This document shows, piece after piece, positions 1 to 64,000 of a stretch of DNA of 64,000 bases. A program made the translations under genes and the position numbers. Under the pieces are notes generated by a model that worked only from the letters and a program-made list of their open reading frames with translations, made no database searches and was not told where the DNA came from. The stretch is from contig JAQXNX010000003.1 in assembly GCA_029098225.1 (NCBI GenBank), positions 1-64,000 on the forward strand, read 5' to 3'. Within the stretch, counting starts at the first letter, position 1; each line of letters starts with the position of its first letter. The DNA comes from Spirochaetales bacterium (GTDB lineage Bacteria; Spirochaetota; Spirochaetia; Treponematales; Treponemataceae).

Positions 1-424
1 CCATGTCATTACGGCTGCTAGTCAATTGTTCTGATTTTCCGTTCCATCGGATAGAACCGGCAGTTACTTCCAGATTTTCATCAAAGTTTTTAATTTTAAT
101 GTCATCATATAAAGTGTATTTTTCTTCATCAGAATTTGCCGAAAGCAGTTTGCAAGAGCCTTCTGTTTCAATTTCTCCAGTTTTTTTTAAAAGCTGAAAA
201 CTAACATCTCGGGCATACATGGAATTTCCTTCCTTGTATTGCTCAAGAACACCAGCAGAAAGAGAAAGCTTTTTTGCGTCGTCTTCATATTTTGTGTAAA
301 CGGCATCCGTAAAAATAAATTCCGGCACGTTGGATTCATCCTGATAGCTCTGACTGTACTTAAGAGAACAGCCGAGAAAAATGAACAGAGAAGAAATGGT
401 GATTGCCAGAATTCGTTTTTTCAT
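1..424 (-). CDS. lptC: LptC-like lipoprotein, LPS/glycolipid export (3' end cut by window)
   Basis: The reverse strand encodes about 141 residues running off the window edge. They begin with a lipoprotein signal peptide (MKKRILAITISSLFIFLGCS, Cys at about residue 19). The mature part reads like the repeated beta-strand fold of LptC/LptA/OstA proteins: EFIFTDAVYTKYED, then MYARDVSFQLLKKTGEIETEG. LptC is the inner-membrane-anchored periplasmic part of the LptBFGC exporter. Its ATG overlaps the last base of the pyrG stop codon (TAATG), so the two genes are translationally coupled. Treponemes lack classical LPS, so the cargo could be another glycolipid. The family call rests on resemblance and is fairly good; the C-terminus is not visible. 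Confidence 0.7.
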   Translation of the reverse strand, partial: MKKRILAITISSLFIFLGCSLKYSQSYQDESNVPEFIFTDAVYTKYEDDAKKLSLSAGVLEQYKEGNSMYARDVSFQLLKKTGEIETEGSCKLLSANSDEEKYTLYDDIKIKNFDENLEVTAGSIRWNGKSEQLTSSRNDM

Positions 425-2028
425 TATTTATCTAAAGCTGCTCCAATGAATGCAGTGAACAACGGATGAGGTTTTGTTGGTCTTGAAACAAATTCAGGGT
501 GATACTGAACTCCAACTCCCCATTTATGATTTTCCCATTCAAAGGCTTCTGTTCGCTTGTCCAATTCAGAAATTGCGCATGGAATAAGTCCATGTTCTGT
601 CATGTCTTTTGAATATTTGCGGTCGAATGTGTATTTGTTTCTGTGTCGTTCAACGATTGTTGATTTTTTGTATGCATCATGAAGCTTTGTGCCTTTTGTG
701 ATTTTTACGGTTGCGGCTCCAAGCTGCATTAAGCCTGATGCAGAAAGACCAGCCTGTTCTTCTGGAAGACTGATGATAGCGTGTTCTGAATTTTGAATGA
801 ATTCTGTGCTGTCGGCATCTTCCCAGCCAAGAATAGAGCGGGCAGTCTCAATTGGCATAAGCTGCATTCCAAGATCAATTCCAAGATATGGAATGTTATT
901 TTCGCGGGCATATTTTACAGTTTTAAGAAGCCCAAGAAAGCCTCGCTGTCCGTAATTGCCAGGAATTACGATACCATCTGCGCCTTCAAATGCTGTCGCA
1001 AAATTTTCTGTGTCTTCAAGAGATTCTGCATCTATTTTGCGGATTTCAAGTTTTGCACCAAAGGAAGTGATTGCTGCATGGAAAAGGGATTCACGTACAG
1101 ATTTATAACATTCATCAAGGTAGTCTTTTTTGCCAACCATTGCGATTGTAACCTTTGGTCCTTCACCGTTAAGTTTGTTAAGGAAAGCTGTCCATTGACG
1201 AATGTTTGAGTTAGGAACTTCTGTTTTGATTGCAAGCTTGCTTATTATTTTCTTATCAATTCCTTCCTTATGGAAAAGAACTGGAAGTTCGTAAATTGAT
1301 TTGTCAATGTTAGATGAAGCGAATACTGCATCTGTGGAAACGTTACAGAAAAGTGCAAGTTTTTTTCGCATGTCAGCTTCAATTTCTTTTTCGCAGCGGC
1401 AGAGAAGAATGTCTGGCTGAATACCAGCTTCCTGAAGCTGTTTTACAGAGTGCTGTGTTGGTTTTGATTTTAATTCACCACCTGTGATTACAGGTATAAG
1501 AGAAAGATGAACTGTGCAAACGTCATTTTTTCCTAATTCATGAATAAGCTGGCGGGCAGATTCAAGGAAAGGAATTGATTCAATATCGCCTACAGTTCCA
1601 CCAATTTCCACGATAACAACATCAGCATTTGATTTTGCACCGATTGTAAGGATTCTGCGTTTGATTTCATCTGTGATATGAGGAATAACCTGTACTGTAC
1701 GACCGTTATAGCGGCCGACGCGTTCATTACGGATTACCTGATCGTAAACTTTTCCGATTGTAATACAGTTGTCATTTGTAATATTGATGCTTGTAAAACG
1801 GCTGAAATTTCCCAAGTCAAGATCAGTTTCTGCGCCGTCTTCCGTAACATATACTTCACCATGCTGGAATGGGCTGATGTTTCCTGCATCAACGTTGATA
1901 TATGGATCACATTTTACCATTGTAATATTAAGTCCGTAACCTTCAAGAAGACTTCCAATAGTTGCCGCAGCAACACCCTTTCCGAGAGAAGAACAAACAC
2001 CACTTGTAACCAGAATATATTTACTCAT
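424..2028 (-). CDS. pyrG: CTP synthase with altered glutaminase nucleophile
   Basis: CTP synthase makes CTP from UTP, ATP and glutamine-derived ammonia. The synthetase half is canonical: SSLGKG P-loop near residue 14, SPFQHGEVYVTEDGAETDLD, and GGTVGDIES. The C-terminal class I amidotransferase half keeps the oxyanion region (GNYGQRG) and the YHPE His-Glu pair. However, the nucleophile elbow reads YLGIDLGMQ instead of the usual YLGICLGMQ: codon 385 is GAT (positions 874-876) rather than a Cys codon. Glutamine hydrolysis should therefore be lost or altered, leaving free ammonia as the likely nitrogen source. I chose the ATG at 2028 (MSKYILVTSG) because it matches the family N-terminus; an in-frame GTG at 2046 adds six residues. 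A TTGACT -35-like hexamer lies at 2060-2065. Confidence 0.95.
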   Translation of the reverse strand: MSKYILVTSGVCSSLGKGVAAATIGSLLEGYGLNITMVKCDPYINVDAGNISPFQHGEVYVTEDGAETDLDLGNFSRFTSINITNDNCITIGKVYDQVIRNERVGRYNGRTVQVIPHITDEIKRRILTIGAKSNADVVIVEIGGTVGDIESIPFLESARQLIHELGKNDVCTVHLSLIPVITGGELKSKPTQHSVKQLQEAGIQPDILLCRCEKEIEADMRKKLALFCNVSTDAVFASSNIDKSIYELPVLFHKEGIDKKIISKLAIKTEVPNSNIRQWTAFLNKLNGEGPKVTIAMVGKKDYLDECYKSVRESLFHAAITSFGAKLEIRKIDAESLEDTENFATAFEGADGIVIPGNYGQRGFLGLLKTVKYARENNIPYLGIDLGMQLMPIETARSILGWEDADSTEFIQNSEHAIISLPEEQAGLSASGLMQLGAATVKITKGTKLHDAYKKSTIVERHRNKYTFDRKYSKDMTEHGLIPCAISELDKRTEAFEWENHKWGVGVQYHPEFVSRPTKPHPLFTAFIGAALDK

Positions 2029-2153
2029 AACGATGTATTTTTTCACTATTAAAGACTTTAGTCAATTACACTCATACAGGTTTAATTTTTATATTAAAAA
2101 ATCGTCATTAAATATTTCAAATTTATTTTACAACTTAATATTAGAGGAGTATA

Positions 2154-2981
2154 ATGTTGTCTATGCTTGATACATTAAATGATGCAGATTTTGAACGCTT
2201 CCGCAAGACAATTTATGATGAAAGCGGTATTACTTTTTCTGCTACGAACAGACCTATTCTCGATAGTCGAATAAAAGAAATCCTTCGTGAAAAGAAGTTG
2301 GATTCTGTAGATGATTATTATAAATTAATCACCTCAGATCATGAGGAAATGAAACGAATGCTGGATGCGGTAACAACTAATCTTACCCGATTTTTCCGTA
2401 ACCAGCCTCATTTTGATGCACTGGAAAAGTACGTCATTCCTCACGTTTTGGAAGAAAAAAAGAAGACTGGAGACAAAACAGTTCGTGTATGGAGTGCAGG
2501 TTGTTCTACTGGTGAAGAGCCATATACAATCGCAATGCTCTTAAAGCGAATTTTACCTGTAGGTTATGACTTTCAGGTAACTGCTTCGGATATTTCTCTT
2601 AAGTCTCTTATGGTTGGACAGAGCGGTTTTTACGCTGACAACAAGGTTGATGGAATCCCACCTGATTATCTTTCTCAGTATTTTACAAAATCTGCCGGCG
2701 GATATCAGGTTAATAAGGAAATTATGAGTAAAGTTAAGTTTGACTATCATAACCTTAAGAATGATTCTGGCATGAGAAATCTTGATGTTATTTTCTGTCG
2801 AAATGTTCTCATCTATTTTGATGAGCCGGCACAACTTGCCGTAATAAATAGATTTTACAATTCAATGGCTCCTCAGTCATATTTGTTTATTGGCCATTCA
2901 GAGTCTTTGTTCGGAATGAAAACAGATTTTGAATTCCTAAAAACGGAGTGGGCTTGTTTTTATTCTAAAAATCAAAAATAA
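2154..2981 (+). CDS. cheR: Chemotaxis protein methyltransferase CheR
   Basis: CheR methylates glutamates of chemoreceptors using S-adenosylmethionine, working against CheB. The 275-aa protein has the all-alpha N-terminal CheR domain (residues 1-75) and a Rossmann methyltransferase domain with VRVWSAGCSTGEEPYTIAM as the SAM-binding loop. Further family motifs are DVIFCRNVLIYFD and FIGHSES. There is no C-terminal TPR extension. A strong GAGGAG ribosome site sits about 7 nt before the ATG. It is followed 14 nt later by cheB, so the adaptation enzymes form a two-gene operon. Length is normal for the family. Confidence 0.95.
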   Translation: MLSMLDTLNDADFERFRKTIYDESGITFSATNRPILDSRIKEILREKKLDSVDDYYKLITSDHEEMKRMLDAVTTNLTRFFRNQPHFDALEKYVIPHVLEEKKKTGDKTVRVWSAGCSTGEEPYTIAMLLKRILPVGYDFQVTASDISLKSLMVGQSGFYADNKVDGIPPDYLSQYFTKSAGGYQVNKEIMSKVKFDYHNLKNDSGMRNLDVIFCRNVLIYFDEPAQLAVINRFYNSMAPQSYLFIGHSESLFGMKTDFEFLKTEWACFYSKNQK

Positions 2982-2995
2982 AATCGAGGAATGTT

Positions 2996-4195
2996 ATGGA
3001 AGATATTCAGGTTTTAGTTTGTGATGATTCCGCATTAATGCGAAATTTAATTGGGCGTATAATTGATGAAACCTGTGGTATGGCTGTATGTGCAAAAGCC
3101 GAAAATGGTGAAGATTTGCTTGAAAAGCTTAATACAGTTAAGCCTGATGTAATTTTACTTGATATTGAAATGCCGAAGATGAACGGCGTTGAATTTTTAA
3201 AGAAACGTAAAGAGCGAAACATTAAGGTTCCGGTAATTATTCTTTCAAGTGTAGCTACTGAAGGTGCTGCAGTTACAATGGAGTGTCTTTCTCTTGGTGC
3301 TTCAGATTTTATTACAAAGCCGGGTGCTTCTTCTGTTACCCTTAAAATTGGTGATGTTTCTAAAGATATCATTGAATATGTTGCTGCTTATGGTGGTGCT
3401 TATGCTGCTGTTTCTGGTAAGAAGGTTTATGATGCTGATTTCTTTGCACACCAGATTAAATTAAAGCAGGCCGAAAAAGCTGTACTTGCTAAGAAAGGTG
3501 AGGATGCTGCAAAGGCTGCTTCTATTACAGCTAATGATGTTCTTCCTACAACATGGTTTCAGCAAAAGCCAAAAGAAGCTGTTGTTATTAAACCAGAACG
3601 CGAAGGTGGAAAAATTGATATTATTGCAATAGGAATTTCTACCGGAGGTCCTAATGCTTTACGTGATGTATTTAAGGCTATTGATCCAAATTTAAAGCAG
3701 CCTATTCTTGTAGTTCAGCATATGCCTGCCGGATTTACCAAGGAGTTTGCTGCCAGCCTGGATGCAATATGTCCTTTAACCGTAACAGAAGCCGTTGATG
3801 GAGAACCAATTTTGGATGGACATGTATACATTGCTCCCGGCGGATATCATATGTTTGTAGAACATCGTCCATTGGGAAATTTTATTAAGCTTTCTCAGGA
3901 TGCTCCAAGAAACGGACACAGACCTTCTTGTGATGTTTTGTTTGAATCCGTTGCAAAGATTTTCATGAATCATTCGCTTGGTGTAATTATGACAGGAATG
4001 GGTAGGGATGGAGCTGCAGAACTGGCAGAAATGAGAAAGAAAGGTGCCTGGACTTTAGGTCAGGATAAGGAATCTTCTATTGTATATGGAATGCCAAAAG
4101 TTGGCTTTGAACTTGGTGGTGTTCAGAAACAGGTTCCGCTTGCTAATATGGCTGAAGAAATCAGTAAACTTGCTAAAGAACATTTAATTGCTTAA
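2996..4195 (+). CDS. cheB: Chemotaxis response regulator / protein-glutamate methylesterase CheB
   Basis: CheB demethylates and deamidates chemoreceptors after phosphorylation by CheA. The receiver domain (residues 1-125) has the acidic pair CDD at 9-11 and the phosphoacceptor in ILLDIEMPKMNG (Asp56). The linker is long (about residues 130-210) and rich in Ala and Lys. The methylesterase domain shows the catalytic triad in AIGISTGGP (Ser), VVQHMPAGFTKEF (His) and GVIMTGMGRDGA (Asp). At 399 aa it is somewhat longer than enteric CheB because of the linker. A GAGGAA ribosome site precedes the ATG. Its stop overlaps the convergent small membrane gene by 4 nt. Confidence 0.96.
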   Translation: MEDIQVLVCDDSALMRNLIGRIIDETCGMAVCAKAENGEDLLEKLNTVKPDVILLDIEMPKMNGVEFLKKRKERNIKVPVIILSSVATEGAAVTMECLSLGASDFITKPGASSVTLKIGDVSKDIIEYVAAYGGAYAAVSGKKVYDADFFAHQIKLKQAEKAVLAKKGEDAAKAASITANDVLPTTWFQQKPKEAVVIKPEREGGKIDIIAIGISTGGPNALRDVFKAIDPNLKQPILVVQHMPAGFTKEFAASLDAICPLTVTEAVDGEPILDGHVYIAPGGYHMFVEHRPLGNFIKLSQDAPRNGHRPSCDVLFESVAKIFMNHSLGVIMTGMGRDGAAELAEMRKKGAWTLGQDKESSIVYGMPKVGFELGGVQKQVPLANMAEEISKLAKEHLIA

Positions 4196-4443
4196 TTCTG
4201 TTCTTTATTCGATTCTGTAAACTGCGGGGTATGAATCTTTATCATAGGATTTATACCCCTTGTTTTTATAAATATGATTACTGTTGGAATTAAGAAAAAT
4301 ACAATTGTAATTATGTATCTTATTAATTCTGACATAATTTTTCCATTAAATAAATATTCATAAACTTTTGGGCCTAAAAAGCATGCAGCGCATGAAAAAA
4401 TTATCGGAATAAAAAGTAATAATATGTTGACTACTTTTTTCAT
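4192..4443 (-). CDS. Small two-helix membrane protein
   Basis: An 83-aa protein with two predicted transmembrane helices (about residues 5-24 and 38-58) and a short polar C-terminal tail. I do not recognise a family. Its start overlaps the stop of the upstream TPR gene by 4 nt (ATGA), which supports real translation as the last gene of the polyprenyl synthase/TPR operon. Its 3' end overlaps the cheB stop from the other strand. Function unknown; a role with the prenyl synthase or TPR protein is only suggested by position. Confidence 0.7.
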   Translation of the reverse strand: MKKVVNILLLFIPIIFSCAACFLGPKVYEYLFNGKIMSELIRYIITIVFFLIPTVIIFIKTRGINPMIKIHTPQFTESNKEQN

Positions 4444-4952
4444 AATTCCTTTATCCTTTCTTCGCAGGCTTTTTCGCCTTTTACGTTCTTCAACTGGCTG
4501 TAAGTATCTTTTAAATTATAAAGTGCATCTTCATAATATGGGTTTATTGAAACTGCCTGTTCAAAATATTCTGCGGCAAGATTATAATTTTCTTTATTAA
4601 ATTCTGCTACACCCAGAAGATTCCATAAATGTGTAGAAAGAGGGTTGTAATCAAGACCATCTTCGCAAATATATTGAACCTGTTCGTAATCTTTTTGCAT
4701 TAAACAAAGCGTGGCATAAGTTTCTGCAACATCCTCGTTATCTGGAACAAGATTCCATGCATTCTCCAATGCGTTTCTTGCATCTGAAAGTTTTCCCTGA
4801 TCTCTGAAGGTAATTCCCATATTGTACCAGAGCAGATAATTATTGTTGTCTATAGTTATTGCACGTTTAAAACAGGCTATAGCTTCATTATATGAACCAT
4901 TAGAAGCGAGAAGTATTGCCTGATTATTTAACGTTTCAGATTTTTCTATCAT
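4440..4952 (-). CDS. TPR-repeat protein
   Basis: A 170-aa soluble protein built almost entirely of tetratricopeptide repeats, four or more units. Examples are ASNGSYNEAIACFKRAITID, the WYNMGITFRDQGKLSDARNA unit and the AAEYFEQAVSINPYYEDALY unit. TPRs are protein-binding scaffolds; no catalytic motif and no signal peptide is visible. It lies 14 nt after the polyprenyl synthase and overlaps the next gene by 4 nt, so the three genes are co-transcribed. The specific partner cannot be read from the sequence. Confidence 0.85.
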   Translation of the reverse strand: MIEKSETLNNQAILLASNGSYNEAIACFKRAITIDNNNYLLWYNMGITFRDQGKLSDARNALENAWNLVPDNEDVAETYATLCLMQKDYEQVQYICEDGLDYNPLSTHLWNLLGVAEFNKENYNLAAEYFEQAVSINPYYEDALYNLKDTYSQLKNVKGEKACEERIKEL

Positions 4953-4966
4953 TTTTCCTTCCAGTA

Positions 4967-6004
4967 TTACAATTCCATAAGTTTCTTTGGAATCATATTT
5001 AAGAATAAATTTTCAATTTCTTTTGAATTAAACTTCTTTGAATTATCTTCAATCAGTTTTAATCCAGTTTTCAGAGCTGCCTTAATAGAATTTTTTTCTT
5101 CGAGCAGAGAAATGCATTTTTCTATGGCTGGAGAATTAATTCCATCTCTTTTAGCTTCTTTCATATATTCTTCAATTAATTTTTTGTCCTGAGGATTATT
5201 CTTTATATGGAGAATTACCGGCAGACTTTTTTTACCTTCTGTTATATCATCACCACGCTGTTTACCTGGATTTCCTGTTGTCAGATTAATTACATCGTCT
5301 ATTATCTGAAAGCCAATGCCAATGTTTGCAGCAATTTGTCCAGCTTCTTTTGTTTTTTCAGAATCATTTCCGGCACAAACAGAACCAAGACTTGCTGCTA
5401 AAGAGGCGAGTGTACCAGTCTTACATTTTACCATTGTATAATATTCTTCTTCTGAAGGATAATAAGAACTGTCTCTATGCCATTTTATATCAAGGGCCTG
5501 GCCTAAATGCAGCTTTCTTAATTCATTTGTGTAAAGTCTGTAAAGTAAAAGCTTTGTTTTATCACTTATATTCTGATTTTCTATACAGGCTGAAGCTTCA
5601 AAGTATAACCAGGATGCAGAATTGATTGCAGTATCGATTCCATAAGTAATATGTGCTGCGGGCTTTCCCCGGCGTAAATCTGCTCCATCTTCGATATCAT
5701 CATGAATTAAACTTGCTGTATGGACAAATTCAACTAAAGGTGTAAGAGAACAGACTGTTTCGTACGAAAGTTTATTCGAATTATTTTCATTAAGATAATA
5801 AAGAATCATAAGAAGAGGACGCCATCTTTTTCCGCCTAGTTTAATAAGATTTTTATTTGGTTCTATTAAAGTTGTAAAATTATCTTCGGAAAAAGGGCCT
5901 TTGCCAAAAGATGAAGAAATCCAGCTGGAATTTGCCTTGTCGGGTAGTGAAGTATTCAGTGCTTTTTCTATGTCCTGCAATATAATATTTATTTCTTTAT
6001 CCAT
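4967..6004 (-). CDS. Polyprenyl (trans-isoprenyl) diphosphate synthase
   Basis: Class I trans-prenyltransferase that condenses isopentenyl diphosphate onto allylic diphosphates. The first Asp-rich motif is intact in LIHDDIEDGADLRRGKPAAH. The second reads FQIIDDVIN, with Asn replacing the last Asp of DDxxD. The 345-aa length fits family members making C20 to C40 chains; chain length cannot be decided here. A promoter of TTGTCT, 17 bp, TATACT lies so close that only 6 nt separate the -10 from the ATG, and no Shine-Dalgarno sequence is present, pointing to a leaderless message. It heads an operon with the TPR protein and the small membrane protein. Confidence 0.9.
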   Translation of the reverse strand: MDKEINIILQDIEKALNTSLPDKANSSWISSSFGKGPFSEDNFTTLIEPNKNLIKLGGKRWRPLLMILYYLNENNSNKLSYETVCSLTPLVEFVHTASLIHDDIEDGADLRRGKPAAHITYGIDTAINSASWLYFEASACIENQNISDKTKLLLYRLYTNELRKLHLGQALDIKWHRDSSYYPSEEEYYTMVKCKTGTLASLAASLGSVCAGNDSEKTKEAGQIAANIGIGFQIIDDVINLTTGNPGKQRGDDITEGKKSLPVILHIKNNPQDKKLIEEYMKEAKRDGINSPAIEKCISLLEEKNSIKAALKTGLKLIEDNSKKFNSKEIENLFLNMIPKKLMEL

Positions 6005-6010
6005 ATTTAA

Positions 6011-6039
6011 AGTATATAAAACTTTTTAAGTTAAGACAA
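6011..6039 (-). promoter_or_regulatory. Leaderless-type promoter of the polyprenyl synthase operon
   Basis: On the minus strand, TTGTCT (6034-6039) and TATACT (6011-6016) are separated by exactly 17 bp. The ATG follows the -10 by 6 nt, so transcription would start at or next to the start codon. Confidence 0.6.
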
Positions 6040-6341
6040 ATGAAAAATTTTAGTTTTTTTAGTTATTTATACACAAGTTATCCACATTAGCTACACAAAA
6101 AAAATAAAAAAAACGTGTCAATATATTTTTAAAAAAAATTCGGAAAAAAAATAAAAAAAAATGTAAAATTAGTTAAGTCTATATAATATAAAGACTTATT
6201 ATAAAAGTTATAAAATTCTTTTATATATGCTTAATTTTCTTTACTTGTATTAAAGAAAATTCTTTTATTAATTCACTAATTTTTACACAAGTTATCCACA
6301 TTTTATAAACCCGGAATTTGTTTCACGAAAGTTTCACGGGC

Positions 6342-6364
6342 AAAAAAAAACTGCCCGAAGGCAG
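6342..6364 (-). terminator. Rho-independent terminator of the STAS gene
   Basis: Reading the minus strand: CTGCC, loop TTCG, GGCAG, then nine T. The stable UUCG tetraloop plus U-tract lies 22 nt beyond the stop codon at 6387. Confidence 0.85.
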
Positions 6365-6386
6365 CCTTTTAGTTTTTTATACCGGT

Positions 6387-6941
6387 TTAACCGAGGAAGA
6401 CCTCACCAGTTTCATTAATTGCAATAATTGTGTGACAGCCGGAACATCTGAATCTTCCAGATTTAGTTGCTCTAAGTCTTTTATTGCAAACCGGGCAGGA
6501 AACAACTAATGGGAAAATTGAATCCCCGGTTGTTTCTCCTCCAGATGTAAAGAACGCAATTGCTTCGTCTGCACTTCCTTTAATATTAAAGAATTGTGAA
6601 AAGCCTAAAAGCTGGAAAACTTCGTAAACCTTTGGCTGAATTTCCATAAGAACTACATCGCCACCCTTTGGTTTAACAACTTTTAAGAAAACTGTAAAAG
6701 AACCAATACCAGTTGAAGAAACATAGTTTAAAGAAGAGCAGTTAAATATAAGATTTATAAATCCAGCGTCAATAATTTTTGTAATCTGCTTCTGGAAAAA
6801 ATTTGAATTGTAAGTATCTATGTAACCGCTAAGATAAATGAAAACTCCTTTTGGAACGTTTTCTGCTTTTCTAAGCGAAATGGAAAGGCTGTCATCCCTT
6901 TCATTATCAAAGCCTGGTACTAATGTATTGTTGCTATCCAT
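6387..6941 (-). CDS. STAS-domain protein with C-terminal zinc ribbon
   Basis: STAS proteins are anti-anti-sigma or signalling scaffolds, often switched by serine phosphorylation. Residues about 20-130 form the STAS fold with the conserved loop LNYVSSTGIGSF, the phosphorylatable Ser/Thr position. The last 40 residues hold a short zinc ribbon, SCPVCNKRLRA with FRCSGCHTIIAI (CxxC...CxxC), so this is a STAS-zinc-ribbon fusion. It is transcribed alone from TTGACA-18-TATAAT with an AGGA ribosome site about 9 nt before the ATG, and ends at a strong terminator. No anti-sigma kinase gene is adjacent, so the partner is not visible. Confidence 0.85.
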   Translation of the reverse strand: MDSNNTLVPGFDNERDDSLSISLRKAENVPKGVFIYLSGYIDTYNSNFFQKQITKIIDAGFINLIFNCSSLNYVSSTGIGSFTVFLKVVKPKGGDVVLMEIQPKVYEVFQLLGFSQFFNIKGSADEAIAFFTSGGETTGDSIFPLVVSCPVCNKRLRATKSGRFRCSGCHTIIAINETGEVFLG

Positions 6942-6971
6942 GTACTAATATCCTATCTCGTATATTCTATT

Positions 6972-7001
6972 ATTATACTTGTATATCGGCAAAAATGTCA
7001 A
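6972..7001 (-). promoter_or_regulatory. Sigma-70-type promoter of the STAS gene
   Basis: On the minus strand, TTGACA (6996-7001) and TATAAT (6972-6977) are both perfect consensus hexamers, 18 bp apart. The leader is about 25-30 nt. Confidence 0.75.
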
Positions 7002-7128
7002 ATTTTATAATATGAAAAGCATTGAAATCATTTTTATAATTAATGCAAAAAAAACTTTCAGTGTCGTTGAAGATTTTAAAATCCGGGTTATTAAGGCTTT
7101 AGTCGACTTAATGCTTCAAATATATATT

Positions 7129-7156
7129 TTGATTTCTATTAAATTTAGGTTATAAT
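7129..7156 (+). promoter_or_regulatory. Promoter of the 7174-9989 membrane-protein operon
   Basis: TTGATT (7129-7134), 16 bp, TATAAT (7151-7156), 17 nt before the ATG at 7174. Confidence 0.6.
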
Positions 7157-7173
7157 AGTACGATAATGAAAAT

Positions 7174-8139
7174 ATGAAAAAGGCGTTAAATTTATTACTT
7201 GCATATATTTTGTTCCTGATTCTTGGAATAATTGTTTTTACTCTTTTTAATATAATGAATATGAGCGTTCAGAGTTTTATTGCAGGACGCGAAATTCGTT
7301 TTTTTATTCGGGAAAGAATAATTATTTCTTTTTTTAAAGCTTCCTTTGTATGCATCTGTTTAATTTGCCCCTGTATTACTTATTATAGAATCCGTCATCC
7401 AGGAGGAATCCTTCAGGCGGTTGCATATATTATTATCTGCGGAGTTACGTGGTTTATTCTTTTTCCATGTGTACATAAACTTGAATATAATTATTCACAG
7501 AAATTTCAGTCTTACGAAAATGAAAAAATTCTTTCTTCTGGATATTTTAGAAAGAGTGGAAATAAAATCTATTATTTTAAAAATGAATTTACAGAGGTTT
7601 ATGAAAATAGAAAAGAGACCAATGTAATTATAATTGATCTGGATGAAGATGGAAAAATTTCCAGCCGTCCGATTGTTAATTCTCCTTATTTTGAATTGAA
7701 TAGAACTGCGGAGCCTTTTTCTGATGTTTTAATTAAACAGAATTTTGAAGAAAATCGGAAAGTTTCCTTTAGTTTTAATAATATTATTGAATACGGAAGA
7801 AATGCCTTTAATAAAGGAATTACATTTTATCTTGGATTTATATCAATGGCATTAATAGTATGCAGCTTATATGCCATGACAGGATTTTTTGAATGGAAAC
7901 TTCTTAATTCCTGTTTTCTAATTGTTTCAACAGCCTTCTGTTATATTTTAAATAGTTTTTATTTTTCTGATATACTTTCATTTATAGTAAATAGATTATC
8001 ATCCTATAGATTTATAGAATTATTGGCCAATTATTTTGATAATCCTCTATTAGTAATAGTAAATGTTTTTTTTGCCTTTTTATTTATTATTATGGGGCTT
8101 ATAAGAATGATTGTAAAAAAACATAAGGCTAAGAACTGA
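7174..8139 (+). CDS. Polytopic membrane protein of unknown function
   Basis: A 321-aa protein that I do not recognise. Hydrophobic segments lie at about residues 5-25, 48-70 and 80-97. A soluble stretch of roughly 110 residues follows (KYYFK/IIIDLDEDGKISSRP region), then four C-terminal segments between about 215 and 312. The overall plan of membrane cluster, soluble middle, membrane cluster resembles bacterial permease-like or LptF/G-like proteins, but no motif proves this. It is followed 14 nt later by another membrane protein, so the two probably form one complex. The start follows a TATAAT promoter, with weak ribosome-binding signal. Confidence 0.8.
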   Translation: MKKALNLLLAYILFLILGIIVFTLFNIMNMSVQSFIAGREIRFFIRERIIISFFKASFVCICLICPCITYYRIRHPGGILQAVAYIIICGVTWFILFPCVHKLEYNYSQKFQSYENEKILSSGYFRKSGNKIYYFKNEFTEVYENRKETNVIIIDLDEDGKISSRPIVNSPYFELNRTAEPFSDVLIKQNFEENRKVSFSFNNIIEYGRNAFNKGITFYLGFISMALIVCSLYAMTGFFEWKLLNSCFLIVSTAFCYILNSFYFSDILSFIVNRLSSYRFIELLANYFDNPLLVIVNVFFAFLFIIMGLIRMIVKKHKAKN

Positions 8140-8153
8140 GACGAGGGATTAAT

Positions 8154-9989
8154 ATGAAAAAACTTTTTGGAATGCTGGGAATCTTTTTAGCTCTTGGTCT
8201 TACAATTTGTCTTGTGATGGGCTTTTGTTCTCATGTACCGGAAGAAATTGTAAAGTCTTCTGTTTTTGGTTTTAAATTGTTAACCGGTTTTGAATATTTA
8301 ATAAAATATTTTCCTGGTTTAATAATTATGGGCTTTGTAATCAGCTGTTCTGTTCATTTTGGACATAATCCGGAAGGCAGTTCATACAGATTTTCAAAGG
8401 CAATGTTTGATCGTTTTAAAATAGTAATTATAAGTTCAATTATAATTTCAGCGATTCTAACCCTTAATTCAGAAGTTTTTGGAATTTTAATTTCAAATAG
8501 GAAAGCAAAAATAATTAATAGGCCAAAAGTAATTGCAGAATATGTTCAGGTGGGAAACAATCTTTTTGAGCATGGATTTTATGATAGAGCTCTTTTGTAT
8601 GCCGATGCAGCTTTAAAATTAAATTCAAATGATGAAGCTGCAATTAATCTTAAAGAAAAATCAGAAGTGGAGCAGAGCCGTTCACAAAATGCAAATATGC
8701 GTTTTAAATTATATGAATCTGTAGAAGAAGCCAGAAATGTAGATGAAGTTAAAATAGACAGCACACAGATTTACGAAGTTTTTACTTACTATCAGAAAGC
8801 AAAAGAAGCTTACGAAAATGAGCAATGGTTCAATGCACATTATTATGCTGAGCTTGGATTAAAACTTGCAACTCCAAAAGATCCTAATCTTGATTCCCTT
8901 AAAGAATTATCTACAATGGCCTGGAATAATCTTACAGAAAAGCACAGTAAATCTAAAACTGAAGAACAGAAAATTTTCGACAGAAAATATGAAGGTTATC
9001 TTGCTTTAGTTCAAAAGGATGATTTAAAGGCCTATTATATTTTTAGAGAATTATATTCTTCTTCCAGAGAACTTCAGTCAGATCCTGATGTTTCTTTTTA
9101 TCTTGAAATAGCTGAAAACAGAATTAATGAAAAGTACTTTTTTATAGATGAAACCTTTGAACTTCAGACTCTTGAATCAGCAAATAACGTTTATTTTTCT
9201 TATGATTATGCAGATGGCTCAACAGATTTAGTTTTCTTTAAAGGTGTCACAACAGTCGCTGGAACCGGAAATTCTATTCAATATTTACGGGATTTAACTA
9301 TTAAAACTATTGGAAAAGACGGTTATATAACAAGAACAATGCAGGTTCCATATGCAAAAGTTCTTCCCGTATCCATAGAAGGCTTTAATTCAATTACAAA
9401 GAGTCTTTTGGGAATTGATGAACATATTAATTTTATTCCTTATATTCTTCTTAATTCTGTTGGTCGCGATAATCCTGAAATTTCAATTTCTCCGGAATAT
9501 AGTTTTGCGCCTGGTCATGAAGCTCAAACTCCTGATTATCTTTTACTTCCAATTGATTATGAAGATTTTGTAATGCTGGAAAATGCTTCAAACGATCCAT
9601 ATAAAACTTCTTTAACAAATTTGTATAAGCTTATTAAGCGTTCAGAAATGTATGGTTTTTCTGAAGAAGTTTATGGCCAGATATTCATTAACAGAGTTAT
9701 GTATGCCTTGTGGATGATATTTATAATGATTCTTTTAGCTTCTTTTGCATGGAATAATAGAATTGAACCAACTCAATATTTTAAATTAACCTGGGCTTTT
9801 GCTTTCCCGATTTTCTTTGTTGTTGCCTTTGAATTTTACAGGCTGGCATATTTTGTTTTAAAATTAATTAATTACGCAGTTTTAGCAAGATTTGATTTCT
9901 TTATGGCAAATATTGCAAGTTTTGTTATTATCCTGCTATTCCTGCTTATAGGAACAATAATCTTTCTTGCAAGGCGTTCAAAAAAATAA
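8154..9989 (+). CDS. Membrane protein with TPR-like middle domain
   Basis: A 611-aa protein with three N-terminal hydrophobic segments (about residues 5-25, 45-65, 85-105). A long soluble region follows, with TPR-like helical repeats (NLFEHGFYDRALLYADAALK; then the AYENEQWFNAHYYAELGLKL unit) and a beta-rich part. Three C-terminal membrane segments end the protein (about 525-605). No catalytic motif is seen and I do not recognise a family. A GAGGGA ribosome site precedes the ATG. It is the second gene of the operon beginning at 7174 and is convergent with the ABC-F gene, only 2 nt away. Confidence 0.8.
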   Translation: MKKLFGMLGIFLALGLTICLVMGFCSHVPEEIVKSSVFGFKLLTGFEYLIKYFPGLIIMGFVISCSVHFGHNPEGSSYRFSKAMFDRFKIVIISSIIISAILTLNSEVFGILISNRKAKIINRPKVIAEYVQVGNNLFEHGFYDRALLYADAALKLNSNDEAAINLKEKSEVEQSRSQNANMRFKLYESVEEARNVDEVKIDSTQIYEVFTYYQKAKEAYENEQWFNAHYYAELGLKLATPKDPNLDSLKELSTMAWNNLTEKHSKSKTEEQKIFDRKYEGYLALVQKDDLKAYYIFRELYSSSRELQSDPDVSFYLEIAENRINEKYFFIDETFELQTLESANNVYFSYDYADGSTDLVFFKGVTTVAGTGNSIQYLRDLTIKTIGKDGYITRTMQVPYAKVLPVSIEGFNSITKSLLGIDEHINFIPYILLNSVGRDNPEISISPEYSFAPGHEAQTPDYLLLPIDYEDFVMLENASNDPYKTSLTNLYKLIKRSEMYGFSEEVYGQIFINRVMYALWMIFIMILLASFAWNNRIEPTQYFKLTWAFAFPIFFVVAFEFYRLAYFVLKLINYAVLARFDFFMANIASFVIILLFLLIGTIIFLARRSKK

Positions 9990-9991
9990 TT

Positions 9992-11911
9992 TTATAAAAG
10001 ACTTGCCAGTTCTTCCCAGCGTGCATATTTTGTTTCAAGTAGGGAAGAAATTTCTTTGTAACGGATTTGGGCTTTATTAATTTCTTCAAAATTTGAGCCC
10101 GACATTTTTTCTTCCAGTTGTTTTGCTTCTGCTTCTAAAACAGGAATTTCTTTATCAAGTTCTTCAAATTCACGCTGTTCTTTATAAGAAAGTTTTTTCT
10201 TTTGAACGGTTTGCTCCTGTACAGGATTTTGTGGCTCTTGTGATTTTTTTTGTACATTCTGAACGCTTGTATCTTTTTTTTCTTCTTTTTGAAGTTCAAT
10301 ATATTCGCTGCATTTTCCAACAAAGCCACTTATACTGCCATCGCTTTCCAGAATAAAAAGAGAATCAGCAATTTTATCCATAAAATATCTGTCGTGACTA
10401 ACAATTAAAAGACAGCCTTCATAATTTAATAAGAACTGCTCTATAAGATTCATTGTAAAAATATCAAAATCATTCGTAGGTTCGTCTAGAATTAAAAAGT
10501 TAGGATTTTCCAGAAGAAGCCTTACAAGATAAAGACGTTTGCGTTCTCCTCCGCTTAAACAGGATAAGGGTGAGTGCTGTATTTTCCCTGTAAATCCGAA
10601 TTCTTCTAAAAATCTGGAAGCACTTACTTCTTTTTTTCCTTCGTTTAGAGTCATTCGTTCAGCTGTTTCTTTGATATATTCTAAAACAGTAAGAGAAGAA
10701 TCTTTTATCTGCAAATTTTGTGTGTAATATCCAAAATGTGTATTTTCTCCCGTTACAACATAACCTTCATCCGGTTCAAGTTTTCCTGTAATTATGTTGA
10801 GCAATGTTGTTTTGCCCGATCCATTTTCTCCATAAAGTCCTATTCTTTGTCCTTTGGAAAAAGTGTAACTGAAATTTTTTATAACTGGATTTTCTGAACC
10901 TTGCGATTGAGCCGAATATCCTTTTTGAAAAAACTTTGAAATTTTATGAAGCTCAAGAATTTTTCCGCCTAATCGTCTTCCTTTTACTTCAAAAGTAAAA
11001 CCTGAATCTTCATGAAATTTTTCGCGGTTAATCAGTTGTTCATCTCTTTGAATTCTTGCTTTAATTTTTGTTCCACGTGCGCATGGTCCTCTTAAAAGCC
11101 ATTCACGTTCAAATCTCAAAACAGATTCTATTCGTCTTTCTGTATTAATTAAAATTTCTCTTTCTGTTTCTTTTTTTTCAAGATAAGAAGAATAATTTCC
11201 TTCGTAAAGTTTTATTTTTCCTTTATCAAGTTCATAAATTGTTGAGCAGACAGAATCAAGAAAATATCTGTCATGAGTTACCATTAAAACTGAACGTCTT
11301 GTCTTTGTAAGATAATCCTGCAGATAGGAAATTGTCTGAATATCAAGATGATTAGTCGGTTCATCTAGCAGCAGAATATTTGTGTCATCAACTAAAACCT
11401 GTGCGAGAGCAACTTTCTTTATCATACCTCCACTTAACGAAGACATTTTTCTGTTCATGTCATTTATCTTTAATGTCTGAAGAACTGATTTTACCTGGCT
11501 TTCATAATTCCACAAAGCTTTTGAATCCATCTGTGTAAGAATTTTTTCATATTCCCGCTTTAAAGCTTCTGAAAGATTATTCTGCGACATTTTTTCGCAG
11601 AGCTCTTCATAACGTTCAATTATTTTCAGGTTTTCTGAAGTTGAATGAAAGATGTGCCTGGCAATTGTATCTTCTGGATTATAAACCGGCTCTTGAGGAA
11701 GAAAAGCAATTTTTGCTTCCCGGTTAAAAACTATTTCTCCGGAATCTGGAGAAAGAACTCCCGCTATTGTATTTAAGAGTGTAGATTTTCCGCTTCCATT
11801 TCTTCCTATTAATGCGGCTTTCTGATTTTCCTGAAGCCCGAATGTTACGTTTTCAAATAAAGGGGTTTCTCTTCCGATTTTTGAAATTTCTTTGACAGAT
11901 AGAAGATTCAT
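9992..11911 (-). CDS. uup: ABC-F family ATPase, Uup-like
   Basis: ABC-F proteins are soluble duplicated ATPases acting on the ribosome; Uup-type members also have a DNA-binding C-terminal coiled coil. Site 1 has GRNGSGKSTLL, LSGGMIKKVALAQ and ILLLDEPTNHLD. Site 2 has GENGSGKTTLL, LSGGERKRLYLV and FLILDEPTNDFD. Both sites look complete. The interdomain linker with FEREWLLRGPCARGTKIKAR is typical of Uup. Residues about 540-640 form a Gln/Glu/Lys-rich segment and coiled coil, as in the Uup C-terminal domain. The ATG at 11911 (MNLLSVKEISK) fits the family best; an in-frame ATG at 11920 adds three residues. Confidence 0.9.
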   Translation of the reverse strand: MNLLSVKEISKIGRETPLFENVTFGLQENQKAALIGRNGSGKSTLLNTIAGVLSPDSGEIVFNREAKIAFLPQEPVYNPEDTIARHIFHSTSENLKIIERYEELCEKMSQNNLSEALKREYEKILTQMDSKALWNYESQVKSVLQTLKINDMNRKMSSLSGGMIKKVALAQVLVDDTNILLLDEPTNHLDIQTISYLQDYLTKTRRSVLMVTHDRYFLDSVCSTIYELDKGKIKLYEGNYSSYLEKKETEREILINTERRIESVLRFEREWLLRGPCARGTKIKARIQRDEQLINREKFHEDSGFTFEVKGRRLGGKILELHKISKFFQKGYSAQSQGSENPVIKNFSYTFSKGQRIGLYGENGSGKTTLLNIITGKLEPDEGYVVTGENTHFGYYTQNLQIKDSSLTVLEYIKETAERMTLNEGKKEVSASRFLEEFGFTGKIQHSPLSCLSGGERKRLYLVRLLLENPNFLILDEPTNDFDIFTMNLIEQFLLNYEGCLLIVSHDRYFMDKIADSLFILESDGSISGFVGKCSEYIELQKEEKKDTSVQNVQKKSQEPQNPVQEQTVQKKKLSYKEQREFEELDKEIPVLEAEAKQLEEKMSGSNFEEINKAQIRYKEISSLLETKYARWEELASLL

Positions 11912-11956
11912 AAAAAGCATTTTACACTTTTTTTCTATTTATGCCGACAATAAAGT

Positions 11957-12697
11957 ATGTTAAAGAAACAATTTTTAATTATTTTTTTGATACTGATTAA
12001 TTATTCGTCTATGTTTGCTTCGCTATATAAGAGCAATGTAACTGTCTCTTATTATGCAGAAGATTTTCATGGAAAAAAAACTTCCAGCGGAGAAATTTTT
12101 AATATGTATGATTTAACCTGTGCACATATTTCTCTGCCTTTTGGAACAGTTTTAAAAATTACAAACAGAGCAAACGGCAAGTCGGTTAATGTGCGGGTTA
12201 ATGACAGAGGCCCTTTTGTATTAAATAGAGAAGTAGATTTGTCTAAAGCTGCGGCTGTAAAGCTTGATATGATAAAAAGCGGAACAACAAAGGTTGATAT
12301 AGAAATTGTAAGAGCTGTTTCGCATTCAAAACAAAGTTTACAGACTGCACAGAAAGCTCAGAAAATGATTCAGAAAATGGTGAGAAATACATATACTGCT
12401 GCTTCTTCCTCAAGTTCCAATAATATTTCTTCTGACGCAGCTTCTTCATTTGACTATTCAAAGCTTGTATCTGGAACAGTTTGGGATATTCAGGTTGCAT
12501 CCTTTTCTTCCCAGGACAATGCAAAAAACTTTGCTCAGCAGCTTTATGATAAAGGTTTTTCAAATATTGTTTTTCAAAAAACAGAAAATGTTACAAGAGT
12601 TGTTATAAAAGCTGTAGAATGGAATAAAGTTCAGAACATGGAAAAGCAATTAAAGGCAAATGGATATTCAAGTCTTGTTATAAGAGAAAGAAAGTAG
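11957..12697 (+). CDS. rlpA: RlpA-family septal ring lytic transglycosylase with SPOR domain
   Basis: RlpA proteins bind, and in some species cleave, peptidoglycan lacking stem peptides at division sites. A signal peptide covers residues 1-21 (cleavage near MFASL). The double-psi beta-barrel domain follows, with VSYYAEDFHGKKTSSGEIFN and the conserved ICAH-type segment LTCAHISLPFGT, and catalytic-type Asp in NDRGPF. A Ser-rich linker (residues 140-165) leads to a SPOR domain (WDIQVASFSSQDNAKNFAQQ) that targets denuded glycan. There is no lipobox, so it is probably periplasmic or secreted. It is divergent from the ABC-F gene with under 50 bp between them. Confidence 0.9.
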   Translation: MLKKQFLIIFLILINYSSMFASLYKSNVTVSYYAEDFHGKKTSSGEIFNMYDLTCAHISLPFGTVLKITNRANGKSVNVRVNDRGPFVLNREVDLSKAAAVKLDMIKSGTTKVDIEIVRAVSHSKQSLQTAQKAQKMIQKMVRNTYTAASSSSSNNISSDAASSFDYSKLVSGTVWDIQVASFSSQDNAKNFAQQLYDKGFSNIVFQKTENVTRVVIKAVEWNKVQNMEKQLKANGYSSLVIRERK

Positions 12698-12730
12698 CCT
12701 TAGAAAAATATAACTTAATAACTTTCATTC

Positions 12731-12759
12731 TTGCGAATACTTAATTCATGCCTTATAAT
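12731..12759 (+). promoter_or_regulatory. Promoter of the 12806-15542 gene pair
   Basis: TTGCGA (12731-12736), 17 bp, TATAAT (12754-12759), 46 nt before the ATG at 12806. Confidence 0.55.
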
Positions 12760-12805
12760 ATAAAGATAATAACTTGAAAGAGAAAAACTAAATAAGGAAT
12801 ATAAC

Positions 12806-14530
12806 ATGTCGGATTCTGTTGATATGGAGCTTGAAGCAATTCTTGCAAGTGCTGTTGAGGATGATTCTCATCCCACTCAAATTGACACAAATACTAAGGA
12901 ATTTTCTGTAGATTCAATTCCAACAAATAGAAAATCTCTTTTTACAAAATCTGTTGATGAGGTTGTAAATCATAAAAAAGAAAAAAATATTCATGAGGCT
13001 GATTTAAGCCAGAAATGTTTTGATCCTGTTGAAAAACTTGTAAATGATACTCCTTCACCTGTTTTTTCTGATCCTTCTTATTATAAAACTGCACTTACAG
13101 GCGAAAATCAGTCTGCACAACGTGTTCATCAGGTGCTTTCTAAATATTTAACAAGTCAGGATCCAAAAGACCGCGCTGTTTATCGTCAGCAGATAGTTAC
13201 TGCTTATTGGGAACTTTTGCGCGGAATGGTTGGAAAAATGTCTAATCCTTCTGCGCCAATGCCAAAAAGAATGCTTGTTCGTTTTGGTGTACTTCTTCCT
13301 TCTTTGTTTAAAGCAGAAACAAAGGAATTTTTTTCTAAGATAATTTTTGATAATAATGCAAAAGAGCCTATTCTTTATGTTGATGAATGGTTTAAAGAAA
13401 TTGCATCTGGAAGAATGGGAAATTCTGCAACTGATGAAAAAAAGCAGACAAGAACTGCTAACATGACAGCTGACCAGATGGCTATGGCAGAGCAGTCTCG
13501 TCTTATGCAGCTTCAGTCAAAAAACTCTGGAAAACTTCAGAGTGCAGAAAACCTTTTGGGCTTAAAAGAAAATGAAAGAAATGTTCTCGAAATTGAATTA
13601 AAAAATAAAATTGAAGATTTATGTGAACATCAGCCTGTTATGGGACTTGATCCACACAGACAGTCTTATACTGATTTGCAGAGAAAATTATTTCCTGAAA
13701 TTACAGATATTCTTCATAGACTTTCTAAAAATGACAAGGAGCTTTCAAAGGCACTTGCAGAAGTTCAGGAAGCTAAAGCTTCTGTAGACAGTGTTTCTGA
13801 TAAACTTTCTGCTAATGGCGGCGATTCTATGGCTATGACAAACGATAGCGAAGCTGTAAAGCTTGAATTTGAGACTGTTCGTCAGATGGCAAAAATGACA
13901 ATTGGAAGACGAGGTAATCAGTTTCCTATTTTTACACGAGAATTTTATCATTGTACAGAAAAAGGAACCGGTACACGCGAAAATGTAATAGAAGTTCTAC
14001 GCTGGATAGAAAGTCTTGATCCTGGTGTATTCCATCGAATTCATAAAAATATTCCAAACAGAATTGTTCCTTACGTTCTTCTTGTTCCAACTTATGGAGA
14101 CAGAGGTTTCTGTTGGGAACCTTTTGACCGCTATAATCGTGTAACAAGCCGTGGTCGAATTGTAGTTCCTATGTATCCCAAGGATTTAAGAATTGCAGTC
14201 TTAACCGCTGTAGCAGATTTAAGATGGCAGGTTGCAAAGGAAAAAGCTTCTTATTACTGGATGGAAGAGGGCTTAACAGGACAGTATTATCAGCATGTTG
14301 AACAGTTAAAGCTCAAAGGTGATTTGAAGGAATTTTTTATTGAAGATTACATTCTCTGGATGACAAAGGAATCAACCGGAGTGCAGCGTCTTGATAAAGA
14401 TGTTCGAGGAATCTTCTGGCGAAATATGCCGTTCCCTAAAGAATTAAAAGAAGATTTAAGAAAGCGCTCTCTTGTATATGATGAACTTTGTAAGAAAGAT
14501 GCTAACAGAGAGATGTCTGATGGTTATTGA
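12806..14530 (+). CDS. Conserved-looking soluble protein, function unknown
   Basis: A 574-aa protein with no signal peptide or membrane segment; I do not recognise a family. The first 100 residues are polar and probably disordered. Residues about 235-350 are strongly helical and likely coiled coil (LQSAENLLGLKENERNVLEI and the following Lys/Glu/Ala-rich stretch). The C-terminal 200 residues are compact and rich in Trp, Tyr and Arg (RENVIEVLRWIESLDPGVFH; YGDRGFCWEPFDRYNR). An AAGGAA ribosome site precedes the ATG. Its 3' end overlaps the start of the lipoprotein gene by 11 nt, so the two are translationally coupled. Confidence 0.85.
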   Translation: MSDSVDMELEAILASAVEDDSHPTQIDTNTKEFSVDSIPTNRKSLFTKSVDEVVNHKKEKNIHEADLSQKCFDPVEKLVNDTPSPVFSDPSYYKTALTGENQSAQRVHQVLSKYLTSQDPKDRAVYRQQIVTAYWELLRGMVGKMSNPSAPMPKRMLVRFGVLLPSLFKAETKEFFSKIIFDNNAKEPILYVDEWFKEIASGRMGNSATDEKKQTRTANMTADQMAMAEQSRLMQLQSKNSGKLQSAENLLGLKENERNVLEIELKNKIEDLCEHQPVMGLDPHRQSYTDLQRKLFPEITDILHRLSKNDKELSKALAEVQEAKASVDSVSDKLSANGGDSMAMTNDSEAVKLEFETVRQMAKMTIGRRGNQFPIFTREFYHCTEKGTGTRENVIEVLRWIESLDPGVFHRIHKNIPNRIVPYVLLVPTYGDRGFCWEPFDRYNRVTSRGRIVVPMYPKDLRIAVLTAVADLRWQVAKEKASYYWMEEGLTGQYYQHVEQLKLKGDLKEFFIEDYILWMTKESTGVQRLDKDVRGIFWRNMPFPKELKEDLRKRSLVYDELCKKDANREMSDGY

Positions 14531-15542
14531 TAAAAAATTTGCAATTTTGTTTGTTATTCTTACAGGCTTATTTTGTTCTTGTACTACAACAATAAAATAT
14601 AAGGTTTCCAGACCTGCAAAACTTTCTACTTATGGAATACAGACAATTGCAGTTTTGCCATACGAGCCAAAATCAGAAAAATCTACAAGTGCAAGTCCTC
14701 AGGCTGTTTACAGTATGGAAAAGCTTTATAACCGTATTTGTACAACAATTGTAAACGAAAACTACTGTTCATTAGTTGATCCAACTGCATTTAAAGAAGC
14801 AGAAAGCAAAGCAGAACTTTGCGACGCTTACATTACATTTTCTGTTTCTCAATTTTACGTATATGAAAATTTTTACCTTGATGATGGAAGTATTTATCAA
14901 TGGTCAAGCGATTTATCAAAAAAATCATTTTACAATATAGATGATTATGGAAGAGCTCTTCCGGTTCCACTTTATGTAATAGAAAATTCAACAACAAATT
15001 CTGCAGTTCAGTTTTCTTCAGACACAAATGTATCCCGCCATGTAGATATGATGTTTTCTTACAATGTAATTGATTCTTCAACAAATAAAGTAATCGCCAT
15101 GGAAGACTTTGTAATTTCTGCAGATTCTGATGAATACAAATTTGGAAGTGTTTTACCAGAAGCGTCATCGATTATAGAAAATCAGTTAAATATTTATGCT
15201 TCAAAAATTGTAAGTAATTTTCAGCCTTATACAGAAGATAAAGCAAATAGTTTAATTTCTGATTCAAAAAATGAAAATATGAAAGAGGCAAAAAGACTTG
15301 CAGCAAAAGGGAATGAAGAAAATATTCGTGCTGCAAAAAAAATATATTTTAATGAATACAGTCTAAATAAAAATTTAGATGCCGCTTATAATTTCAGTGT
15401 TTTATGTCTTTCTTTAAATGAAATTAACGAAGCTTTTTGGGTAATGAAAACTGTTTGCAGCGAAAGTGATAATTATAAATATAAAGAACTTTTAGGGCAG
15501 CTTGAAAAAGAGCTTTATTATCAAAATGCTCTAAATCAATAA
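14520..15542 (+). CDS. Lipoprotein of unknown function
   Basis: I start this gene at the ATG at 14520 because it gives a clean lipoprotein signal peptide (MVIDKKFAILFVILTGLFCS, then Cys). The N-terminal third (GIQTIAVLPYEP) resembles the TolB-N/CsgG-like fold of periplasmic lipoproteins. The C-terminal 100 residues look like a Sel1/TPR helical repeat (NEENIRAAKKIYFNEYSLNK). Its start lies inside the preceding gene, implying shared regulation. No enzyme motif was found. The likely location is the periplasmic face of a membrane. Confidence 0.8.
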   Translation: MVIDKKFAILFVILTGLFCSCTTTIKYKVSRPAKLSTYGIQTIAVLPYEPKSEKSTSASPQAVYSMEKLYNRICTTIVNENYCSLVDPTAFKEAESKAELCDAYITFSVSQFYVYENFYLDDGSIYQWSSDLSKKSFYNIDDYGRALPVPLYVIENSTTNSAVQFSSDTNVSRHVDMMFSYNVIDSSTNKVIAMEDFVISADSDEYKFGSVLPEASSIIENQLNIYASKIVSNFQPYTEDKANSLISDSKNENMKEAKRLAAKGNEENIRAAKKIYFNEYSLNKNLDAAYNFSVLCLSLNEINEAFWVMKTVCSESDNYKYKELLGQLEKELYYQNALNQ

Positions 15543-15555
15543 AATCAAAGAAAAA

Positions 15556-16215
15556 TTACAAATATTTTTCCCACTGCTTACGTAATTCTTCTGCACTTGT
15601 AAAATGAACTGAATTTATTTTACATTCTGCTGCTGCTTTACAGTTTTCTTCTTTGTCATCGGTAAAAAAGGTTTCTTCGGGAATTGCATTTTCAGCTTCC
15701 AGAATAGTTGTAAAAAATTCTTTATCAGGTTTTGCAACACCAATTTTATTTGAAGCGTAGGTTTGATTAAAGAATGAATAATCTCCTCGTTCCATGTGGT
15801 TTTCCCAATGACTCTGAATTGTATTTGTACCGCAAATTACGCGGTGCTTCTTTTTAAGTTCTTTTATTAATTCTATAGTCTGTAAATTTTTGGATGGATG
15901 AAAAAAAAGTCGGAATAAATCTGTATGAATTTCTGGAACTTTTTCTATTAAAAATTTTTTTGAAAAATTCAAAGTCTGAATCTGTTCATTTGTTTCTTCA
16001 ATCATCTGATGCTGAATAGTTCCCAGTTTATTATTGAATAATGTCCAGAATTGCATTGAAGTAATTTTTCCTGTTTCAAGGTCAGAAAAATAATGAGTTC
16101 CATAACAATTACAGATTGTAAAAAAATCTTCTTTTGTCATGTTTAGTTTTTCGTATAGAAGTTCCATGTGGAAAGTTGATGTAACAACTCCACCCATATC
16201 AAAAATAAAAAGCAT
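15556..16215 (-). CDS. HAD-superfamily hydrolase
   Basis: A 219-aa haloacid-dehalogenase-type phosphatase. Motif I is FIFDMGGVV, the nucleophile-Asp form seen in the YihX/epoxide-hydrolase-like subgroup. Motif II is ICGTNT, the motif III lysine is in GVAKPDKEFF, and motif IV is FFTDDKEENCKAA. A helical cap lies at residues 15-90. Members dephosphorylate small sugar phosphates or nucleotides; the substrate cannot be inferred. It is transcribed alone, convergent with the preceding lipoprotein gene and divergent from the rRNA methyltransferase. Confidence 0.85.
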   Translation of the reverse strand: MLFIFDMGGVVTSTFHMELLYEKLNMTKEDFFTICNCYGTHYFSDLETGKITSMQFWTLFNNKLGTIQHQMIEETNEQIQTLNFSKKFLIEKVPEIHTDLFRLFFHPSKNLQTIELIKELKKKHRVICGTNTIQSHWENHMERGDYSFFNQTYASNKIGVAKPDKEFFTTILEAENAIPEETFFTDDKEENCKAAAECKINSVHFTSAEELRKQWEKYL

Positions 16216-16233
16216 GTATCTAGTATGCTGTAA

Positions 16234-16262
16234 TTGAGATGAATTTTCAAGTTTGATATAAT
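16234..16262 (+). promoter_or_regulatory. Leaderless-type promoter of the RlmI-like gene
   Basis: TTGAGA (16234-16239), 17 bp, TATAAT (16257-16262), then only 6 nt before the ATG at 16269. There is no room for a Shine-Dalgarno site. Confidence 0.65.
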
Positions 16263-16268
16263 AAAAGA

Positions 16269-17552
16269 ATGAATATTACAAGAGTTTTTTTGAATGCTAA
16301 AGAAGAAAAAGAAATTCTTCAGGGATTCCCCTGGGTTTTTGATAATGAAATATCATATTTCAAAATATTTGATGATAAAAAGCAGGCTTATTTAAATTAT
16401 AATTTATCTGAAAAAAAAGGTTCGGGAGGTGGCTGTCCTTTAAGTTCCGTTCCGGTTGAAGATGGAAGTGTTGTTGAAGTTTTTTCAAAGGCCGGCGGTT
16501 TTTTGGGCAGCGGAATAATTAATAAAAAGTCAAAAATTACTGTAAGATTTTTAACTTCTGAACACGGCGAAGTCCTTTTAAATAACGCAAAGGCCTTTTT
16601 TGAAAAGCGAATTCTCCAGGCCTGGAATTTAAGGCAGCTTGATTTTTCAGAAAAAGATTCTTTCCGTCTTATATACGGTGAGGCAGATTTTATTCCTGGA
16701 TTCATTTGTGAATATTTTTACGCGGAAAAAAGAATTCTTGTAGTTCAGTTTCTGGCTCTTGCCTGCGAAAAATATCGTGATGAAATTTTGAGCGCTTTAA
16801 AAAAGATTACAAAGGCTGATGCAATTTTTGAAAGAAGCGATTCTTCTGCAAGAGAAAAAGAGGGCTTGCCTCTTATCTGCGACTGGATTTATGGACAGGG
16901 TGAGACTGAAATTACAATTTGCGAAAATAATGTTCATCTTTCTGTAGATATTAAAAATGGACAGAAAACCGGATATTTTCTTGATCAGAAATTTAATCGA
17001 AAGCGAGTTGCGCAATTCTGTAAAGATAAAATTGTTTTGGACACTTTTACTCATACAGGTGCTTTTGGCTTAAATGCATTTCTAGCAGGAGCAAAAGATG
17101 TTACCTGTGTTGATATTTCAGATTCTGCAATTGCTACAGTTAATAAAAATATAGAATTGAATAATGCAGGAAAAGTTGTAAAAGCAGTTGAAGCAGATGT
17201 TTTTGACTTATTAAAGCAGTATGAAAATGAAGAAAGAAAATTTGATGTAATTATTCTTGATCCTCCGGCATTTACAAAATCTGCAAAAATGATAGAAAAA
17301 GCTTATGGTGGTTATAAAGAAATAAATTTACGTGCCATGCGATTATTAAAAGAGAATGGAATTTTAGTTACCTGTTCATGTTCTTCTTTTATGACTTCGG
17401 AAATGTTTTGCGATATGATAATGCACGCAGCCTGTGACAGTCATAAAAAAGTTCAGATTATAGAAAAACGTGGTGCCGGCTCTGATCATCCTGTTTTGTG
17501 CGGTTATCCTAAGTCTGAATATTTAAAATGTGTAATCTGCAGGGTAATTTAA
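16269..17552 (+). CDS. rlmI: RlmI-family 23S rRNA m5C methyltransferase
   Basis: Class I SAM-dependent methyltransferase with an N-terminal PUA domain, the arrangement of RlmI (23S rRNA C1962). The PUA region (residues 1-105, LQGFPWVFDNEI) contains a Gly-rich insertion (KKGSGGGCPLSS). The catalytic domain has GYFLDQKFNRK, the SAM-binding strand VLDTFTHTGAFGLNAFLAGA, VIILDPPAFTKSA and TCSCSSFM. At 427 aa it is slightly longer than the usual ~395, partly because of the PUA insertion. It is followed 1 nt later by a miaA homologue, so an RNA-modification operon is likely. The exact target base is inferred from the family. Confidence 0.85.
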   Translation: MNITRVFLNAKEEKEILQGFPWVFDNEISYFKIFDDKKQAYLNYNLSEKKGSGGGCPLSSVPVEDGSVVEVFSKAGGFLGSGIINKKSKITVRFLTSEHGEVLLNNAKAFFEKRILQAWNLRQLDFSEKDSFRLIYGEADFIPGFICEYFYAEKRILVVQFLALACEKYRDEILSALKKITKADAIFERSDSSAREKEGLPLICDWIYGQGETEITICENNVHLSVDIKNGQKTGYFLDQKFNRKRVAQFCKDKIVLDTFTHTGAFGLNAFLAGAKDVTCVDISDSAIATVNKNIELNNAGKVVKAVEADVFDLLKQYENEERKFDVIILDPPAFTKSAKMIEKAYGGYKEINLRAMRLLKENGILVTCSCSSFMTSEMFCDMIMHAACDSHKKVQIIEKRGAGSDHPVLCGYPKSEYLKCVICRVI

Positions 17553-17553
17553 A

Positions 17554-18477
17554 ATGAAAGATTATAATTGTGTTGTTGTTCTGGGACCGACTGCCGTTGG
17601 GAAAACTTCTATAGGTGTTGCTCTTGCAGAGAAATTTAATGGCGAAATAATTTCTGCAGATTCAAGACAGACTTATAAAAAACTGGATATTGGTTCCGGA
17701 AAAGATCTGGATGAATACATTGTGAATGGAAAACAGATTCCCTATCATTTAATTGATATAGTTGAACTTCCGGCTGAATATAATGTTTACAATTATCAGC
17801 ACGATTTTTATGACGCATTTAATGATGTTATTAATAGAAAAAAGCTTCCTGTAATTGTTGGCGGAACAGGAATGTATTTAGATGCAGTAATCCGTGGTTA
17901 TGAGCTGGTTGAGCTTCCTGAAAATAAAATTCTTCATCAACAGCTTGAAGAAACTCCTCTGGAAATACTTGCAAAACGACTTATAGAATTACAGCCTGAT
18001 TTGCATACATTGTGTGATTTAAAAGAAAAGAACAGGGTAATTAAGGCTTTGGAAATTATAGAAGCTAAAAAAAATGGTTACGAAACGACTGCAAGTGTTA
18101 GACCTGAAATAAAACCTTTGATTATTGGAACAACTTTGCCACGCCCGATTTTATGGGATAATATTGCTATAAGATTAAAAGAACGTCTGGAACATGGAAT
18201 GCTTGATGAAGTTTTAAATATTCATAATAGTGGTATTTCTTGGGAAAGACTTGAAAAGCTCGGACTTGAATACAGATATTGTTCTTTTTACCTTCAGAAA
18301 AAAATATCAAAACTAGACTTGTACGAAAAATTATTTATTGCAATCAGACAGTTTGCTAAAAGACAGGAAACCTGGTTTAGAATGATGGAAAAAAAAGGTG
18401 TAAAGATTTTGTGGCTTGAGCCTTTAACTAAAAAAGAAAGAATTGAACAGGCAATAAAAATAGTTGAAAATGCTTAA
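17554..18477 (+). CDS. miaA: tRNA dimethylallyltransferase homologue (first of two)
   Basis: MiaA adds a dimethylallyl group to A37 of tRNAs reading UNN codons. This 307-aa protein shows the P-loop LGPTAVGKTSIG, the substrate motif ISADSRQTYKKLDIGSGKD, the VIVGGTGMYLDAVI segment and the C-terminal AKRQETWFRM. The variant after DSRQ (KLDIGSGKD instead of MDIGTAKP) resembles the second MiaA type found beside the normal one in Bacteroidetes. A second homologue lies at 61030. It directly follows the RlmI-like gene and shares its promoter. A long inverted repeat follows its stop. Confidence 0.88.
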   Translation: MKDYNCVVVLGPTAVGKTSIGVALAEKFNGEIISADSRQTYKKLDIGSGKDLDEYIVNGKQIPYHLIDIVELPAEYNVYNYQHDFYDAFNDVINRKKLPVIVGGTGMYLDAVIRGYELVELPENKILHQQLEETPLEILAKRLIELQPDLHTLCDLKEKNRVIKALEIIEAKKNGYETTASVRPEIKPLIIGTTLPRPILWDNIAIRLKERLEHGMLDEVLNIHNSGISWERLEKLGLEYRYCSFYLQKKISKLDLYEKLFIAIRQFAKRQETWFRMMEKKGVKILWLEPLTKKERIEQAIKIVENA

Positions 18478-18498
18478 AAAAAGCGTATAACTTAATAA

Positions 18499-18546
18499 AA
18501 CGACAAAGTCAAGGTTTTTAGCATAAGCATGCCTTGACTTGACGTT
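18499..18546. terminator. Long inverted repeat between convergent genes
   Basis: The left arm (18499-18514) ends AAGTCAAGG and the right arm (18532-18546) begins CCTTGACTTGACG; about 14 of 16 bases pair around a 17-nt loop. It sits between the 3' ends of miaA (plus) and the 72-aa gene (minus). No U-tract is obvious, so it is at best an atypical bidirectional terminator. Confidence 0.45.
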
Positions 18547-18553
18547 ATTTACT

Positions 18554-18772
18554 TTATGCATTTGCAGCAATTTTTACTGTTTCTGTAATTTCTGTAAGGT
18601 AGCCAGTTCTGATGCAGCTGTCGAAAAGTTCTTTAGAAATGTAATCAGTTTTTACATCTTCATAACCGTCAAGGTCTCTTACAATTCTTACTACAAAACC
18701 GTCTTCCATTTCTCTAACGATTGTCATGTAGTCTGTGTTTTTTCCAATGCTTTTGAGTGTGTAACTTTTCAT
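18554..18772 (-). CDS. Small hypothetical protein (72 aa)
   Basis: A 72-aa soluble protein (MKSYTLKSIGKNTDYMTIVR...) with alternating charged and hydrophobic residues, consistent with a small beta-sheet plus helix fold. I do not recognise a family. The coding call rests on a GGGG ribosome site just before the ATG, an independent intergenic position, and codon use like its neighbours. The plus strand here also has an 82-codon ORF, which looks like a shadow. No operon partner. Confidence 0.7.
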   Translation of the reverse strand: MKSYTLKSIGKNTDYMTIVREMEDGFVVRIVRDLDGYEDVKTDYISKELFDSCIRTGYLTEITETVKIAANA

Positions 18773-18862
18773 ATTTCCCCCGTATAATTAAAAAGTTTTC
18801 ATTTTCTTCAGCAATTAAGTTTGAATACAACAAACTCATTGGTTCTTATTTTAATTTTCGGA

Positions 18863-18868
18863 TATAAT
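18863..18868 (+). promoter_or_regulatory. -10 hexamer of the TatD-like gene, 6 nt from the ATG
   Basis: A perfect TATAAT lies 6 nt before the ATG at 18875, with TTGGTT 18 bp upstream. There is no ribosome-binding sequence between, so a leaderless transcript is likely. Confidence 0.5.
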
Positions 18869-18874
18869 AAAAAA

Positions 18875-19678
18875 ATGTTTAGCAAAAAAAATGTTTTTTT
18901 TGATGCACATTTTCATTATTCTAACTGCATTCAAAAAAATATTATTAATGAGTTTTCTCTTCAAAATAATTCAGATAACAAAATAAATTATTTTGGAATT
19001 TCCTGTGCACTTACAAAAGAAGAATTTTTTATTCAGGAAAAATCCGGCAAAAATATTTTTAAAGCTTATGCAGTTCATCCGCAAAATGCAGCTGAATGCA
19101 ATATTGATATGCAAAGAGAATTTATTGAAGAATTAATAATTAATAAAAAAATATGTGCAGTGGGTGAGTGTGGTTTTGATTTTTATACACCTGAACTTAA
19201 AAGTACAGCAGAAATTCAAAATGAAGTTTTTTTAATGCAGCTTGAGCTTGCAGATAAATATAACCTGCCGATTATTATTCATTGTAGAAAAGCTAACGAA
19301 CGTTTGTTTGCTTTATCAAATAAACTAAAAAAACTTCCAGCAGTTTTATTTCATTCATTTATGGGAAATTCAATTGAAGCTCAAAGTTTATTAAAGCAGG
19401 GCATAAATGCATATTTTAGTTTTGGAAAACAGATTATAAATGGAAATAAAAAAGTAATAGATTGTGTAAAAAATCTTCCAATGGAAAAGCTTTTATTTGA
19501 AACAGATTCCCCTTATCAATTTTTAAAAGGAGAAGATTTTACATCACCACAGGAAATTGAAAGCGTTTATAAGTCAGCATTTTTTCTTCGTGAAGATTCT
19601 GATCTTGATTTTGAAAGCTTTTGTAACAAAATATTTATGAATGCCTGTGCTTTTCTTCCTGAATTGAAAAACACGTAA
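18875..19678 (+). CDS. TatD-family metal-dependent hydrolase
   Basis: TatD enzymes are TIM-barrel metal-dependent nucleases (DNA 3'-exonuclease or AP-site activities in characterised members). All expected metal ligands are visible: DAHFHYS (HxH), VGECGFDF (Glu), IIHCRKANE (His), FHSFMG (His) and FETDSPY (Asp). I moved the start to the ATG at 18875 because the upstream codons show no conserved character and TATAAT lies 6 nt before this ATG. The 267-aa length is normal for the family. The sequence is divergent enough that I give no specific gene name. It stands between the 72-aa gene and the signal peptidase. Confidence 0.85.
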   Translation: MFSKKNVFFDAHFHYSNCIQKNIINEFSLQNNSDNKINYFGISCALTKEEFFIQEKSGKNIFKAYAVHPQNAAECNIDMQREFIEELIINKKICAVGECGFDFYTPELKSTAEIQNEVFLMQLELADKYNLPIIIHCRKANERLFALSNKLKKLPAVLFHSFMGNSIEAQSLLKQGINAYFSFGKQIINGNKKVIDCVKNLPMEKLLFETDSPYQFLKGEDFTSPQEIESVYKSAFFLREDSDLDFESFCNKIFMNACAFLPELKNT

Positions 19679-19721
19679 CCATCCTTTATCAAATCTGTTA
19701 AAAAATATATAATAAAAAAAT

Positions 19722-21509
19722 ATGAGTGAAAAAATGAACAAAAAAAACAGCCAATTTAAATTTTTATCAATTCTTTATTATATTCAGCTTGCTTCTGCTG
19801 TATTGTTTTCTTTTTTATGTTTGAGCTTTAATGCAGATATTTCTCTTTTAGCATTCCCAATTTCTTTTATTTATACAGGAATAACAATTTATTTTGTAGT
19901 TTATAAATCGTTAATAAAAACTGATGGAAAATTTATAATCCCAACTGTAAAATTTACAGAATATCTTCCTTATGCTCTGTTTATTGCATTTATTTTTAGA
20001 AGAGCCGGAAAAACTGGTACTTCCTTTTCTATCGATGTTGTTACTGTAATTTTGTGGTTTATTATTTTTATTCTTGCATTTTTTAATGCAAGATTTTTAT
20101 ATCCAAAATATCAGAAGAAAAACGAAAAGAAAGACGGAATTAAAAATCCTTATATGCGAAATAAAATTTTTAATTCCTGGTCGGTTGTTCCTGTTGCAAA
20201 AAATTATAAAGGAACAGGCTGGCTTATTTATCAGTTTTTTGATCTGCTTGATGCAGCTGTATGGGCAATTTTTACTGTATTAATTTTCCAGATTTTTGTC
20301 CTTCAGCTGTATTCAATTCCTTCAGAATCAATGGTTCCAACCTTTCTTGTAAGAGATAAGGTCTTTGTTTCTAAAATTGACTGTGGTCCAAAATTTCCGC
20401 TTACAGATGTAGGGTTGCCGGATTTTAGAAAATATAAGCGCGGTGACACAATTGTTTTAAGAAATCCTCATTATACAATTAACAGACAGTCAGAAGTAAA
20501 AACTGTTATTTCCAACCTTGTTTATATGTTCACCCTGACAAAGGTTAAAATTAATAAAGATGAGTATGGTGAGCAGAAGGCAGATCCTCTTGTAAAAAGA
20601 ATTACAGGTTTACCTGGCGAGCAGCTTGTTATGCAGGATGGGGTTCTTTATGTCCGTACAAAGCAAAGTGATGAATTTGTACCATCGCAAATTGATGCTC
20701 AATATGCTAAATGGAATTTGAATGGAATAAAAGGTGTTTCTCTGGAATCAAAAACACTTCAGTATTTACCGCTTTCTGAAAGTGACTATAAGGCTATGAC
20801 TGATTTTGAACAGTATCGACGCGAATATGATTTAAATAAGGCCGCTGAAGAAGTTCAAAAAATTGTTGAAGATTTGAAGCTTCTTTGTAAAAATAATGTA
20901 TTTTCAGAAAATTTTTCTGCACCAAAGCTTATTCAGATGGAACTATTTGCTTATGCTTATGATTATGCAGATAGTATTACAAAACAGAAAGGCGGTATGG
21001 AATGGTTTTCTGAATTTGTTACTTCATGGATAGAATCAAAGGATAATAAACGAGATTATTATTCAGAAGCGAATTTCAGATTAAATGTAATTTCTAAAGT
21101 TGAATTTGCAAAGCTTATTTATAGGTATGCAGAATTAAATACTTCGGAAATTTCTTCAGATCAGCTTTCTGATTCACAGATTGATGAGATTTTTAATAAT
21201 GCAAGAATTTTGCTTTGGTATGTAAATAATCTTTTGGATCAGAGAAATATGCCTTTATTCCCTGCTAATGATGCAAACGGTAATCCTTCATATATTCCGG
21301 AAAACTGCTATTTTATGATGGGCGATAACAGATTTAATTCTTTTGATTTACGTCATTCAGACACTCGTTCATTAAAGCCTTTATGTGTTGATGATCCATA
21401 TTCTGTTGAATATTATTCATGTATGGCTCCGCAGTATATAAATAAGAAATACATAATTGGAAAACCTGTAATAAGAATTCTTCCATTTAATAGAATAGGA
21501 CGTGTTTAA
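19722..21509 (+). CDS. lepB: Signal peptidase I with long N-terminal and internal extensions
   Basis: Type I signal peptidase cleaves signal peptides of exported proteins with a Ser-Lys dyad. Catalytic Ser203 lies in IPSESMVPTFLVRD and Lys292 in VKRITGLPGEQL; box E is MMGDNRFNSFDLRHS near the C-terminus. At 595 aa it is about twice the usual size. Residues 1-150 add four extra membrane segments, and roughly 200 helical, charged residues are inserted between the Lys motif and box E (about 305-525). A TATAAT lies 8 nt upstream of the ATG (19708-19713). Expected at the cytoplasmic membrane with its active site outside. Confidence 0.92.
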   Translation: MSEKMNKKNSQFKFLSILYYIQLASAVLFSFLCLSFNADISLLAFPISFIYTGITIYFVVYKSLIKTDGKFIIPTVKFTEYLPYALFIAFIFRRAGKTGTSFSIDVVTVILWFIIFILAFFNARFLYPKYQKKNEKKDGIKNPYMRNKIFNSWSVVPVAKNYKGTGWLIYQFFDLLDAAVWAIFTVLIFQIFVLQLYSIPSESMVPTFLVRDKVFVSKIDCGPKFPLTDVGLPDFRKYKRGDTIVLRNPHYTINRQSEVKTVISNLVYMFTLTKVKINKDEYGEQKADPLVKRITGLPGEQLVMQDGVLYVRTKQSDEFVPSQIDAQYAKWNLNGIKGVSLESKTLQYLPLSESDYKAMTDFEQYRREYDLNKAAEEVQKIVEDLKLLCKNNVFSENFSAPKLIQMELFAYAYDYADSITKQKGGMEWFSEFVTSWIESKDNKRDYYSEANFRLNVISKVEFAKLIYRYAELNTSEISSDQLSDSQIDEIFNNARILLWYVNNLLDQRNMPLFPANDANGNPSYIPENCYFMMGDNRFNSFDLRHSDTRSLKPLCVDDPYSVEYYSCMAPQYINKKYIIGKPVIRILPFNRIGRV

Positions 21510-21530
21510 TTTTCATCTAATTACAGTATG

Positions 21531-21600
21531 TTGCACTAAATGTCATTTTTTGGTTAAATAGTGAAGTGTTGAGGGGAAAATACAGTCCCCTTCTTAATTT
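21531..21600 (+). promoter_or_regulatory. Promoter and attenuator-like leader of the ABC-F gene
   Basis: TTGCAC (21531-21536), 17 bp, TTAAAT (21554-21559) could start a leader of about 50 nt. The leader holds a hairpin GAGGGG...CCCCTTC (21571-21593) followed by TTAATTTTTATT, then the AAAGGA ribosome site. The hairpin could instead simply terminate lepB. Confidence 0.4.
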
Positions 21601-21618
21601 TTATTAAAGGATTTTCCA

Positions 21619-23271
21619 ATGATTACAGTAAGTGATGTAAGTGTTTCTTTCAGCGAAAAACCGCTTTTTAAAGATGTAAATCTTAAGTTTAATAAAGGCA
21701 ATTGTTACGGAATTACGGGAGCAAATGGAGCCGGTAAATCAACATTCTTAAAATTACTTGCAGGAGAACTGGAAAAAGATTCCGGTGAAATTTTTATGAC
21801 TCCCGGCGAGCGCATGGCTGTTTTAAAACAGGACCACTTTGCTTTTGATGAATACTCGGTAAAAGATACTGTTATGATGGGCTTTCCACGGCTTTATGAG
21901 GTTTCGAAGGCCCGCGATGAAATTTATGCCAAGACAGATTTTACCGAAGAAGATGGAATTAAGTCTGCGGAGCTGGAGGCTGAGTTTGGTGAACTGGGCG
22001 GCTATGAGGCAGAAAATCAGATAGAACAGATGCTTTCTGGACTTGGACTTGAAGAAGAACATCACGATAAAATGATGAGTGAACTTGATGAAAGTCAGAA
22101 GGTTCGTGTTTTACTTGCTCAGGCAATTTACGGAAATCCAGACGCTTTGATTCTTGATGAACCTACAAACGGTCTTGATATTGAATCTATTACCTGGCTG
22201 GAAAATTTTTTGCTGGATTTTGAAAATACTGTAATTGTTGTTTCACATGACCGTCACTTCTTGAATACCGTATGTACATATATCTGTGATATTGATTACG
22301 GTAAAATTACTCAGTTCAGCGGTAACTACGATTTCTGGTATCAGATGACTCAGGTTATGCAGCGACAGGCTCATGATCAGCAGAAAAAGACAGAAGAAAA
22401 AATGAAGGATTTGCGTGAGTTCATTCTCCGATTCTCTTCTAATGCTTCTAAAGCTAAGCAGGCTACCAGCCGTAAAAAGATTTACGACAAACTTGCAGAC
22501 AGCCTCGAAGAAATTCCAATTTCCACACGTAAGTTCCCTTATGTAAACTTTAAGTCAGACCGCGAAATTGGTAACAACGTTCTTGAAATTAAGAATTTAA
22601 ATTACAAGGATGCTGATGGCAATGAGCTTTTAAAGAACTTTTCTTTAACTGTAAACCGTACGGATAAAATTGCATTCGTCGGTATTGAACATAATTCTGT
22701 AACAGCTCTTTTTGATATTGTTAATGGAGTAAAAAAGCCGGAAAGCGGAGAATTTTTCTGGGGCCAGACAACATCGCAGACCTATTTGCCACGAGATAAT
22801 TCCGAAAGCTTTAATAATGATATGAACATTACAGAATGGCTTAAGCAGTATTCTAAGGAGCAGGATGATTCTTATGTACGCGGCTTCCTTGGAAGAATGC
22901 TTTTTAGTGGAGATGAATCTCTTAAAAAGGTTAAGGTTCTTTCCGGTGGAGAAAAGGTCCGCTGTATGCTTAGTAAAATGATGTTAAGTGGAGCTAACTG
23001 TATTACAATGGATGATCCTACAAACCATCTCGATCTTGAAGCTATTCAGTCACTTAATGAAGGTTTAATAGCTTTTCCTGGTGTTCTTTTATTCAGTTCT
23101 CATGACCACGAGTTCATTCAGTCTATTGCAAACCGTATTGTTGAAATAACTCCAAACGGAATAATTGACCGCATGATGAGCTTTGATGATTACATTACTG
23201 ATCCTCAGGTTACTGAATTAAGACAGAAGCTTTATGAAGGAACAGGAAAAAAAATAAAATATAGAGTATAA
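21619..23271 (+). CDS. ABC-F ATPase with degenerate second ATP site
   Basis: A 550-aa duplicated ABC protein without membrane segments, closest in style to the YbiT/YkpA branch of ABC-F translation factors. Domain 1 has GANGAGKSTFL and LILDEPTNGLDIE, but its signature reads LDESQKVRVLLAQ rather than LSGGQ. Domain 2 has a good signature (LSGGEKVRCMLSK), but its Walker A position reads FVGIEHNSVTALF, with no lysine, and its Walker B ends MDDPTNHLD, with Asp replacing the catalytic Glu. ATP hydrolysis in one site is therefore likely impaired. A good AAAGGA ribosome site is present. It is followed 15 nt later by a membrane protein gene. Confidence 0.88.
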   Translation: MITVSDVSVSFSEKPLFKDVNLKFNKGNCYGITGANGAGKSTFLKLLAGELEKDSGEIFMTPGERMAVLKQDHFAFDEYSVKDTVMMGFPRLYEVSKARDEIYAKTDFTEEDGIKSAELEAEFGELGGYEAENQIEQMLSGLGLEEEHHDKMMSELDESQKVRVLLAQAIYGNPDALILDEPTNGLDIESITWLENFLLDFENTVIVVSHDRHFLNTVCTYICDIDYGKITQFSGNYDFWYQMTQVMQRQAHDQQKKTEEKMKDLREFILRFSSNASKAKQATSRKKIYDKLADSLEEIPISTRKFPYVNFKSDREIGNNVLEIKNLNYKDADGNELLKNFSLTVNRTDKIAFVGIEHNSVTALFDIVNGVKKPESGEFFWGQTTSQTYLPRDNSESFNNDMNITEWLKQYSKEQDDSYVRGFLGRMLFSGDESLKKVKVLSGGEKVRCMLSKMMLSGANCITMDDPTNHLDLEAIQSLNEGLIAFPGVLLFSSHDHEFIQSIANRIVEITPNGIIDRMMSFDDYITDPQVTELRQKLYEGTGKKIKYRV

Positions 23272-23286
23272 AAAAAGGAATTAAAA

Positions 23287-24735
23287 ATGGGTGAAGAAAA
23301 TGTTGAAAATGAAACTCCAGATACTGATGTAAAAATAATGATCAGGAATCAGGGAGTAAAATCCGGGGTGATTTGTCTGCTGGTCGGACTTGTTGCCATA
23401 GGCTTTAATCTTTTTATGATTGAAGCTTCAGGGAAGTATTTTGGCAAGCTTACAGCGTTAGGATTTATTTTATTCTATATGGGACTAGGAATGCTTTTGG
23501 CTCCAGGAAAAATGGAGGTTGAAGATGATTTAAAGGAAAAGAGTAATACTAAAATAGTTTTTAATAAATCTGGCGCACTTACAAAGGTAATTTGGATTGT
23601 TTATATGTTAGCCGGTATAGCAGCCTGTGTTTATACAATAATCTGTAAATACTGGGAAGATGTTATTGCACTCTTTGAACTTACCGTTTCCATTACAGCT
23701 TTATTATTTGTTATAAAATATATTTACTTATTTATAAATAATCCAAATAAAAAAGTTGTTGATGAAGATTACAATACTGCCATTAAAAATGAAGAAATAC
23801 AAAAATCATATTATTACCAGCCAAAAAGACATTTTTGTATTCTTTACGTTCTTGTTTTTGGTGCAATTTCATTTTTTACAGGTATCAGTTTTTATGACAA
23901 TAGATTTGCAGACAGTGCCGATTTTGCTTTTAACCGCGACATAACATTTGACCATGTCTTGGTGGATAATCTATATGATGAAGTTCCTGTTCGTTTTATA
24001 GTAAATGATGTCAACGGAATCAGTATTGTAATTGATGAAGATGATCTTGTTTTGTGGGAAAAATACAGTGACGATGAAAATTACGAACTGGACGAAGATG
24101 AAATGCTGAATTGTGTAATGCTTCCTCTTTCTTCAATTATAAGACATCTTGCTGGATTAAAGGTTATAAATGATGTTGCATATGATAGTGTTATTAAAGT
24201 AGATACTCTTTTCGTTGTCGGTTCTTATGGAGATTATGGAGAATATAATTTTAAGAATTTAAAACGCATCCCGGAAATTAAGGAATTTTTAAAAGAAAAC
24301 CCTCCGGAAATATATGACGAGCTGTTAATTAAAATGTCCGGATCAAAGTTCGAAAATGATTTTTTCAAAAATAATTATAATAAGCTTTGCGTATTTTCAA
24401 TTCCGGATTTAAATGATGAATATATGTATCTTTGGGATCTTGAATCTTTTGTAGATTATATTAATCTTAACTATCCTTCTAATGCTACTACTGTTGACGA
24501 TATTTATTATGATTTTATGAGCGGCTATTATGATGATACTTTTTTTGGTATTAAAGAGCTTTCTGAGCTGCTGGAATATTTTGAAGATGAGTATTTTGAG
24601 AATAATGGATTTTTAATTAATTATTCTTTCGATGAGCCTAACTTTATGTTACACAGTAAAATTAAGACTCTTATTGATGAACTAAAGCCTTTGGAAGAAG
24701 AAGATTCAGAAGCTGAAGTTGAAGCAGAAATTTAG
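23287..24735 (+). CDS. Membrane protein with acidic C-terminal domain, unknown function
   Basis: A 482-aa protein that I do not recognise. It has about five hydrophobic segments in the first 210 residues (near 24-45, 50-72, 105-125, 130-152, 180-198). A roughly 270-residue soluble domain follows, very rich in Asp, Glu and Tyr (DEDDLVLWEKYSDDENYEL), ending in an acidic tail. An AAGGAA ribosome site precedes the ATG. It probably shares a transcript with the ABC-F gene and ends at a strong terminator. The acidic domain could lie on the outer face or bind cations; neither can be shown. Confidence 0.8.
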   Translation: MGEENVENETPDTDVKIMIRNQGVKSGVICLLVGLVAIGFNLFMIEASGKYFGKLTALGFILFYMGLGMLLAPGKMEVEDDLKEKSNTKIVFNKSGALTKVIWIVYMLAGIAACVYTIICKYWEDVIALFELTVSITALLFVIKYIYLFINNPNKKVVDEDYNTAIKNEEIQKSYYYQPKRHFCILYVLVFGAISFFTGISFYDNRFADSADFAFNRDITFDHVLVDNLYDEVPVRFIVNDVNGISIVIDEDDLVLWEKYSDDENYELDEDEMLNCVMLPLSSIIRHLAGLKVINDVAYDSVIKVDTLFVVGSYGDYGEYNFKNLKRIPEIKEFLKENPPEIYDELLIKMSGSKFENDFFKNNYNKLCVFSIPDLNDEYMYLWDLESFVDYINLNYPSNATTVDDIYYDFMSGYYDDTFFGIKELSELLEYFEDEYFENNGFLINYSFDEPNFMLHSKIKTLIDELKPLEEEDSEAEVEAEI

Positions 24736-24740
24736 GAGAA

Positions 24741-24782
24741 AAAAATCCGGCATCTATAATAAATGAGGTGCCGGATTTTTTT
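24741..24782 (+). terminator. Rho-independent terminator after the ABC-F/membrane gene pair
   Basis: AAATCCGGCATCT pairs with GAGGTGCCGGATTT around an AT-rich loop and runs into a T-tract, 6 nt past the stop at 24735. Confidence 0.85.
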
Positions 24783-24910
24783 GAGCACTTTTTTTGAGAA
24801 GCAAAAAAAATGCGTGAATCAAACAATGGCGTTTAAGACATTATTTGATTTGAATTATTTTGCGAAATAAAAATGAAATTTGATGATTATTTAAAAATAA
24901 AGTGGTGTCT

Positions 24911-25804
24911 ATGAAAAAAGTTTTATTAATTCTTTTTATTTTATTTTCTGCAGCAAATATTTTTGCGGAAGAGGATAATATTGAAACAGAATCTGATTTT
25001 ACAATCGTAAAGAAAAGTCAGGATGATATGATTGTAAGATGTACGCTCGACGGTATTGAGAAAGTATCAGACATTTTGGATCAGCCTTACATCAAGCTTG
25101 GATTATATAATATTTATAAATGCACTGTCCTTCTTGATGATAATTTTGAACCTGAAGACGTTACTTTTAAGCATATTATGGCTTTGCATGATCTTTTCCG
25201 TTATCATTCGAATTTTGAATTAAAAGGAAAAATAGAGTATATAATTTTTTCAGATTTTCAAAGTCCAAAAGATTTTTATGAAATAAGGGAAAGAATTAAT
25301 AATGCAAAAGATAAATATGTTTGTGTAGATTTCAGCGATTCAAAATATTACGAATCATTTGAATATAACAGACAGTTCATTCTGCCTGATAATTGTTTTG
25401 CAGGACATGATAATCTTTACTGGGTTTATATGGGCTCATTTTCATATGATGCTATTCCGGAATATTTTTGTTCGCGCTGTAAGAATATTCAGTTTGCAAT
25501 AATGTATAGATGGAATAGTTCTTATTTACCTGTTACTGCTTTTGATTCAGTTTCTGATACAGCCCGCATTTATGATGAATATGGTAATTCAGAATTAATA
25601 AAAAATATGTATGATCCTTATTTGAGTTATTACAGAAACTGGGATTATCTTGGTTTTGAAAAGGATGCAAAAGAGCCTGAATACATTGAAGCCAAAAAAA
25701 GTTTTATGTATGAAGGTTTTGATGAAGGCAGTTATGATTATTATGATGATTACAATTATAGTGATTATGATGATTCATATGAAGATGATGATGGAGAAGA
25801 ATAA
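24911..25804 (+). CDS. Secreted protein with Asp/Tyr-rich tail, unknown function
   Basis: The protein starts with a clear Sec signal peptide (MKKVLLILFILFSAANIFA, cleavage near residue 19). The mature 275 residues show no domain I can name. A stretch around residues 150-200 (CFAGHDNLYWVYMGSFSYDA) loosely recalls leucine-rich BspA-type repeats, too weak to assign. The last 35 residues are an almost pure Asp/Tyr/Glu tail. I use the ATG at 24911 rather than an in-frame GTG three codons earlier because it begins the signal peptide. It is monocistronic and convergent with uvrD. Confidence 0.75.
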   Translation: MKKVLLILFILFSAANIFAEEDNIETESDFTIVKKSQDDMIVRCTLDGIEKVSDILDQPYIKLGLYNIYKCTVLLDDNFEPEDVTFKHIMALHDLFRYHSNFELKGKIEYIIFSDFQSPKDFYEIRERINNAKDKYVCVDFSDSKYYESFEYNRQFILPDNCFAGHDNLYWVYMGSFSYDAIPEYFCSRCKNIQFAIMYRWNSSYLPVTAFDSVSDTARIYDEYGNSELIKNMYDPYLSYYRNWDYLGFEKDAKEPEYIEAKKSFMYEGFDEGSYDYYDDYNYSDYDDSYEDDDGEE

Positions 25805-25808
25805 ATAA

Positions 25809-27812
25809 TTATACCTTTGCTTTTAGGGAACTTAAAAAGTTACTGAAAATCTGACCGGTTTCTTCTTCTGTGAGCTGTTTTGGTTCATGATATTCAACCA
25901 GGTTTGCTGGTATTTCATCAAGGAATCGGCTTGGTTCTGTTTCTACAGTCATCTGCTGATGCCTTCTTTTGCGGCAGGCGGTAATAAAAAGCTTGTCGCG
26001 GGCGCGGGTAATAGCTACATAAAACAGGCGGCGCTCTTCTTCTACATTTCCATCATTTTCTTCTACAGAGCGGGCATGAGGAATTAAACCTTCTTCGGCT
26101 CCAGCAATAAATACAACCGGGAATTCCAGACCTTTTGAGGCATGAATTGTCATGAGGTTGACCTTTCCTTTGTCACCTTCATCCTCTCCATTATCGCGGC
26201 TCATAAGTGTAATTCGGTTCAGATAATTGTAAAGTTTTGGATTTGGATTATCAGGATCGTTTTCCCAGATTTCCATAAAACGGATTAAATCTTCTATATT
26301 CTTAAGTTTAAAACGAACTGCTTTTTCACTTTTTGAAAATTCAGTAAGAAGATGATCTTTGTAATTTATATCTTCTACAAATTGACGGACTTTTGCTGCA
26401 AGCCCCCGGCCACTTAGAAGCTTCTGGCGGTTACTTTCTATAATATCTACAAAGCTTTGTAAATCTTCTTTTAAAACATCGCTTGCCTGAGAAGCTTCTG
26501 CGTGAATAAGATAATCAATTGCATTCCAGAGTGTACAGCCGTTTAATTCTGCTGCATCATTCATAAGCTGAATTGCTGCGCGACCAATTCCACGTCGTGG
26601 TGTATTAATAATTCTAAGCAGGTTAATATCATCATCATGATTAGAAATTACACGAAGATAACTTATAACATCCTTAATTTCCTTACGTTCAAAGAATGAG
26701 GTTCCGCCGCTCATAGTATATGGAATATTATTCTGAAGAAAGGCTTCTTCAATAAAACGGCTTTGAGTATTTGCCCTCATTAATACGCCGAATTCATCAT
26801 ATTTGCGTTTTTCTTCGACGGCAATTCCAAGAATTGATTCTGCAATAAAGTCCGCTTCATCGGTTTCATTTTCCGGCATAAAAATTTCAATTGGTTTTCC
26901 GCCACCGTTACCACTCCAAAGCTTTTTGTCCTTGCGGTTCGTGTTGTGCGAAATTACACCATTTGCTGCTTCCAGAATAGTTTCTGTTGAACGGTAATTC
27001 TGTTCAAGCCGGATTTCCGTAACATCAAAATCCTTTTCAAAGTTAATAATATTCTGATAGTCTGCTCCTCGCCAGCTGTAAATGCTTTGATCATCATCTC
27101 CAACAACAGCAACATTTTTGTCTGCAAGCAGATGCATCATTTCATATTGCTGATGGCTTGTATCCTGAAATTCATCTACCATAATATACTTGTAACGTTC
27201 ACGGTAGCGCGCAAGAACTTCCGGGAATTCGCGGAAAAGCTTTATCGGCAGAACTATGAGGTCGTCAAAATCAACAGCATTGTAAAGCTTGAGGCCTTCC
27301 TGATACATTTCATAAAGAGGACGGTACATGTCGTTTGCGGTTTCCCAGTTTTTGCGGCCAGTTTTTATGTTGGAGATAAGGTTTCCGATTGTGTAAATAT
27401 CCATGGCTTCAGGAGAAAATTTCAGTTCACGGCCGCATTCTTTAATAAGTGCTACACGGTCTGTTTCATCATAAATCGAAAAGTTTTCGCGCCAGCCCAG
27501 CTTATCAATATCCTGACGCAGAATACGAACACCAAAAGCGTGAAAGGTAGAAACCGTAAGGTTCTGAAGTTTTTTCTGAGTTAAATCCTTTATTCGGTCT
27601 GCCATTTCTTTTGCAGCCTTGTTTGTAAAAGTAAGGGCAAGAATCTGATTTTGAGGAATTCCTTTATCAAGCATATGAGCAATTCTGAATGTAATTACAC
27701 GGGTTTTACCGCTTCCTGCTCCTGCAATAATAAGAATAGCTCCTTCTGTAGTTGTTACGGCGCGGTATTGTTCAGGGTTCAGTTCTTTTTTCAGGGATTC
27801 CAAATCTAGCAT
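25809..27812 (-). CDS. pcrA: UvrD/PcrA/Rep-type superfamily 1 DNA helicase
   Basis: ATP-dependent 3'-5' DNA helicase of repair and replication restart. SF1A motifs in order: Q-motif LNPEQYRAV, I AGAGSGKTRVI, Ia TFTNKAAKEM, II VDEFQDTS, III GDDDQSIYSWRGAD, IV EQNYRS, V TIHASKGLEFPVVFI, VI YVAITRARDKLF. At 667 aa it lies between Rep and PcrA/UvrD in length, so the symbol is approximate. The minus strand has TATATT (27819-27824) exactly 6 nt before the ATG and no ribosome site, matching the leaderless pattern seen elsewhere here. Confidence 0.93.
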   Translation of the reverse strand: MLDLESLKKELNPEQYRAVTTTEGAILIIAGAGSGKTRVITFRIAHMLDKGIPQNQILALTFTNKAAKEMADRIKDLTQKKLQNLTVSTFHAFGVRILRQDIDKLGWRENFSIYDETDRVALIKECGRELKFSPEAMDIYTIGNLISNIKTGRKNWETANDMYRPLYEMYQEGLKLYNAVDFDDLIVLPIKLFREFPEVLARYRERYKYIMVDEFQDTSHQQYEMMHLLADKNVAVVGDDDQSIYSWRGADYQNIINFEKDFDVTEIRLEQNYRSTETILEAANGVISHNTNRKDKKLWSGNGGGKPIEIFMPENETDEADFIAESILGIAVEEKRKYDEFGVLMRANTQSRFIEEAFLQNNIPYTMSGGTSFFERKEIKDVISYLRVISNHDDDINLLRIINTPRRGIGRAAIQLMNDAAELNGCTLWNAIDYLIHAEASQASDVLKEDLQSFVDIIESNRQKLLSGRGLAAKVRQFVEDINYKDHLLTEFSKSEKAVRFKLKNIEDLIRFMEIWENDPDNPNPKLYNYLNRITLMSRDNGEDEGDKGKVNLMTIHASKGLEFPVVFIAGAEEGLIPHARSVEENDGNVEEERRLFYVAITRARDKLFITACRKRRHQQMTVETEPSRFLDEIPANLVEYHEPKQLTEEETGQIFSNFLSSLKAKV

Positions 27813-27860
27813 GGATATAATATATCGGAAAAAACTTTTTTATAAAATACTTTTTTGATG

Positions 27861-27889
27861 TTGTTAAAAATTCATTTTCAGTTTATAAT
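27861..27889 (+). promoter_or_regulatory. Promoter of the 27907 secreted-protein gene
   Basis: TTGTTA (27861-27866), 17 bp, TATAAT (27884-27889), followed by an AGAGGTGA ribosome site before the ATG at 27907. Confidence 0.6.
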
Positions 27890-27906
27890 TAAAATATTAG
27901 AGGTGA

Positions 27907-28338
27907 ATGATGAAAAAACTTTTTGTTATTGCAATGTTAGTTTGTTTGTTCTCTACTGCTGTTTTTGCACAAAGTAGCTCAGAAGAATCAAGAGATGATT
28001 CTAAATGGACTACAATTAACTATGTTAATGTTCCTGTATTAAAAGTATTAGAAGCAAAAGAAGGTTATGTAATTATTTATCAGAAAAATAAAGTTGGAGT
28101 TGGATCTGTAGAAATACCAAAAAAATGGGCTAAAGGAAACACTGAAAATCCAAGAAAATTAAAATTCCGTGCTGTTAATACTGCAGCAGGTGCTTATATG
28201 ACAATAGTAAGAGATGGTTCTGATTTTAAGAGAGTTATTCTTTCTATTCCTATGAATAAACAGAATTCAATGTGGGGAATTTCTAAAAAAGCATTTGAAG
28301 ACCCGGACAAAGAATCTCTTGAAGATTTAGATTTGTAA
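27907..28338 (+). CDS. Small secreted protein, unknown function
   Basis: A 143-aa protein with a signal peptide (MMKKLFVIAMLVCLFSTAVF, cleaved near VFAQ). The mature part is a compact, mainly beta domain (VNVPVLKVLEAKEGYVIIYQ, then KVGVGSVEIPKKWAKG). I do not recognise the family. It has its own promoter and a very good AGAGGTGA ribosome site, suggesting strong expression, and is followed by two hairpins before the next gene. Likely periplasmic or surface-exposed. Confidence 0.8.
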   Translation: MMKKLFVIAMLVCLFSTAVFAQSSSEESRDDSKWTTINYVNVPVLKVLEAKEGYVIIYQKNKVGVGSVEIPKKWAKGNTENPRKLKFRAVNTAAGAYMTIVRDGSDFKRVILSIPMNKQNSMWGISKKAFEDPDKESLEDLDL

Positions 28339-28421
28339 TATTTACTGCCGTTTTATAAATGCTGCTTTTTGTTAAACGGCGTATAAAAAATATATTTGAA
28401 AAACTCATAAACTCCTTTTTT

Positions 28422-28460
28422 CGCTCTTTAAGATTAATTCAAAGAGCGATAATTTTTTTT
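28422..28460 (+). terminator. Rho-independent terminator after the small secreted protein
   Basis: CGCTCTTT pairs with AAAGAGCG around an 11-nt loop, followed by ATAATTTTTTTT. A second inverted repeat without a T-tract (GCCGTTT/AAACGGC, 28347-28380) lies between it and the stop codon. Confidence 0.8.
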
Positions 28461-28473
28461 AGGATTGCATACT

Positions 28474-29457
28474 ATGGAAATTAAAAACATTGCAGAAGAA
28501 TTCAGTCAGTTTATAAAAAATCATAATTTCTTTTTTATTTCGGGACATAAAGAACCAGACGGAGATGCTATTGCTTCTTGTCTAGGAGTAGCTGCAATAT
28601 TAGATTTTTATAAAAAACCTTATCAGCTGTTATCAAGCGGTCCATTCAAGAGAAACGAAATTGCTCCTTTTCAGACTTTGTTTTCTGATACAATGGATTT
28701 TCTTGATGAAAATGAAAGAAAAAATGCAGCTGTAATAATTTTAGACTGTTCAGAAATTTCAAGGCTTGGAGAAATAGACGGTGATTTACATAATCTTGAT
28801 ATTTATGTTATTGATCATCATAAAACTTCAGATCTTGCAGAAAATGTAAAAGGTTATATTAATCCTGAAGCGCCAGCCTGCGCATATCTGGTTCAGCTTT
28901 TTTACGAAGCTTTGATTGGTCCGATTCCATTAAAAACTGCAGAAATCCTTTTTCTTGGAATTTGTACAGATACCGGGTTCTTTAGATTTTTAACTTCTAA
29001 TTCGAGTGAAGTTTTTAATGCTGTTTCAAGGCTTGTAAGTTATGGTGCAGATCCAAGAGAAACCTACAGAAAAATTACTTCCGGAAAACCTTATTCAACA
29101 AGAAAGCTTTTAGGAGTCCTTCTTAATAAGGCTGAACGTTATCTTGATGGAAAACTTGTTGTTACCTGGGAATCTCTTGAGGATTCAAAAAAATATGCTG
29201 CAGAAGGCCGTGATTCGGATGCTTTATATCAGAATCTTCTGGCAGTAAAAGGGGTAGAGGCTGTTGCTTTTTTAAGACAGGATACTCCTACAACCTGTAC
29301 AGGCGGTTTCCGTTCTCAGGATACTGTTGATGTTTCTATTGTTGCTTCTAAATTCGGAGGAGGGGGGCACAAAAATGCAAGCGGAATGAGCTGCAATGGC
29401 CGTGTAGAAACTCTTATTCCTCAGGTTGTAAAAGAATTTGCAAGAATTATTAAATAG
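28474..29457 (+). CDS. nrnA: DHH/DHHA1-family phosphoesterase, NrnA-like
   Basis: NrnA-type enzymes degrade short oligoribonucleotides and dephosphorylate 3',5'-pAp. DHH motifs are clear: SGHKEPDGDAIAS, VIILDCSEISRLG, IDHHKTSD, and GICTDTGFF. The DHHA1 substrate-binding loop reads GGGGHKNASG. The 327-aa length (from this ATG) is typical. I chose the ATG at 28474, which has AGGA about 9 nt upstream, over the in-frame TTG at 28465. The gene is convergent with the nrdG operon and 13 nt from it. Confidence 0.9.
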   Translation: MEIKNIAEEFSQFIKNHNFFFISGHKEPDGDAIASCLGVAAILDFYKKPYQLLSSGPFKRNEIAPFQTLFSDTMDFLDENERKNAAVIILDCSEISRLGEIDGDLHNLDIYVIDHHKTSDLAENVKGYINPEAPACAYLVQLFYEALIGPIPLKTAEILFLGICTDTGFFRFLTSNSSEVFNAVSRLVSYGADPRETYRKITSGKPYSTRKLLGVLLNKAERYLDGKLVVTWESLEDSKKYAAEGRDSDALYQNLLAVKGVEAVAFLRQDTPTTCTGGFRSQDTVDVSIVASKFGGGGHKNASGMSCNGRVETLIPQVVKEFARIIK

Positions 29458-29470
29458 CATTTTTGATAAA

Positions 29471-30256
29471 TTATCTGAGTTCTGCACCTTTTATAAAGGT
29501 TTTTGCATATTCAATAATTTCGTTAATTTCTTTGTCTGTGTATGGAGATATTTTATTATAATTAATGTCCAGACAGTTTTTATTTAAAAACTGTGCAAAC
29601 TGCCAGGATGCATCTTCCGGAAGAATTTCTGCCATTTGCGGAATATCTTCTTTTGAGACAAGAGAAGGAACCAGCACTGTCCTGTATTCTCTGTTTTCTG
29701 ATGGAAGAGAAGCAACTATTCTTGCAGTCCTTTTTACAAGTTTTTCCCAGTAGCTTTCATTTTTATAAAATTTTGAAAAAACTGGACATACTGTCTCTCC
29801 ATATCTTGATGGCGAGGTTTTTAAATCCATTGCAATAAAGTCGGGGCGCAGATTTTCGTTATCTAAAAATGCCTGCAGCTCATCCGGCAAAGTTCCGTTT
29901 GTATCCAGCTTTATCTTGTAGCCTAAAGCTTTTGCTTTTTGAATTATAAGCGGTGTATAAGGATTTATAAGTGGTTCTCCACCGCTTATTACTATTCCTT
30001 TTAAAATACCCTGTCGCTTTTCCATTAAATCAAAGAGTTCTTGAATGGAATTTAATTCACTGTCATTAGAGATAGCTTCGTAATCCGCACGTTCCTTCAT
30101 TTCCTTTTCGCTGAGTACAAGGCCTATGTTGTAACAGTATGGACAGCGGATATTACATCCTTTTAGAAAAAAAGCCCCTGCAACTAATCCCGGATAATCA
30201 ACACAAGTTGTTTTTACCAGAATCCCTGCAGGGGTATTTAAAGGCAGCTCAGCCAT
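29471..30256 (-). CDS. nrdG: Anaerobic ribonucleotide reductase activating protein (radical SAM)
   Basis: Radical-SAM activase that makes the glycyl radical of class III ribonucleotide reductase. The cluster motif is KGCNIRCPYCYN (CxxxCxxC), followed by VISGGEPLINP and KLDTNGT. At 261 aa it is longer than enteric NrdG (~155) and resembles the longer NrdG2/PflA-like activases that pair with the NrdD2 type. The ATG at 30256 starts one base after the stop codon of the glycyl-radical-tail gene, so the radical acceptor domain and its activase are co-translated. An upstream TTG at 30274 is possible but less likely. Confidence 0.9.
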   Translation of the reverse strand: MAELPLNTPAGILVKTTCVDYPGLVAGAFFLKGCNIRCPYCYNIGLVLSEKEMKERADYEAISNDSELNSIQELFDLMEKRQGILKGIVISGGEPLINPYTPLIIQKAKALGYKIKLDTNGTLPDELQAFLDNENLRPDFIAMDLKTSPSRYGETVCPVFSKFYKNESYWEKLVKRTARIVASLPSENREYRTVLVPSLVSKEDIPQMAEILPEDASWQFAQFLNKNCLDINYNKISPYTDKEINEIIEYAKTFIKGAELR

Positions 30257-30257
30257 A

Positions 30258-30797
30258 TTATGCTCTGACTGCAACCTTATTGAATACAGCTTCGAGTTCT
30301 TCTACATTGTGGCAGCGTGCTGTTTCAATTCCTTCTTTGTTGAAGAAGATTACTGTTGGAGATGCAAAAATTCCTTTCTTAGCTGCTTCTGCAAGTCCTT
30401 CTTTAGTATCTACATCAATTGCTCTTCCTGGCATATCTAAATCTGCCATAAAGTCTTTAACTGGTGGACAGTTAGGACAAGTTTTTCTTGTATACATTTC
30501 GTAGCTTACGCTTTCAAGATCTGTAACTTCCTTAGTTTCAATCTTAGAAAGTTTTGCAGGTGCAGAACATTCGCATGGTCCGTCTGCTTCTGTAATATCA
30601 TATTCTTTACTTGCTTCAAGCGTAAACATTTTTCTCTGATCAAATTCGTCACGCTTTCCTTTGTTCCAATGTTTTACAGCTCTGTAATAACCTACAATAC
30701 GAGCATAAACTTCGGTTTCAGTTCCATGAACATCTTTTAATGCAGCCTTTGTTTCTGCAATTTCCTGTTCGATCTGAGCAAGTGATCTTGTTCCCAT
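30258..30797 (-). CDS. Detached NrdD glycyl-radical domain fused to a thioredoxin-like domain
   Basis: Residues 24-58 match the end of class III reductases: EVYARIVGYYRAVKHWNKGK, with the radical Gly expected at residue 36 in RIVGYYR. The main NrdD protein lacks this segment. After a linker with a CEC pair (Cys75, Cys77), residues about 95-179 form a glutaredoxin/thioredoxin-like fold with active-site CPNC (107-110) and the cis-Pro segment ASPTVIFF. The ORF has a strong GGGAGGA ribosome site and its own TTGACA-17-TATATT promoter overlapped by an NrdR box, so it is not a simple frameshift. I infer a trans-acting radical subunit with built-in reductant; that the two polypeptides assemble is unproven. 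Confidence 0.8.
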   Translation of the reverse strand: MGTRSLAQIEQEIAETKAALKDVHGTETEVYARIVGYYRAVKHWNKGKRDEFDQRKMFTLEASKEYDITEADGPCECSAPAKLSKIETKEVTDLESVSYEMYTRKTCPNCPPVKDFMADLDMPGRAIDVDTKEGLAEAAKKGIFASPTVIFFNKEGIETARCHNVEELEAVFNKVAVRA

Positions 30798-30855
30798 AAA
30801 ATCCTCCCTTTTTTAAAACGCCCTTTTTTAGTTTTAACGTTTATTTTATTCACCC

Positions 30856-30871
30856 ACACTAAATATAGTGT
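30856..30871. promoter_or_regulatory. NrdR box
   Basis: The perfect palindrome ACACTAAATATAGTGT matches the NrdR-box consensus. It covers the -10 of the promoter for the glycyl-radical-tail/nrdG operon, so NrdR-(d)ATP binding should repress it. A degenerate second half-site (ACACTAGA) begins at 30899. Confidence 0.8.
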
Positions 30872-30890
30872 GGTTTTAGTGTTTTGTCAA
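30862..30890 (-). promoter_or_regulatory. NrdR-controlled promoter of the radical-tail/nrdG operon
   Basis: On the minus strand, TTGACA (30885-30890), 17 bp, TATATT (30862-30867). Both hexamers are near consensus, and the NrdR box overlaps the -10. Confidence 0.75.
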
Positions 30891-30903
30891 TAACCTAGAC
30901 ACT

Positions 30904-30954
30904 AGAATTCTCGGTAATCATAGTGAAAAACTTTAATGATTACCGGAAAATTCT
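30904..30954. repeat. Inverted repeat just after nrdD
   Basis: GGTAATCAT (30913-30921) pairs with ATGATTACC (30936-30944), and the outer AGAATT pairs with AATTCT. It lies directly beyond the nrdD stop. No T-tract follows on the minus strand, so it may stabilise or process the nrdD mRNA rather than terminate it. Confidence 0.45.
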
Positions 30955-30962
30955 ATTTTTTT

Positions 30963-33083
30963 TTATGCATTAGCACCAGTTTCTGCCAGAACTTTCTCTT
31001 TTTCTGCTTCGAGCTCTTTTAATTTTTCTTTAAGAGCCTTTTCTTTTTCTGCCTTACACTTAGGACATTCAAACTGTTGTCCTATCAAATATCCGTGTAC
31101 TTTACAGATAGAGTAGGTTGGAGAAATTGTAAAGAATGGAATTCTATATTTGTGAGCAATTGTTCTTACAAGGTCTGCACAGCTCTTCCAGTCTTTTAAG
31201 GCTTCACCCATAAATACATGGAACATTGTTCCACCGGTGTATTTAGTTTGAAGTGATTCCTGATGATCAAGAGCTTCAAATACGTCTGCAGTATAATCTA
31301 CCGGCAGCTGTGAAGAGTTAGTATAGAATGGCTCTGTAGTTCCGCTTGTAATAATATCCGGGAACTGCTGTTTATCGTGTCTTGCAAGACGATATGAAGT
31401 TGATTCAGCAGGTGTTGCTTCAAGATTGAACAAGTCTCCTGTTTCTTCCTGGAAGTCCTGCATTTTTTCTCTCATGTGCTGCAAAACCTTTTCTGCAAAG
31501 GCTTTTCCTTTTGGCTGAGAAATATCAACACCAATAAAGTTTAGACAGCATTCATTCATTCCGCATAAACCAATTGTATTAAAATGATTTACGAGTGTCT
31601 TTAAATAACGTCTTGTATATGGAAAAAGTCCGCCGTCATAAAGCTTTTGGATTACCTTTCGTTTTGTGCAAAGACTTTCTTTTGCAAGTTCCATAAGATA
31701 ATCAAGGCGCTTAAAGAATTCTATTTCGTTCTTAGCCAGGTAACCAATCTGTGGAAGGTTGATAGTAACTACACCAATAGAACCTGTGAATTCATCTGCA
31801 CCAAAAAGTCCACCACCACGCCGGCGCAGTTCACGCTTATCAAGCTGGAGTCGGCAGCACATAGAACGAACATCGCTTGGATTCAAATCTGAATTAACAA
31901 AGTTCTGGAAGTTTGGTGTACCATACTGAGCTGTCATCTGGAATAAAAGCTTTGCATTTTCTGAATTCCAGTCAAAGTCGCGTGTAATATTGTATGTTGG
32001 AATAGGGTAGGCAAATCCGCGTCCGTTTGCGTCACCTTCTATCATAAGTTCAATGAATACTTTATTTAACATATCCATTTCTTTCTGACAGTCACCGTAA
32101 GTATAGTTCTGTTCCTTTCCACCTACAATTGCCTTTTTATTCTTAAGGTCATCAGGACATACCCAGTCCAAAGTAATATTTGTAAACGGAGCCTGTGAAC
32201 CCCAGCGGCTTGGTGTATTTACACCGTAGATGTAACTTTGAATGCACTGACGAACCTGTTTTTCTGTAAGATGATCAGCACGGATAAATGGAGCAAGATA
32301 TGTATCAAATGAAGAGAATGCCTGAGCACCAGCCCATTCGTTCTGCATGATTCCAAGGAAGTTTACAATCTGATTTACCAGAGTAGACAGGTGAGTTGCC
32401 GGTGTAGATGTAATTTTATCTGGAACACCACCTAAGCCTTCTGTAATTAACTGGCGTAGAGACCAGCCTGCACAATAGCCTGAGAACATTGAAAGGTCGT
32501 GAATATGGAATGCACAGGTTTTGTGGGCTTCGGCAATTTCTTTTGAATAAATATTGTTAAGCCAGTAGTTTGCTGTAATTGCACCTGAATTGTGAAGAAT
32601 AAGTCCGCCAAGAGAAAAGTTTACATTGGCGTTTTCATTAACACGCCAGTCGCTCTGTCCAAGATAGCCGTCCATTGTATTATTAATGTCGATCATGAGA
32701 TTTTTTGTGTCTCGAACGGCTTCGTGTCTTGCACGATAAAGAATGTAGGCTTTTGCAATTTCTACTTCTTTGTTTTCAATGAGTACGCTTTCAACTATAT
32801 CCTGAATTTCTTCAATTGCAGGAATTGAATGTGCTCTTGAACCTGCCAGCTGCAAACGAAGCTTTTCTTCTACCAGATCAGTAAGAGCCTGAGCTTTGTC
32901 AGGATCCTTCTGATTTGTTACTGCTTCGATTGCTTTTCCGATAGCACTCTCAATTTTAGATCTGTCATAGGCTGCAATTTCTCCAGAGCGCTTTACCACT
33001 GATTTTAAGAAACCTTTTGTTTCTGAATCAGAACTGTTTCCCAGAAAGCTTCTCCATTCTGGAAAGATAGATTGGTCACTCAT
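30963..33083 (-). CDS. nrdD: Anaerobic ribonucleoside-triphosphate reductase lacking its glycyl-radical tail
   Basis: Class III reductase makes deoxynucleotides anaerobically. An N-terminal ATP-cone is visible (SVVKRSGEIAAYDRSKIESA, residues 27-110). The ten-stranded barrel core follows, with substrate-site Cys in LSMFSGYCAGWSLRQL and NVNFSLGGLILHNSGA. Near the end the zinc-site segment TYSICKVHGYLIGQQFECPK with CPKC is normal. Where other NrdDs continue into EVYSRxVGYYRPV, this ORF instead has a Lys/Glu-rich helix and stops (706 aa). The radical segment lies in the next ORF (30258-30797). The gene overlaps nrdR by 8 nt and shares its promoter. Confidence 0.93.
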   Translation of the reverse strand: MSDQSIFPEWRSFLGNSSDSETKGFLKSVVKRSGEIAAYDRSKIESAIGKAIEAVTNQKDPDKAQALTDLVEEKLRLQLAGSRAHSIPAIEEIQDIVESVLIENKEVEIAKAYILYRARHEAVRDTKNLMIDINNTMDGYLGQSDWRVNENANVNFSLGGLILHNSGAITANYWLNNIYSKEIAEAHKTCAFHIHDLSMFSGYCAGWSLRQLITEGLGGVPDKITSTPATHLSTLVNQIVNFLGIMQNEWAGAQAFSSFDTYLAPFIRADHLTEKQVRQCIQSYIYGVNTPSRWGSQAPFTNITLDWVCPDDLKNKKAIVGGKEQNYTYGDCQKEMDMLNKVFIELMIEGDANGRGFAYPIPTYNITRDFDWNSENAKLLFQMTAQYGTPNFQNFVNSDLNPSDVRSMCCRLQLDKRELRRRGGGLFGADEFTGSIGVVTINLPQIGYLAKNEIEFFKRLDYLMELAKESLCTKRKVIQKLYDGGLFPYTRRYLKTLVNHFNTIGLCGMNECCLNFIGVDISQPKGKAFAEKVLQHMREKMQDFQEETGDLFNLEATPAESTSYRLARHDKQQFPDIITSGTTEPFYTNSSQLPVDYTADVFEALDHQESLQTKYTGGTMFHVFMGEALKDWKSCADLVRTIAHKYRIPFFTISPTYSICKVHGYLIGQQFECPKCKAEKEKALKEKLKELEAEKEKVLAETGANA

Positions 33084-33546
33084 TTTTTCCCCTCTTTTCT
33101 ATATTTTTTACTTCATCAATAAATTCATCAAGTGTTTCAAAATGGCGGTATACCGAGGCAAACCGGATATATGCCACTTTATCTATAGTTGAAAGCTTTT
33201 CAAGGACAAGTTCACCTAACTGCGAAGTTGAAATTTCGCGGGCTTCCTTTCCCTGTTTAATTGCCAGGTCTTCAATATCATTTGAAAACTGTTCAACCAT
33301 ATTTGTAGAAACTGGTCGTTTTTCCAGAGCACGTTCAATACCTTTTTCAAGCTTCTGTCTGTCAAAAGGCTGGCGACGACCGTCTCTTTTTACTACCATA
33401 AAAGGTTTTTCATCTATTCTTTCATAGCTGGTAAAGCGGTATCCGCAGGAAAGGCATTCTCTTCTTCTTCTGATGCTCTCTCCATTCACCATAGTGCGTG
33501 ATTCAAGTACTTTATCTTCTAAATTTCCGCAATTGGGACAACGCAT
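33076..33546 (-). CDS. nrdR: Transcriptional repressor NrdR
   Basis: NrdR senses (d)ATP with an ATP-cone and represses ribonucleotide reductase genes. The 156-aa protein has the N-terminal zinc ribbon MRCPNCGNLEDKV with RECLSCGYRFTSYER, then the ATP-cone from MVVKRDGRRQPFDRQKLEKG to about residue 140. Length and architecture are standard. It overlaps nrdD by 8 nt. Its promoter carries an NrdR-like box, so the operon is probably self-repressed. Confidence 0.96.
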   Translation of the reverse strand: MRCPNCGNLEDKVLESRTMVNGESIRRRRECLSCGYRFTSYERIDEKPFMVVKRDGRRQPFDRQKLEKGIERALEKRPVSTNMVEQFSNDIEDLAIKQGKEAREISTSQLGELVLEKLSTIDKVAYIRFASVYRHFETLDEFIDEVKNIEKRGKNE

Positions 33547-33588
33547 ATATAACCTTTTATTATCTAGTGTTTTTTATATGTTTATTTA

Positions 33589-33617
33589 ATATTATTACAC
33601 TAGATATATTGTATCAA
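33589..33617 (-). promoter_or_regulatory. Promoter of nrdR-nrdD with NrdR-like box
   Basis: On the minus strand, TTGATA (33612-33617), 17 bp, TAATAT (33589-33594). The spacer is filled by ACACTAGATATATTGT (33597-33612, plus strand), an NrdR-box-like palindrome with one weak arm. A further ACACT half-site lies in the leader near 33565. Confidence 0.65.
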
Positions 33618-33715
33618 GTGAATTTTAATAAAAAAGTGCTTTTTTTTTAAAACTATTTTTCTTGACAAAAAAATATTTATGTGCTTACCCCGAATTCCGG
33701 CGTGAATTCTATTGA

Positions 33716-35605
33716 CTATTTTTTGTTTTTTAGTCTGGATTTTTTTTCAGAGTGCTTTTTTTTGCCTTTTTTGCCCTTATGCTTTTTTCTTTCCGAAGGA
33801 ATATAGTCATAAGCCTCAAAATTCTTATGGAAAATTGAATTTGTTATGAAAATAAAAATCAGACAGCTGTAAGCAAAATAATTTCCAAGCATAGAAAATA
33901 CAGTTTCTTTATGTTCATAAATCGGAATGTCTGTTGCAAGTGCATTTGCTGTAAATAAAGGCTGTTCTGCAATTATTTTTCCAGTTGGATCTACAACAAC
34001 CGAATAGCCTGAGTTTGTTGAGCGCACAAGAGTTGTTCTGTATTCAATAGCTCTGTAAGAAGCAATTACAAAGTGCTGGATTTCACTTGATTTTTTAAGA
34101 GACCATGAATCATCACTTATGTTTACAAAAAGCTCCGCACCACCTTTAAATAACGGCCGCATAATATCTGTAAAAGCATCATCAAAGCAGATAGGAACTG
34201 CGAATTTTACCGATGGTATGGAATTCTGTTCTTCAAGGAAAGATTTTGTTAAATCAATAGTTTTGTATGCAGAAGGCGAATCTGGTAAAAGTTGAGTGCA
34301 GGGAACTTCAAAATAAACATACTGATCGCCGGGAACATAACCTGCAGAAATTTTAAGCATCTTTTTAAGAAATGCATTTATAACTTTTGTATTTGAAAAA
34401 GGAATTACTTCTGCAAAAGGAACAAGATGATTTTTTGCATAATAGCCTCTGTAATGTGCTCTGGAATCAAAAATATGTGCTACATTGTAATATTTTAGCG
34501 TTTCACTATTTTTTGCATAAATTCCGCCTGCTAAAAATGGTGTATCGCATTGTGCTATAAACGGAATAAGAGGATCTTCCAGAGGAAATTCCATATAATA
34601 AGCCATTGCAGAAGGAAATGAACGTTTTAAGCAGCCTTCGCTCCAGATTATAAGCTGGCATTTTTTATTCTGTGCATTAAGCTTGTCAAGCTGTTCTCTG
34701 GTTAATTGCTCTGAATTTAATACAGAAATGTAATCTGTAGCCATTTTCCATGGGTCTTCATTCTGCTGAACCATAATTGCAGTAAGAGATTTTTTTGGCA
34801 CCCAGTTTTTATGAATTTTATAGTTTCCATAAATTAAAATTAAAATACAAAAAGCGGTCCAGGAAATTGCAGCTGTATAAAAACTCTGAATTCGTTCTTC
34901 TGTTCCCGCAGGGGCAAGCAGAAAACGTTTCCATGAAAAATAGAATTTTCCTCTGGTTAAAAAGTCAAAAAGTTTTGAATAAAAAAGTTTTGAAAAGAAC
35001 TTGTCATCATTGCAAAAGAAAAATTCAGAAATAATTGCCGAAGTAAAAGCAACAAAGAAAGAAATTCCGTAGGTTCCCGTTATATCTGCAATTTGCGTAA
35101 GAACCGGGAATTTGTACATTGTAGAAGAAATTGTTCCCCACGGATAGCCTAAAAAGCCTGAAGATTTAAACCACTCGTATCCTACCCAGACAATGGCAAA
35201 ATATATGCATCTGAAAAACGAGGTTTGATAAAATGGTTTGTATAACTGATAAGTTCTTAATTTGTTTTTTGAACTGTTTTCTGAAAAAACAACATAGAAC
35301 AAAAATCCGAAAATTCCACCAATTCCGCCGGTTCCTAAAGCAGAAGCGCCGAGTGTGAATAAAGCAAAATCCTTAAAATATGCAAGCCAGAAGCTTGAAA
35401 GAAGATGTGTTACAAGAGTATTTGTAAAACCTGCAAAAAATGCCTGTCTGTAAGATTCAGATAGTTTAAATGCTTTGTATAAAGGAATAAGTGCAATAAA
35501 ACCTATAAGCGGCTGACCAAACGAAAACAGTTCATTTGGAATAGCCAGCGATAGTAAAACAGATGAAAAAACTGAGTAAAAAAAAACTTGTAAATTTGGT
35601 TTCAT
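33716..35605 (-). CDS. lnt: Apolipoprotein N-acyltransferase
   Basis: Lnt adds the third acyl chain to lipoproteins at the outer face of the cytoplasmic membrane. At least six membrane helices cover residues 1-260. A nitrilase-fold domain follows with the catalytic triad in IWSEGC (Glu), YAKNHLVPFAE (Lys) and VPICFDDAF (Cys; usually CYE). A final membrane helix is at about 585-605. The C-terminal 28 residues are almost all Lys/Arg/Ser. At 629 aa it is about 100 longer than the E. coli enzyme, partly from this tail and an insertion in the membrane half. The many lipoproteins in the window fit its presence. Confidence 0.92.
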   Translation of the reverse strand: MKPNLQVFFYSVFSSVLLSLAIPNELFSFGQPLIGFIALIPLYKAFKLSESYRQAFFAGFTNTLVTHLLSSFWLAYFKDFALFTLGASALGTGGIGGIFGFLFYVVFSENSSKNKLRTYQLYKPFYQTSFFRCIYFAIVWVGYEWFKSSGFLGYPWGTISSTMYKFPVLTQIADITGTYGISFFVAFTSAIISEFFFCNDDKFFSKLFYSKLFDFLTRGKFYFSWKRFLLAPAGTEERIQSFYTAAISWTAFCILILIYGNYKIHKNWVPKKSLTAIMVQQNEDPWKMATDYISVLNSEQLTREQLDKLNAQNKKCQLIIWSEGCLKRSFPSAMAYYMEFPLEDPLIPFIAQCDTPFLAGGIYAKNSETLKYYNVAHIFDSRAHYRGYYAKNHLVPFAEVIPFSNTKVINAFLKKMLKISAGYVPGDQYVYFEVPCTQLLPDSPSAYKTIDLTKSFLEEQNSIPSVKFAVPICFDDAFTDIMRPLFKGGAELFVNISDDSWSLKKSSEIQHFVIASYRAIEYRTTLVRSTNSGYSVVVDPTGKIIAEQPLFTANALATDIPIYEHKETVFSMLGNYFAYSCLIFIFITNSIFHKNFEAYDYIPSERKKHKGKKGKKKHSEKKSRLKNKK

Positions 35606-35673
35606 TATTATATTATTTAATAATATACTTGATAAAAATTCTAGTCAATTAAAAATAATTTGGGGGGATTGGA

Positions 35674-36852
35674 TTGAAGGCGGTTAATGACGCTCACGAA
35701 AAAGAATATCAGAAGCAACCTGATATTGTCGGAAGGGCACCCGGACGTTTTCATCTGATTGGAGAACATTCGTGGTTTTTTAAAGATAAAACCTTATCAA
35801 TGGCAGTTAATTTACCTGTCTATGTTGCTATTTCAAAAAGAGACGATTCTAATCTGCATTTTTATTTCCATCAGTTTGATGACAGAAAAAAAGCGACGGT
35901 AACTACACTCAAAATAAAAAAAGAAGACCGATGGGCAAATGTTGTAAAAGCAATGCTTTTTGGTTTTACTTCAGGTGGTTTTCAATTATGCGGAATGGAT
36001 ATTACAATTTATTCCGAAATTTTACCTTCGGCAGGTTTTGGTATAACTTCTGCAATAAAGGCTGCTACTGTTTTTACTGTAAATAAACTTTTAGGTTTTA
36101 ATTGTTCAGATGCGCAGCTTCTAAGTGTAATAGAGCGTGGCAATAAAAGATTCCTTGGCGTAAATAATTATATTTCAGATAATTATACGGCAATGTTTGC
36201 CAAGAAAAATAATCTTCTTTTAACTGATCATTTTAAAAATTCCTGGGATTATATCTCATTTGCCTTTGAAAGTAAAAAAATATTTCTTGTGGATACAAAA
36301 GTTCCTCGTGTTACAATCTGGAACGAAGAATCTATTTTTGAGCCTGAAAATGTACTTTTGCTTGGTGATTTAAGGGAAACAAAGCCAAATGTTTATGGCG
36401 GCTGGAAATATGAGGATAATGTTACAGAGATTAACGAAGTACTTTCAGTTGTCAGTGAAGAAAAAAGACGCCGGCTTCTTTCTGTAATGAGAGAGCATCA
36501 GGATATTCTGGATGCCAGAGACGGAATTGAAAAGGGGGATTTTTTTAAATTTGCACGTGCTGTAAATCATAGTCATGAAACAATGCGCGATTTATATAAT
36601 ATTTCGTGTCCTGAAATTGACTGGATTTTAAAACGTGTAAACGAACTTGAACCTAATCTTGATTTTGTAACTCAGCCGGTAACCTGTGGAAGAATTACCG
36701 GAAAGGGATTCGGACGCTGTCTGTATGCTATTATCCGTGATGAAGATGAAGAAAAATTTAAGTCAAAGATAACTGAATTTGAAAAGATTTTTGGATTCCA
36801 TCCGGAAGTTTATGAAGTTACGGCAAGTGATGGAGTTTCTCTGGTACTTTAA
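35674..36852 (+). CDS. Galactokinase-like GHMP kinase with altered sugar-binding motif
   Basis: GHMP-superfamily small-molecule kinase most like galactokinase. The N-terminal signature reads PGRFHLIGEHSWFF where galactokinases have GRVNLIGEHTDYN; the Asp that contacts galactose is replaced by Trp. The phosphate-binding motif is ILPSAGFGITSAIKAA instead of a PxxxGLSSSA type, and the catalytic-Asp region reads NNYISDNYTAMFA. The C-terminal GHMP motif is present as ITGKGFGRCLYAII. It starts with TTG at 35674 after a GGGGGGA ribosome site. It heads a plus-strand run with surE and two repeat proteins. The true substrate is uncertain, hence no gene symbol. Confidence 0.8.
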   Translation: MKAVNDAHEKEYQKQPDIVGRAPGRFHLIGEHSWFFKDKTLSMAVNLPVYVAISKRDDSNLHFYFHQFDDRKKATVTTLKIKKEDRWANVVKAMLFGFTSGGFQLCGMDITIYSEILPSAGFGITSAIKAATVFTVNKLLGFNCSDAQLLSVIERGNKRFLGVNNYISDNYTAMFAKKNNLLLTDHFKNSWDYISFAFESKKIFLVDTKVPRVTIWNEESIFEPENVLLLGDLRETKPNVYGGWKYEDNVTEINEVLSVVSEEKRRRLLSVMREHQDILDARDGIEKGDFFKFARAVNHSHETMRDLYNISCPEIDWILKRVNELEPNLDFVTQPVTCGRITGKGFGRCLYAIIRDEDEEKFKSKITEFEKIFGFHPEVYEVTASDGVSLVL

Positions 36853-36886
36853 TAAAAAGTGCTCATATAAAAATGGGGTGGGATAA

Positions 36887-37663
36887 TTGAATATTCTTAT
36901 CACAAATGATGATGGAATTTTTGCCGAAGGTATAAATATTCTCAGCGAAACTCTTTCTGCAAAGCATAATGTTTTTGTAGTTGCACCTCATACAAACCGC
37001 TCTGCAGTAAGCCATCACATAAATATGACAGACTCACTGGACATTCAAAAAATTAAAGACAATTATTATTCTGTAACCGGTTTTCCCGTTGACTGTATAA
37101 GTGTAGGCTTAAAAAGTGATTTAATTTCCTGTAAAATAGATGCTGTAGTTTCTGGAATTAACTGCGGTGCAAATATGGGAACTGATATAATTTATTCAGG
37201 CACCTGTGCCGCTGCCCGACAGGCAGTTTTAGACGGTTATCCTGCAATAGCTCTTAGTCTGGCTCCTGCAAATTGGGAAAAAGCAAGATCAGAAGGATTA
37301 AAATATAAAACACTTGCAGATTTTGCTTTAAATAATCTTGAAACTTTAGTTTCTTTAAGTGCAGATTCTCTGGATAATGCAAAGGCTTTTGTAAATGTAA
37401 ATGCAGATTCCCTTGATTCCTACAAAGGCGTGTATTTATGTAAATCTCTATGTGCAAGAAAATATGGAGATAAGGTAGTTGTTAATTCTTTAGAAAAAGA
37501 CGGAAATAAATTCACTTCAAAATTTGTTCCCGGCTTTTTAGAACAGAATTATGAAATTGAAACAGATGCCGCCCAATGTAAAAATGGGAATGTTTGTATT
37601 TCAAAAGTTTTATGTGAGCCAGTTTGTGTTCAAATAGTGGACGGTATTGAATTTAAATTGTAA
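36887..37663 (+). CDS. surE: 5'/3'-nucleotidase SurE
   Basis: SurE is a divalent-metal nucleotidase and exopolyphosphatase of stress survival. Metal ligands are visible in MNILITNDDGIFAEG (Asp-Asp), APHTNRSAVSH (Ser) and VSGINCGANMGTDIIYSGT (Asn). The 258-aa length is typical. It starts with TTG at 36887 after a GGGGTGGGA ribosome site, similar to the kinase upstream. The spacing of 34 nt suggests an operon with the GHMP kinase and the downstream TPR genes. Confidence 0.95.
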   Translation: MNILITNDDGIFAEGINILSETLSAKHNVFVVAPHTNRSAVSHHINMTDSLDIQKIKDNYYSVTGFPVDCISVGLKSDLISCKIDAVVSGINCGANMGTDIIYSGTCAAARQAVLDGYPAIALSLAPANWEKARSEGLKYKTLADFALNNLETLVSLSADSLDNAKAFVNVNADSLDSYKGVYLCKSLCARKYGDKVVVNSLEKDGNKFTSKFVPGFLEQNYEIETDAAQCKNGNVCISKVLCEPVCVQIVDGIEFKL

Positions 37664-37689
37664 ACTATAAGAAAGAGGTTGGGTGGGAA

Positions 37690-38370
37690 ATGACCGATAA
37701 AATTTTATCTCAGGGAATAGATTTCTATTCAAAAAAAGACTATGCAAAGTCTCTGGCTTTCTTTCTGGCTCTTCCATCAGATTCTGGCGCAGATAAAAAT
37801 GAAATTGCGTACTATCTGGGTCTTTGCTACACAAAACTTCATAAATATGATGATGCACTTTTGTATCTTGAACAGGTTGTAACTTCTGGTTCTCATCTTG
37901 AACGGACTCTTCAATGCCGTTTTCTGCTTGCGGTAATTTATGCTATTTCCGGAAGAAAAAGACTTGCAGATTTTGAACTTAATAAGCTTTTAGAAACAGG
38001 CTATATGACAGCTTCTGTTTATGCCGCTATTGCTTATGTTGCCTGGGAACAAAAAGATACTCAGAGATGTCTTGATTATTATGAGCGTTCACTGGCGACA
38101 GATCCTGATAATGTTTCTTCTCTTAATGGACTTGGATATGTGCTTGCCTGCGAAGAAAAAGATTTAACCAGAGCGCTTTCTTTGTGTAAACAGGCTGTAA
38201 AGATAACTCCAAATTCTGCTGCCTGTCTGGATTCTTTAGGCTGGGTTTATTATAAACTCGGTTTATATGATGATGCCATGCAATATCTTTCTCAAGCCGA
38301 AAAAATCGATACAGAAAGTGTTGAAATTGCTAATCATATAAAATCTGTTTTATTAAAGGCAGGGCGATAG
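37690..38370 (+). CDS. TPR-repeat protein
   Basis: A 226-aa protein made of about five tetratricopeptide repeats (YLGLCYTKLHKYDDALLYLE; CLDYYERSLATDPDNVSSLN; SLGWVYYKLGLYDDAMQYLS). There is no signal peptide, so it is probably cytoplasmic unless exported by another route. A GGTGGGA ribosome site precedes the ATG. Its stop codon overlaps the GTG start of the next gene (TAGTG), so the two are translationally coupled. Probably a scaffold for that partner. Confidence 0.85.
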   Translation: MTDKILSQGIDFYSKKDYAKSLAFFLALPSDSGADKNEIAYYLGLCYTKLHKYDDALLYLEQVVTSGSHLERTLQCRFLLAVIYAISGRKRLADFELNKLLETGYMTASVYAAIAYVAWEQKDTQRCLDYYERSLATDPDNVSSLNGLGYVLACEEKDLTRALSLCKQAVKITPNSAACLDSLGWVYYKLGLYDDAMQYLSQAEKIDTESVEIANHIKSVLLKAGR

Positions 38371-40445
38371 TGAAGAAAAATAAAATCCATCATAAAATTT
38401 TATTTGTTTTTTCTTTCTTTTTTTTGTGTGCAACTGCTATTCCGCAGACCACTGATTCTGCCGGAATGACAATTCCTGCTGATCGAATCCGAACAGGTAA
38501 TGAGGGCCTTGCTTCTGATGCATTCAGGCTTGGAGTTCAGGCTTATTACAGAGGTGCGTTTAATGAGGCTGTAGTTCAGTTTGAAACTGCACTTTCTTAT
38601 CTGCCAAACGATAATCTTATTCTGGACTGGCTTGGAAAAAGCTATTATAAAACAGGACTTGAAGGTAGTGCTTTAAGTTACTGGCAGTCAGCTGTTAATA
38701 ACGGCTACGGCGGATTACTGCTTCAGAATAAAATTGAAATTGTACGAGAACGTCGGGTTACAGGTGATTCAGAAGATAAACTTTTAAGACTTTCAGAAGC
38801 AGGAAGTTTTTCGGGCTTATTTAATAATAATTTAGTTTTTAGTGGTCCTGTTTCTGTGCAGCCTAATTACGACGGAACTTTATGGGTAGTTGCCTATAAT
38901 TCCAACGAAATTGTTCTTATAAATCAAAATGGAAAAATAATTGATAGAATTGAAGGACCAATAAACGGTTTTGACAGACCAAGCGATATTCTGCGTCTTC
39001 ATGACGGGCGTCTTCTTGTAAGTGAATTTGCGGGAGACAGATTAAGCCTTCTTTCTTCAAACGGGCATTTTGAAAAATACATAGGTCAAAAAGGAAGAAT
39101 GCTTGGAGGTCTTGTTGGACCATTGTATATAGCCCAGGATTATCTGGAACGAATTTATGTTACAGATTATGGTAACAGACGCGTAGACGTTTATGACAAA
39201 GATGGAGAACCTGTCTTTTACTTTGGCGGCGCACAGGCTGGTTTTGAAGGCTTAAAAGGTCCTACAGGAATTGCAATTGTTGATGATTTTGTTTTTGTCG
39301 CAGATGATTATTCAGGCTGCGTATATCAGTTTGACCGTTCTGGAAATTTCCTGCGTGAACTGGTAGAGAAGGGAACTTTCTCTCATCCCGAGGCAATAAA
39401 AGTCTGGAATGATAAGCTTGTATTATGTGATTCAAATAAGGTTGTTTCGATTGACTGTAATACAGGTGCGTTGTTTGAATTTGTAAGGACAGGAAATGCG
39501 CCTTCAAGAGTAACAACAGCTAATCCTGATATAAACGGAAATCTTCTGGTTTCTGATTTTACTGCTAATGAAGTTTATGTTATGTCTCAGACACAGGAAC
39601 TTGTGGGGGGACTTTTTGTTCAGATAGAACAGATTGATGCTTCCAAATTTCCTGATGTAACTGTTGAGCTTAGAGTAGAAAACCGCCATCGTCAGCCGCT
39701 GGTAGGTCTGCAGGAAGAAAATTTTTATCTTTCTGAAAATAAACAGCCGGTCACAAATTTACGTATGCTTGGCGCGGCTTCTAATAATACGGTTTCGGAT
39801 ATAACAATTATAATTGACTGTTCAAATAACAGTTTTGTCTATAAAAGTGAAATCGAAACTGCTGTTAAAGAAATTGCACAGAATATGAATGGCGGAACTT
39901 TAAGAATAGTTTCTGCTTCTTCAATTCCGGTTACAGAATATATAGGCCGGCCGGATATGCTCGGTGATTTTAGTCTTTCCGCTTTAAAGAATCCTTCTGC
40001 AAAGATAATTAATGCAGATCTTGCACTGCGACTTGCAGCAAATGATTTAATTAATGCAGAAAAGAAAAGAGCTGTTGTATTAATTACTTCAGGAGAATCT
40101 TCTTCTTATAATTTCCAGAATTATAATATGGCAGAACTTGTTTCTTACATGAATAATAATTCAATAGGCTTTTCTGTTATTCAGGTAAAAGATGTTGCTG
40201 TTTGCGATGAGATTTCTTATATATGCGATAATACTATGGGCGATATTTATTATATATTCAGACCTCAGGGCTTATCTGATGTTGTAAAAGATATTATAGA
40301 AACACCACAGGGAATTTATCAGCTTTCTTATACTTCTTCAATGCAGACAAATTTTGGTACAAAGTATCTTCCTCTCGAAGCAGAAGTTTATCTTTTAAAC
40401 AGAAGCGGTCGTGATGAAACCGGTTATTTTGCACCGCTGCAATAA
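38370..40445 (+). CDS. Exported TPR / beta-propeller (NHL) / VWA-like protein
   Basis: A 691-aa protein with an N-terminal signal peptide (cleavage near CATAIPQ, residue 26). A TPR pair covers residues about 45-110. NHL-type beta-propeller repeats cover about 150-400 (IDRIEGPINGFDRPSDILRL; YITDYGNRRVDVY-like repeats). A von Willebrand A-like domain covers about 460-640, with a partial MIDAS (ITIIIDCSNNS). These folds mediate protein or glycan binding. It starts with GTG overlapping the previous stop. Its end is 1 nt from the end of the convergent DinB-fusion ORF, with no terminator visible between. Confidence 0.85.
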   Translation: MKKNKIHHKILFVFSFFFLCATAIPQTTDSAGMTIPADRIRTGNEGLASDAFRLGVQAYYRGAFNEAVVQFETALSYLPNDNLILDWLGKSYYKTGLEGSALSYWQSAVNNGYGGLLLQNKIEIVRERRVTGDSEDKLLRLSEAGSFSGLFNNNLVFSGPVSVQPNYDGTLWVVAYNSNEIVLINQNGKIIDRIEGPINGFDRPSDILRLHDGRLLVSEFAGDRLSLLSSNGHFEKYIGQKGRMLGGLVGPLYIAQDYLERIYVTDYGNRRVDVYDKDGEPVFYFGGAQAGFEGLKGPTGIAIVDDFVFVADDYSGCVYQFDRSGNFLRELVEKGTFSHPEAIKVWNDKLVLCDSNKVVSIDCNTGALFEFVRTGNAPSRVTTANPDINGNLLVSDFTANEVYVMSQTQELVGGLFVQIEQIDASKFPDVTVELRVENRHRQPLVGLQEENFYLSENKQPVTNLRMLGAASNNTVSDITIIIDCSNNSFVYKSEIETAVKEIAQNMNGGTLRIVSASSIPVTEYIGRPDMLGDFSLSALKNPSAKIINADLALRLAANDLINAEKKRAVVLITSGESSSYNFQNYNMAELVSYMNNNSIGFSVIQVKDVAVCDEISYICDNTMGDIYYIFRPQGLSDVVKDIIETPQGIYQLSYTSSMQTNFGTKYLPLEAEVYLLNRSGRDETGYFAPLQ

Positions 40446-40446
40446 T

Positions 40447-43400
40447 TTAGAATTCAAGTTTTCCACCAAACGTAAGAGACATAAATGCGGTCATTTTTTC
40501 GCTGTCTGTAATTGTAAAGATTGTATTGACAAGAGAAGTTGTTGCAAAGTTTTTTATTATTTTTGTTTCTGTTGAATGTTTGTAATCAATTTTCTGATGA
40601 ATAATATTATATGAGCTTCCAATTGTATAGGACAAAGAATCTTTTCTTGTTATATAAAAATTATTTTTGTAATTAAAAATTCCTGTAAGGATTGCCTGAG
40701 TAAGGCTGGAATTTCCATTTCTAGAATAACTTATATTTGCTGTAATATCCCAGATTAAGTCTGTTTGAAGCTGGGCTTCGTTGCCAAAAGAAATAACTGA
40801 TGTATTGTTAAAATAAAGGAATGTTGTCTGGAAAATTTTAAAATTATAGGCTAATAGTCCATTATGTTTTGAATTTGTGTGCGCATAGGGAAATTTCAGC
40901 AGAGAAGAAATTCCCCAGAAGGTTTCATCTTCAATATAAGGATTTAAATTAATTCCTCTGAATTCAATTGAGTTTTTAAGCTGGTAAATATCTGTCTTTT
41001 TTGTAGTATCACGCGAAGCTGAAAATAAAACATTCGAAGGAATAATTATATCTATGTCTTTGTAAAATAACTTTCTTTTGTAAGAAAAATCATAGGTTGA
41101 ATTATATAGTCCGGGAAGATTTTTTCCCTTTTCGCTTTCAAATAATTCATAAAACGGAATTGATTGATAAAAAAATAAACGATCATTCTGGCTGTTAAAT
41201 AATTTGCAGCTTCCTTCTGTATAATCAAGAATTTCTATATTGTCCTGCTGTGTTCGTGCATTTCGTGAAATTCCAAAGCCTAAAGTATAATTTTCAAATG
41301 TAAATGGCAGATCAAGGCCAAGTTGTTCTGAATCTGTGAATAAAGAATTATTTATGGTTGTGTCCTCTGAATTTAAAGAATAAATTATCGAAGGAGTAAA
41401 GACTTCAGTAATTCGTTGAGAAAGTTTTGCAGTATAAGTTTCTGTCTTAATGTGAGATTCTTTCCAGCCGCCCGACAGCTGATTTTTTCCCGAATGTTTA
41501 TATGACTCATCATATGTTTTTTGAGAAGGAAAGTTCAGATCTATTAAATAATTATTATTTTTTCTTTTCTGAGAAAATATAGCTTCTGCAGAAAATGATG
41601 TAGAAAAACATGAATAAGGAATTGTTGATAAATTAAGTACAAAACTGTCGCCCTGATTTTCAATAATATTAAAAAGAGAATATTCAGTTTTTGCTCCCAC
41701 CAGAAAATTAACAGGGAGATTTTGATTCGTTAATGAAAGTTTTGCTTCATCAGTTTTTGAAAGAGTTTTGTCCGTTTTGTTTTGTTGAAAAGCTTCTGAA
41801 AAATCAAGAATAGAAAAAATCGGCTTATCGGTTTTAACAAGATGCCCCGCAGATAAATATTCATTTTCTGTAAACGAAACATTTCCTCCCAGAGTCAGCT
41901 TTAAAATTGTAATTTTGCCATTCAAATTTGAAAGCGTAGAAAAATCATATTTCTTTTGATTCAAAAAAATACTTTCTTCTTCAGGCTTATCTTTTGATTT
42001 TTCAAAAACATCGTTTATAAAAAAAATCTGTTCTGAATCAGCAGAAAGATTAAGATTTTTTATCAGATAGCCTTTATTTAAATAAATTAAATCTTCCTGA
42101 ATAATCTGAAGTTTTATTTTATTTTTTGCATTAAAATCATCATAAATATAGGCTTTGTTTACGGCTGCAGTTAAAGAATCTTTTATGTAAAAACCATTTT
42201 TATTAATTTCTATTCCGCTTCCGAAAGCAGCAAAGTGAGGATTTTCTTCTATGGTTGGAATAAGTCCGGTAAGAGAAAAATCTACATTTAAATAATCAGA
42301 AGGTTTTATAAGCATGCCTGCTGCTAATGAAACATTTCCTTCTGAAAATTCCGGAGAATCTTCTGTGTAGGTAATATAAATTTTATCTGTTTCAGAAATT
42401 GTCTTAGAGAGCTTTACAATTCCGCTTTCTTTTGAATAAAAAGCATATGTATCCTGAATACCGTTTATGTAAACTTTTACTGAATCTTTTGCAGCTGAAT
42501 TTCCAATTAAATAATTCTGCACCTGAGTTAAAGTCTGTACACAAATTAAAAGATCAGACTCATAATCTTTTGAAAGATATATTTCTGGAATTTCTTTTGC
42601 AAATGGAAATTGCGGGCATTCCGCAGCAAAGGTATTTTTGTTTGTAATTTCTGAATAAAATTTTAAAGCACGAAAATAATCATTATTAAGATATGAATGT
42701 TCTTTATAATACGAAGAACATTCATAAGAGGAAATTTCCTGCATTGATTTTTGATTTACAACATAAACCTGTGCATCTTCTTTTGAAATATAAGTATTAC
42801 AGCAAAGAAAAGGAGAAAAGTTTTTTTCATTTTGAATTTTGAGTGCGTTTTCGCCGTTTATTTCTGATATCAGTTCATATTCATAATCTTTAAGTAGAAT
42901 ACTATCTTTAAACTGCTTTTGAATTTTTCCCTTATAAGAATTTTCATCATCATAATCTCCGCATAAATTTTTAATCTGCCCTGCATCCGAGTCTGATAAA
43001 AAAGTTACAAGAATTTTTGGAATTTGATTTTCAATTTTTCCTGATTTTGCTTCCGGTGAAATTAAAATTTTTCTTTCTTTTATAAATATAAAATATTGCG
43101 AGGAATCAAGCTTTTTATATTTATTACCATCCTTATCTAAATATTGTCCGTAAATATTTTCTACATAAATATCTTTTACTTCTGTAAGAATATTTTCAGA
43201 ACCTTTTGGAAAAATAAATTCTGTTCCATATAAAAATTGATCGGGTTTTAAATACGACTGCTGGACTTCGTTCATTCCATAATAAGTTTTAGAAACTGTT
43301 TTTGAATTTTCGTAATCGGCCATAAAATCAAAAAATAAATTTTCGGATGTATTTGAAAAATGACCTTCTACGCCTGGTGAAAATTTATTTCCTGAATAAG

Positions 43401-45117
43401 AAAAATAACCGTTTTCTACTGTAGAATAATAGCCCGGAAAATTAATACCTTTATTTGCAAATTTAATTTCCTTTACAAAATCGTTTCCTACATAACCTGT
43501 CTCTAATAAACTGTCTTTAAATTCGTCAGAGAATTCTCCGTTAAAAAAAAAATGTTTATTAAGCAAAAGATGGGCCGCAAGATCAACTTTTTGTGTATAA
43601 ACAGGTGTTACCTCTGAGAATGAAGGCGATTCTCCTTCTTCAAAAGTGGAATAGGCGGATGCAGAAAATTCTCCAAGCCAGAATCCCGAAACATCCAGCT
43701 CAACATTTTCATCTTCGTAATCATTACTTTTTACAGGAAGCTCTTCTGCCTGTTCAGCTTCTATTTGCGGTACAATGTCTTGTACATTGTCTTCAGAAAA
43801 ATCCAGTACGTTATCTGACGATAAGTCAGATGATTTCTCAGAAAGCATATCCTGTGCATAAATATTTTTTGCAAAGAATAAATTCATAATTAATAATAAA
43901 AACGGAATGAGAATATTATTCTTTAGTGTCCTTGCTTTCTGGATTTTTATTTCAGGATGCTTTTTAGAAAGTTCAAGTATTGCTTTTTCAACTTTATTTT
44001 TTTTCTTATTGATATCTTCAAAAAGCGTGAGTTGTTCAGTAAGTTCAGTTTCTTCAATATTTTCAAAGCCAACTCCAAGAAGTCTTATGCCGCGTCCTGA
44101 AATATATTTTTTTTCAAAAAGATTTTTTAAAATTTCAAAAAATGAATCAAGGGTTTTTATATTTGTATCTACAGTCTGTTGTGCTGAAATTGTTGAAAAA
44201 TCATCATAGCGTATTTTAATAAAGGCCGTTTTGGAAAATCCGCCTTCTTTTAATAGACGGAACATTACGCCCTGAGCAAGTTCTAAAAGTTCAGTCTGTG
44301 CTGTATAAGAATCTGTAATGTCATAGGCAAATGTCGTTTCTGAACTAATTGAATGAGATTTTGGCCTGGTAGAAAAAGTTTCAGCTTCTATTCCGCGTAC
44401 TGTGTTATAAAGAAAGCTTGCCATACTTTTTCCAAAAATTAATTTAAGGGAATCAAAAGGAATGTTGTAAATTTGTCTTGTAGTTTTTATTCCATGATTA
44501 TTTAAAACTTCAATTGATTTTACACCAAGTCCCCATACTTTATTTAAGGGAAGAGAAAGCATAAAATCCTGTTCAGTTCCGGGCTTTACATAAAAAAATC
44601 CATCCGGTTTTTTATAGCCCGAAGCAATTTTTGCAAGATATTTTGTTGCTGCAAGCCCGATAGAAACTGTAAGACCCGTTTCTTCAAAAACTTTCTTTTT
44701 AATTTTTACTGCAATTTCTTCGGGTTTTCCAAAAAGCTTTTCCGTTCCAGTAATATCAATAAAAGCTTCATCTATGGACATCTGCTGAACATCTGGTGAA
44801 AATTCTTTAAAAATATTCATAATGCGGCAGGAAAGCTCTGTGTAACGATGCATTCTGCCCCGCACATAAATTCCATTTGGACAAAGCTTATAAGCCTGGA
44901 AAATCGGCATTGCCGAATGAACTCCATATTTTCTGGCTTCGTATGAGGCTGTAGAAACAACACTTCTTCTGTCTTCCGGAAGACCGCCTACTATGACAGG
45001 TTTTCCTTTGTATGAAGGATTATCCAGTTGTTCTACGGATGCAAAAAAAGCATCTAAATCGACGTGCAGATAATAATGTTGTATTGCTTGAGATTTGAGC
45101 TCTTTATTATTCTCCAA
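40447..45117 (-). CDS. dinB: DNA polymerase IV fused in frame to a signal peptide and large outer-membrane-like protein
   Basis: One 1556-codon ORF. Residues 1-398 are a complete Y-family polymerase: YLHVDLDAFFASVEQ, the SIDEAFID catalytic pair, helix-hairpin-helix and little finger, ending at the normal DinB terminus (KIQKARTL). With no stop codon, residues 399-421 then form a signal peptide (NNILIPFLLLIMNLFFAKNI, cleavage after YA). The remaining 1135 residues are Ser/Asn/Phe-rich and beta-strand-like, ending in Phe (GGKLEF) as outer-membrane barrels do. No ATG precedes the hydrophobic stretch; the first is Met411, inside it. Either a stop was lost between two genes, or an internal non-ATG start or signal-peptidase cleavage separates the products. 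The second part belongs to no family I recognise. Confidence 0.8.
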   Translation of the reverse strand: MENNKELKSQAIQHYYLHVDLDAFFASVEQLDNPSYKGKPVIVGGLPEDRRSVVSTASYEARKYGVHSAMPIFQAYKLCPNGIYVRGRMHRYTELSCRIMNIFKEFSPDVQQMSIDEAFIDITGTEKLFGKPEEIAVKIKKKVFEETGLTVSIGLAATKYLAKIASGYKKPDGFFYVKPGTEQDFMLSLPLNKVWGLGVKSIEVLNNHGIKTTRQIYNIPFDSLKLIFGKSMASFLYNTVRGIEAETFSTRPKSHSISSETTFAYDITDSYTAQTELLELAQGVMFRLLKEGGFSKTAFIKIRYDDFSTISAQQTVDTNIKTLDSFFEILKNLFEKKYISGRGIRLLGVGFENIEETELTEQLTLFEDINKKKNKVEKAILELSKKHPEIKIQKARTLKNNILIPFLLLIMNLFFAKNIYAQDMLSEKSSDLSSDNVLDFSEDNVQDIVPQIEAEQAEELPVKSNDYEDENVELDVSGFWLGEFSASAYSTFEEGESPSFSEVTPVYTQKVDLAAHLLLNKHFFFNGEFSDEFKDSLLETGYVGNDFVKEIKFANKGINFPGYYSTVENGYFSYSGNKFSPGVEGHFSNTSENLFFDFMADYENSKTVSKTYYGMNEVQQSYLKPDQFLYGTEFIFPKGSENILTEVKDIYVENIYGQYLDKDGNKYKKLDSSQYFIFIKERKILISPEAKSGKIENQIPKILVTFLSDSDAGQIKNLCGDYDDENSYKGKIQKQFKDSILLKDYEYELISEINGENALKIQNEKNFSPFLCCNTYISKEDAQVYVVNQKSMQEISSYECSSYYKEHSYLNNDYFRALKFYSEITNKNTFAAECPQFPFAKEIPEIYLSKDYESDLLICVQTLTQVQNYLIGNSAAKDSVKVYINGIQDTYAFYSKESGIVKLSKTISETDKIYITYTEDSPEFSEGNVSLAAGMLIKPSDYLNVDFSLTGLIPTIEENPHFAAFGSGIEINKNGFYIKDSLTAAVNKAYIYDDFNAKNKIKLQIIQEDLIYLNKGYLIKNLNLSADSEQIFFINDVFEKSKDKPEEESIFLNQKKYDFSTLSNLNGKITILKLTLGGNVSFTENEYLSAGHLVKTDKPIFSILDFSEAFQQNKTDKTLSKTDEAKLSLTNQNLPVNFLVGAKTEYSLFNIIENQGDSFVLNLSTIPYSCFSTSFSAEAIFSQKRKNNNYLIDLNFPSQKTYDESYKHSGKNQLSGGWKESHIKTETYTAKLSQRITEVFTPSIIYSLNSEDTTINNSLFTDSEQLGLDLPFTFENYTLGFGISRNARTQQDNIEILDYTEGSCKLFNSQNDRLFFYQSIPFYELFESEKGKNLPGLYNSTYDFSYKRKLFYKDIDIIIPSNVLFSASRDTTKKTDIYQLKNSIEFRGINLNPYIEDETFWGISSLLKFPYAHTNSKHNGLLAYNFKIFQTTFLYFNNTSVISFGNEAQLQTDLIWDITANISYSRNGNSSLTQAILTGIFNYKNNFYITRKDSLSYTIGSSYNIIHQKIDYKHSTETKIIKNFATTSLVNTIFTITDSEKMTAFMSLTFGGKLEF

Positions 45118-47086
45118 TGTTAATTACCCTTGTACAGACATTATAACTGTTTTCTTTTTCTGTTGCAAAAAAAGCTGAAATTTTTATTGTAGAATTTTCA
45201 TTTGTGCAGCCGTAAGAAAAATTCAGTGTTGAAGGTGGATTCTGCGGTATTTTAAAATATATTGAATTATTGGAAAGAAGTTCATAATCATTATCACTGT
45301 ATAAAATAGGATTTTTATTGTTTCCTTCAAGAATAACATTACATTCGCAGACATTTACAGGAAGTGTAATTGTAATTGTTCTGATTATATCATCAAAAAT
45401 AATTCTGTCTGAATAAACAAAATTTATGTTATCGGAATCAATCTGTGTAAGTTCTATGTTCTGTGGAATATTTCGTTTTTTTATCTGATGAGTTCTAATA
45501 ATTCCTGTAATGCTTAACGCTATTACCAGCGCCAGACTAAAAATCATTCCCGTACGGATGGTACTTACAGCTGTTTTTCGATTACGTATAATTCCCGCAA
45601 GAATTCTGAAATAAACAAGCAGAATAGGGGAGAGAGTTAAGGAAAGTACAATTGAACTCATTGGATTTGTCATTAATGTATTCTGCAATAGTTCTGGTTC
45701 TGCATAATTTGTTGTTGTATGCGCAACTGGAATAAAGCACCAGATCATTAAAAATAGTAAAATAATGTGAATGACATTATTTTTTATGTAAAGGCAAAAA
45801 ATTGAAAGTATAAATACCGTAAAGAAAAGCGGGAATAATGAAATATCAATCAGAATAAAAATTGACTGATTGATAAAACTTGAAATTACAATAAGAAAAT
45901 CAATGGCTCTGATATGAAAATATTGATTATATAAAAGTGTAATCAAATAAAATAACGTAGAGAAAAAAACAGAGAGTCCTATCTGAATAATTGAATTTGT
46001 ATACATTTTAGCAGTTTCAGAAGAAATGAATTTTAAAATGATTGTTGAAAATCTTCCTGTAAAAAAACAGAACAGACAAATTAAAAAACTCACAGGAACA
46101 ACATACCAGACATATTTTACAGAAGAAAAGGCTATTTTTTTTCTTTGAGTATTTACAAAAAGCAGAAGAAAGAAATAAAAAAGGCATAGCAAGATTATGA
46201 TTTCCAAAGAGATCATAATTGCATGCTCAGATAATCTGAAGTAATGTCCAAACATTTTTAATAAAAAGAAATGCTGATCCAAAGGTTCTGTTTTTCCTGT
46301 TTTAATAAGGTTTATTGCACCCTGAAGAATTAATAAATTAGAATTTTCTCTGTCCTCCAGAAGAATTTTAATTGCCGGAATTCCTTCTTCAAAAAAAGCC
46401 GAAAGCTGTCTGTCATAAGAAAAATTAGAGCGGAAAAGCTTGCTTATATAATTCCATGGTAAAACAGGATTTTTTGTATTTTTAATAAAAAGATTGTAAA
46501 AGCCTGCTACAAAATATGAAGAACTTGAATATTTATTACTGCTGGAAATTACGCTGTATTTGTCTTCGTTTAATTCAACTATTACGGCAATATAATCTTT
46601 ACTTGTATCAAGTCCTTCTATAAAAGTATTAAGTCCGTAAATTCTTTGAATTGAATTTTCAAGAATATTATTTTGAATTTTGTCATCACCGTATGTGAAG
46701 ACAAAATCTATATCAAAATCAAGTGAAGATGTTTTTATGAATTCAGCAGTATGAAGAATAAGATTTTTATTAGAAAGAACGTCATCCATTGAAAAAATAA
46801 AAATTCCGCCTGGCGAAGAAAAATCAAGGTCTTTTTCTTCTTCTTTTTGAGAAGAAGAGGTATTTTTTATGTTTTTTTTACCGGGAAAATGGACAAGTAT
46901 GTTGTAAGGAAAGTCATTTTCGCCGTTAACTACTATACTTTGTGTTTTTGGTTCAAGAGAAGCCTTATTTAAAAAACTATAAACTTCACCACATAGCTCA
47001 GAACCGCTTTTTACCTCGGCAAAAAGAAGGGTATAATTAAAGAGACAAATTAAAAATAAAAAAAGCAGTTTCTTTAGTCTGTTCAT
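45107..47086 (-). CDS. Polytopic membrane protein with large extracytoplasmic domains
   Basis: A 659-aa protein with a signal peptide (residues 1-23, ending LLFAEV) and an extracytoplasmic domain to about residue 280. Eight to nine membrane helices follow (about 290-530), then a second extracytoplasmic beta domain. The first domain (NDFPYNILVHFPG...FIFSMDD) loosely recalls exported M28-type peptidase-like folds, but no zinc ligands can be identified, so I assign no enzyme. Its 3' end overlaps the dinB start by 11 nt, so dinB and its fused outer-membrane part are translated with an envelope gene, which hints that the OM part is the functional neighbour. Confidence 0.8.
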   Translation of the reverse strand: MNRLKKLLFLFLICLFNYTLLFAEVKSGSELCGEVYSFLNKASLEPKTQSIVVNGENDFPYNILVHFPGKKNIKNTSSSQKEEEKDLDFSSPGGIFIFSMDDVLSNKNLILHTAEFIKTSSLDFDIDFVFTYGDDKIQNNILENSIQRIYGLNTFIEGLDTSKDYIAVIVELNEDKYSVISSSNKYSSSSYFVAGFYNLFIKNTKNPVLPWNYISKLFRSNFSYDRQLSAFFEEGIPAIKILLEDRENSNLLILQGAINLIKTGKTEPLDQHFFLLKMFGHYFRLSEHAIMISLEIIILLCLFYFFLLLFVNTQRKKIAFSSVKYVWYVVPVSFLICLFCFFTGRFSTIILKFISSETAKMYTNSIIQIGLSVFFSTLFYLITLLYNQYFHIRAIDFLIVISSFINQSIFILIDISLFPLFFTVFILSIFCLYIKNNVIHIILLFLMIWCFIPVAHTTTNYAEPELLQNTLMTNPMSSIVLSLTLSPILLVYFRILAGIIRNRKTAVSTIRTGMIFSLALVIALSITGIIRTHQIKKRNIPQNIELTQIDSDNINFVYSDRIIFDDIIRTITITLPVNVCECNVILEGNNKNPILYSDNDYELLSNNSIYFKIPQNPPSTLNFSYGCTNENSTIKISAFFATEKENSYNVCTRVINIGE

Positions 47087-47103
47087 CTTTTAATTTTTTA
47101 TTA

Positions 47104-47132
47104 TTTACAATAGAAGTCCTATGGTGTATAAT
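47104..47132 (+). promoter_or_regulatory. Promoter of the 47206-51693 operon
   Basis: TTTACA (47104-47109), 17 bp, TATAAT (47127-47132). The leader to the ATG at 47206 is about 65 nt. Confidence 0.6.
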
Positions 47133-47205
47133 AATACTGATATTCAAATAAAAAAAGAAGAGTAATATTCTAATCTTTTTTAAAAATTTGGACATGTAGG
47201 TAAAA

Positions 47206-48372
47206 ATGGGTGCCGGCGACAAAAAATTTATGCTTGAACTTCCTCTTAAGGTCGTTTTAACCGAAGATGGAGCTTCAAATTTTATAAGTCATAATAAAAA
47301 ACTTCTTAGATTTAAACTTGCAGATAATGTAGAGGAATATGGAATTTCTCTAAATAAATTTTCTCCGCAGTCAATCCAGAGTATGATTCTGCTCGATTAT
47401 ATTTCTAAAATTGAAATTTCTATGTCTGAATTTGTTTCTTCCCGCCAGGAAGTAATGGATTTGTCAAAGGTTATTGTATATTCAATTTTATATAAACAGT
47501 TTGACCGCGATGTTTACGGCGATTTAATTCAATGTGAATGTGTCAGAAAGCATAACAGAGCAAATCCTTCTCATTTAATTGATGAACGTACACAAATGAC
47601 AGAACGTCAGCTTCGCTCAATTTTGCAGAATAAAGAAAATATTATTCAGACGACAAGAAAACAGATTCTTGAACCAATCTGGAATTCAATAATGACAAAT
47701 AAAGATTTTTCTAATGAAGAAAAAAATATTTATCTTTTAATGTCAGAAAAATTTATGAATCGTCTTGGATTAATGAACTGGTACATTATAACTCTTTTTG
47801 CAAAAAACGAAGGTGCAAACGAAATGTATGTTGCAATCCGCAATAAGCTCAGCTCTTATATGGAAAAATCAAAGGTTGCAGAATATATTTCGGTAATGGT
47901 AATGGAGCTTGCACTTAATAACGAAAATACAAATATCCGCAAAGAAGCTAAGCAGATGTATCATGGAATAGAAGATATTGATGCTTTGATTTTTGATCCG
48001 GAAGTACGTGCTAAGATTGTTCAGGAATTGCAGAGAAAGCATGAACTTGTATTCCTTTCATGGAAACTTGGTGGAGGTTCAACTTCTATCGGAAAGCAGG
48101 GAAGACTTTCTATTACACTTTATAATAAGGATGATGAGTTCCAGGAAGTAAAAGAGAATATTGAATCAGCAAAAGCTTCTAACACTAACAAACGTTCGTT
48201 AATAGACTTCTATAGGGAATTGCCGGAAGGTCAGGAAGGTACTGATTTAGGCTTGTATTATCTTTCTTATCTTGATGATGCCTGTAAAAAAGTAAATGTA
48301 AAATTTGAATCTCTTGTAAATCAGTTCTCTGCAAGTGATCTTACCGTCATCAACTTGAATTTCAACTTCTGA
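47206..48372 (+). CDS. Soluble protein of unknown function
   Basis: A 388-aa cytoplasmic-looking protein, mostly helical, with no membrane segment. I do not recognise it. Two stretches faintly recall GHKL ATPases: VMVMELALNNENTNIRKEAK (N-box-like) and EGTDLGLYYLSYLDDACKKV (G2-box-like), in the right order; the ATP-lid glycines are not convincing. It is the first gene of a tightly packed run leading to a lipoprotein, trmB and ligA. A TAGGT ribosome-like site precedes the ATG. Confidence 0.8.
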   Translation: MGAGDKKFMLELPLKVVLTEDGASNFISHNKKLLRFKLADNVEEYGISLNKFSPQSIQSMILLDYISKIEISMSEFVSSRQEVMDLSKVIVYSILYKQFDRDVYGDLIQCECVRKHNRANPSHLIDERTQMTERQLRSILQNKENIIQTTRKQILEPIWNSIMTNKDFSNEEKNIYLLMSEKFMNRLGLMNWYIITLFAKNEGANEMYVAIRNKLSSYMEKSKVAEYISVMVMELALNNENTNIRKEAKQMYHGIEDIDALIFDPEVRAKIVQELQRKHELVFLSWKLGGGSTSIGKQGRLSITLYNKDDEFQEVKENIESAKASNTNKRSLIDFYRELPEGQEGTDLGLYYLSYLDDACKKVNVKFESLVNQFSASDLTVINLNFNF

Positions 48373-48376
48373 TTTT

Positions 48377-49033
48377 ATGGGTAAATTTAAAGCTTTTAAT
48401 TTATTTTTTTCTCTGTTTATAGTTATAAGTCTGTCTGTTTTTTGTTTTACCGGCTGTATGCAGGTCGTTCCGGAAGTTGCAGAAACAGATACTTCTGTAA
48501 TTTTTGAATATTCTGATGATGAAAAACCAAATGTCCGGCTTTCAGTTTTTGCACATTCTTTATCAGATGTTCGTCGTTACGATAATCTTGAGCTTTCCTG
48601 CGAAGGTTCGGATTTTTGTTGGGAAACATCGGATCTTGCTATAATTTCTGATGGAAATTATGATTGGGTTGGAAATACAAATTTTATTGTTCCTGAAGGT
48701 TATATAATTCCAACAGGAATTTATGAAATGACCTTTATTAATGCGGATGGAGAAAGTGAATCAATTAACGTAAAAATTGACTACGATGAAAAATATTATT
48801 CGTTAAATCAGGTTCAGGCTGAAGAAGAAGCAAAAAGAGATGGCGGGCGAAAAAGAATAGCAATATATAATTATGATAAAATTTTAGTTTACTTTGGACA
48901 GCAAACAGAAAATTTAAAAACAGAATTTAATATCAGAGAAGTTTATAGAGATGCAAAATACTATCAATATGTTTATCTTGTTCCTTCAAAAGGAGTTGTA
49001 TGCATATTGAAAGAAATTGAGATGGAAGATTAA
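48377..49033 (+). CDS. Lipoprotein of unknown function
   Basis: A 218-aa protein with a lipoprotein signal (hydrophobic residues 9-26, lipobox CFTGC, Cys at 27). The mature part has an Ig-like or beta-sandwich feel (IIPTGIYEMTFINADGESES) and a basic patch near residue 155 (KRDGGRKRIAIYNYDK). No family is recognised. It starts 4 nt after the preceding stop and ends 3 nt before trmB, so all are co-translated. Probably a periplasm-facing membrane lipoprotein. Confidence 0.8.
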   Translation: MGKFKAFNLFFSLFIVISLSVFCFTGCMQVVPEVAETDTSVIFEYSDDEKPNVRLSVFAHSLSDVRRYDNLELSCEGSDFCWETSDLAIISDGNYDWVGNTNFIVPEGYIIPTGIYEMTFINADGESESINVKIDYDEKYYSLNQVQAEEEAKRDGGRKRIAIYNYDKILVYFGQQTENLKTEFNIREVYRDAKYYQYVYLVPSKGVVCILKEIEMED

Positions 49034-49036
49034 AAT

Positions 49037-49771
49037 ATGGAAGATAATGTTCAGGAAAAAGAGGAACCTTCGTCCTCGAATAAAAAGAATTTTACAGGTC
49101 CTGCCAGAGAAGTAAAAACTTACGTTTTGAGAATTGGCAGAATGACATCTGCTCAGGAAAAGGCTTATAATGAGCTTTCTCCTTCCTGGTGCATTCCTTA
49201 TGAGAAGAAGCAGTTAAATTTTGTAGATATTTTTGGAAATACAAATCCAATTATTGTTGAAATTGGTTTTGGAATGGGGGACGCAACTGTTGAGCTCGCA
49301 GCAAAAAATCCTAATATTAATTATCTGGGAATAGAAGTTCACAGACCCGGAGTAGGAAAGGTCCTTTCAGAAATTAAAAGAAGAGAATTAAAAAATCTTT
49401 TTATTATTGAACACGATGCTCTTGAAGTTCTGGAAAATATGATAGGCGATAATTCTATTAACGGCTTTCATATATTTTTCCCGGATCCATGGCCAAAAAA
49501 AAGACATCATAAAAGAAGAATGATTCAGCGTCCGCGCACAAATTTAATGGTTCAAAAACTTGCTCCAAAAGGCTATTTATATTTTGTAACTGACTGGCTG
49601 GAATATGCTGAATTTGCACTTGAAGAATTAACACAGACTGAAAATCTTATAAATAAATATGATGGCTTTGCTCCGGCGCAGCCATGGCGTATTCAGACAA
49701 AATTTGAACGTAAAGGTCTTGCTGCCAGCAGACAGATTACTGAATTATTATTTGAAAAAAAGGATATTTAA
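49037..49771 (+). CDS. trmB: tRNA (guanine46-N7)-methyltransferase
   Basis: TrmB methylates G46 in the variable loop of tRNA. The 244-aa protein has the SAM-binding segment VEIGFGMGDATVELA, the YLGIEVHRPGVGK motif, and the family hallmark FHIFFPDPWPKKRHHKRRM. The C-terminal TKFERKG segment is typical. Its stop overlaps the ligA start (TAATG), so ligase and methyltransferase are coupled. Normal length after an extra 30-residue polar N-terminus. Confidence 0.95.
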   Translation: MEDNVQEKEEPSSSNKKNFTGPAREVKTYVLRIGRMTSAQEKAYNELSPSWCIPYEKKQLNFVDIFGNTNPIIVEIGFGMGDATVELAAKNPNINYLGIEVHRPGVGKVLSEIKRRELKNLFIIEHDALEVLENMIGDNSINGFHIFFPDPWPKKRHHKRRMIQRPRTNLMVQKLAPKGYLYFVTDWLEYAEFALEELTQTENLINKYDGFAPAQPWRIQTKFERKGLAASRQITELLFEKKDI

Positions 49772-51693
49772 TGGATTTAACGGCACAGAATAGAATTGCA
49801 GAACTTGAGCAGTTGATTTTAAAATATCAGAATTCTTATTACAATGGCGAAGCAGAAATTTCTGATGCAGAATTTGATAAGCTTTGGGACGAACTAAAAG
49901 CGTTAAATCCTTCAGATCCGATTCTTCAAAAAGTTGGTGCCGATTCCGGAAATTTTGAAAAAGCAGAACATATTATGCCTATGGGAAGTCAGGAAAAAGC
50001 AGCAGATCCTGAACAGTTTTTACAGTGGGCTTCAAAGCATATATATGATAGATATTTGGTTGAATATAAGCTTGATGGAGCCTCTCTTGAATTGCAGTAC
50101 CGTAATGGTTATCTGGTAAAGGCAGTTACGCGCGGAAATGGTTCTATTGGAGATGACATTACAGAGAATGCAAAAAAAATGAGTGGCGTAAATGCTGCAA
50201 TTTATAAAGACGGTGAATTAGTCCCATTTACTGGTGGAATTCGCGGCGAAGTTATAATGACTCATGAGGTTCACAAAACTCATTTTGCAGATAAAGCTAA
50301 CTGCCGCAATGCAGCAAATGGCCTCATGAAAAGAAAAGACGGTAAAGGAAGCGAATATTTAAAACTGATTGTTTATGATGCTTTAAGTACCGACGAAAAA
50401 AAATGGTTTAATTGCGAAGAAGAAAAAATCAAATGGCTTATGGATTGCGGTTTTAATGTTGTAAGACTTGTAATCTGTAAAACGCCTGACAGAGTAATTG
50501 CTTATCGGGCAAAGGTTATGGAAGAACGCAAAAGCCTTGAATACGATATTGACGGACTTGTTGTTAAAGAAAGCGCAATTAATTTGACAGATGCTTCGCG
50601 TGCACGTCCAGATCGGCAGATAGCCTTCAAATTCAGTCTGGAAGAAGCTGTTTCTACCTTACGAAAAGTCGAATGGAGTATAAGCGGTTCAACCTATACA
50701 CCTGTTGCAGTTTTTGATGAAGTAGAATTGAATGGTACAAAAGTCCAGCGTGCAAGTCTTGCAAATCCTGATACTTTACGAAAGCTTGATGTAAAAATTG
50801 GAAGTCATGTTGTCGTTGTAAAACGCGGTGAAATTATTCCAAAAATTGAAAGTGTTGTGGAAGAAGCAGATATTCAAACAGTTCCTGTTGATTTTCCTTG
50901 TGTTTGTGAGGTTTGCGGAACAAAGCTTGTCGATGAAGGCAGTCGTTTGTATTGTCCGAACCGCGACTGTTCAAAAAGAATTCTTCATCAGCTTTTAAAA
51001 TATCAGAGTGTAGCAGACATTCGTGATTTAGGAGAAACTTTAATTACTCAGCTTTTTAATGATAAACGGGTAAGAAGTATTTCTGATTTGTATTCGCTTC
51101 AGATTGAAGATTTAATTCCTTATTTTTTGAATGATGAAAGCATTGAAAAGGATAAAAAATCTTTAGGTGCAGAAAAGGTTTATAAAAGTATACAGTCTCA
51201 CAGAAATTTGAGGCTCCAGACCTTTCTGGCCGGTTTTGATATTGAAGGTTTTGGCGAAACTCAGGCAGAAAAACTTGTTAAATCTGGTTTTGATACTTTA
51301 GAAAAAATGCTTAATGCAACAGTAGATCAGATTTCTAATGTTTACGGCTTCGCAGAAATTTCTGCAAAAACTATCGTTGACGGCTTAAAAGAAAATGCCG
51401 GGGAAATGCGTTCGTTAATTGAAAATAATATTATAACTATAAAAGCTGAAGGCGGGGGAAAGCTTTCTGGTCTTTCTTTCTGCTTTACAGGTGAACTTGT
51501 TACAATGAAACGTCTTGACGCAGAAAAGCTTGTGAAAGATAATGGAGGAAGTCCTAAATCTTCTGTTACAAAAGATTTGTCTTATCTTGTTACAAATGAT
51601 ACTTCCAGCGGTTCCTCTAAAAACGAAAAGGCAAGAAAATTTGGCGTTAAAGTTATTTCTGAAAAGGAATTTCTTGAACTTGTAAATAATTAA
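49771..51693 (+). CDS. ligA: NAD-dependent DNA ligase
   Basis: LigA seals nicks using NAD+. The adenylation lysine lies in VEYKLDGASLELQ (KxDG), followed by VTRGNGSIGDDITEN and IRGEVIM. The OB-fold region is KFSLEEA...RAS. A four-Cys zinc finger (CEVCGTKL with YCPNRDCSKR) precedes helix-hairpin-helix repeats, and a BRCT domain ends the protein (LSGLSFCFTGELVTMKRLDA). At 640 aa it is about 30 shorter than typical, without losing a recognised domain. The start overlaps the trmB stop codon. Confidence 0.95.
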   Translation: MDLTAQNRIAELEQLILKYQNSYYNGEAEISDAEFDKLWDELKALNPSDPILQKVGADSGNFEKAEHIMPMGSQEKAADPEQFLQWASKHIYDRYLVEYKLDGASLELQYRNGYLVKAVTRGNGSIGDDITENAKKMSGVNAAIYKDGELVPFTGGIRGEVIMTHEVHKTHFADKANCRNAANGLMKRKDGKGSEYLKLIVYDALSTDEKKWFNCEEEKIKWLMDCGFNVVRLVICKTPDRVIAYRAKVMEERKSLEYDIDGLVVKESAINLTDASRARPDRQIAFKFSLEEAVSTLRKVEWSISGSTYTPVAVFDEVELNGTKVQRASLANPDTLRKLDVKIGSHVVVVKRGEIIPKIESVVEEADIQTVPVDFPCVCEVCGTKLVDEGSRLYCPNRDCSKRILHQLLKYQSVADIRDLGETLITQLFNDKRVRSISDLYSLQIEDLIPYFLNDESIEKDKKSLGAEKVYKSIQSHRNLRLQTFLAGFDIEGFGETQAEKLVKSGFDTLEKMLNATVDQISNVYGFAEISAKTIVDGLKENAGEMRSLIENNIITIKAEGGGKLSGLSFCFTGELVTMKRLDAEKLVKDNGGSPKSSVTKDLSYLVTNDTSSGSSKNEKARKFGVKVISEKEFLELVNN

Positions 51694-51733
51694 TGCGATT
51701 TGGAAGTTTTTCTGTTTGCATAAACTGAACGTT

Positions 51734-52366
51734 ATGAATAAAAGCAAAAATGAATCAAGAAAATCAAAAATAGTTTCTGCCTTTATTAATCTGTTCATCT
51801 TAATTTTTGTCTTTTATGTTTTTTTTAATTTTTTACTTTTCTTTAAATGTATAGTTTCTTTTTCAAAAATTCCTGATAACAAATCCTGTGAATATTTAAG
51901 AATAAAAATTTACGGTTCATCTTCTTCCGATGAAGGAAATACGGTTAGTGCTTCTTTTTCGATAATAGATTCGAATGGAAATGAAATTGCTGTAATAGAG
52001 CGTTCCTGGAAAGGAAATTATCTTTGTGTAGAATTTGAAAAAGCTTCTTATAAATATAAATCTGTAATGTTTCCTTCGAGAATTTATGGAAAAGAAAAAA
52101 TCTATGAAGAAAATGTAAAACGTCATGGAACTTCGCTTGAAAAATATTACAACGATAACGGACAGTGCATGCTGTTAGGTTATGGTTCTTCTTTAGCTCA
52201 GAGAAAAGCTCTGTATAATATTTGTGTCATTGCCACAAAAAAATATCCTTTCTACGATTTTGCAATTTCCAGAAATATTCTGATTGATTTGTCAATGTGT
52301 AAAAATGATGTATATTATTCAATAATTCAGAATTCTCGTGGAGAACTGGAGCTTCAGGAATTATAA
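51734..52366 (+). CDS. Single-span membrane protein, unknown function
   Basis: A 210-aa protein with a basic N-terminus (MNKSKNESRKSK), one membrane helix at about residues 18-42 and an extracytoplasmic domain without recognised motifs. I start at the ATG at 51734 rather than the in-frame TTG at 51716, because the basic segment then directly precedes the helix as in signal anchors. No clear ribosome site. It follows ligA by 40 nt and ends before a shared hairpin terminator. Confidence 0.65.
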   Translation: MNKSKNESRKSKIVSAFINLFILIFVFYVFFNFLLFFKCIVSFSKIPDNKSCEYLRIKIYGSSSSDEGNTVSASFSIIDSNGNEIAVIERSWKGNYLCVEFEKASYKYKSVMFPSRIYGKEKIYEENVKRHGTSLEKYYNDNGQCMLLGYGSSLAQRKALYNICVIATKKYPFYDFAISRNILIDLSMCKNDVYYSIIQNSRGELELQEL

Positions 52367-52380
52367 AATAAATTCAAATA

Positions 52381-52402
52381 GCCCGGCAAAATTCAGCCGG
52401 GC
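52381..52402. terminator. Bidirectional hairpin terminator
   Basis: GCCCGGC, an 8-nt loop, GCCGGGC. On the minus strand it continues into TATTTGAATTTATTTT. It lies between the convergent 51734 and M23 peptidase genes. Confidence 0.75.
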
Positions 52403-52433
52403 AAAAAATTCATTTTATAAAACGCTCATAAAA

Positions 52434-53411
52434 TTATTCGTCTTCAAAGGTAAAATCTTTCAGGAAAAATTCTGGAACAACAGCAGAACCGTTTAATCTT
52501 ACTTCCCAATGAAGGTGAGGACCTGTTGCTAAACCTGTCGCTCCTGATTTTCCTATTAATTCTCCCTGCTTTACCATTTGACCTTCTTCTACCTTTAATT
52601 CACTTAAATGATAGTAAAGACTGTAAAGACCAGGAAGATGTTCAATTACCACACTGTAACCGGTAGAAATCCGGTTTTCTGCTAAAACAACCTTTCCATC
52701 TGAGCATGCATGAACTTCTGTTCCTGTAGGCACCCCATAATCATTTCCGTAGTGAAGGCTTGTAGATGATTTTCCATTTGAATATGCGTAAACTCTTCTG
52801 TCGCCGCAATAAGCTGTATATCTTTGCGAAACAGTTGGAGTCGTGAATTTCTTTAAGGAGAATATGTCATTAGAAAGATATGAAAAAAGAATATCATTCA
52901 ATTTTTCAATTTGAGCAGTTCGTTCAGGACTTGTATCTGTTTTAATTGCTGTATTAGCCTCGTTCAGTTCAATTACCTCTTTATTAAATTCTCGATTTTT
53001 GTATGTTGATGGCAGAATAAATTCCTGAACTTCATCTTCAGAAATTGAGAAAATAACTTTTAAAGAATAATTTCCTTCTGTAGTAAGCCAGAGAGAAACT
53101 GGAATTCCACATAAAAATTCTGTCGGCTGTGTTTTTTTATTTTTAGTAATTGAATAGAATGGTGCTTTATCTAAAACATTTTTTCCGTCCTGTATAAGCT
53201 GCAGAGTAGCCTTGAACTGGTTTGTATCATATTTCTTTTTATTGTTTTTGGGAATGGATATGTTCATCCTTACAAAAATAGCATCGCCTGGAGTTATAGT
53301 GTCGTTATATTTAACGCTTAGTGTGTAGTTTTCTGATTGAAAGGCTGCAGTCGCCGCATTCAATGAAAAGAACATCAAAAAAGAAAGAAACAAAACTACA
53401 ATTTTTTTCAT
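52434..53411 (-). CDS. M23-family (LytM-like) metallopeptidase
   Basis: M23 peptidases cleave peptidoglycan cross-bridges, or act as non-catalytic activators of amidases. A signal peptide covers residues 1-19 (FFSLNAATA). Residues 20-190 form a beta-rich exported domain of unknown type. The LytM domain has the first zinc ligands in SLHYGNDYGVPTGTEVHA (HxxxD) and the second pair in GPHLHWEVRLNG (HxH), so it looks catalytically competent. At 325 aa it is ordinary. It follows recJ by 11 nt, so it probably ends the recO-pdp-recJ operon. Confidence 0.9.
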   Translation of the reverse strand: MKKIVVLFLSFLMFFSLNAATAAFQSENYTLSVKYNDTITPGDAIFVRMNISIPKNNKKKYDTNQFKATLQLIQDGKNVLDKAPFYSITKNKKTQPTEFLCGIPVSLWLTTEGNYSLKVIFSISEDEVQEFILPSTYKNREFNKEVIELNEANTAIKTDTSPERTAQIEKLNDILFSYLSNDIFSLKKFTTPTVSQRYTAYCGDRRVYAYSNGKSSTSLHYGNDYGVPTGTEVHACSDGKVVLAENRISTGYSVVIEHLPGLYSLYYHLSELKVEEGQMVKQGELIGKSGATGLATGPHLHWEVRLNGSAVVPEFFLKDFTFEDE

Positions 53412-53422
53412 ACAAACTCCTG

Positions 53423-55579
53423 TCAGCAGCTACTGCTTATGCAGTCTTTTATTATTAACTGTTTTACCTGATTTCCCTTAAAATTATTTATATCAAGATT
53501 ATATACGATATCGTATTTTTTTCCAACAAATATCTCTTTTCCAAGTTTTCCAGCCTCGCTCCAATACACAGCTGGAATTTTAAATTTTCCTGTATCAAAA
53601 GAAAGCTTAAGATGGAACGGTTCTTTTTTTCCGATAATTGCTGCATCGCACAGCGTTACAGCCTGGCTCATAAAAAGCAGCTCTTTATTTTCGTTTCCAT
53701 ATGGAGAGAATTTTTCTATTAAATCAAAAAGATCCGGATTTAAATAATTAAGCGGAATCTGAGCATCCAGAGCCTGTTCATTAATTTTGTTCTGCTTGTC
53801 AATATTTTTTATGTTTTGTTTTACGGCGTTTAGAAAAACTTCAAGCTTATCTTCTGAAAAACTAAAACCTGATGCAAAATCATGGCCGCCATAATTTATA
53901 AAAATATCTCCAAGACTTTCAAGAAAAAGTGTAGAATTAAAGTTCCCGAAACTTCTCATTGAGCCGCAGTAAGTATTACCGATTTTTGAAATTATTATTG
54001 ATGGAACAGAAAAATCCTGCATAATTTTTGCAGCAATTAAGCCGGTAAGGCCTTTATTAATTTCTTCATCAACAATTATGCAGAGCTTTTCTTCGTTTTC
54101 CTGAATGCTTTGCTCAACTCTTTTCTGGATTTTTTTTGCAGACAGAGCCACCATAGATTTACGCTCTTCATTTAATTCAAATATCTGTTGAGCAAGCATT
54201 TCTCGTTCATCTTCACTTTCACTAAGAAGTAATTTTAATGCTTTATCTGCCTGACCCATTCTTCCTGCTGCATTTAAAGAAGGAATTACTGTCCAGGATA
54301 AATCAGAGGCTGTAAGATTATCTGTCCTTAGATTCAGTTTTAAAAATAATTCTGCAATACCGTTACAGGCTCCAAATTTTTTAAATGAGCTTATTCCGTT
54401 TTTTACAAAAAGTCTGTTTTCATTTTTCATAGGCATGATGTCTGCAAGAGCTGCAAGAGCCACCAGCTGCATTTCTTCGTTCTCTATTTTTACGGAATCT
54501 GAATTTTTTGAATTAATAAGCAGATTGCAGTAGGTTATGTATAAATTAGAAAGACCTTTTAAAATTGATTTTTCATCTTCATTATATTTTGCAAGTGTAG
54601 ACATTTTTGAAATCTGAAGCGCAGTCTTTTTATTTATAGAAGGAATGAGCTTAGAAATTTCTGAAGATAAATCCATTATAGAAAAATCAATTCCATTTCC
54701 AAAAATATTTTTAAGAATGCTTTTTGTTTCTGAAGCATTCCATGCATAAATAACCTGATTAGATAAAAAGCTTAAAAGTTTTAAATCATAAATTGAAGAT
54801 TGTTTTGAACCTTCTGAATCAAAAGAAATTTTTTCTCTAAGAGATTTTGTCTGAATAAGATTTTTTATTTTAATACATTCAGCCCAGATACATTTATTCT
54901 GATTGTCTTCCTCCAGATTTAAAATACAAATTTCTGCATTGTAAAGCGGAGTCTGGGAAAATCTTAGTGCTTTTGAAATTTTATAGGCAATTGCTGCTCC
55001 CGAAATATCGCAGAAAGGGTAGCCGCTGTCTGGAAGTTTGGGGTCTAAAATTATTATTGCTTCTGGAAGAATTTCGCGCGGATTATGATGATCAGTTACT
55101 ATTACTTCAACACCAAGATCATTTGCATGATGAATTTCTTCTATATTTGAAATTCCGCAGTCAACGGTAATTATAAGAGTTCCATCCTGTGCAGCAAAAT
55201 CGTCTATAGCTTCTATAGATAGACCGTAAGCATCGTCGCCTAATGGAATTCTCCATTGAACATCAATGCCCATTCTTTTAAGCTGAGAATACAATATTGC
55301 TGTGCTTGTTATTCCGTCTACATCTTTATCGCCGAATATTAAAACTTTTTCGCCTTCTTCCTTTGCCTGAAGAATTCTTTCTACAACATCTTCCATTACA
55401 TTAAAAGTAAAACACTGATGCTGAAATCTTAAATCCTCTTCTAAATAATATAATAGTTCTTTTCCCTCTGTAATTCCCCGGCGAACAAAAATTGCCGCAA
55501 GCAATTCAGATAAATTAAAATTATCGCAAAGAGGTTTTATCTGTTGTTGAGTAACTGAAGTTTTTTTCCAGACTGCCAT
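53423..55579 (-). CDS. recJ: Single-stranded-DNA exonuclease RecJ
   Basis: RecJ is a 5'-3' ssDNA exonuclease of recombination and mismatch repair. DHH-family metal motifs are present: IFGDKDVDGITSTAIL, IITVDCGISN, VTDHHNPRE, and LNAAGRMGQADKAL. The DHHA1 part carries the GGHDFASGFSF glycine-rich motif, followed by an OB-like C-terminus. At 718 aa it is longer than E. coli RecJ (577), with an insertion around residues 215-345 (Ser/Asn/Lys-rich). It starts 2 nt after the phosphorylase gene stop. Confidence 0.93.
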   Translation of the reverse strand: MAVWKKTSVTQQQIKPLCDNFNLSELLAAIFVRRGITEGKELLYYLEEDLRFQHQCFTFNVMEDVVERILQAKEEGEKVLIFGDKDVDGITSTAILYSQLKRMGIDVQWRIPLGDDAYGLSIEAIDDFAAQDGTLIITVDCGISNIEEIHHANDLGVEVIVTDHHNPREILPEAIIILDPKLPDSGYPFCDISGAAIAYKISKALRFSQTPLYNAEICILNLEEDNQNKCIWAECIKIKNLIQTKSLREKISFDSEGSKQSSIYDLKLLSFLSNQVIYAWNASETKSILKNIFGNGIDFSIMDLSSEISKLIPSINKKTALQISKMSTLAKYNEDEKSILKGLSNLYITYCNLLINSKNSDSVKIENEEMQLVALAALADIMPMKNENRLFVKNGISSFKKFGACNGIAELFLKLNLRTDNLTASDLSWTVIPSLNAAGRMGQADKALKLLLSESEDEREMLAQQIFELNEERKSMVALSAKKIQKRVEQSIQENEEKLCIIVDEEINKGLTGLIAAKIMQDFSVPSIIISKIGNTYCGSMRSFGNFNSTLFLESLGDIFINYGGHDFASGFSFSEDKLEVFLNAVKQNIKNIDKQNKINEQALDAQIPLNYLNPDLFDLIEKFSPYGNENKELLFMSQAVTLCDAAIIGKKEPFHLKLSFDTGKFKIPAVYWSEAGKLGKEIFVGKKYDIVYNLDINNFKGNQVKQLIIKDCISSSC

Positions 55580-55581
55580 TC

Positions 55582-56946
55582 TTATTCTTCGCTTGTGATT
55601 TTTTTGAAAATTATCGGTTCAACTTTAATTTCGTTTTCTGAATAAGAAACAGCGTCTTCTAATTGCTCCAATGCTTTTCCAAGACAATCGTTGTCTTTTC
55701 CATATATTTCCATTATTATTTCGTCTTTGTTTACAAAGCAGCCTTCAGTTTTATTAAAAATAATTCCGGCATCAAAACAGACTTTATCTGTAGTTTTATT
55801 TCTACCGACTCCAAGATTAACTCCGGCGACTCCTGTTTTATAAGCATCAATTTTAATGTATCCGCTTTGTTTTGCTTTTAAAACTGTTTTGAATGGAGAA
55901 CGTCTTTTTCCTAATTGAGAAATCAGTTTTTCCTTGTTTCCACCCTGAGCTTCCACATTTTCATAGAATTTTTCCAGAGCTTTTCCGCTTTCTACCGCTT
56001 CTATACATTTTTTTTCTGCAGCTTCTAGATTTTCTGCAAGACCAGCCATGTAAAGCATTTCAGCTGCAAGTGCATAGGTTACGTTCATAACATCTGCCGG
56101 TCCTTTGCCTTCAAGACATTCTATTGATTCTTCAATTTCAAGGAAATTTCCTGTTTTCAATCCAAGAGGAGTTTCCATAGATGTAATTAATGCAACAGCT
56201 TTTTTACCCATTGTTTTGGCAGTCTGTACAAGTGAAGTTGCAAGAAGACATGCATCAGCTTTTGATTTCATGAATGCACCGCTTCCAAATTTTACATCAA
56301 ATACAAGTCCGTCTGAACCTTCGGCAACTTTTTTTGAAAGAATACTTGCCGTAATTAATGGAATAGATTCAACAGTTCCTGTTACGTCTCGAAGTGCATA
56401 AAGAATTTTATCTGCAGGTGCAATATGTTCTGTCTGACCAATCATGGAATAGCCGTTTTCATTTACCATCTGCATGAATTTTTCTTCTGATAAATCTGTT
56501 CTATAGCCTTCAATTGATTCAAGCTTATCTAGAGTGCCGCCTGTATGTCCAAGTGCTCTTCCACTCATCATAGGGTCCCGCAAACCGCAGGCAGAAACAA
56601 TTGCCGCAAGAGGAAGTGAAATTTTATCTCCAACTCCACCTGTAGAGTGTTTGTCTACATAAAATATATCTGGATTTTTGTTATCTTTATGGAAGTTGAT
56701 TACGTCGCCTGAATGCAGCATTGCATTTGTTAAATAGCCGGTTTCTTCAAAAGTCATTCCATTAAAGAAAATAGCCATAAGCCATGCAGAAAGCTGATAG
56801 TCTGGAATAGTTTTATTAACACAGCCTTCTACCATAAATTCAATTTCTTCTTTTGTGTTTGGCTGTGAACCTGTTAGAATTTTTTCTCCGTCTGGTTGAG
56901 TAACGAAAAATCCTCTTTTTTTAATAATGATATCTGTAGCTCTCAT
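55582..56946 (-). CDS. Pyrimidine-nucleoside (thymidine) phosphorylase
   Basis: This enzyme cleaves pyrimidine nucleosides with phosphate, feeding salvage. The family signature SGRALGHTGGTLDKLESI is intact, with the phosphate-binding loop DKHSTGGVGDK and the glycine-rich region VKFGSGAFM. At 454 aa it is close to both DeoA and Pdp; the two cannot be separated confidently by eye, so I give no symbol. Its ATG overlaps the recO stop by 4 nt. Placement between recO and recJ joins nucleoside salvage to DNA repair in one transcript. Confidence 0.92.
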   Translation of the reverse strand: MRATDIIIKKRGFFVTQPDGEKILTGSQPNTKEEIEFMVEGCVNKTIPDYQLSAWLMAIFFNGMTFEETGYLTNAMLHSGDVINFHKDNKNPDIFYVDKHSTGGVGDKISLPLAAIVSACGLRDPMMSGRALGHTGGTLDKLESIEGYRTDLSEEKFMQMVNENGYSMIGQTEHIAPADKILYALRDVTGTVESIPLITASILSKKVAEGSDGLVFDVKFGSGAFMKSKADACLLATSLVQTAKTMGKKAVALITSMETPLGLKTGNFLEIEESIECLEGKGPADVMNVTYALAAEMLYMAGLAENLEAAEKKCIEAVESGKALEKFYENVEAQGGNKEKLISQLGKRRSPFKTVLKAKQSGYIKIDAYKTGVAGVNLGVGRNKTTDKVCFDAGIIFNKTEGCFVNKDEIIMEIYGKDNDCLGKALEQLEDAVSYSENEIKVEPIIFKKITSEE

Positions 56947-57716
56947 AGAATTCCCACCCCAGTATTAATAGTATTTATTTTTTGTCCAATACTGTTCTCC
57001 AGCATTTTGAACATTATGATTCTAATTTCTTCATAAGATTCTTTAGAAATAACAATATTTCTTACTTCCTTTGGAGAAAGATTAGTTATACTGTCCAGAT
57101 AATTTATTGCTTCCTTTTGTAATTTATATAAATGCCCTGCATTTACAGAATTTCCTAAAGATTCAGTCCTTTCCCTTACACAGTTTTCGCAATAAAAAAT
57201 GTTGTTTAAATCATTATAATATGAATTTTCAAGATTGCAAGAGCACATATTACAATGTTTTACATCAGGCTGAACACCAAGCAGACCTATGAATCTCCAT
57301 AAAAATCTTATGAGTCCTAGACGGCTTTGTTCTTCGCTGCATAGTTCCATGCCATCAAGAAAACCGCTTATAATTTTATAACATTCTTCATTGCTTCCGG
57401 CGCACTTAGTTTTTATGGCAAGTTCAGCTGCAAGATTTGCAGCATAGGTTTTAAATAGGTTTTTAGAAAATGATTCATGAAAATTCTTTACATCAAAATC
57501 CGTAATTTTTGACTGCTTTTTATCCGGATTTTCATAAAGATAGATAATTCCGCTGTTCCATAAAGAAACAAGAGATTTTAATTTGCTTTTAGGACCGCCG
57601 TAAAGCGTTGCGTAAGAAATTCCAAGCTCCTTAGATAAAACCGTCACGGAAAAATTATTTTCTCCCGACGGTTTTATAGAGACAATTGTTGCATAGTAAG
57701 AATGAGTTCTATTCAT
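56943..57716 (-). CDS. recO: DNA repair protein RecO
   Basis: RecO helps RecF/RecR load RecA and anneals ssDNA. The 257-aa protein has the N-terminal OB fold (TVLSKELGISYATLYGGPKS) and a helical domain. A zinc site (HCNMCSC with FYCENC, CxxC...CxxC) sits at about residues 158-182. Overall sequence is divergent, which is usual for RecO. I use the ATG at 57716; an in-frame GTG precedes it directly. It heads a minus operon with the phosphorylase, recJ and the M23 peptidase. Confidence 0.85.
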   Translation of the reverse strand: MNRTHSYYATIVSIKPSGENNFSVTVLSKELGISYATLYGGPKSKLKSLVSLWNSGIIYLYENPDKKQSKITDFDVKNFHESFSKNLFKTYAANLAAELAIKTKCAGSNEECYKIISGFLDGMELCSEEQSRLGLIRFLWRFIGLLGVQPDVKHCNMCSCNLENSYYNDLNNIFYCENCVRERTESLGNSVNAGHLYKLQKEAINYLDSITNLSPKEVRNIVISKESYEEIRIIMFKMLENSIGQKINTINTGVGIL

Positions 57717-57774
57717 CACTTATAATATGAACTTATCTTTGCAAAAAAGGAAGTTATTTTATAATTTTTTTTAA

Positions 57775-58491
57775 TTATTTTTTTTGTCCATAATAAGCAT
57801 TAGGACCATGCTTTCTCATATAATGCTTATTGATTATATAATCAGGAAGTTCCTTCGCTTTTGGATTTATTAATAATGTGTTCATGGCCATTCTGCAGAT
57901 TTCTTCCATAACTGTGGCATTATACACAGCTTTTTCTGCAGTTTCTCCCCATGCAAAAGGTCCGTGTCCTCCACAAAGAACCATATTAACTTCCGATGGA
58001 TTTAATTTTTCTTTATCAAAGTGAGAAATAATTAAATTCCCGGTTTCTTTTTCGTAATCTTTTTCTACAGCAGCTTTAGAAAGATATGGTGTGCATGGAA
58101 TTTTTGTCTGAATATGATCTGCATGAGTTGTACCGAACAAAGGAACTGACTGTACAGCCTGAGCCCAGCTTACTGCAAAAGTTGAATGAGTATGAATAAT
58201 TCCGCCAATCTTAATTTTTCGATTATCTGCAAATTCCTTATATAAAACTGCATGAGTTGGAGTATCTGAAGAAGGATTAAGGTCTCCATCAACAACTTTT
58301 CCATCCAGATTTACAATTACCATACTCTCAGGAGTTAATTCTTCGTATGGAACTCCTGAAGGCTTAATTGCAAATACTTTTTCATCTGCGTCATAAGCAG
58401 AAACATTTCCCCATGTATACAGCGCAAGATGATTAGCTGGAATTTTCATGTTAGCCTTATAGGCTTCGTTTCTAATTTTTTCGTATTTCAT
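57775..58491 (-). CDS. araD: L-ribulose-5-phosphate 4-epimerase
   Basis: AraD-type class II aldolase-fold epimerase converting L-ribulose 5-phosphate to D-xylulose 5-phosphate. Family motifs are LYTWGNVSA, AIKPSGVPYEEL and LNPSSDTPTHAVLY. The zinc-binding pair is in IIHTHSTFAVSWAQA, with the third His in CGGHGPFAWG, and the C-terminal end is HYMRKHGPNAYYGQ. The ATG at 58491 aligns with known AraD starts; a GTG at 58515 would add eight residues. It follows the FGGY kinase and forms its operon. UlaF/SgbE paralogues share these motifs, so the pathway (arabinose, ascorbate or xylulose) is an inference. Confidence 0.9.
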   Translation of the reverse strand: MKYEKIRNEAYKANMKIPANHLALYTWGNVSAYDADEKVFAIKPSGVPYEELTPESMVIVNLDGKVVDGDLNPSSDTPTHAVLYKEFADNRKIKIGGIIHTHSTFAVSWAQAVQSVPLFGTTHADHIQTKIPCTPYLSKAAVEKDYEKETGNLIISHFDKEKLNPSEVNMVLCGGHGPFAWGETAEKAVYNATVMEEICRMAMNTLLINPKAKELPDYIINKHYMRKHGPNAYYGQKK

Positions 58492-58519
58492 ATTTTTCCC
58501 GGCAGTTTTTGCCACCCCT

Positions 58520-60133
58520 TTATTTTAAAGATTCTACAGCTGCTTTTTCAATTGCAAGACAGTTTTTATAGCGTTCAAGGAATATTTCAAAGGATTCTGA
58601 AATATCTTTGTCCACATCTGTTGTTGTAATTTTTGAAGAAGCAAAAATTTTGTCGTTAAGGAAGTCTGCAAGTGCAATAAAAGAATTTGAATTGCAGAAA
58701 TCGCTGTAAATTGCAAGAATAGCCATTCCCCAAGGTCCGCCTTCTCCTGCATTTTCGGTAATATTTATTTTTGTCTTTAAAGCTGCAGCCATATATTTAC
58801 AGCCGGCTTCTGTTTTAAAATATCCGCCAGCTCCGGTCATAGAATCAATTTTTACCTGTTCATTATAAAGAATATCCATTCCTATTCTTAATGCACCTAA
58901 GGAACTGAACATCTGACTGCGCATAAAGTTTGCAAGTGTAAAATTGGCATTTTCACTTCTGGCAAACAAAGGTCTTCCGGAAGAGAAATTTGTAATAGAT
59001 TCACCGCTTAAATAGTTGTAAGAAATGAGTCCTCCGCAATCTTTATCTGCTTCAAGAGACTTCATGATAAGAGTATCAAAGTATTTGCCTGCTGGAATAT
59101 CTTTATTTCCTGTAATTTCTTCAACAGCAGACTTTATAAAGTTAACCCAGTAGTTATGCTCGCCTGTACAGTTATTTGCGTGAACCATTGCAACGTCCTC
59201 GGCATCAGGAGTCGTAACAACATCAATAATTCCGTTGTAGCTTTTTTGAAGAGCTTTTTCCAGAACAACCATTGCAAAAACAGAAGTTCCTGCACTAATA
59301 TTTCCGGTTTTCTGTTTTACAGCGTTTGTCGCAACCATACCAGTTCCAGCATCACCTTCAGGAGGGCAGAGAAGTGTTCCGGATGCTAAATCTCCATCTT
59401 TGTCTAAGAAAGCAGCTCCTTTTTGAGAAAGAGAGCCTGCTTTTTCTCCTGATAAAAGAATCTTTGGGAAGACATCGTTTATTTTTATATTTAATTCTTT
59501 AACCTTAGGAAGATTTTCAAATTTCTGGCAGAATTCTTCGTTATATACAGCTGATTTTTTATCTGCTGATTTTGTAATCGGGAACATACCGCTGGCATCG
59601 CCGGCTCCGATTACCTTTTGCTGAGTGAGAAGATAATGAATATAAGCTGCAAGTGTCATAACATAACTTATATTTTTAACATGCTCTTCTTTATTTAGAA
59701 TTGCCTGATATAAATGCGAAACAGACCATCTTTCTGGAACAGGGAAATTGAAAAGCTCAGAAAGTTCTTCAGAAGCTTCTTTTGTAATTGTATTTCTCCA
59801 GGTTCTGAAAGGAACTAAAAGATTATCGTTTTTGTCAAAAGCAAGATATCCATGCATCATGGCAGAAATTCCCATTGCCTTGATATTTTTTAAGACAACT
59901 CCATATCTGCTTAAAACATTTTTTTTCAAATCTGCATAGCAGTCTTGTAAGCCCTGATGTATCAATTCAAGAGGATAAGTCCATATTCCATCTTTTAACT
60001 GGTTTTCCCATGTAAAACTGCCTTCTGCAAGCGGTTTTGCATTGCTGTCTGTTAAACATGCCTTAATTCGTGTAGAACCGAATTCCAATCCTAAATATAC
60101 ATTTCCATCTTCAATAAGTTTTTTTTCATTCAT
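58520..60133 (-). CDS. FGGY-family carbohydrate kinase (probable ribulokinase)
   Basis: FGGY kinases phosphorylate pentuloses and other sugars. The N-terminal ATPase-fold signature is VYLGLEFGSTRIKACL, and the second domain carries CPPEGDAGTGMVATNA and ISAGTSVFAMVVL. The C-terminal adenosine motif is SMTGAGGYFKTEAG, with GEGGPWGMAIL. At 537 aa it matches ribulokinase-size members. Because araD follows directly, L-ribulose is the most likely substrate, but L-xylulose or another ketose fits too. The ATG at 60133 has a TATAAT (60141-60146) only 7 nt upstream and no ribosome site; a TTG at 60139 is an alternative start. Confidence 0.85.
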   Translation of the reverse strand: MNEKKLIEDGNVYLGLEFGSTRIKACLTDSNAKPLAEGSFTWENQLKDGIWTYPLELIHQGLQDCYADLKKNVLSRYGVVLKNIKAMGISAMMHGYLAFDKNDNLLVPFRTWRNTITKEASEELSELFNFPVPERWSVSHLYQAILNKEEHVKNISYVMTLAAYIHYLLTQQKVIGAGDASGMFPITKSADKKSAVYNEEFCQKFENLPKVKELNIKINDVFPKILLSGEKAGSLSQKGAAFLDKDGDLASGTLLCPPEGDAGTGMVATNAVKQKTGNISAGTSVFAMVVLEKALQKSYNGIIDVVTTPDAEDVAMVHANNCTGEHNYWVNFIKSAVEEITGNKDIPAGKYFDTLIMKSLEADKDCGGLISYNYLSGESITNFSSGRPLFARSENANFTLANFMRSQMFSSLGALRIGMDILYNEQVKIDSMTGAGGYFKTEAGCKYMAAALKTKINITENAGEGGPWGMAILAIYSDFCNSNSFIALADFLNDKIFASSKITTTDVDKDISESFEIFLERYKNCLAIEKAAVESLK

Positions 60134-60140
60134 AAACAAT

Positions 60141-60146
60141 ATTATA
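60141..60146 (-). promoter_or_regulatory. -10 hexamer of the kinase-araD operon
   Basis: Perfect TATAAT on the minus strand, 7 nt before the ATG at 60133, with TTTAAA 17 bp upstream. This gives a very short or absent 5' leader. Confidence 0.5.
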
Positions 60147-60220
60147 ATACATAAAGTGAAATATTTAAATAAATTAATTAAACGTTTAACTAATTTTTTA
60201 TATTAATTTTTTATATAAAA

Positions 60221-60348
60221 AACAAATAAACGTGAACGTAAGCAGAGCTGAAAAACGCTTGTTACCTGGTACGAATCACAAGTACAATGGTTTCCTAAAC
60301 GGGTAACACTGTGTTTTTTCAGAAACTCTGAAGTGGAAGTTCATTTGT
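60221..60348. ncRNA. Candidate structured RNA element (multi-stem, three-way junction)
   Basis: Nested complementary segments fold into one compact structure. P0: ACAAAT (60222-60227) and GAAC (60234-60237) with GTTCATTTGT (60339-60348). P1: CAGAG (60243-60247) with CTCTG (60326-60330). P2: CTGAAAAAC (60248-60256) with GTTTTTTCAG (60313-60322). P3: GTTACC (60261-60266) with GGTAAC (60302-60307). P4: GTAC/GTAC (60269-60272, 60282-60285). P5: GTTT/AAAC (60290-60293, 60297-60300). It is less AT-rich than its surroundings and contains no ORF. Strand is undecided: plus would put it upstream of the lipoprotein gene at 60475, minus upstream of the kinase promoter. It matches no riboswitch class I can recall. 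Confidence 0.4.
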
Positions 60349-60474
60349 ATTCATATCACCAATTATGAATCATAAAATTTTAAAAACTTGCATAATTCAT
60401 AATAATCAAATAAAATATAAAAACTGTTTGATTGTTCTTGATTTTTATCTATATTTATTAATGGGAGATTATAT
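60349..60474. other. AT-rich intergenic region upstream of the small lipoprotein
   Basis: Together with 60140-60348 this is a 335-bp gene-free interval between divergent genes. It holds an imperfect inverted repeat (ATTATGAAT near 60362 and ATTCATAAT near 60394) and a possible promoter, TTGATT, 16 bp, TATATT, about 20 nt before the ATG at 60475. Confidence 0.35.
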
Positions 60475-60756
60475 ATGAAAAAGTTTGGATTTATTTCTTC
60501 TTTAATTGCAATGAGTTTCCTTCTTATTTGTGGCCTTTTTACTTCTTGTGAATCTACAAGTATTGAAGATATAGAGGATAGAATTTCTGTTATGGAAGAA
60601 ATTCTGGAAGATTTTGATAATGTTGACGAAGATGTGTTTACAAAAAAATCTTTAGAGAAAGTTCAAAAAAATAAGCAGAAATTAGAAAAGAAGCTGGAAA
60701 AAGAGCAGAAAAGACTTGAAGCTGCTAAGGAAAAATTAGCAAAAAAGCAGAATTAA
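60475..60756 (+). CDS. Small coiled-coil lipoprotein
   Basis: A 93-aa lipoprotein with signal MKKFGFISSLIAMSFLLICG and lipobox LFTSC (Cys at 25). The mature part is a short acidic segment followed by a Lys/Glu/Leu coiled coil (LEKVQKNKQKLEKKLEKEQK). The plan resembles Lpp-like or envelope-spacer lipoproteins, though no family is proven. A GGGAG ribosome site precedes the ATG. It lies just downstream of the candidate structured RNA and just upstream of rpoZ, with its own probable promoter. Confidence 0.8.
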   Translation: MKKFGFISSLIAMSFLLICGLFTSCESTSIEDIEDRISVMEEILEDFDNVDEDVFTKKSLEKVQKNKQKLEKKLEKEQKRLEAAKEKLAKKQN

Positions 60757-60848
60757 GTCAAATCACATAAGATCAGGCTTAGACTTATAATTGACAAATA
60801 TCTTCATATTATTATATAATAATTCAATTAAATTTAATGGGGGCATAT

Positions 60849-61043
60849 ATGATTTTTCCTTTGGAAAAGCTTACTGAATTTAATGGCAATATATATGAAA
60901 TTACTGTAGCAGCTAGTTTGCGGGCTTATCAGATGGCTAAAGTTAATGATCCTGAGATTGAAGAAAATCAGGGAAAGGTTGTTTGTGCTGCAGCCAGACA
61001 GCTTTTTAATGGGAAAGTAACATATAGAATTGAACAAGCATAA
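60849..61043 (+). CDS. rpoZ: RNA polymerase omega subunit
   Basis: Omega assists assembly of RNA polymerase beta'. The 64-aa protein has the family pattern: FPLEKL, then NIYEITVAASLRAYQMA, and VVCAAARQLFNGKVTYRIE. I place the start at the ATG at 60849 (MIFPLEKL), which has a GGGGG ribosome site at 60839-60843; an ATG at 60837 would put that site inside the gene. The gene overlaps the miaA start by 14 nt. Confidence 0.88.
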   Translation: MIFPLEKLTEFNGNIYEITVAASLRAYQMAKVNDPEIEENQGKVVCAAARQLFNGKVTYRIEQA

Positions 61044-62004
61044 GATTCCTGTTGTAGTTATTTTTGCTCCAACAGCTTCTGGAAAGACTGCCTTAATGAA
61101 AGAACTTTTTTCTTGCAAAGGCAGTCATTTTATTTTAAATGCAGAAGTAATTAATGCAGATTCCTGTCAGGTTTATAAATACATGGACATTGGAACTGCA
61201 AAAGCAGAAAAAGAACTTTTAGATTTAGTTCCTCATCATTTAATAAATTTATGTTTGCCGTCAGAGCAGTTTAATGTTTCTGATTTTGTTGATATGGCAG
61301 ATAAGAAATGTGAAGAAATCTATAAAATGGGAAAACTTCCTGTAGTTTGTGGTGGAACTGGTTTTTATATAAGAAATTTTTTATTTGGAGTATCTAAAAC
61401 TCCTGAATCAGACCCAAAAATAAGGGAAGAATTAAAGGACCGGGTTCAGAAGGAAGGGATAAAGGCTCTTTATGCTGAATTACAGAAAATTGATCCACAG
61501 AGTGCTCTGAAAATTCATCCGAATGATGCTTATAGAATTTGCCGTGCGCTCGAAGTTTATTATATAAGTGGTAAAACAAGAACTTCTTTTCAAATCAGGA
61601 ATTCCCTTAGAGACTGTTATGAATTTTTGTTTTTAATTCTTCAGCCTCCGCGAGAAAAGCTTTATGAAAGAATCAGACAGCGTGTAGATTTAATGATAGA
61701 CGCAGGGCTTGAAAAAGAGATAAATAATCTTGTTCAAAAAGGTTATAATCAAAATTCTCCCGGAATGAAGGCAATCGGTTACAGCGAATGGTTTGAATCG
61801 GAATATTTTAATGGAAATAAAGATATAGCGGAAATAGTTGAGAATATAAAGCATCACAGCTGTAAATATGCAAAAAAACAGTACACCTATATAAGAGATA
61901 TAAATGAAGGAATTGTAATTGATTATAACGGAACAGAAGAAGATATAAAAAAAGCAGGAAAATTGATTTCAGATTTTGTGAAAACAACAATGAAAAAAAA
62001 ATGA
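61030..62004 (+). CDS. miaA: tRNA dimethylallyltransferase (second of two)
   Basis: A 324-aa MiaA homologue. The P-loop is FAPTASGKTALM, with Ala for the first Gly of GPTA. Substrate motif NADSCQVYKYMDIGTAKAE and VVCGGTGFYIRNFL are good. The C-terminal tRNA-binding segment reads YAKKQYTYIRDI, lacking the usual Trp-Phe-Arg. The start is TTG at 61030, inside rpoZ; no ATG is available near the conserved N-terminus. The rpoZ-miaA pairing suggests this is the ancestral copy and the gene at 17554 the additional one. Three hairpin repeats follow its stop. Confidence 0.88.
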   Translation: MNKHKIPVVVIFAPTASGKTALMKELFSCKGSHFILNAEVINADSCQVYKYMDIGTAKAEKELLDLVPHHLINLCLPSEQFNVSDFVDMADKKCEEIYKMGKLPVVCGGTGFYIRNFLFGVSKTPESDPKIREELKDRVQKEGIKALYAELQKIDPQSALKIHPNDAYRICRALEVYYISGKTRTSFQIRNSLRDCYEFLFLILQPPREKLYERIRQRVDLMIDAGLEKEINNLVQKGYNQNSPGMKAIGYSEWFESEYFNGNKDIAEIVENIKHHSCKYAKKQYTYIRDINEGIVIDYNGTEEDIKKAGKLISDFVKTTMKKK

Positions 62005-62010
62005 AATGAA

Positions 62011-62467
62011 ATGAATGAAAAAAAAGCGGAGCGAAGGTTCGTCTTTTGCGCAGGTTCATTTTCGTTTACCGGAGCAAAAGCCGGTTCTTCGCGTAAGCTT
62101 TTTAATATGTGACAAATTGATTAAAATATGAAAATAAAAAAAATAAAAATAAAGATTTTGAATTTAGAAAACAAAAATGAAAAAAATGAATGAAAAAAAA
62201 GCGGAGCGAAGGTTCAGCTTTTGCGCAGGTTCACTTTCGTTTACCGGAGTAAAAGCTGGTTCTTCGCGTAAGCTTTTTTAATATGTGACAAATTGATTAG
62301 AATATGAAAATAAAAAAAATAAAAATAAAGATTTTGAATTTAGAAAACAAAAATGAAAAAAATGAATGAAAAAAAAGCGGAGCGAAGGTTCAGCTTTTGC
62401 GCAGGTTCACTTTTGTTTACCGGAGTAAAAGCTGGTTCTTCGCGTAAGCTTTTTTTTCATTCATTTT
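62011..62467. repeat. Three tandem ~175-bp repeats, each with a long hairpin
   Basis: Units begin at 62011, 62186 and 62362 (periods 175 and 176 bp). Each has GCGGAGCGAAGGTTC near its left end and GGTTCTTCGCGTAAGCTTTT about 60 nt later; the two ends pair into a long imperfect hairpin. Unit 3 has the longest stem, 62359-62467: AAAATGAATG plus eight A plus GC at left, exact complement at right. Units 1 and 2 are joined by an AT-rich spacer nearly identical in both. The left arm G of unit 1 is A in units 2 and 3, and the paired right-arm C is T, preserving pairing. This 557-bp interval (62005-62561) has no ORF. The hairpin plus T-tract could terminate rpoZ-miaA. Confidence 0.85.
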
Positions 62468-62502
62468 AATTAAATTCAATTTTTTCATTAAAAAATTTTA
62501 TA

Positions 62503-62531
62503 TTGACTAATTTTTTGATTTTTGTAATAAT
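62503..62531 (+). promoter_or_regulatory. Promoter of the bS22-like gene
   Basis: TTGACT (62503-62508), 17 bp, AATAAT (62526-62531), about 30 nt before the GTG at 62562. Confidence 0.55.
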
Positions 62532-62561
62532 ATCAACACTTTATAAAGTAGGAGTGCCGTC

Positions 62562-62651
62562 GTGCCTTGTGGAAAGAAAAGAAAGCGCCAGAAAATGGCG
62601 ACACATAAGCGTAAGAAGATGCTTAGAAGGAACAGACATAAGAGCAAGTAG
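62562..62651 (+). CDS. Tiny Arg/Lys-rich ribosomal-type protein (AURKAIP1/COX24, bS22-like)
   Basis: A 29-codon gene starting with GTG: MPCGKKRKRQKMATHKRKKM then LRRNRHKSK. Nearly half the residues are Lys or Arg. The KKRKRxKMATHKRKKxLRRNRHK pattern is that of the COX24/mS38 domain, called bS22 where seen in bacterial ribosomes; spirochaete genomes carry such a mini-gene. A clear AGGAG site lies at 62550-62554, 7 nt before the GTG. It has its own promoter and terminator, so it is an independent unit. Probably a small-subunit rRNA-binding protein; this is family inference. Confidence 0.8.
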   Translation: MPCGKKRKRQKMATHKRKKMLRRNRHKSK

Positions 62652-62678
62652 TTTTTATGTCGGCGCTTATGTCAGATA

Positions 62679-62727
62679 GACCGTGTAGCAGCAATTTATT
62701 TTTTTGCTGTATGCGGTCTTTTTTTTT
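62679..62727 (+). terminator. Rho-independent terminator of the bS22-like gene
   Basis: GACCG...GCAGCAA pairs with TTGCTG...CGGTC, followed by a run of T. A TATAAT (62730-62735) for the next gene begins immediately after. Confidence 0.88.
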
Positions 62728-62767
62728 AGTATAATCGAAAAAATCGATTAAATTAATTAAGTTTTTT

Positions 62768-64000
62768 TTGGGGTTTATTATTTTACTTTCAGATATTAAT
62801 TCACCACAGGATTTATTAAATTTAACTCAAAAAGAAATCAAAGTTCTTGCTAAAGATATTCGTAAAACAATAATTAATGTTGTAGGAAATAACGGAGGTC
62901 ATCTTGCAAGTAATCTTGGAGTGGTGGAATTAACAATAGCCCTTCACCGTGTATTCAATTCTCCGGAAGATGCACTTATTTTTGATGTAAGTCATCAATG
63001 TTATACGCATAAACTATTAACAGGTCGTTATAAGGAATTCAGTTCTTTAAGAAAAAAAAATGGAATTTCAGGATTTACAAAACCTTCAGAAAGTCCTCAT
63101 GATTATTTTTTTAACGGTCATTCTTCAACTTCTATTTCTTCTGCCCTTGGCTTATTAACAGCCCGCGATCTTGATAAAAAAGATGGAAAAGTAATTGCTG
63201 TAATTGGCGATGGAGCTTTGACTGGCGGTATGGCCTTTGAGGCTTTATCGCATGCTGGTCAGTTATCTAAAAATCTTATTGTAGTTTTAAATGATAATCA
63301 GATGTCAATTGATCATAATACAGGATCTGTTTCCCGTTATTTAAGCCGATTGACAACAACTTCAAGATATCAGTCTATAAGATATAAAATTGATAAGGCT
63401 ATAGATAAAATTCCATATTTAGGAAGTCATCTTGAAAAATTCATTTTCAGATTTAAGCGTGCTGTAAAAGGTCTTTTTCTTACAAATAATTTATTTGTAG
63501 ATCTTGGATTTGAATATGTTGGTCCATTAGACGGTCATAATGAAGCTGCTCTTGAGAATGTTTTTAAGCGTGTAAGAAAACTTCCACGTCCTGTTGTAGT
63601 TCATGTTGTTACAAAAAAAGGAAAAGGCTACAGCCCTGCAGAAGATAAGCCTGAGCTTTTTCATGGAGTTGGTCCATTTTTAATTAGTGATGGTACTGTA
63701 GAAAAATACGATTCTTTAAGTTTTACAGAAGCCTTCAGTAATATTATTGTTGAAGAAGCAGAAAAAAATAAGGATATAGTTGCAATTACAGCAGCAATGT
63801 CAAAGGGAACTGGTCTTTCATCTTTTTCTCATAAATTTCCGAATCGTTTTTTTGATGTTGGAATTGCAGAGGAGCATGCCGTTACTTTTGCAGGCGGACT
63901 TTCTAAAGGTGGAAAAATTCCTGTAGTATGCATTTATTCTACATTCATTCAGCGCGCAGTTGACCAGATGATTCATGATATTGCTCTTCAGAATCTTCAT
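62768..64000 (+). CDS. dxs: 1-deoxy-D-xylulose-5-phosphate synthase (3' end cut by window)
   Basis: Dxs is the thiamine-diphosphate enzyme that starts the MEP isoprenoid pathway, supplying the prenyl synthase at 4967. About 410 codons are visible. The N-terminal [18 protein letters not shown] leads to [32 protein letters not shown], and the ThDP motif [14 protein letters not shown]...NDNQMS. Then come VGPLDGHN and the catalytic Glu in [13 protein letters not shown]. No ATG or GTG occurs near the conserved N-terminus. Choices are TTG at 62768, used here, or ATT at 62780, which sits 6 nt after a GGGG ribosome-like site. The frame is open to the window end. Confidence 0.9.

Follow-up and report, generated by a model that had tools for sequence, protein, structure and literature searches.

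Polyproteins that are separated by signal peptidase are a habit of viruses and eukaryotes, and to our knowledge they are very rare in bacteria. One bacterial example is FbcH of Bradyrhizobium japonicum, reportedly a cytochrome b/c1 polyprotein in which an internal signal peptide precedes the second protein and is cut by signal peptidase. The ORF that we describe here lies in a 64,000-nucleotide stretch of contig JAQXNX010000003.1 from a Spirochaetales bacterium (the window), and it resembles FbcH in having one start, two complete proteins with no stop codon between them, and an internal signal. Its two parts are a DNA polymerase IV (DinB) and an outer-membrane-like protein. We know of no function that an outer-membrane barrel would share with a cytoplasmic DNA polymerase, and a literature search found no report of a fusion between DinB and an outer-membrane protein. 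We consider it probable that the ORF encodes an authentic bacterial polyprotein, whose internal signal directs export and whose chain is cleaved by signal peptidase I; co-translation, export, cleavage, and tethering are what we infer from the sequence.

The features of the locus are collected in Table 1. The initial annotation had described a DinB that runs without a stop into a signal peptide and then into 1135 residues ending in Phe, and the single ORF of 1556 aa bears this out; a terminal Phe is typical of outer-membrane barrels. The boundaries within the ORF are shifted slightly, in that DinB ends at residue 399 rather than 398 and the signal occupies residues 400-421 rather than 399-421. 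The first ATG after DinB, at residue 412, does lie within the hydrophobic core of the signal, as had been noted. The TTG start of the fused ORF sits within the 3' end of the upstream gene, UP659; the two share 11 nt.

Table 1. Features of the dinB fusion locus, in window coordinates.
Feature	Position	Strand	Basis or remark
Convergent neighbour with TPR and NHL repeats	38370..40445	+	Pfam; conserved
Single 1556-codon ORF, DinB-signal-outer membrane protein	40447..45117	-	TTG start, no internal stop
Mature exported protein, residues 422-1556, predicted SprA-like giant beta-barrel	40450..43854	-	AlphaFold2, Foldseek
Internal Sec-type signal peptide, residues 400-421, ending NIYA before Q	43855..43920	-	Sequence reading; equivalents in 74 fused loci
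DinB (DNA polymerase IV), residues 1-399	43921..45117	-	Pfam/NCBIfam; residue conservation in fused relatives
TTG start codon of fused ORF	45117-45115	-	Read from sequence
Shine-Dalgarno-like AAGGG 5' of TTG start	45127..45131	-	Read from sequence
UP659, upstream gene, signal and multi-helix membrane protein	45107..47086	-	Conserved operon partner
DN388, divergent neighbour, highly conserved across family	47206-48372	+	No confident Pfam family

The neighbourhood, consisting of divergent DN388, upstream UP659, and the convergent NHL-repeat gene, is conserved. In the predicted structure of UP659, an alpha/beta domain forms the N-terminus and a beta-sandwich the C-terminus, with a bundle of membrane helices as the third element. 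It has no Pfam match, and a structure search returned weak matches only (glutaminyl cyclase, carboxypeptidases, and beta-sandwich proteins) that give it no firm identity.

Judging from residue conservation and structure prediction, both halves of the fusion look functional. The DinB half of the window ORF matches Pfam IMS at residues 19-166 (E 1.4e-54) and IMS_C at residues 255-365 (E 2.5e-20), and it scores above the curated cut-off of the NCBIfam DNA polymerase IV equivalog. The Y-family palm and little-finger domains and the catalytic acidic residues (D20, D22, D116, and E117) are all present, a beta-clamp binding motif, QLTLF, is found at residues 362-366, and the natural DinB end, KARTLK, is reached at residue 399. 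These features are shared by the relatives: the catalytic acids and the steric-gate Phe are kept in 62 of 62 fused DinBs, and a QxxLF-type clamp motif is present in 60 of them. Separately, one genome carries two additional Y-family polymerase genes (L002 and L003) beside its fused DinB.

The exported half was modelled with AlphaFold2 (pLDDT 75, pTM 0.51), and the model has the giant outer-membrane barrel fold of SprA. Its top structural match is SprA itself (8gl6_A; Foldseek E 6.2e-12), with a Z score of 20.3 over 852 aligned residues at an rmsd of 7.9, while generic porins score clearly lower (Z 15 over about 250-300 residues). The model also contains a linker of about 50 residues that is predicted to be disordered (pLDDT below 50). 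Sequence searches of Pfam, NCBIfam, and the PDB gave no match for the exported half. None of 19 members matched the SprA models of Pfam and NCBIfam (SprA_N), although PF14349 matched no control genome either, and the PorV model PF19572 had no match in the genome and likewise none in the control genomes. The exported half is thus SprA-like in its predicted fold, which does not imply membership in a type 9 secretion system.

The hydrophobic segment that joins the two halves in the window ends in NIYA and is followed by QD, with a predicted cut between A421 and Q422. By hydropathy and motif reading, it has the basic n-region, hydrophobic core, and AXA site of an export signal, and the n-region is the DinB tail KARTLK itself. 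In every fused case that was read, the natural DinB end (KARTLK, KARLLG, and the like, of KARxLK type) leads straight into the join, and the hydrophobic core that follows is usually succeeded by an AXA-like site; hydropathy and AXA-like ends were the criteria for calling signals. In 20 close pairs, substitutions at codon positions 1, 2, and 3 of the junction and signal number 186, 112, and 243. This pattern is consistent with in-frame translation under selection for hydrophobic residues, and taken alone it would also arise under internal initiation. The genome of the window has two candidate genes for signal peptidase I. An unusually long signal peptidase I-like S26 protein of 595 aa is encoded in the window at 19722-21509 (+), with a large insert separating its conserved blocks, and the contig has another S26 gene at a different position.

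The initial annotation had suggested that related genomes be compared for a stop codon at the junction. In a first comparison, with 59 relatives, the same open frame was found in most same-genus genomes that hold the exported half. Among 200 same-genus genomes searched, 118 have the exported gene, and a comparison of frames shows a stopless junction in about 105 of these, with about 60 distinct loci read by eye. Seven of the 118 are clearly separate (G062, G115, G116, G125, G201, G073, and G082), and the remainder are broken by contig ends (five) or frameshifted (one, G028, whose loci L031/L091 have a shift, either an error or a real frameshift, in an A-run near the DinB end that puts DinB and the exported half out of frame). 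The stopless junction is present in isolates (Treponema bryantii XBD1002, NK4A124, B25; T. berlinense ATCC BAA-909; Treponema sp. C6A8, JC4) and, in a 145-genome family-wide set, in eight other Treponemataceae genera (g21, g23, g27, g28, g29, g31, g36, and g38). Such conservation, in more than a hundred species of the Treponema family, rules out a chance open frame. The A8 run near 44000 was considered as a site of programmed frameshifting and rejected, as the run is not conserved among relatives, and no NPGP motif indicative of 2A-like ribosome skipping was seen.

The idea that one ORF is translated and its products are separated by signal peptidase had been raised in the initial annotation, and it is well supported by these comparisons, with the cleavage itself being a prediction. 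The same annotation offered a non-ATG start for the second protein as an alternative. In its fuller form, this alternative holds that the exported half is initiated internally, at ATT, ATA, or CTG or at a weak ATG, GTG, or TTG in the DinB tail, and that read-through from DinB is minor. The comparison of start codons makes this unlikely. In the window, no in-frame ATG, GTG, or TTG occurs across the 45 codons before the DinB end. Between 30 codons upstream of the DinB end and the signal core, where such a start could lie, 35 of 74 fused loci lack any ATG, GTG, or TTG, 58 of 74 lack an ATG, and 65 of 74 lack any of the three with a Shine-Dalgarno match of at least 4 bases; these counts cover ATG, GTG, and TTG starts. 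In contrast, each of the 20 independent exported genes has a standard start codon, placed 3-24 codons ahead of the core. Some fused loci do have an ATG, GTG, or TTG near the junction, with a 4-5 base Shine-Dalgarno match in 9 of 74, but its position is not conserved. Internal initiation is possible in one subclade (L010, L023, L024, L046, L047, L119, and L131), in which an ATG occurs at KARMLE and is preceded by AAGG in two cases. It is also favoured by two species inside the fused clade that carry separate, ATGA-overlapping genes. Even so, a full-length product is unavoidable whenever DinB is translated, because no stop follows DinB.

A second alternative is that the fusion is stable and uncut, so that DinB is either held covalently on an outer-membrane barrel across the envelope or left with the rest of the protein in the inner membrane. 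The single open frame speaks for this, but the signals end in AXA-like sites, and the periplasm would have to be spanned by the disordered linker, which makes a stable uncut product highly improbable. Finally, the window belongs to a 33-contig assembly and G028 shows that an A-run can differ, yet a sequencing or assembly error concealing a stop or frameshift at the junction, a caveat of the initial annotation, is so improbable as to be excluded, as the isolates and the roughly 105 same-genus genomes agree on the open junction.

If the ORF is a polyprotein cut by signal peptidase I, ribosomes would initiate once, at the TTG of DinB, and DinB would fold in the cytoplasm while the chain continues. 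As the segment past residue 399 emerges, the Sec route would read it as an N-in/C-out signal, the C-terminal 1135 residues would be exported via Sec, and signal peptidase I would cleave after A421. The freed exported half would then reach the outer membrane and be assembled as a SprA-like giant barrel. The cytoplasmic DinB would retain a hydrophobic C-terminal tail and would be at least transiently anchored at the inner membrane until that tail is trimmed. The tethered polymerase that the initial annotation had considered unusual is likely only in that DinB would retain the signal segment once cleavage has occurred.

The fusion appears to have originated once, from a gene pair overlapping as NTGA, by a change of frame upstream of the overlap. 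In the related genera g22 and g34, dinB and the exported gene are adjacent and separate, with ATGA or TTGA as the overlap between the dinB stop and the start that follows, and an NTGA overlap of the upstream stop with the start of the exported gene is found in the adjacent-separate cases of g22, g34, L136, and L145. Where dinB is absent between UP659 and the exported gene (L138, L139, and L141), the start of the exported gene either forms an NTGA overlap or follows shortly after UP659. In more distant families, the two genes lie apart, each with its own ends. Since the separate genes overlap as NTGA in different frames, an indel is needed for fusion. Fusion by substitution of the stop codon alone was rejected for this reason, and the earlier view that a stop codon was lost between adjacent genes is too simple. 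The DinB tree contains three changes between the fused and adjacent states, one gain and two reversals (L136 and L145), in a topology whose deep family branches are poorly resolved and which places two f5 outgroup rows inside the fused part with no firm support. The tree fits a history in which the two genes fused once and came apart again twice, with the exported half lost repeatedly.

In many lineages the exported half was lost, and DinB regained a stop codon where it naturally ends. In one genome (L191 in G235, 7319-8602 (-)), the exported half is gone and DinB ends FFIKLFAAAVLPFLQFIGVPAVF, a hydrophobic, signal-like tail followed by a stop. This tail is apparently a relic of the signal of the fusion, making L191 a natural membrane-tailed DinB. 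Because two lineages re-split and many lost the exported half, the fusion is, on this comparative evidence, not indispensable.

The fusion joins two proteins of unrelated compartment and function, forces a mutagenic polymerase and an outer-membrane barrel to be made in a 1:1 ratio, and has lasted since the ancestor of several Treponemataceae genera. Its persistence may reflect a ratchet, since a stop and a start would have to arise at the same time to undo the fusion, although two lineages did undo it. Alternatively, the fusion may bring a benefit, for instance by making the release of polymerase depend on successful export. A specific version of this idea is that the signal segment keeps DinB at the inner membrane up to the moment when the barrel has been exported and cleaved, such that the state of outer-membrane protein export determines the amount of free error-prone polymerase in the cell. 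We regard this as speculative and rather doubtful; if true, envelope stress and mutagenesis would be physically linked. In E. coli, DinB-dependent stress mutagenesis needs the envelope stress response, independently of SOS and DinB induction (PMC2909356); this makes a link worth testing and is only a hint. The fused, split, and half-lost lineages are natural controls for why the fusion exists. The locus further shows an evolutionary path from a stop/start overlap to a polyprotein, and it suggests that spirochaetes have a family of SprA-like barrels. Database entries for Treponemataceae "DNA polymerase IV" of 1500-2100 residues are likely real rather than annotation errors.

Compared with DNA polymerase IV, the fused DinB has all of the domains, catalytic residues, and the clamp motif in common, and it differs in that its C-terminus passes into an export signal with no stop there. 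In other Treponemataceae, the dinB-omp pairs that overlap as NTGA (L189, L190, and L192-L195) share genes, order, and neighbours with the fusion, but there the two genes are each separately started. The predicted giant barrel aligns with SprA/Sov, the type 9 secretion translocon, over the length and with the score given above, whereas the exported half is about half as long, is about 11% identical, has no sequence-model match, and occurs in a spirochaete host joined to DinB. As in FbcH, one bacterial ORF encodes two proteins with the second behind an internal signal peptide, whose cleavage is predicted here; the halves of FbcH, however, are subunits of one membrane complex.
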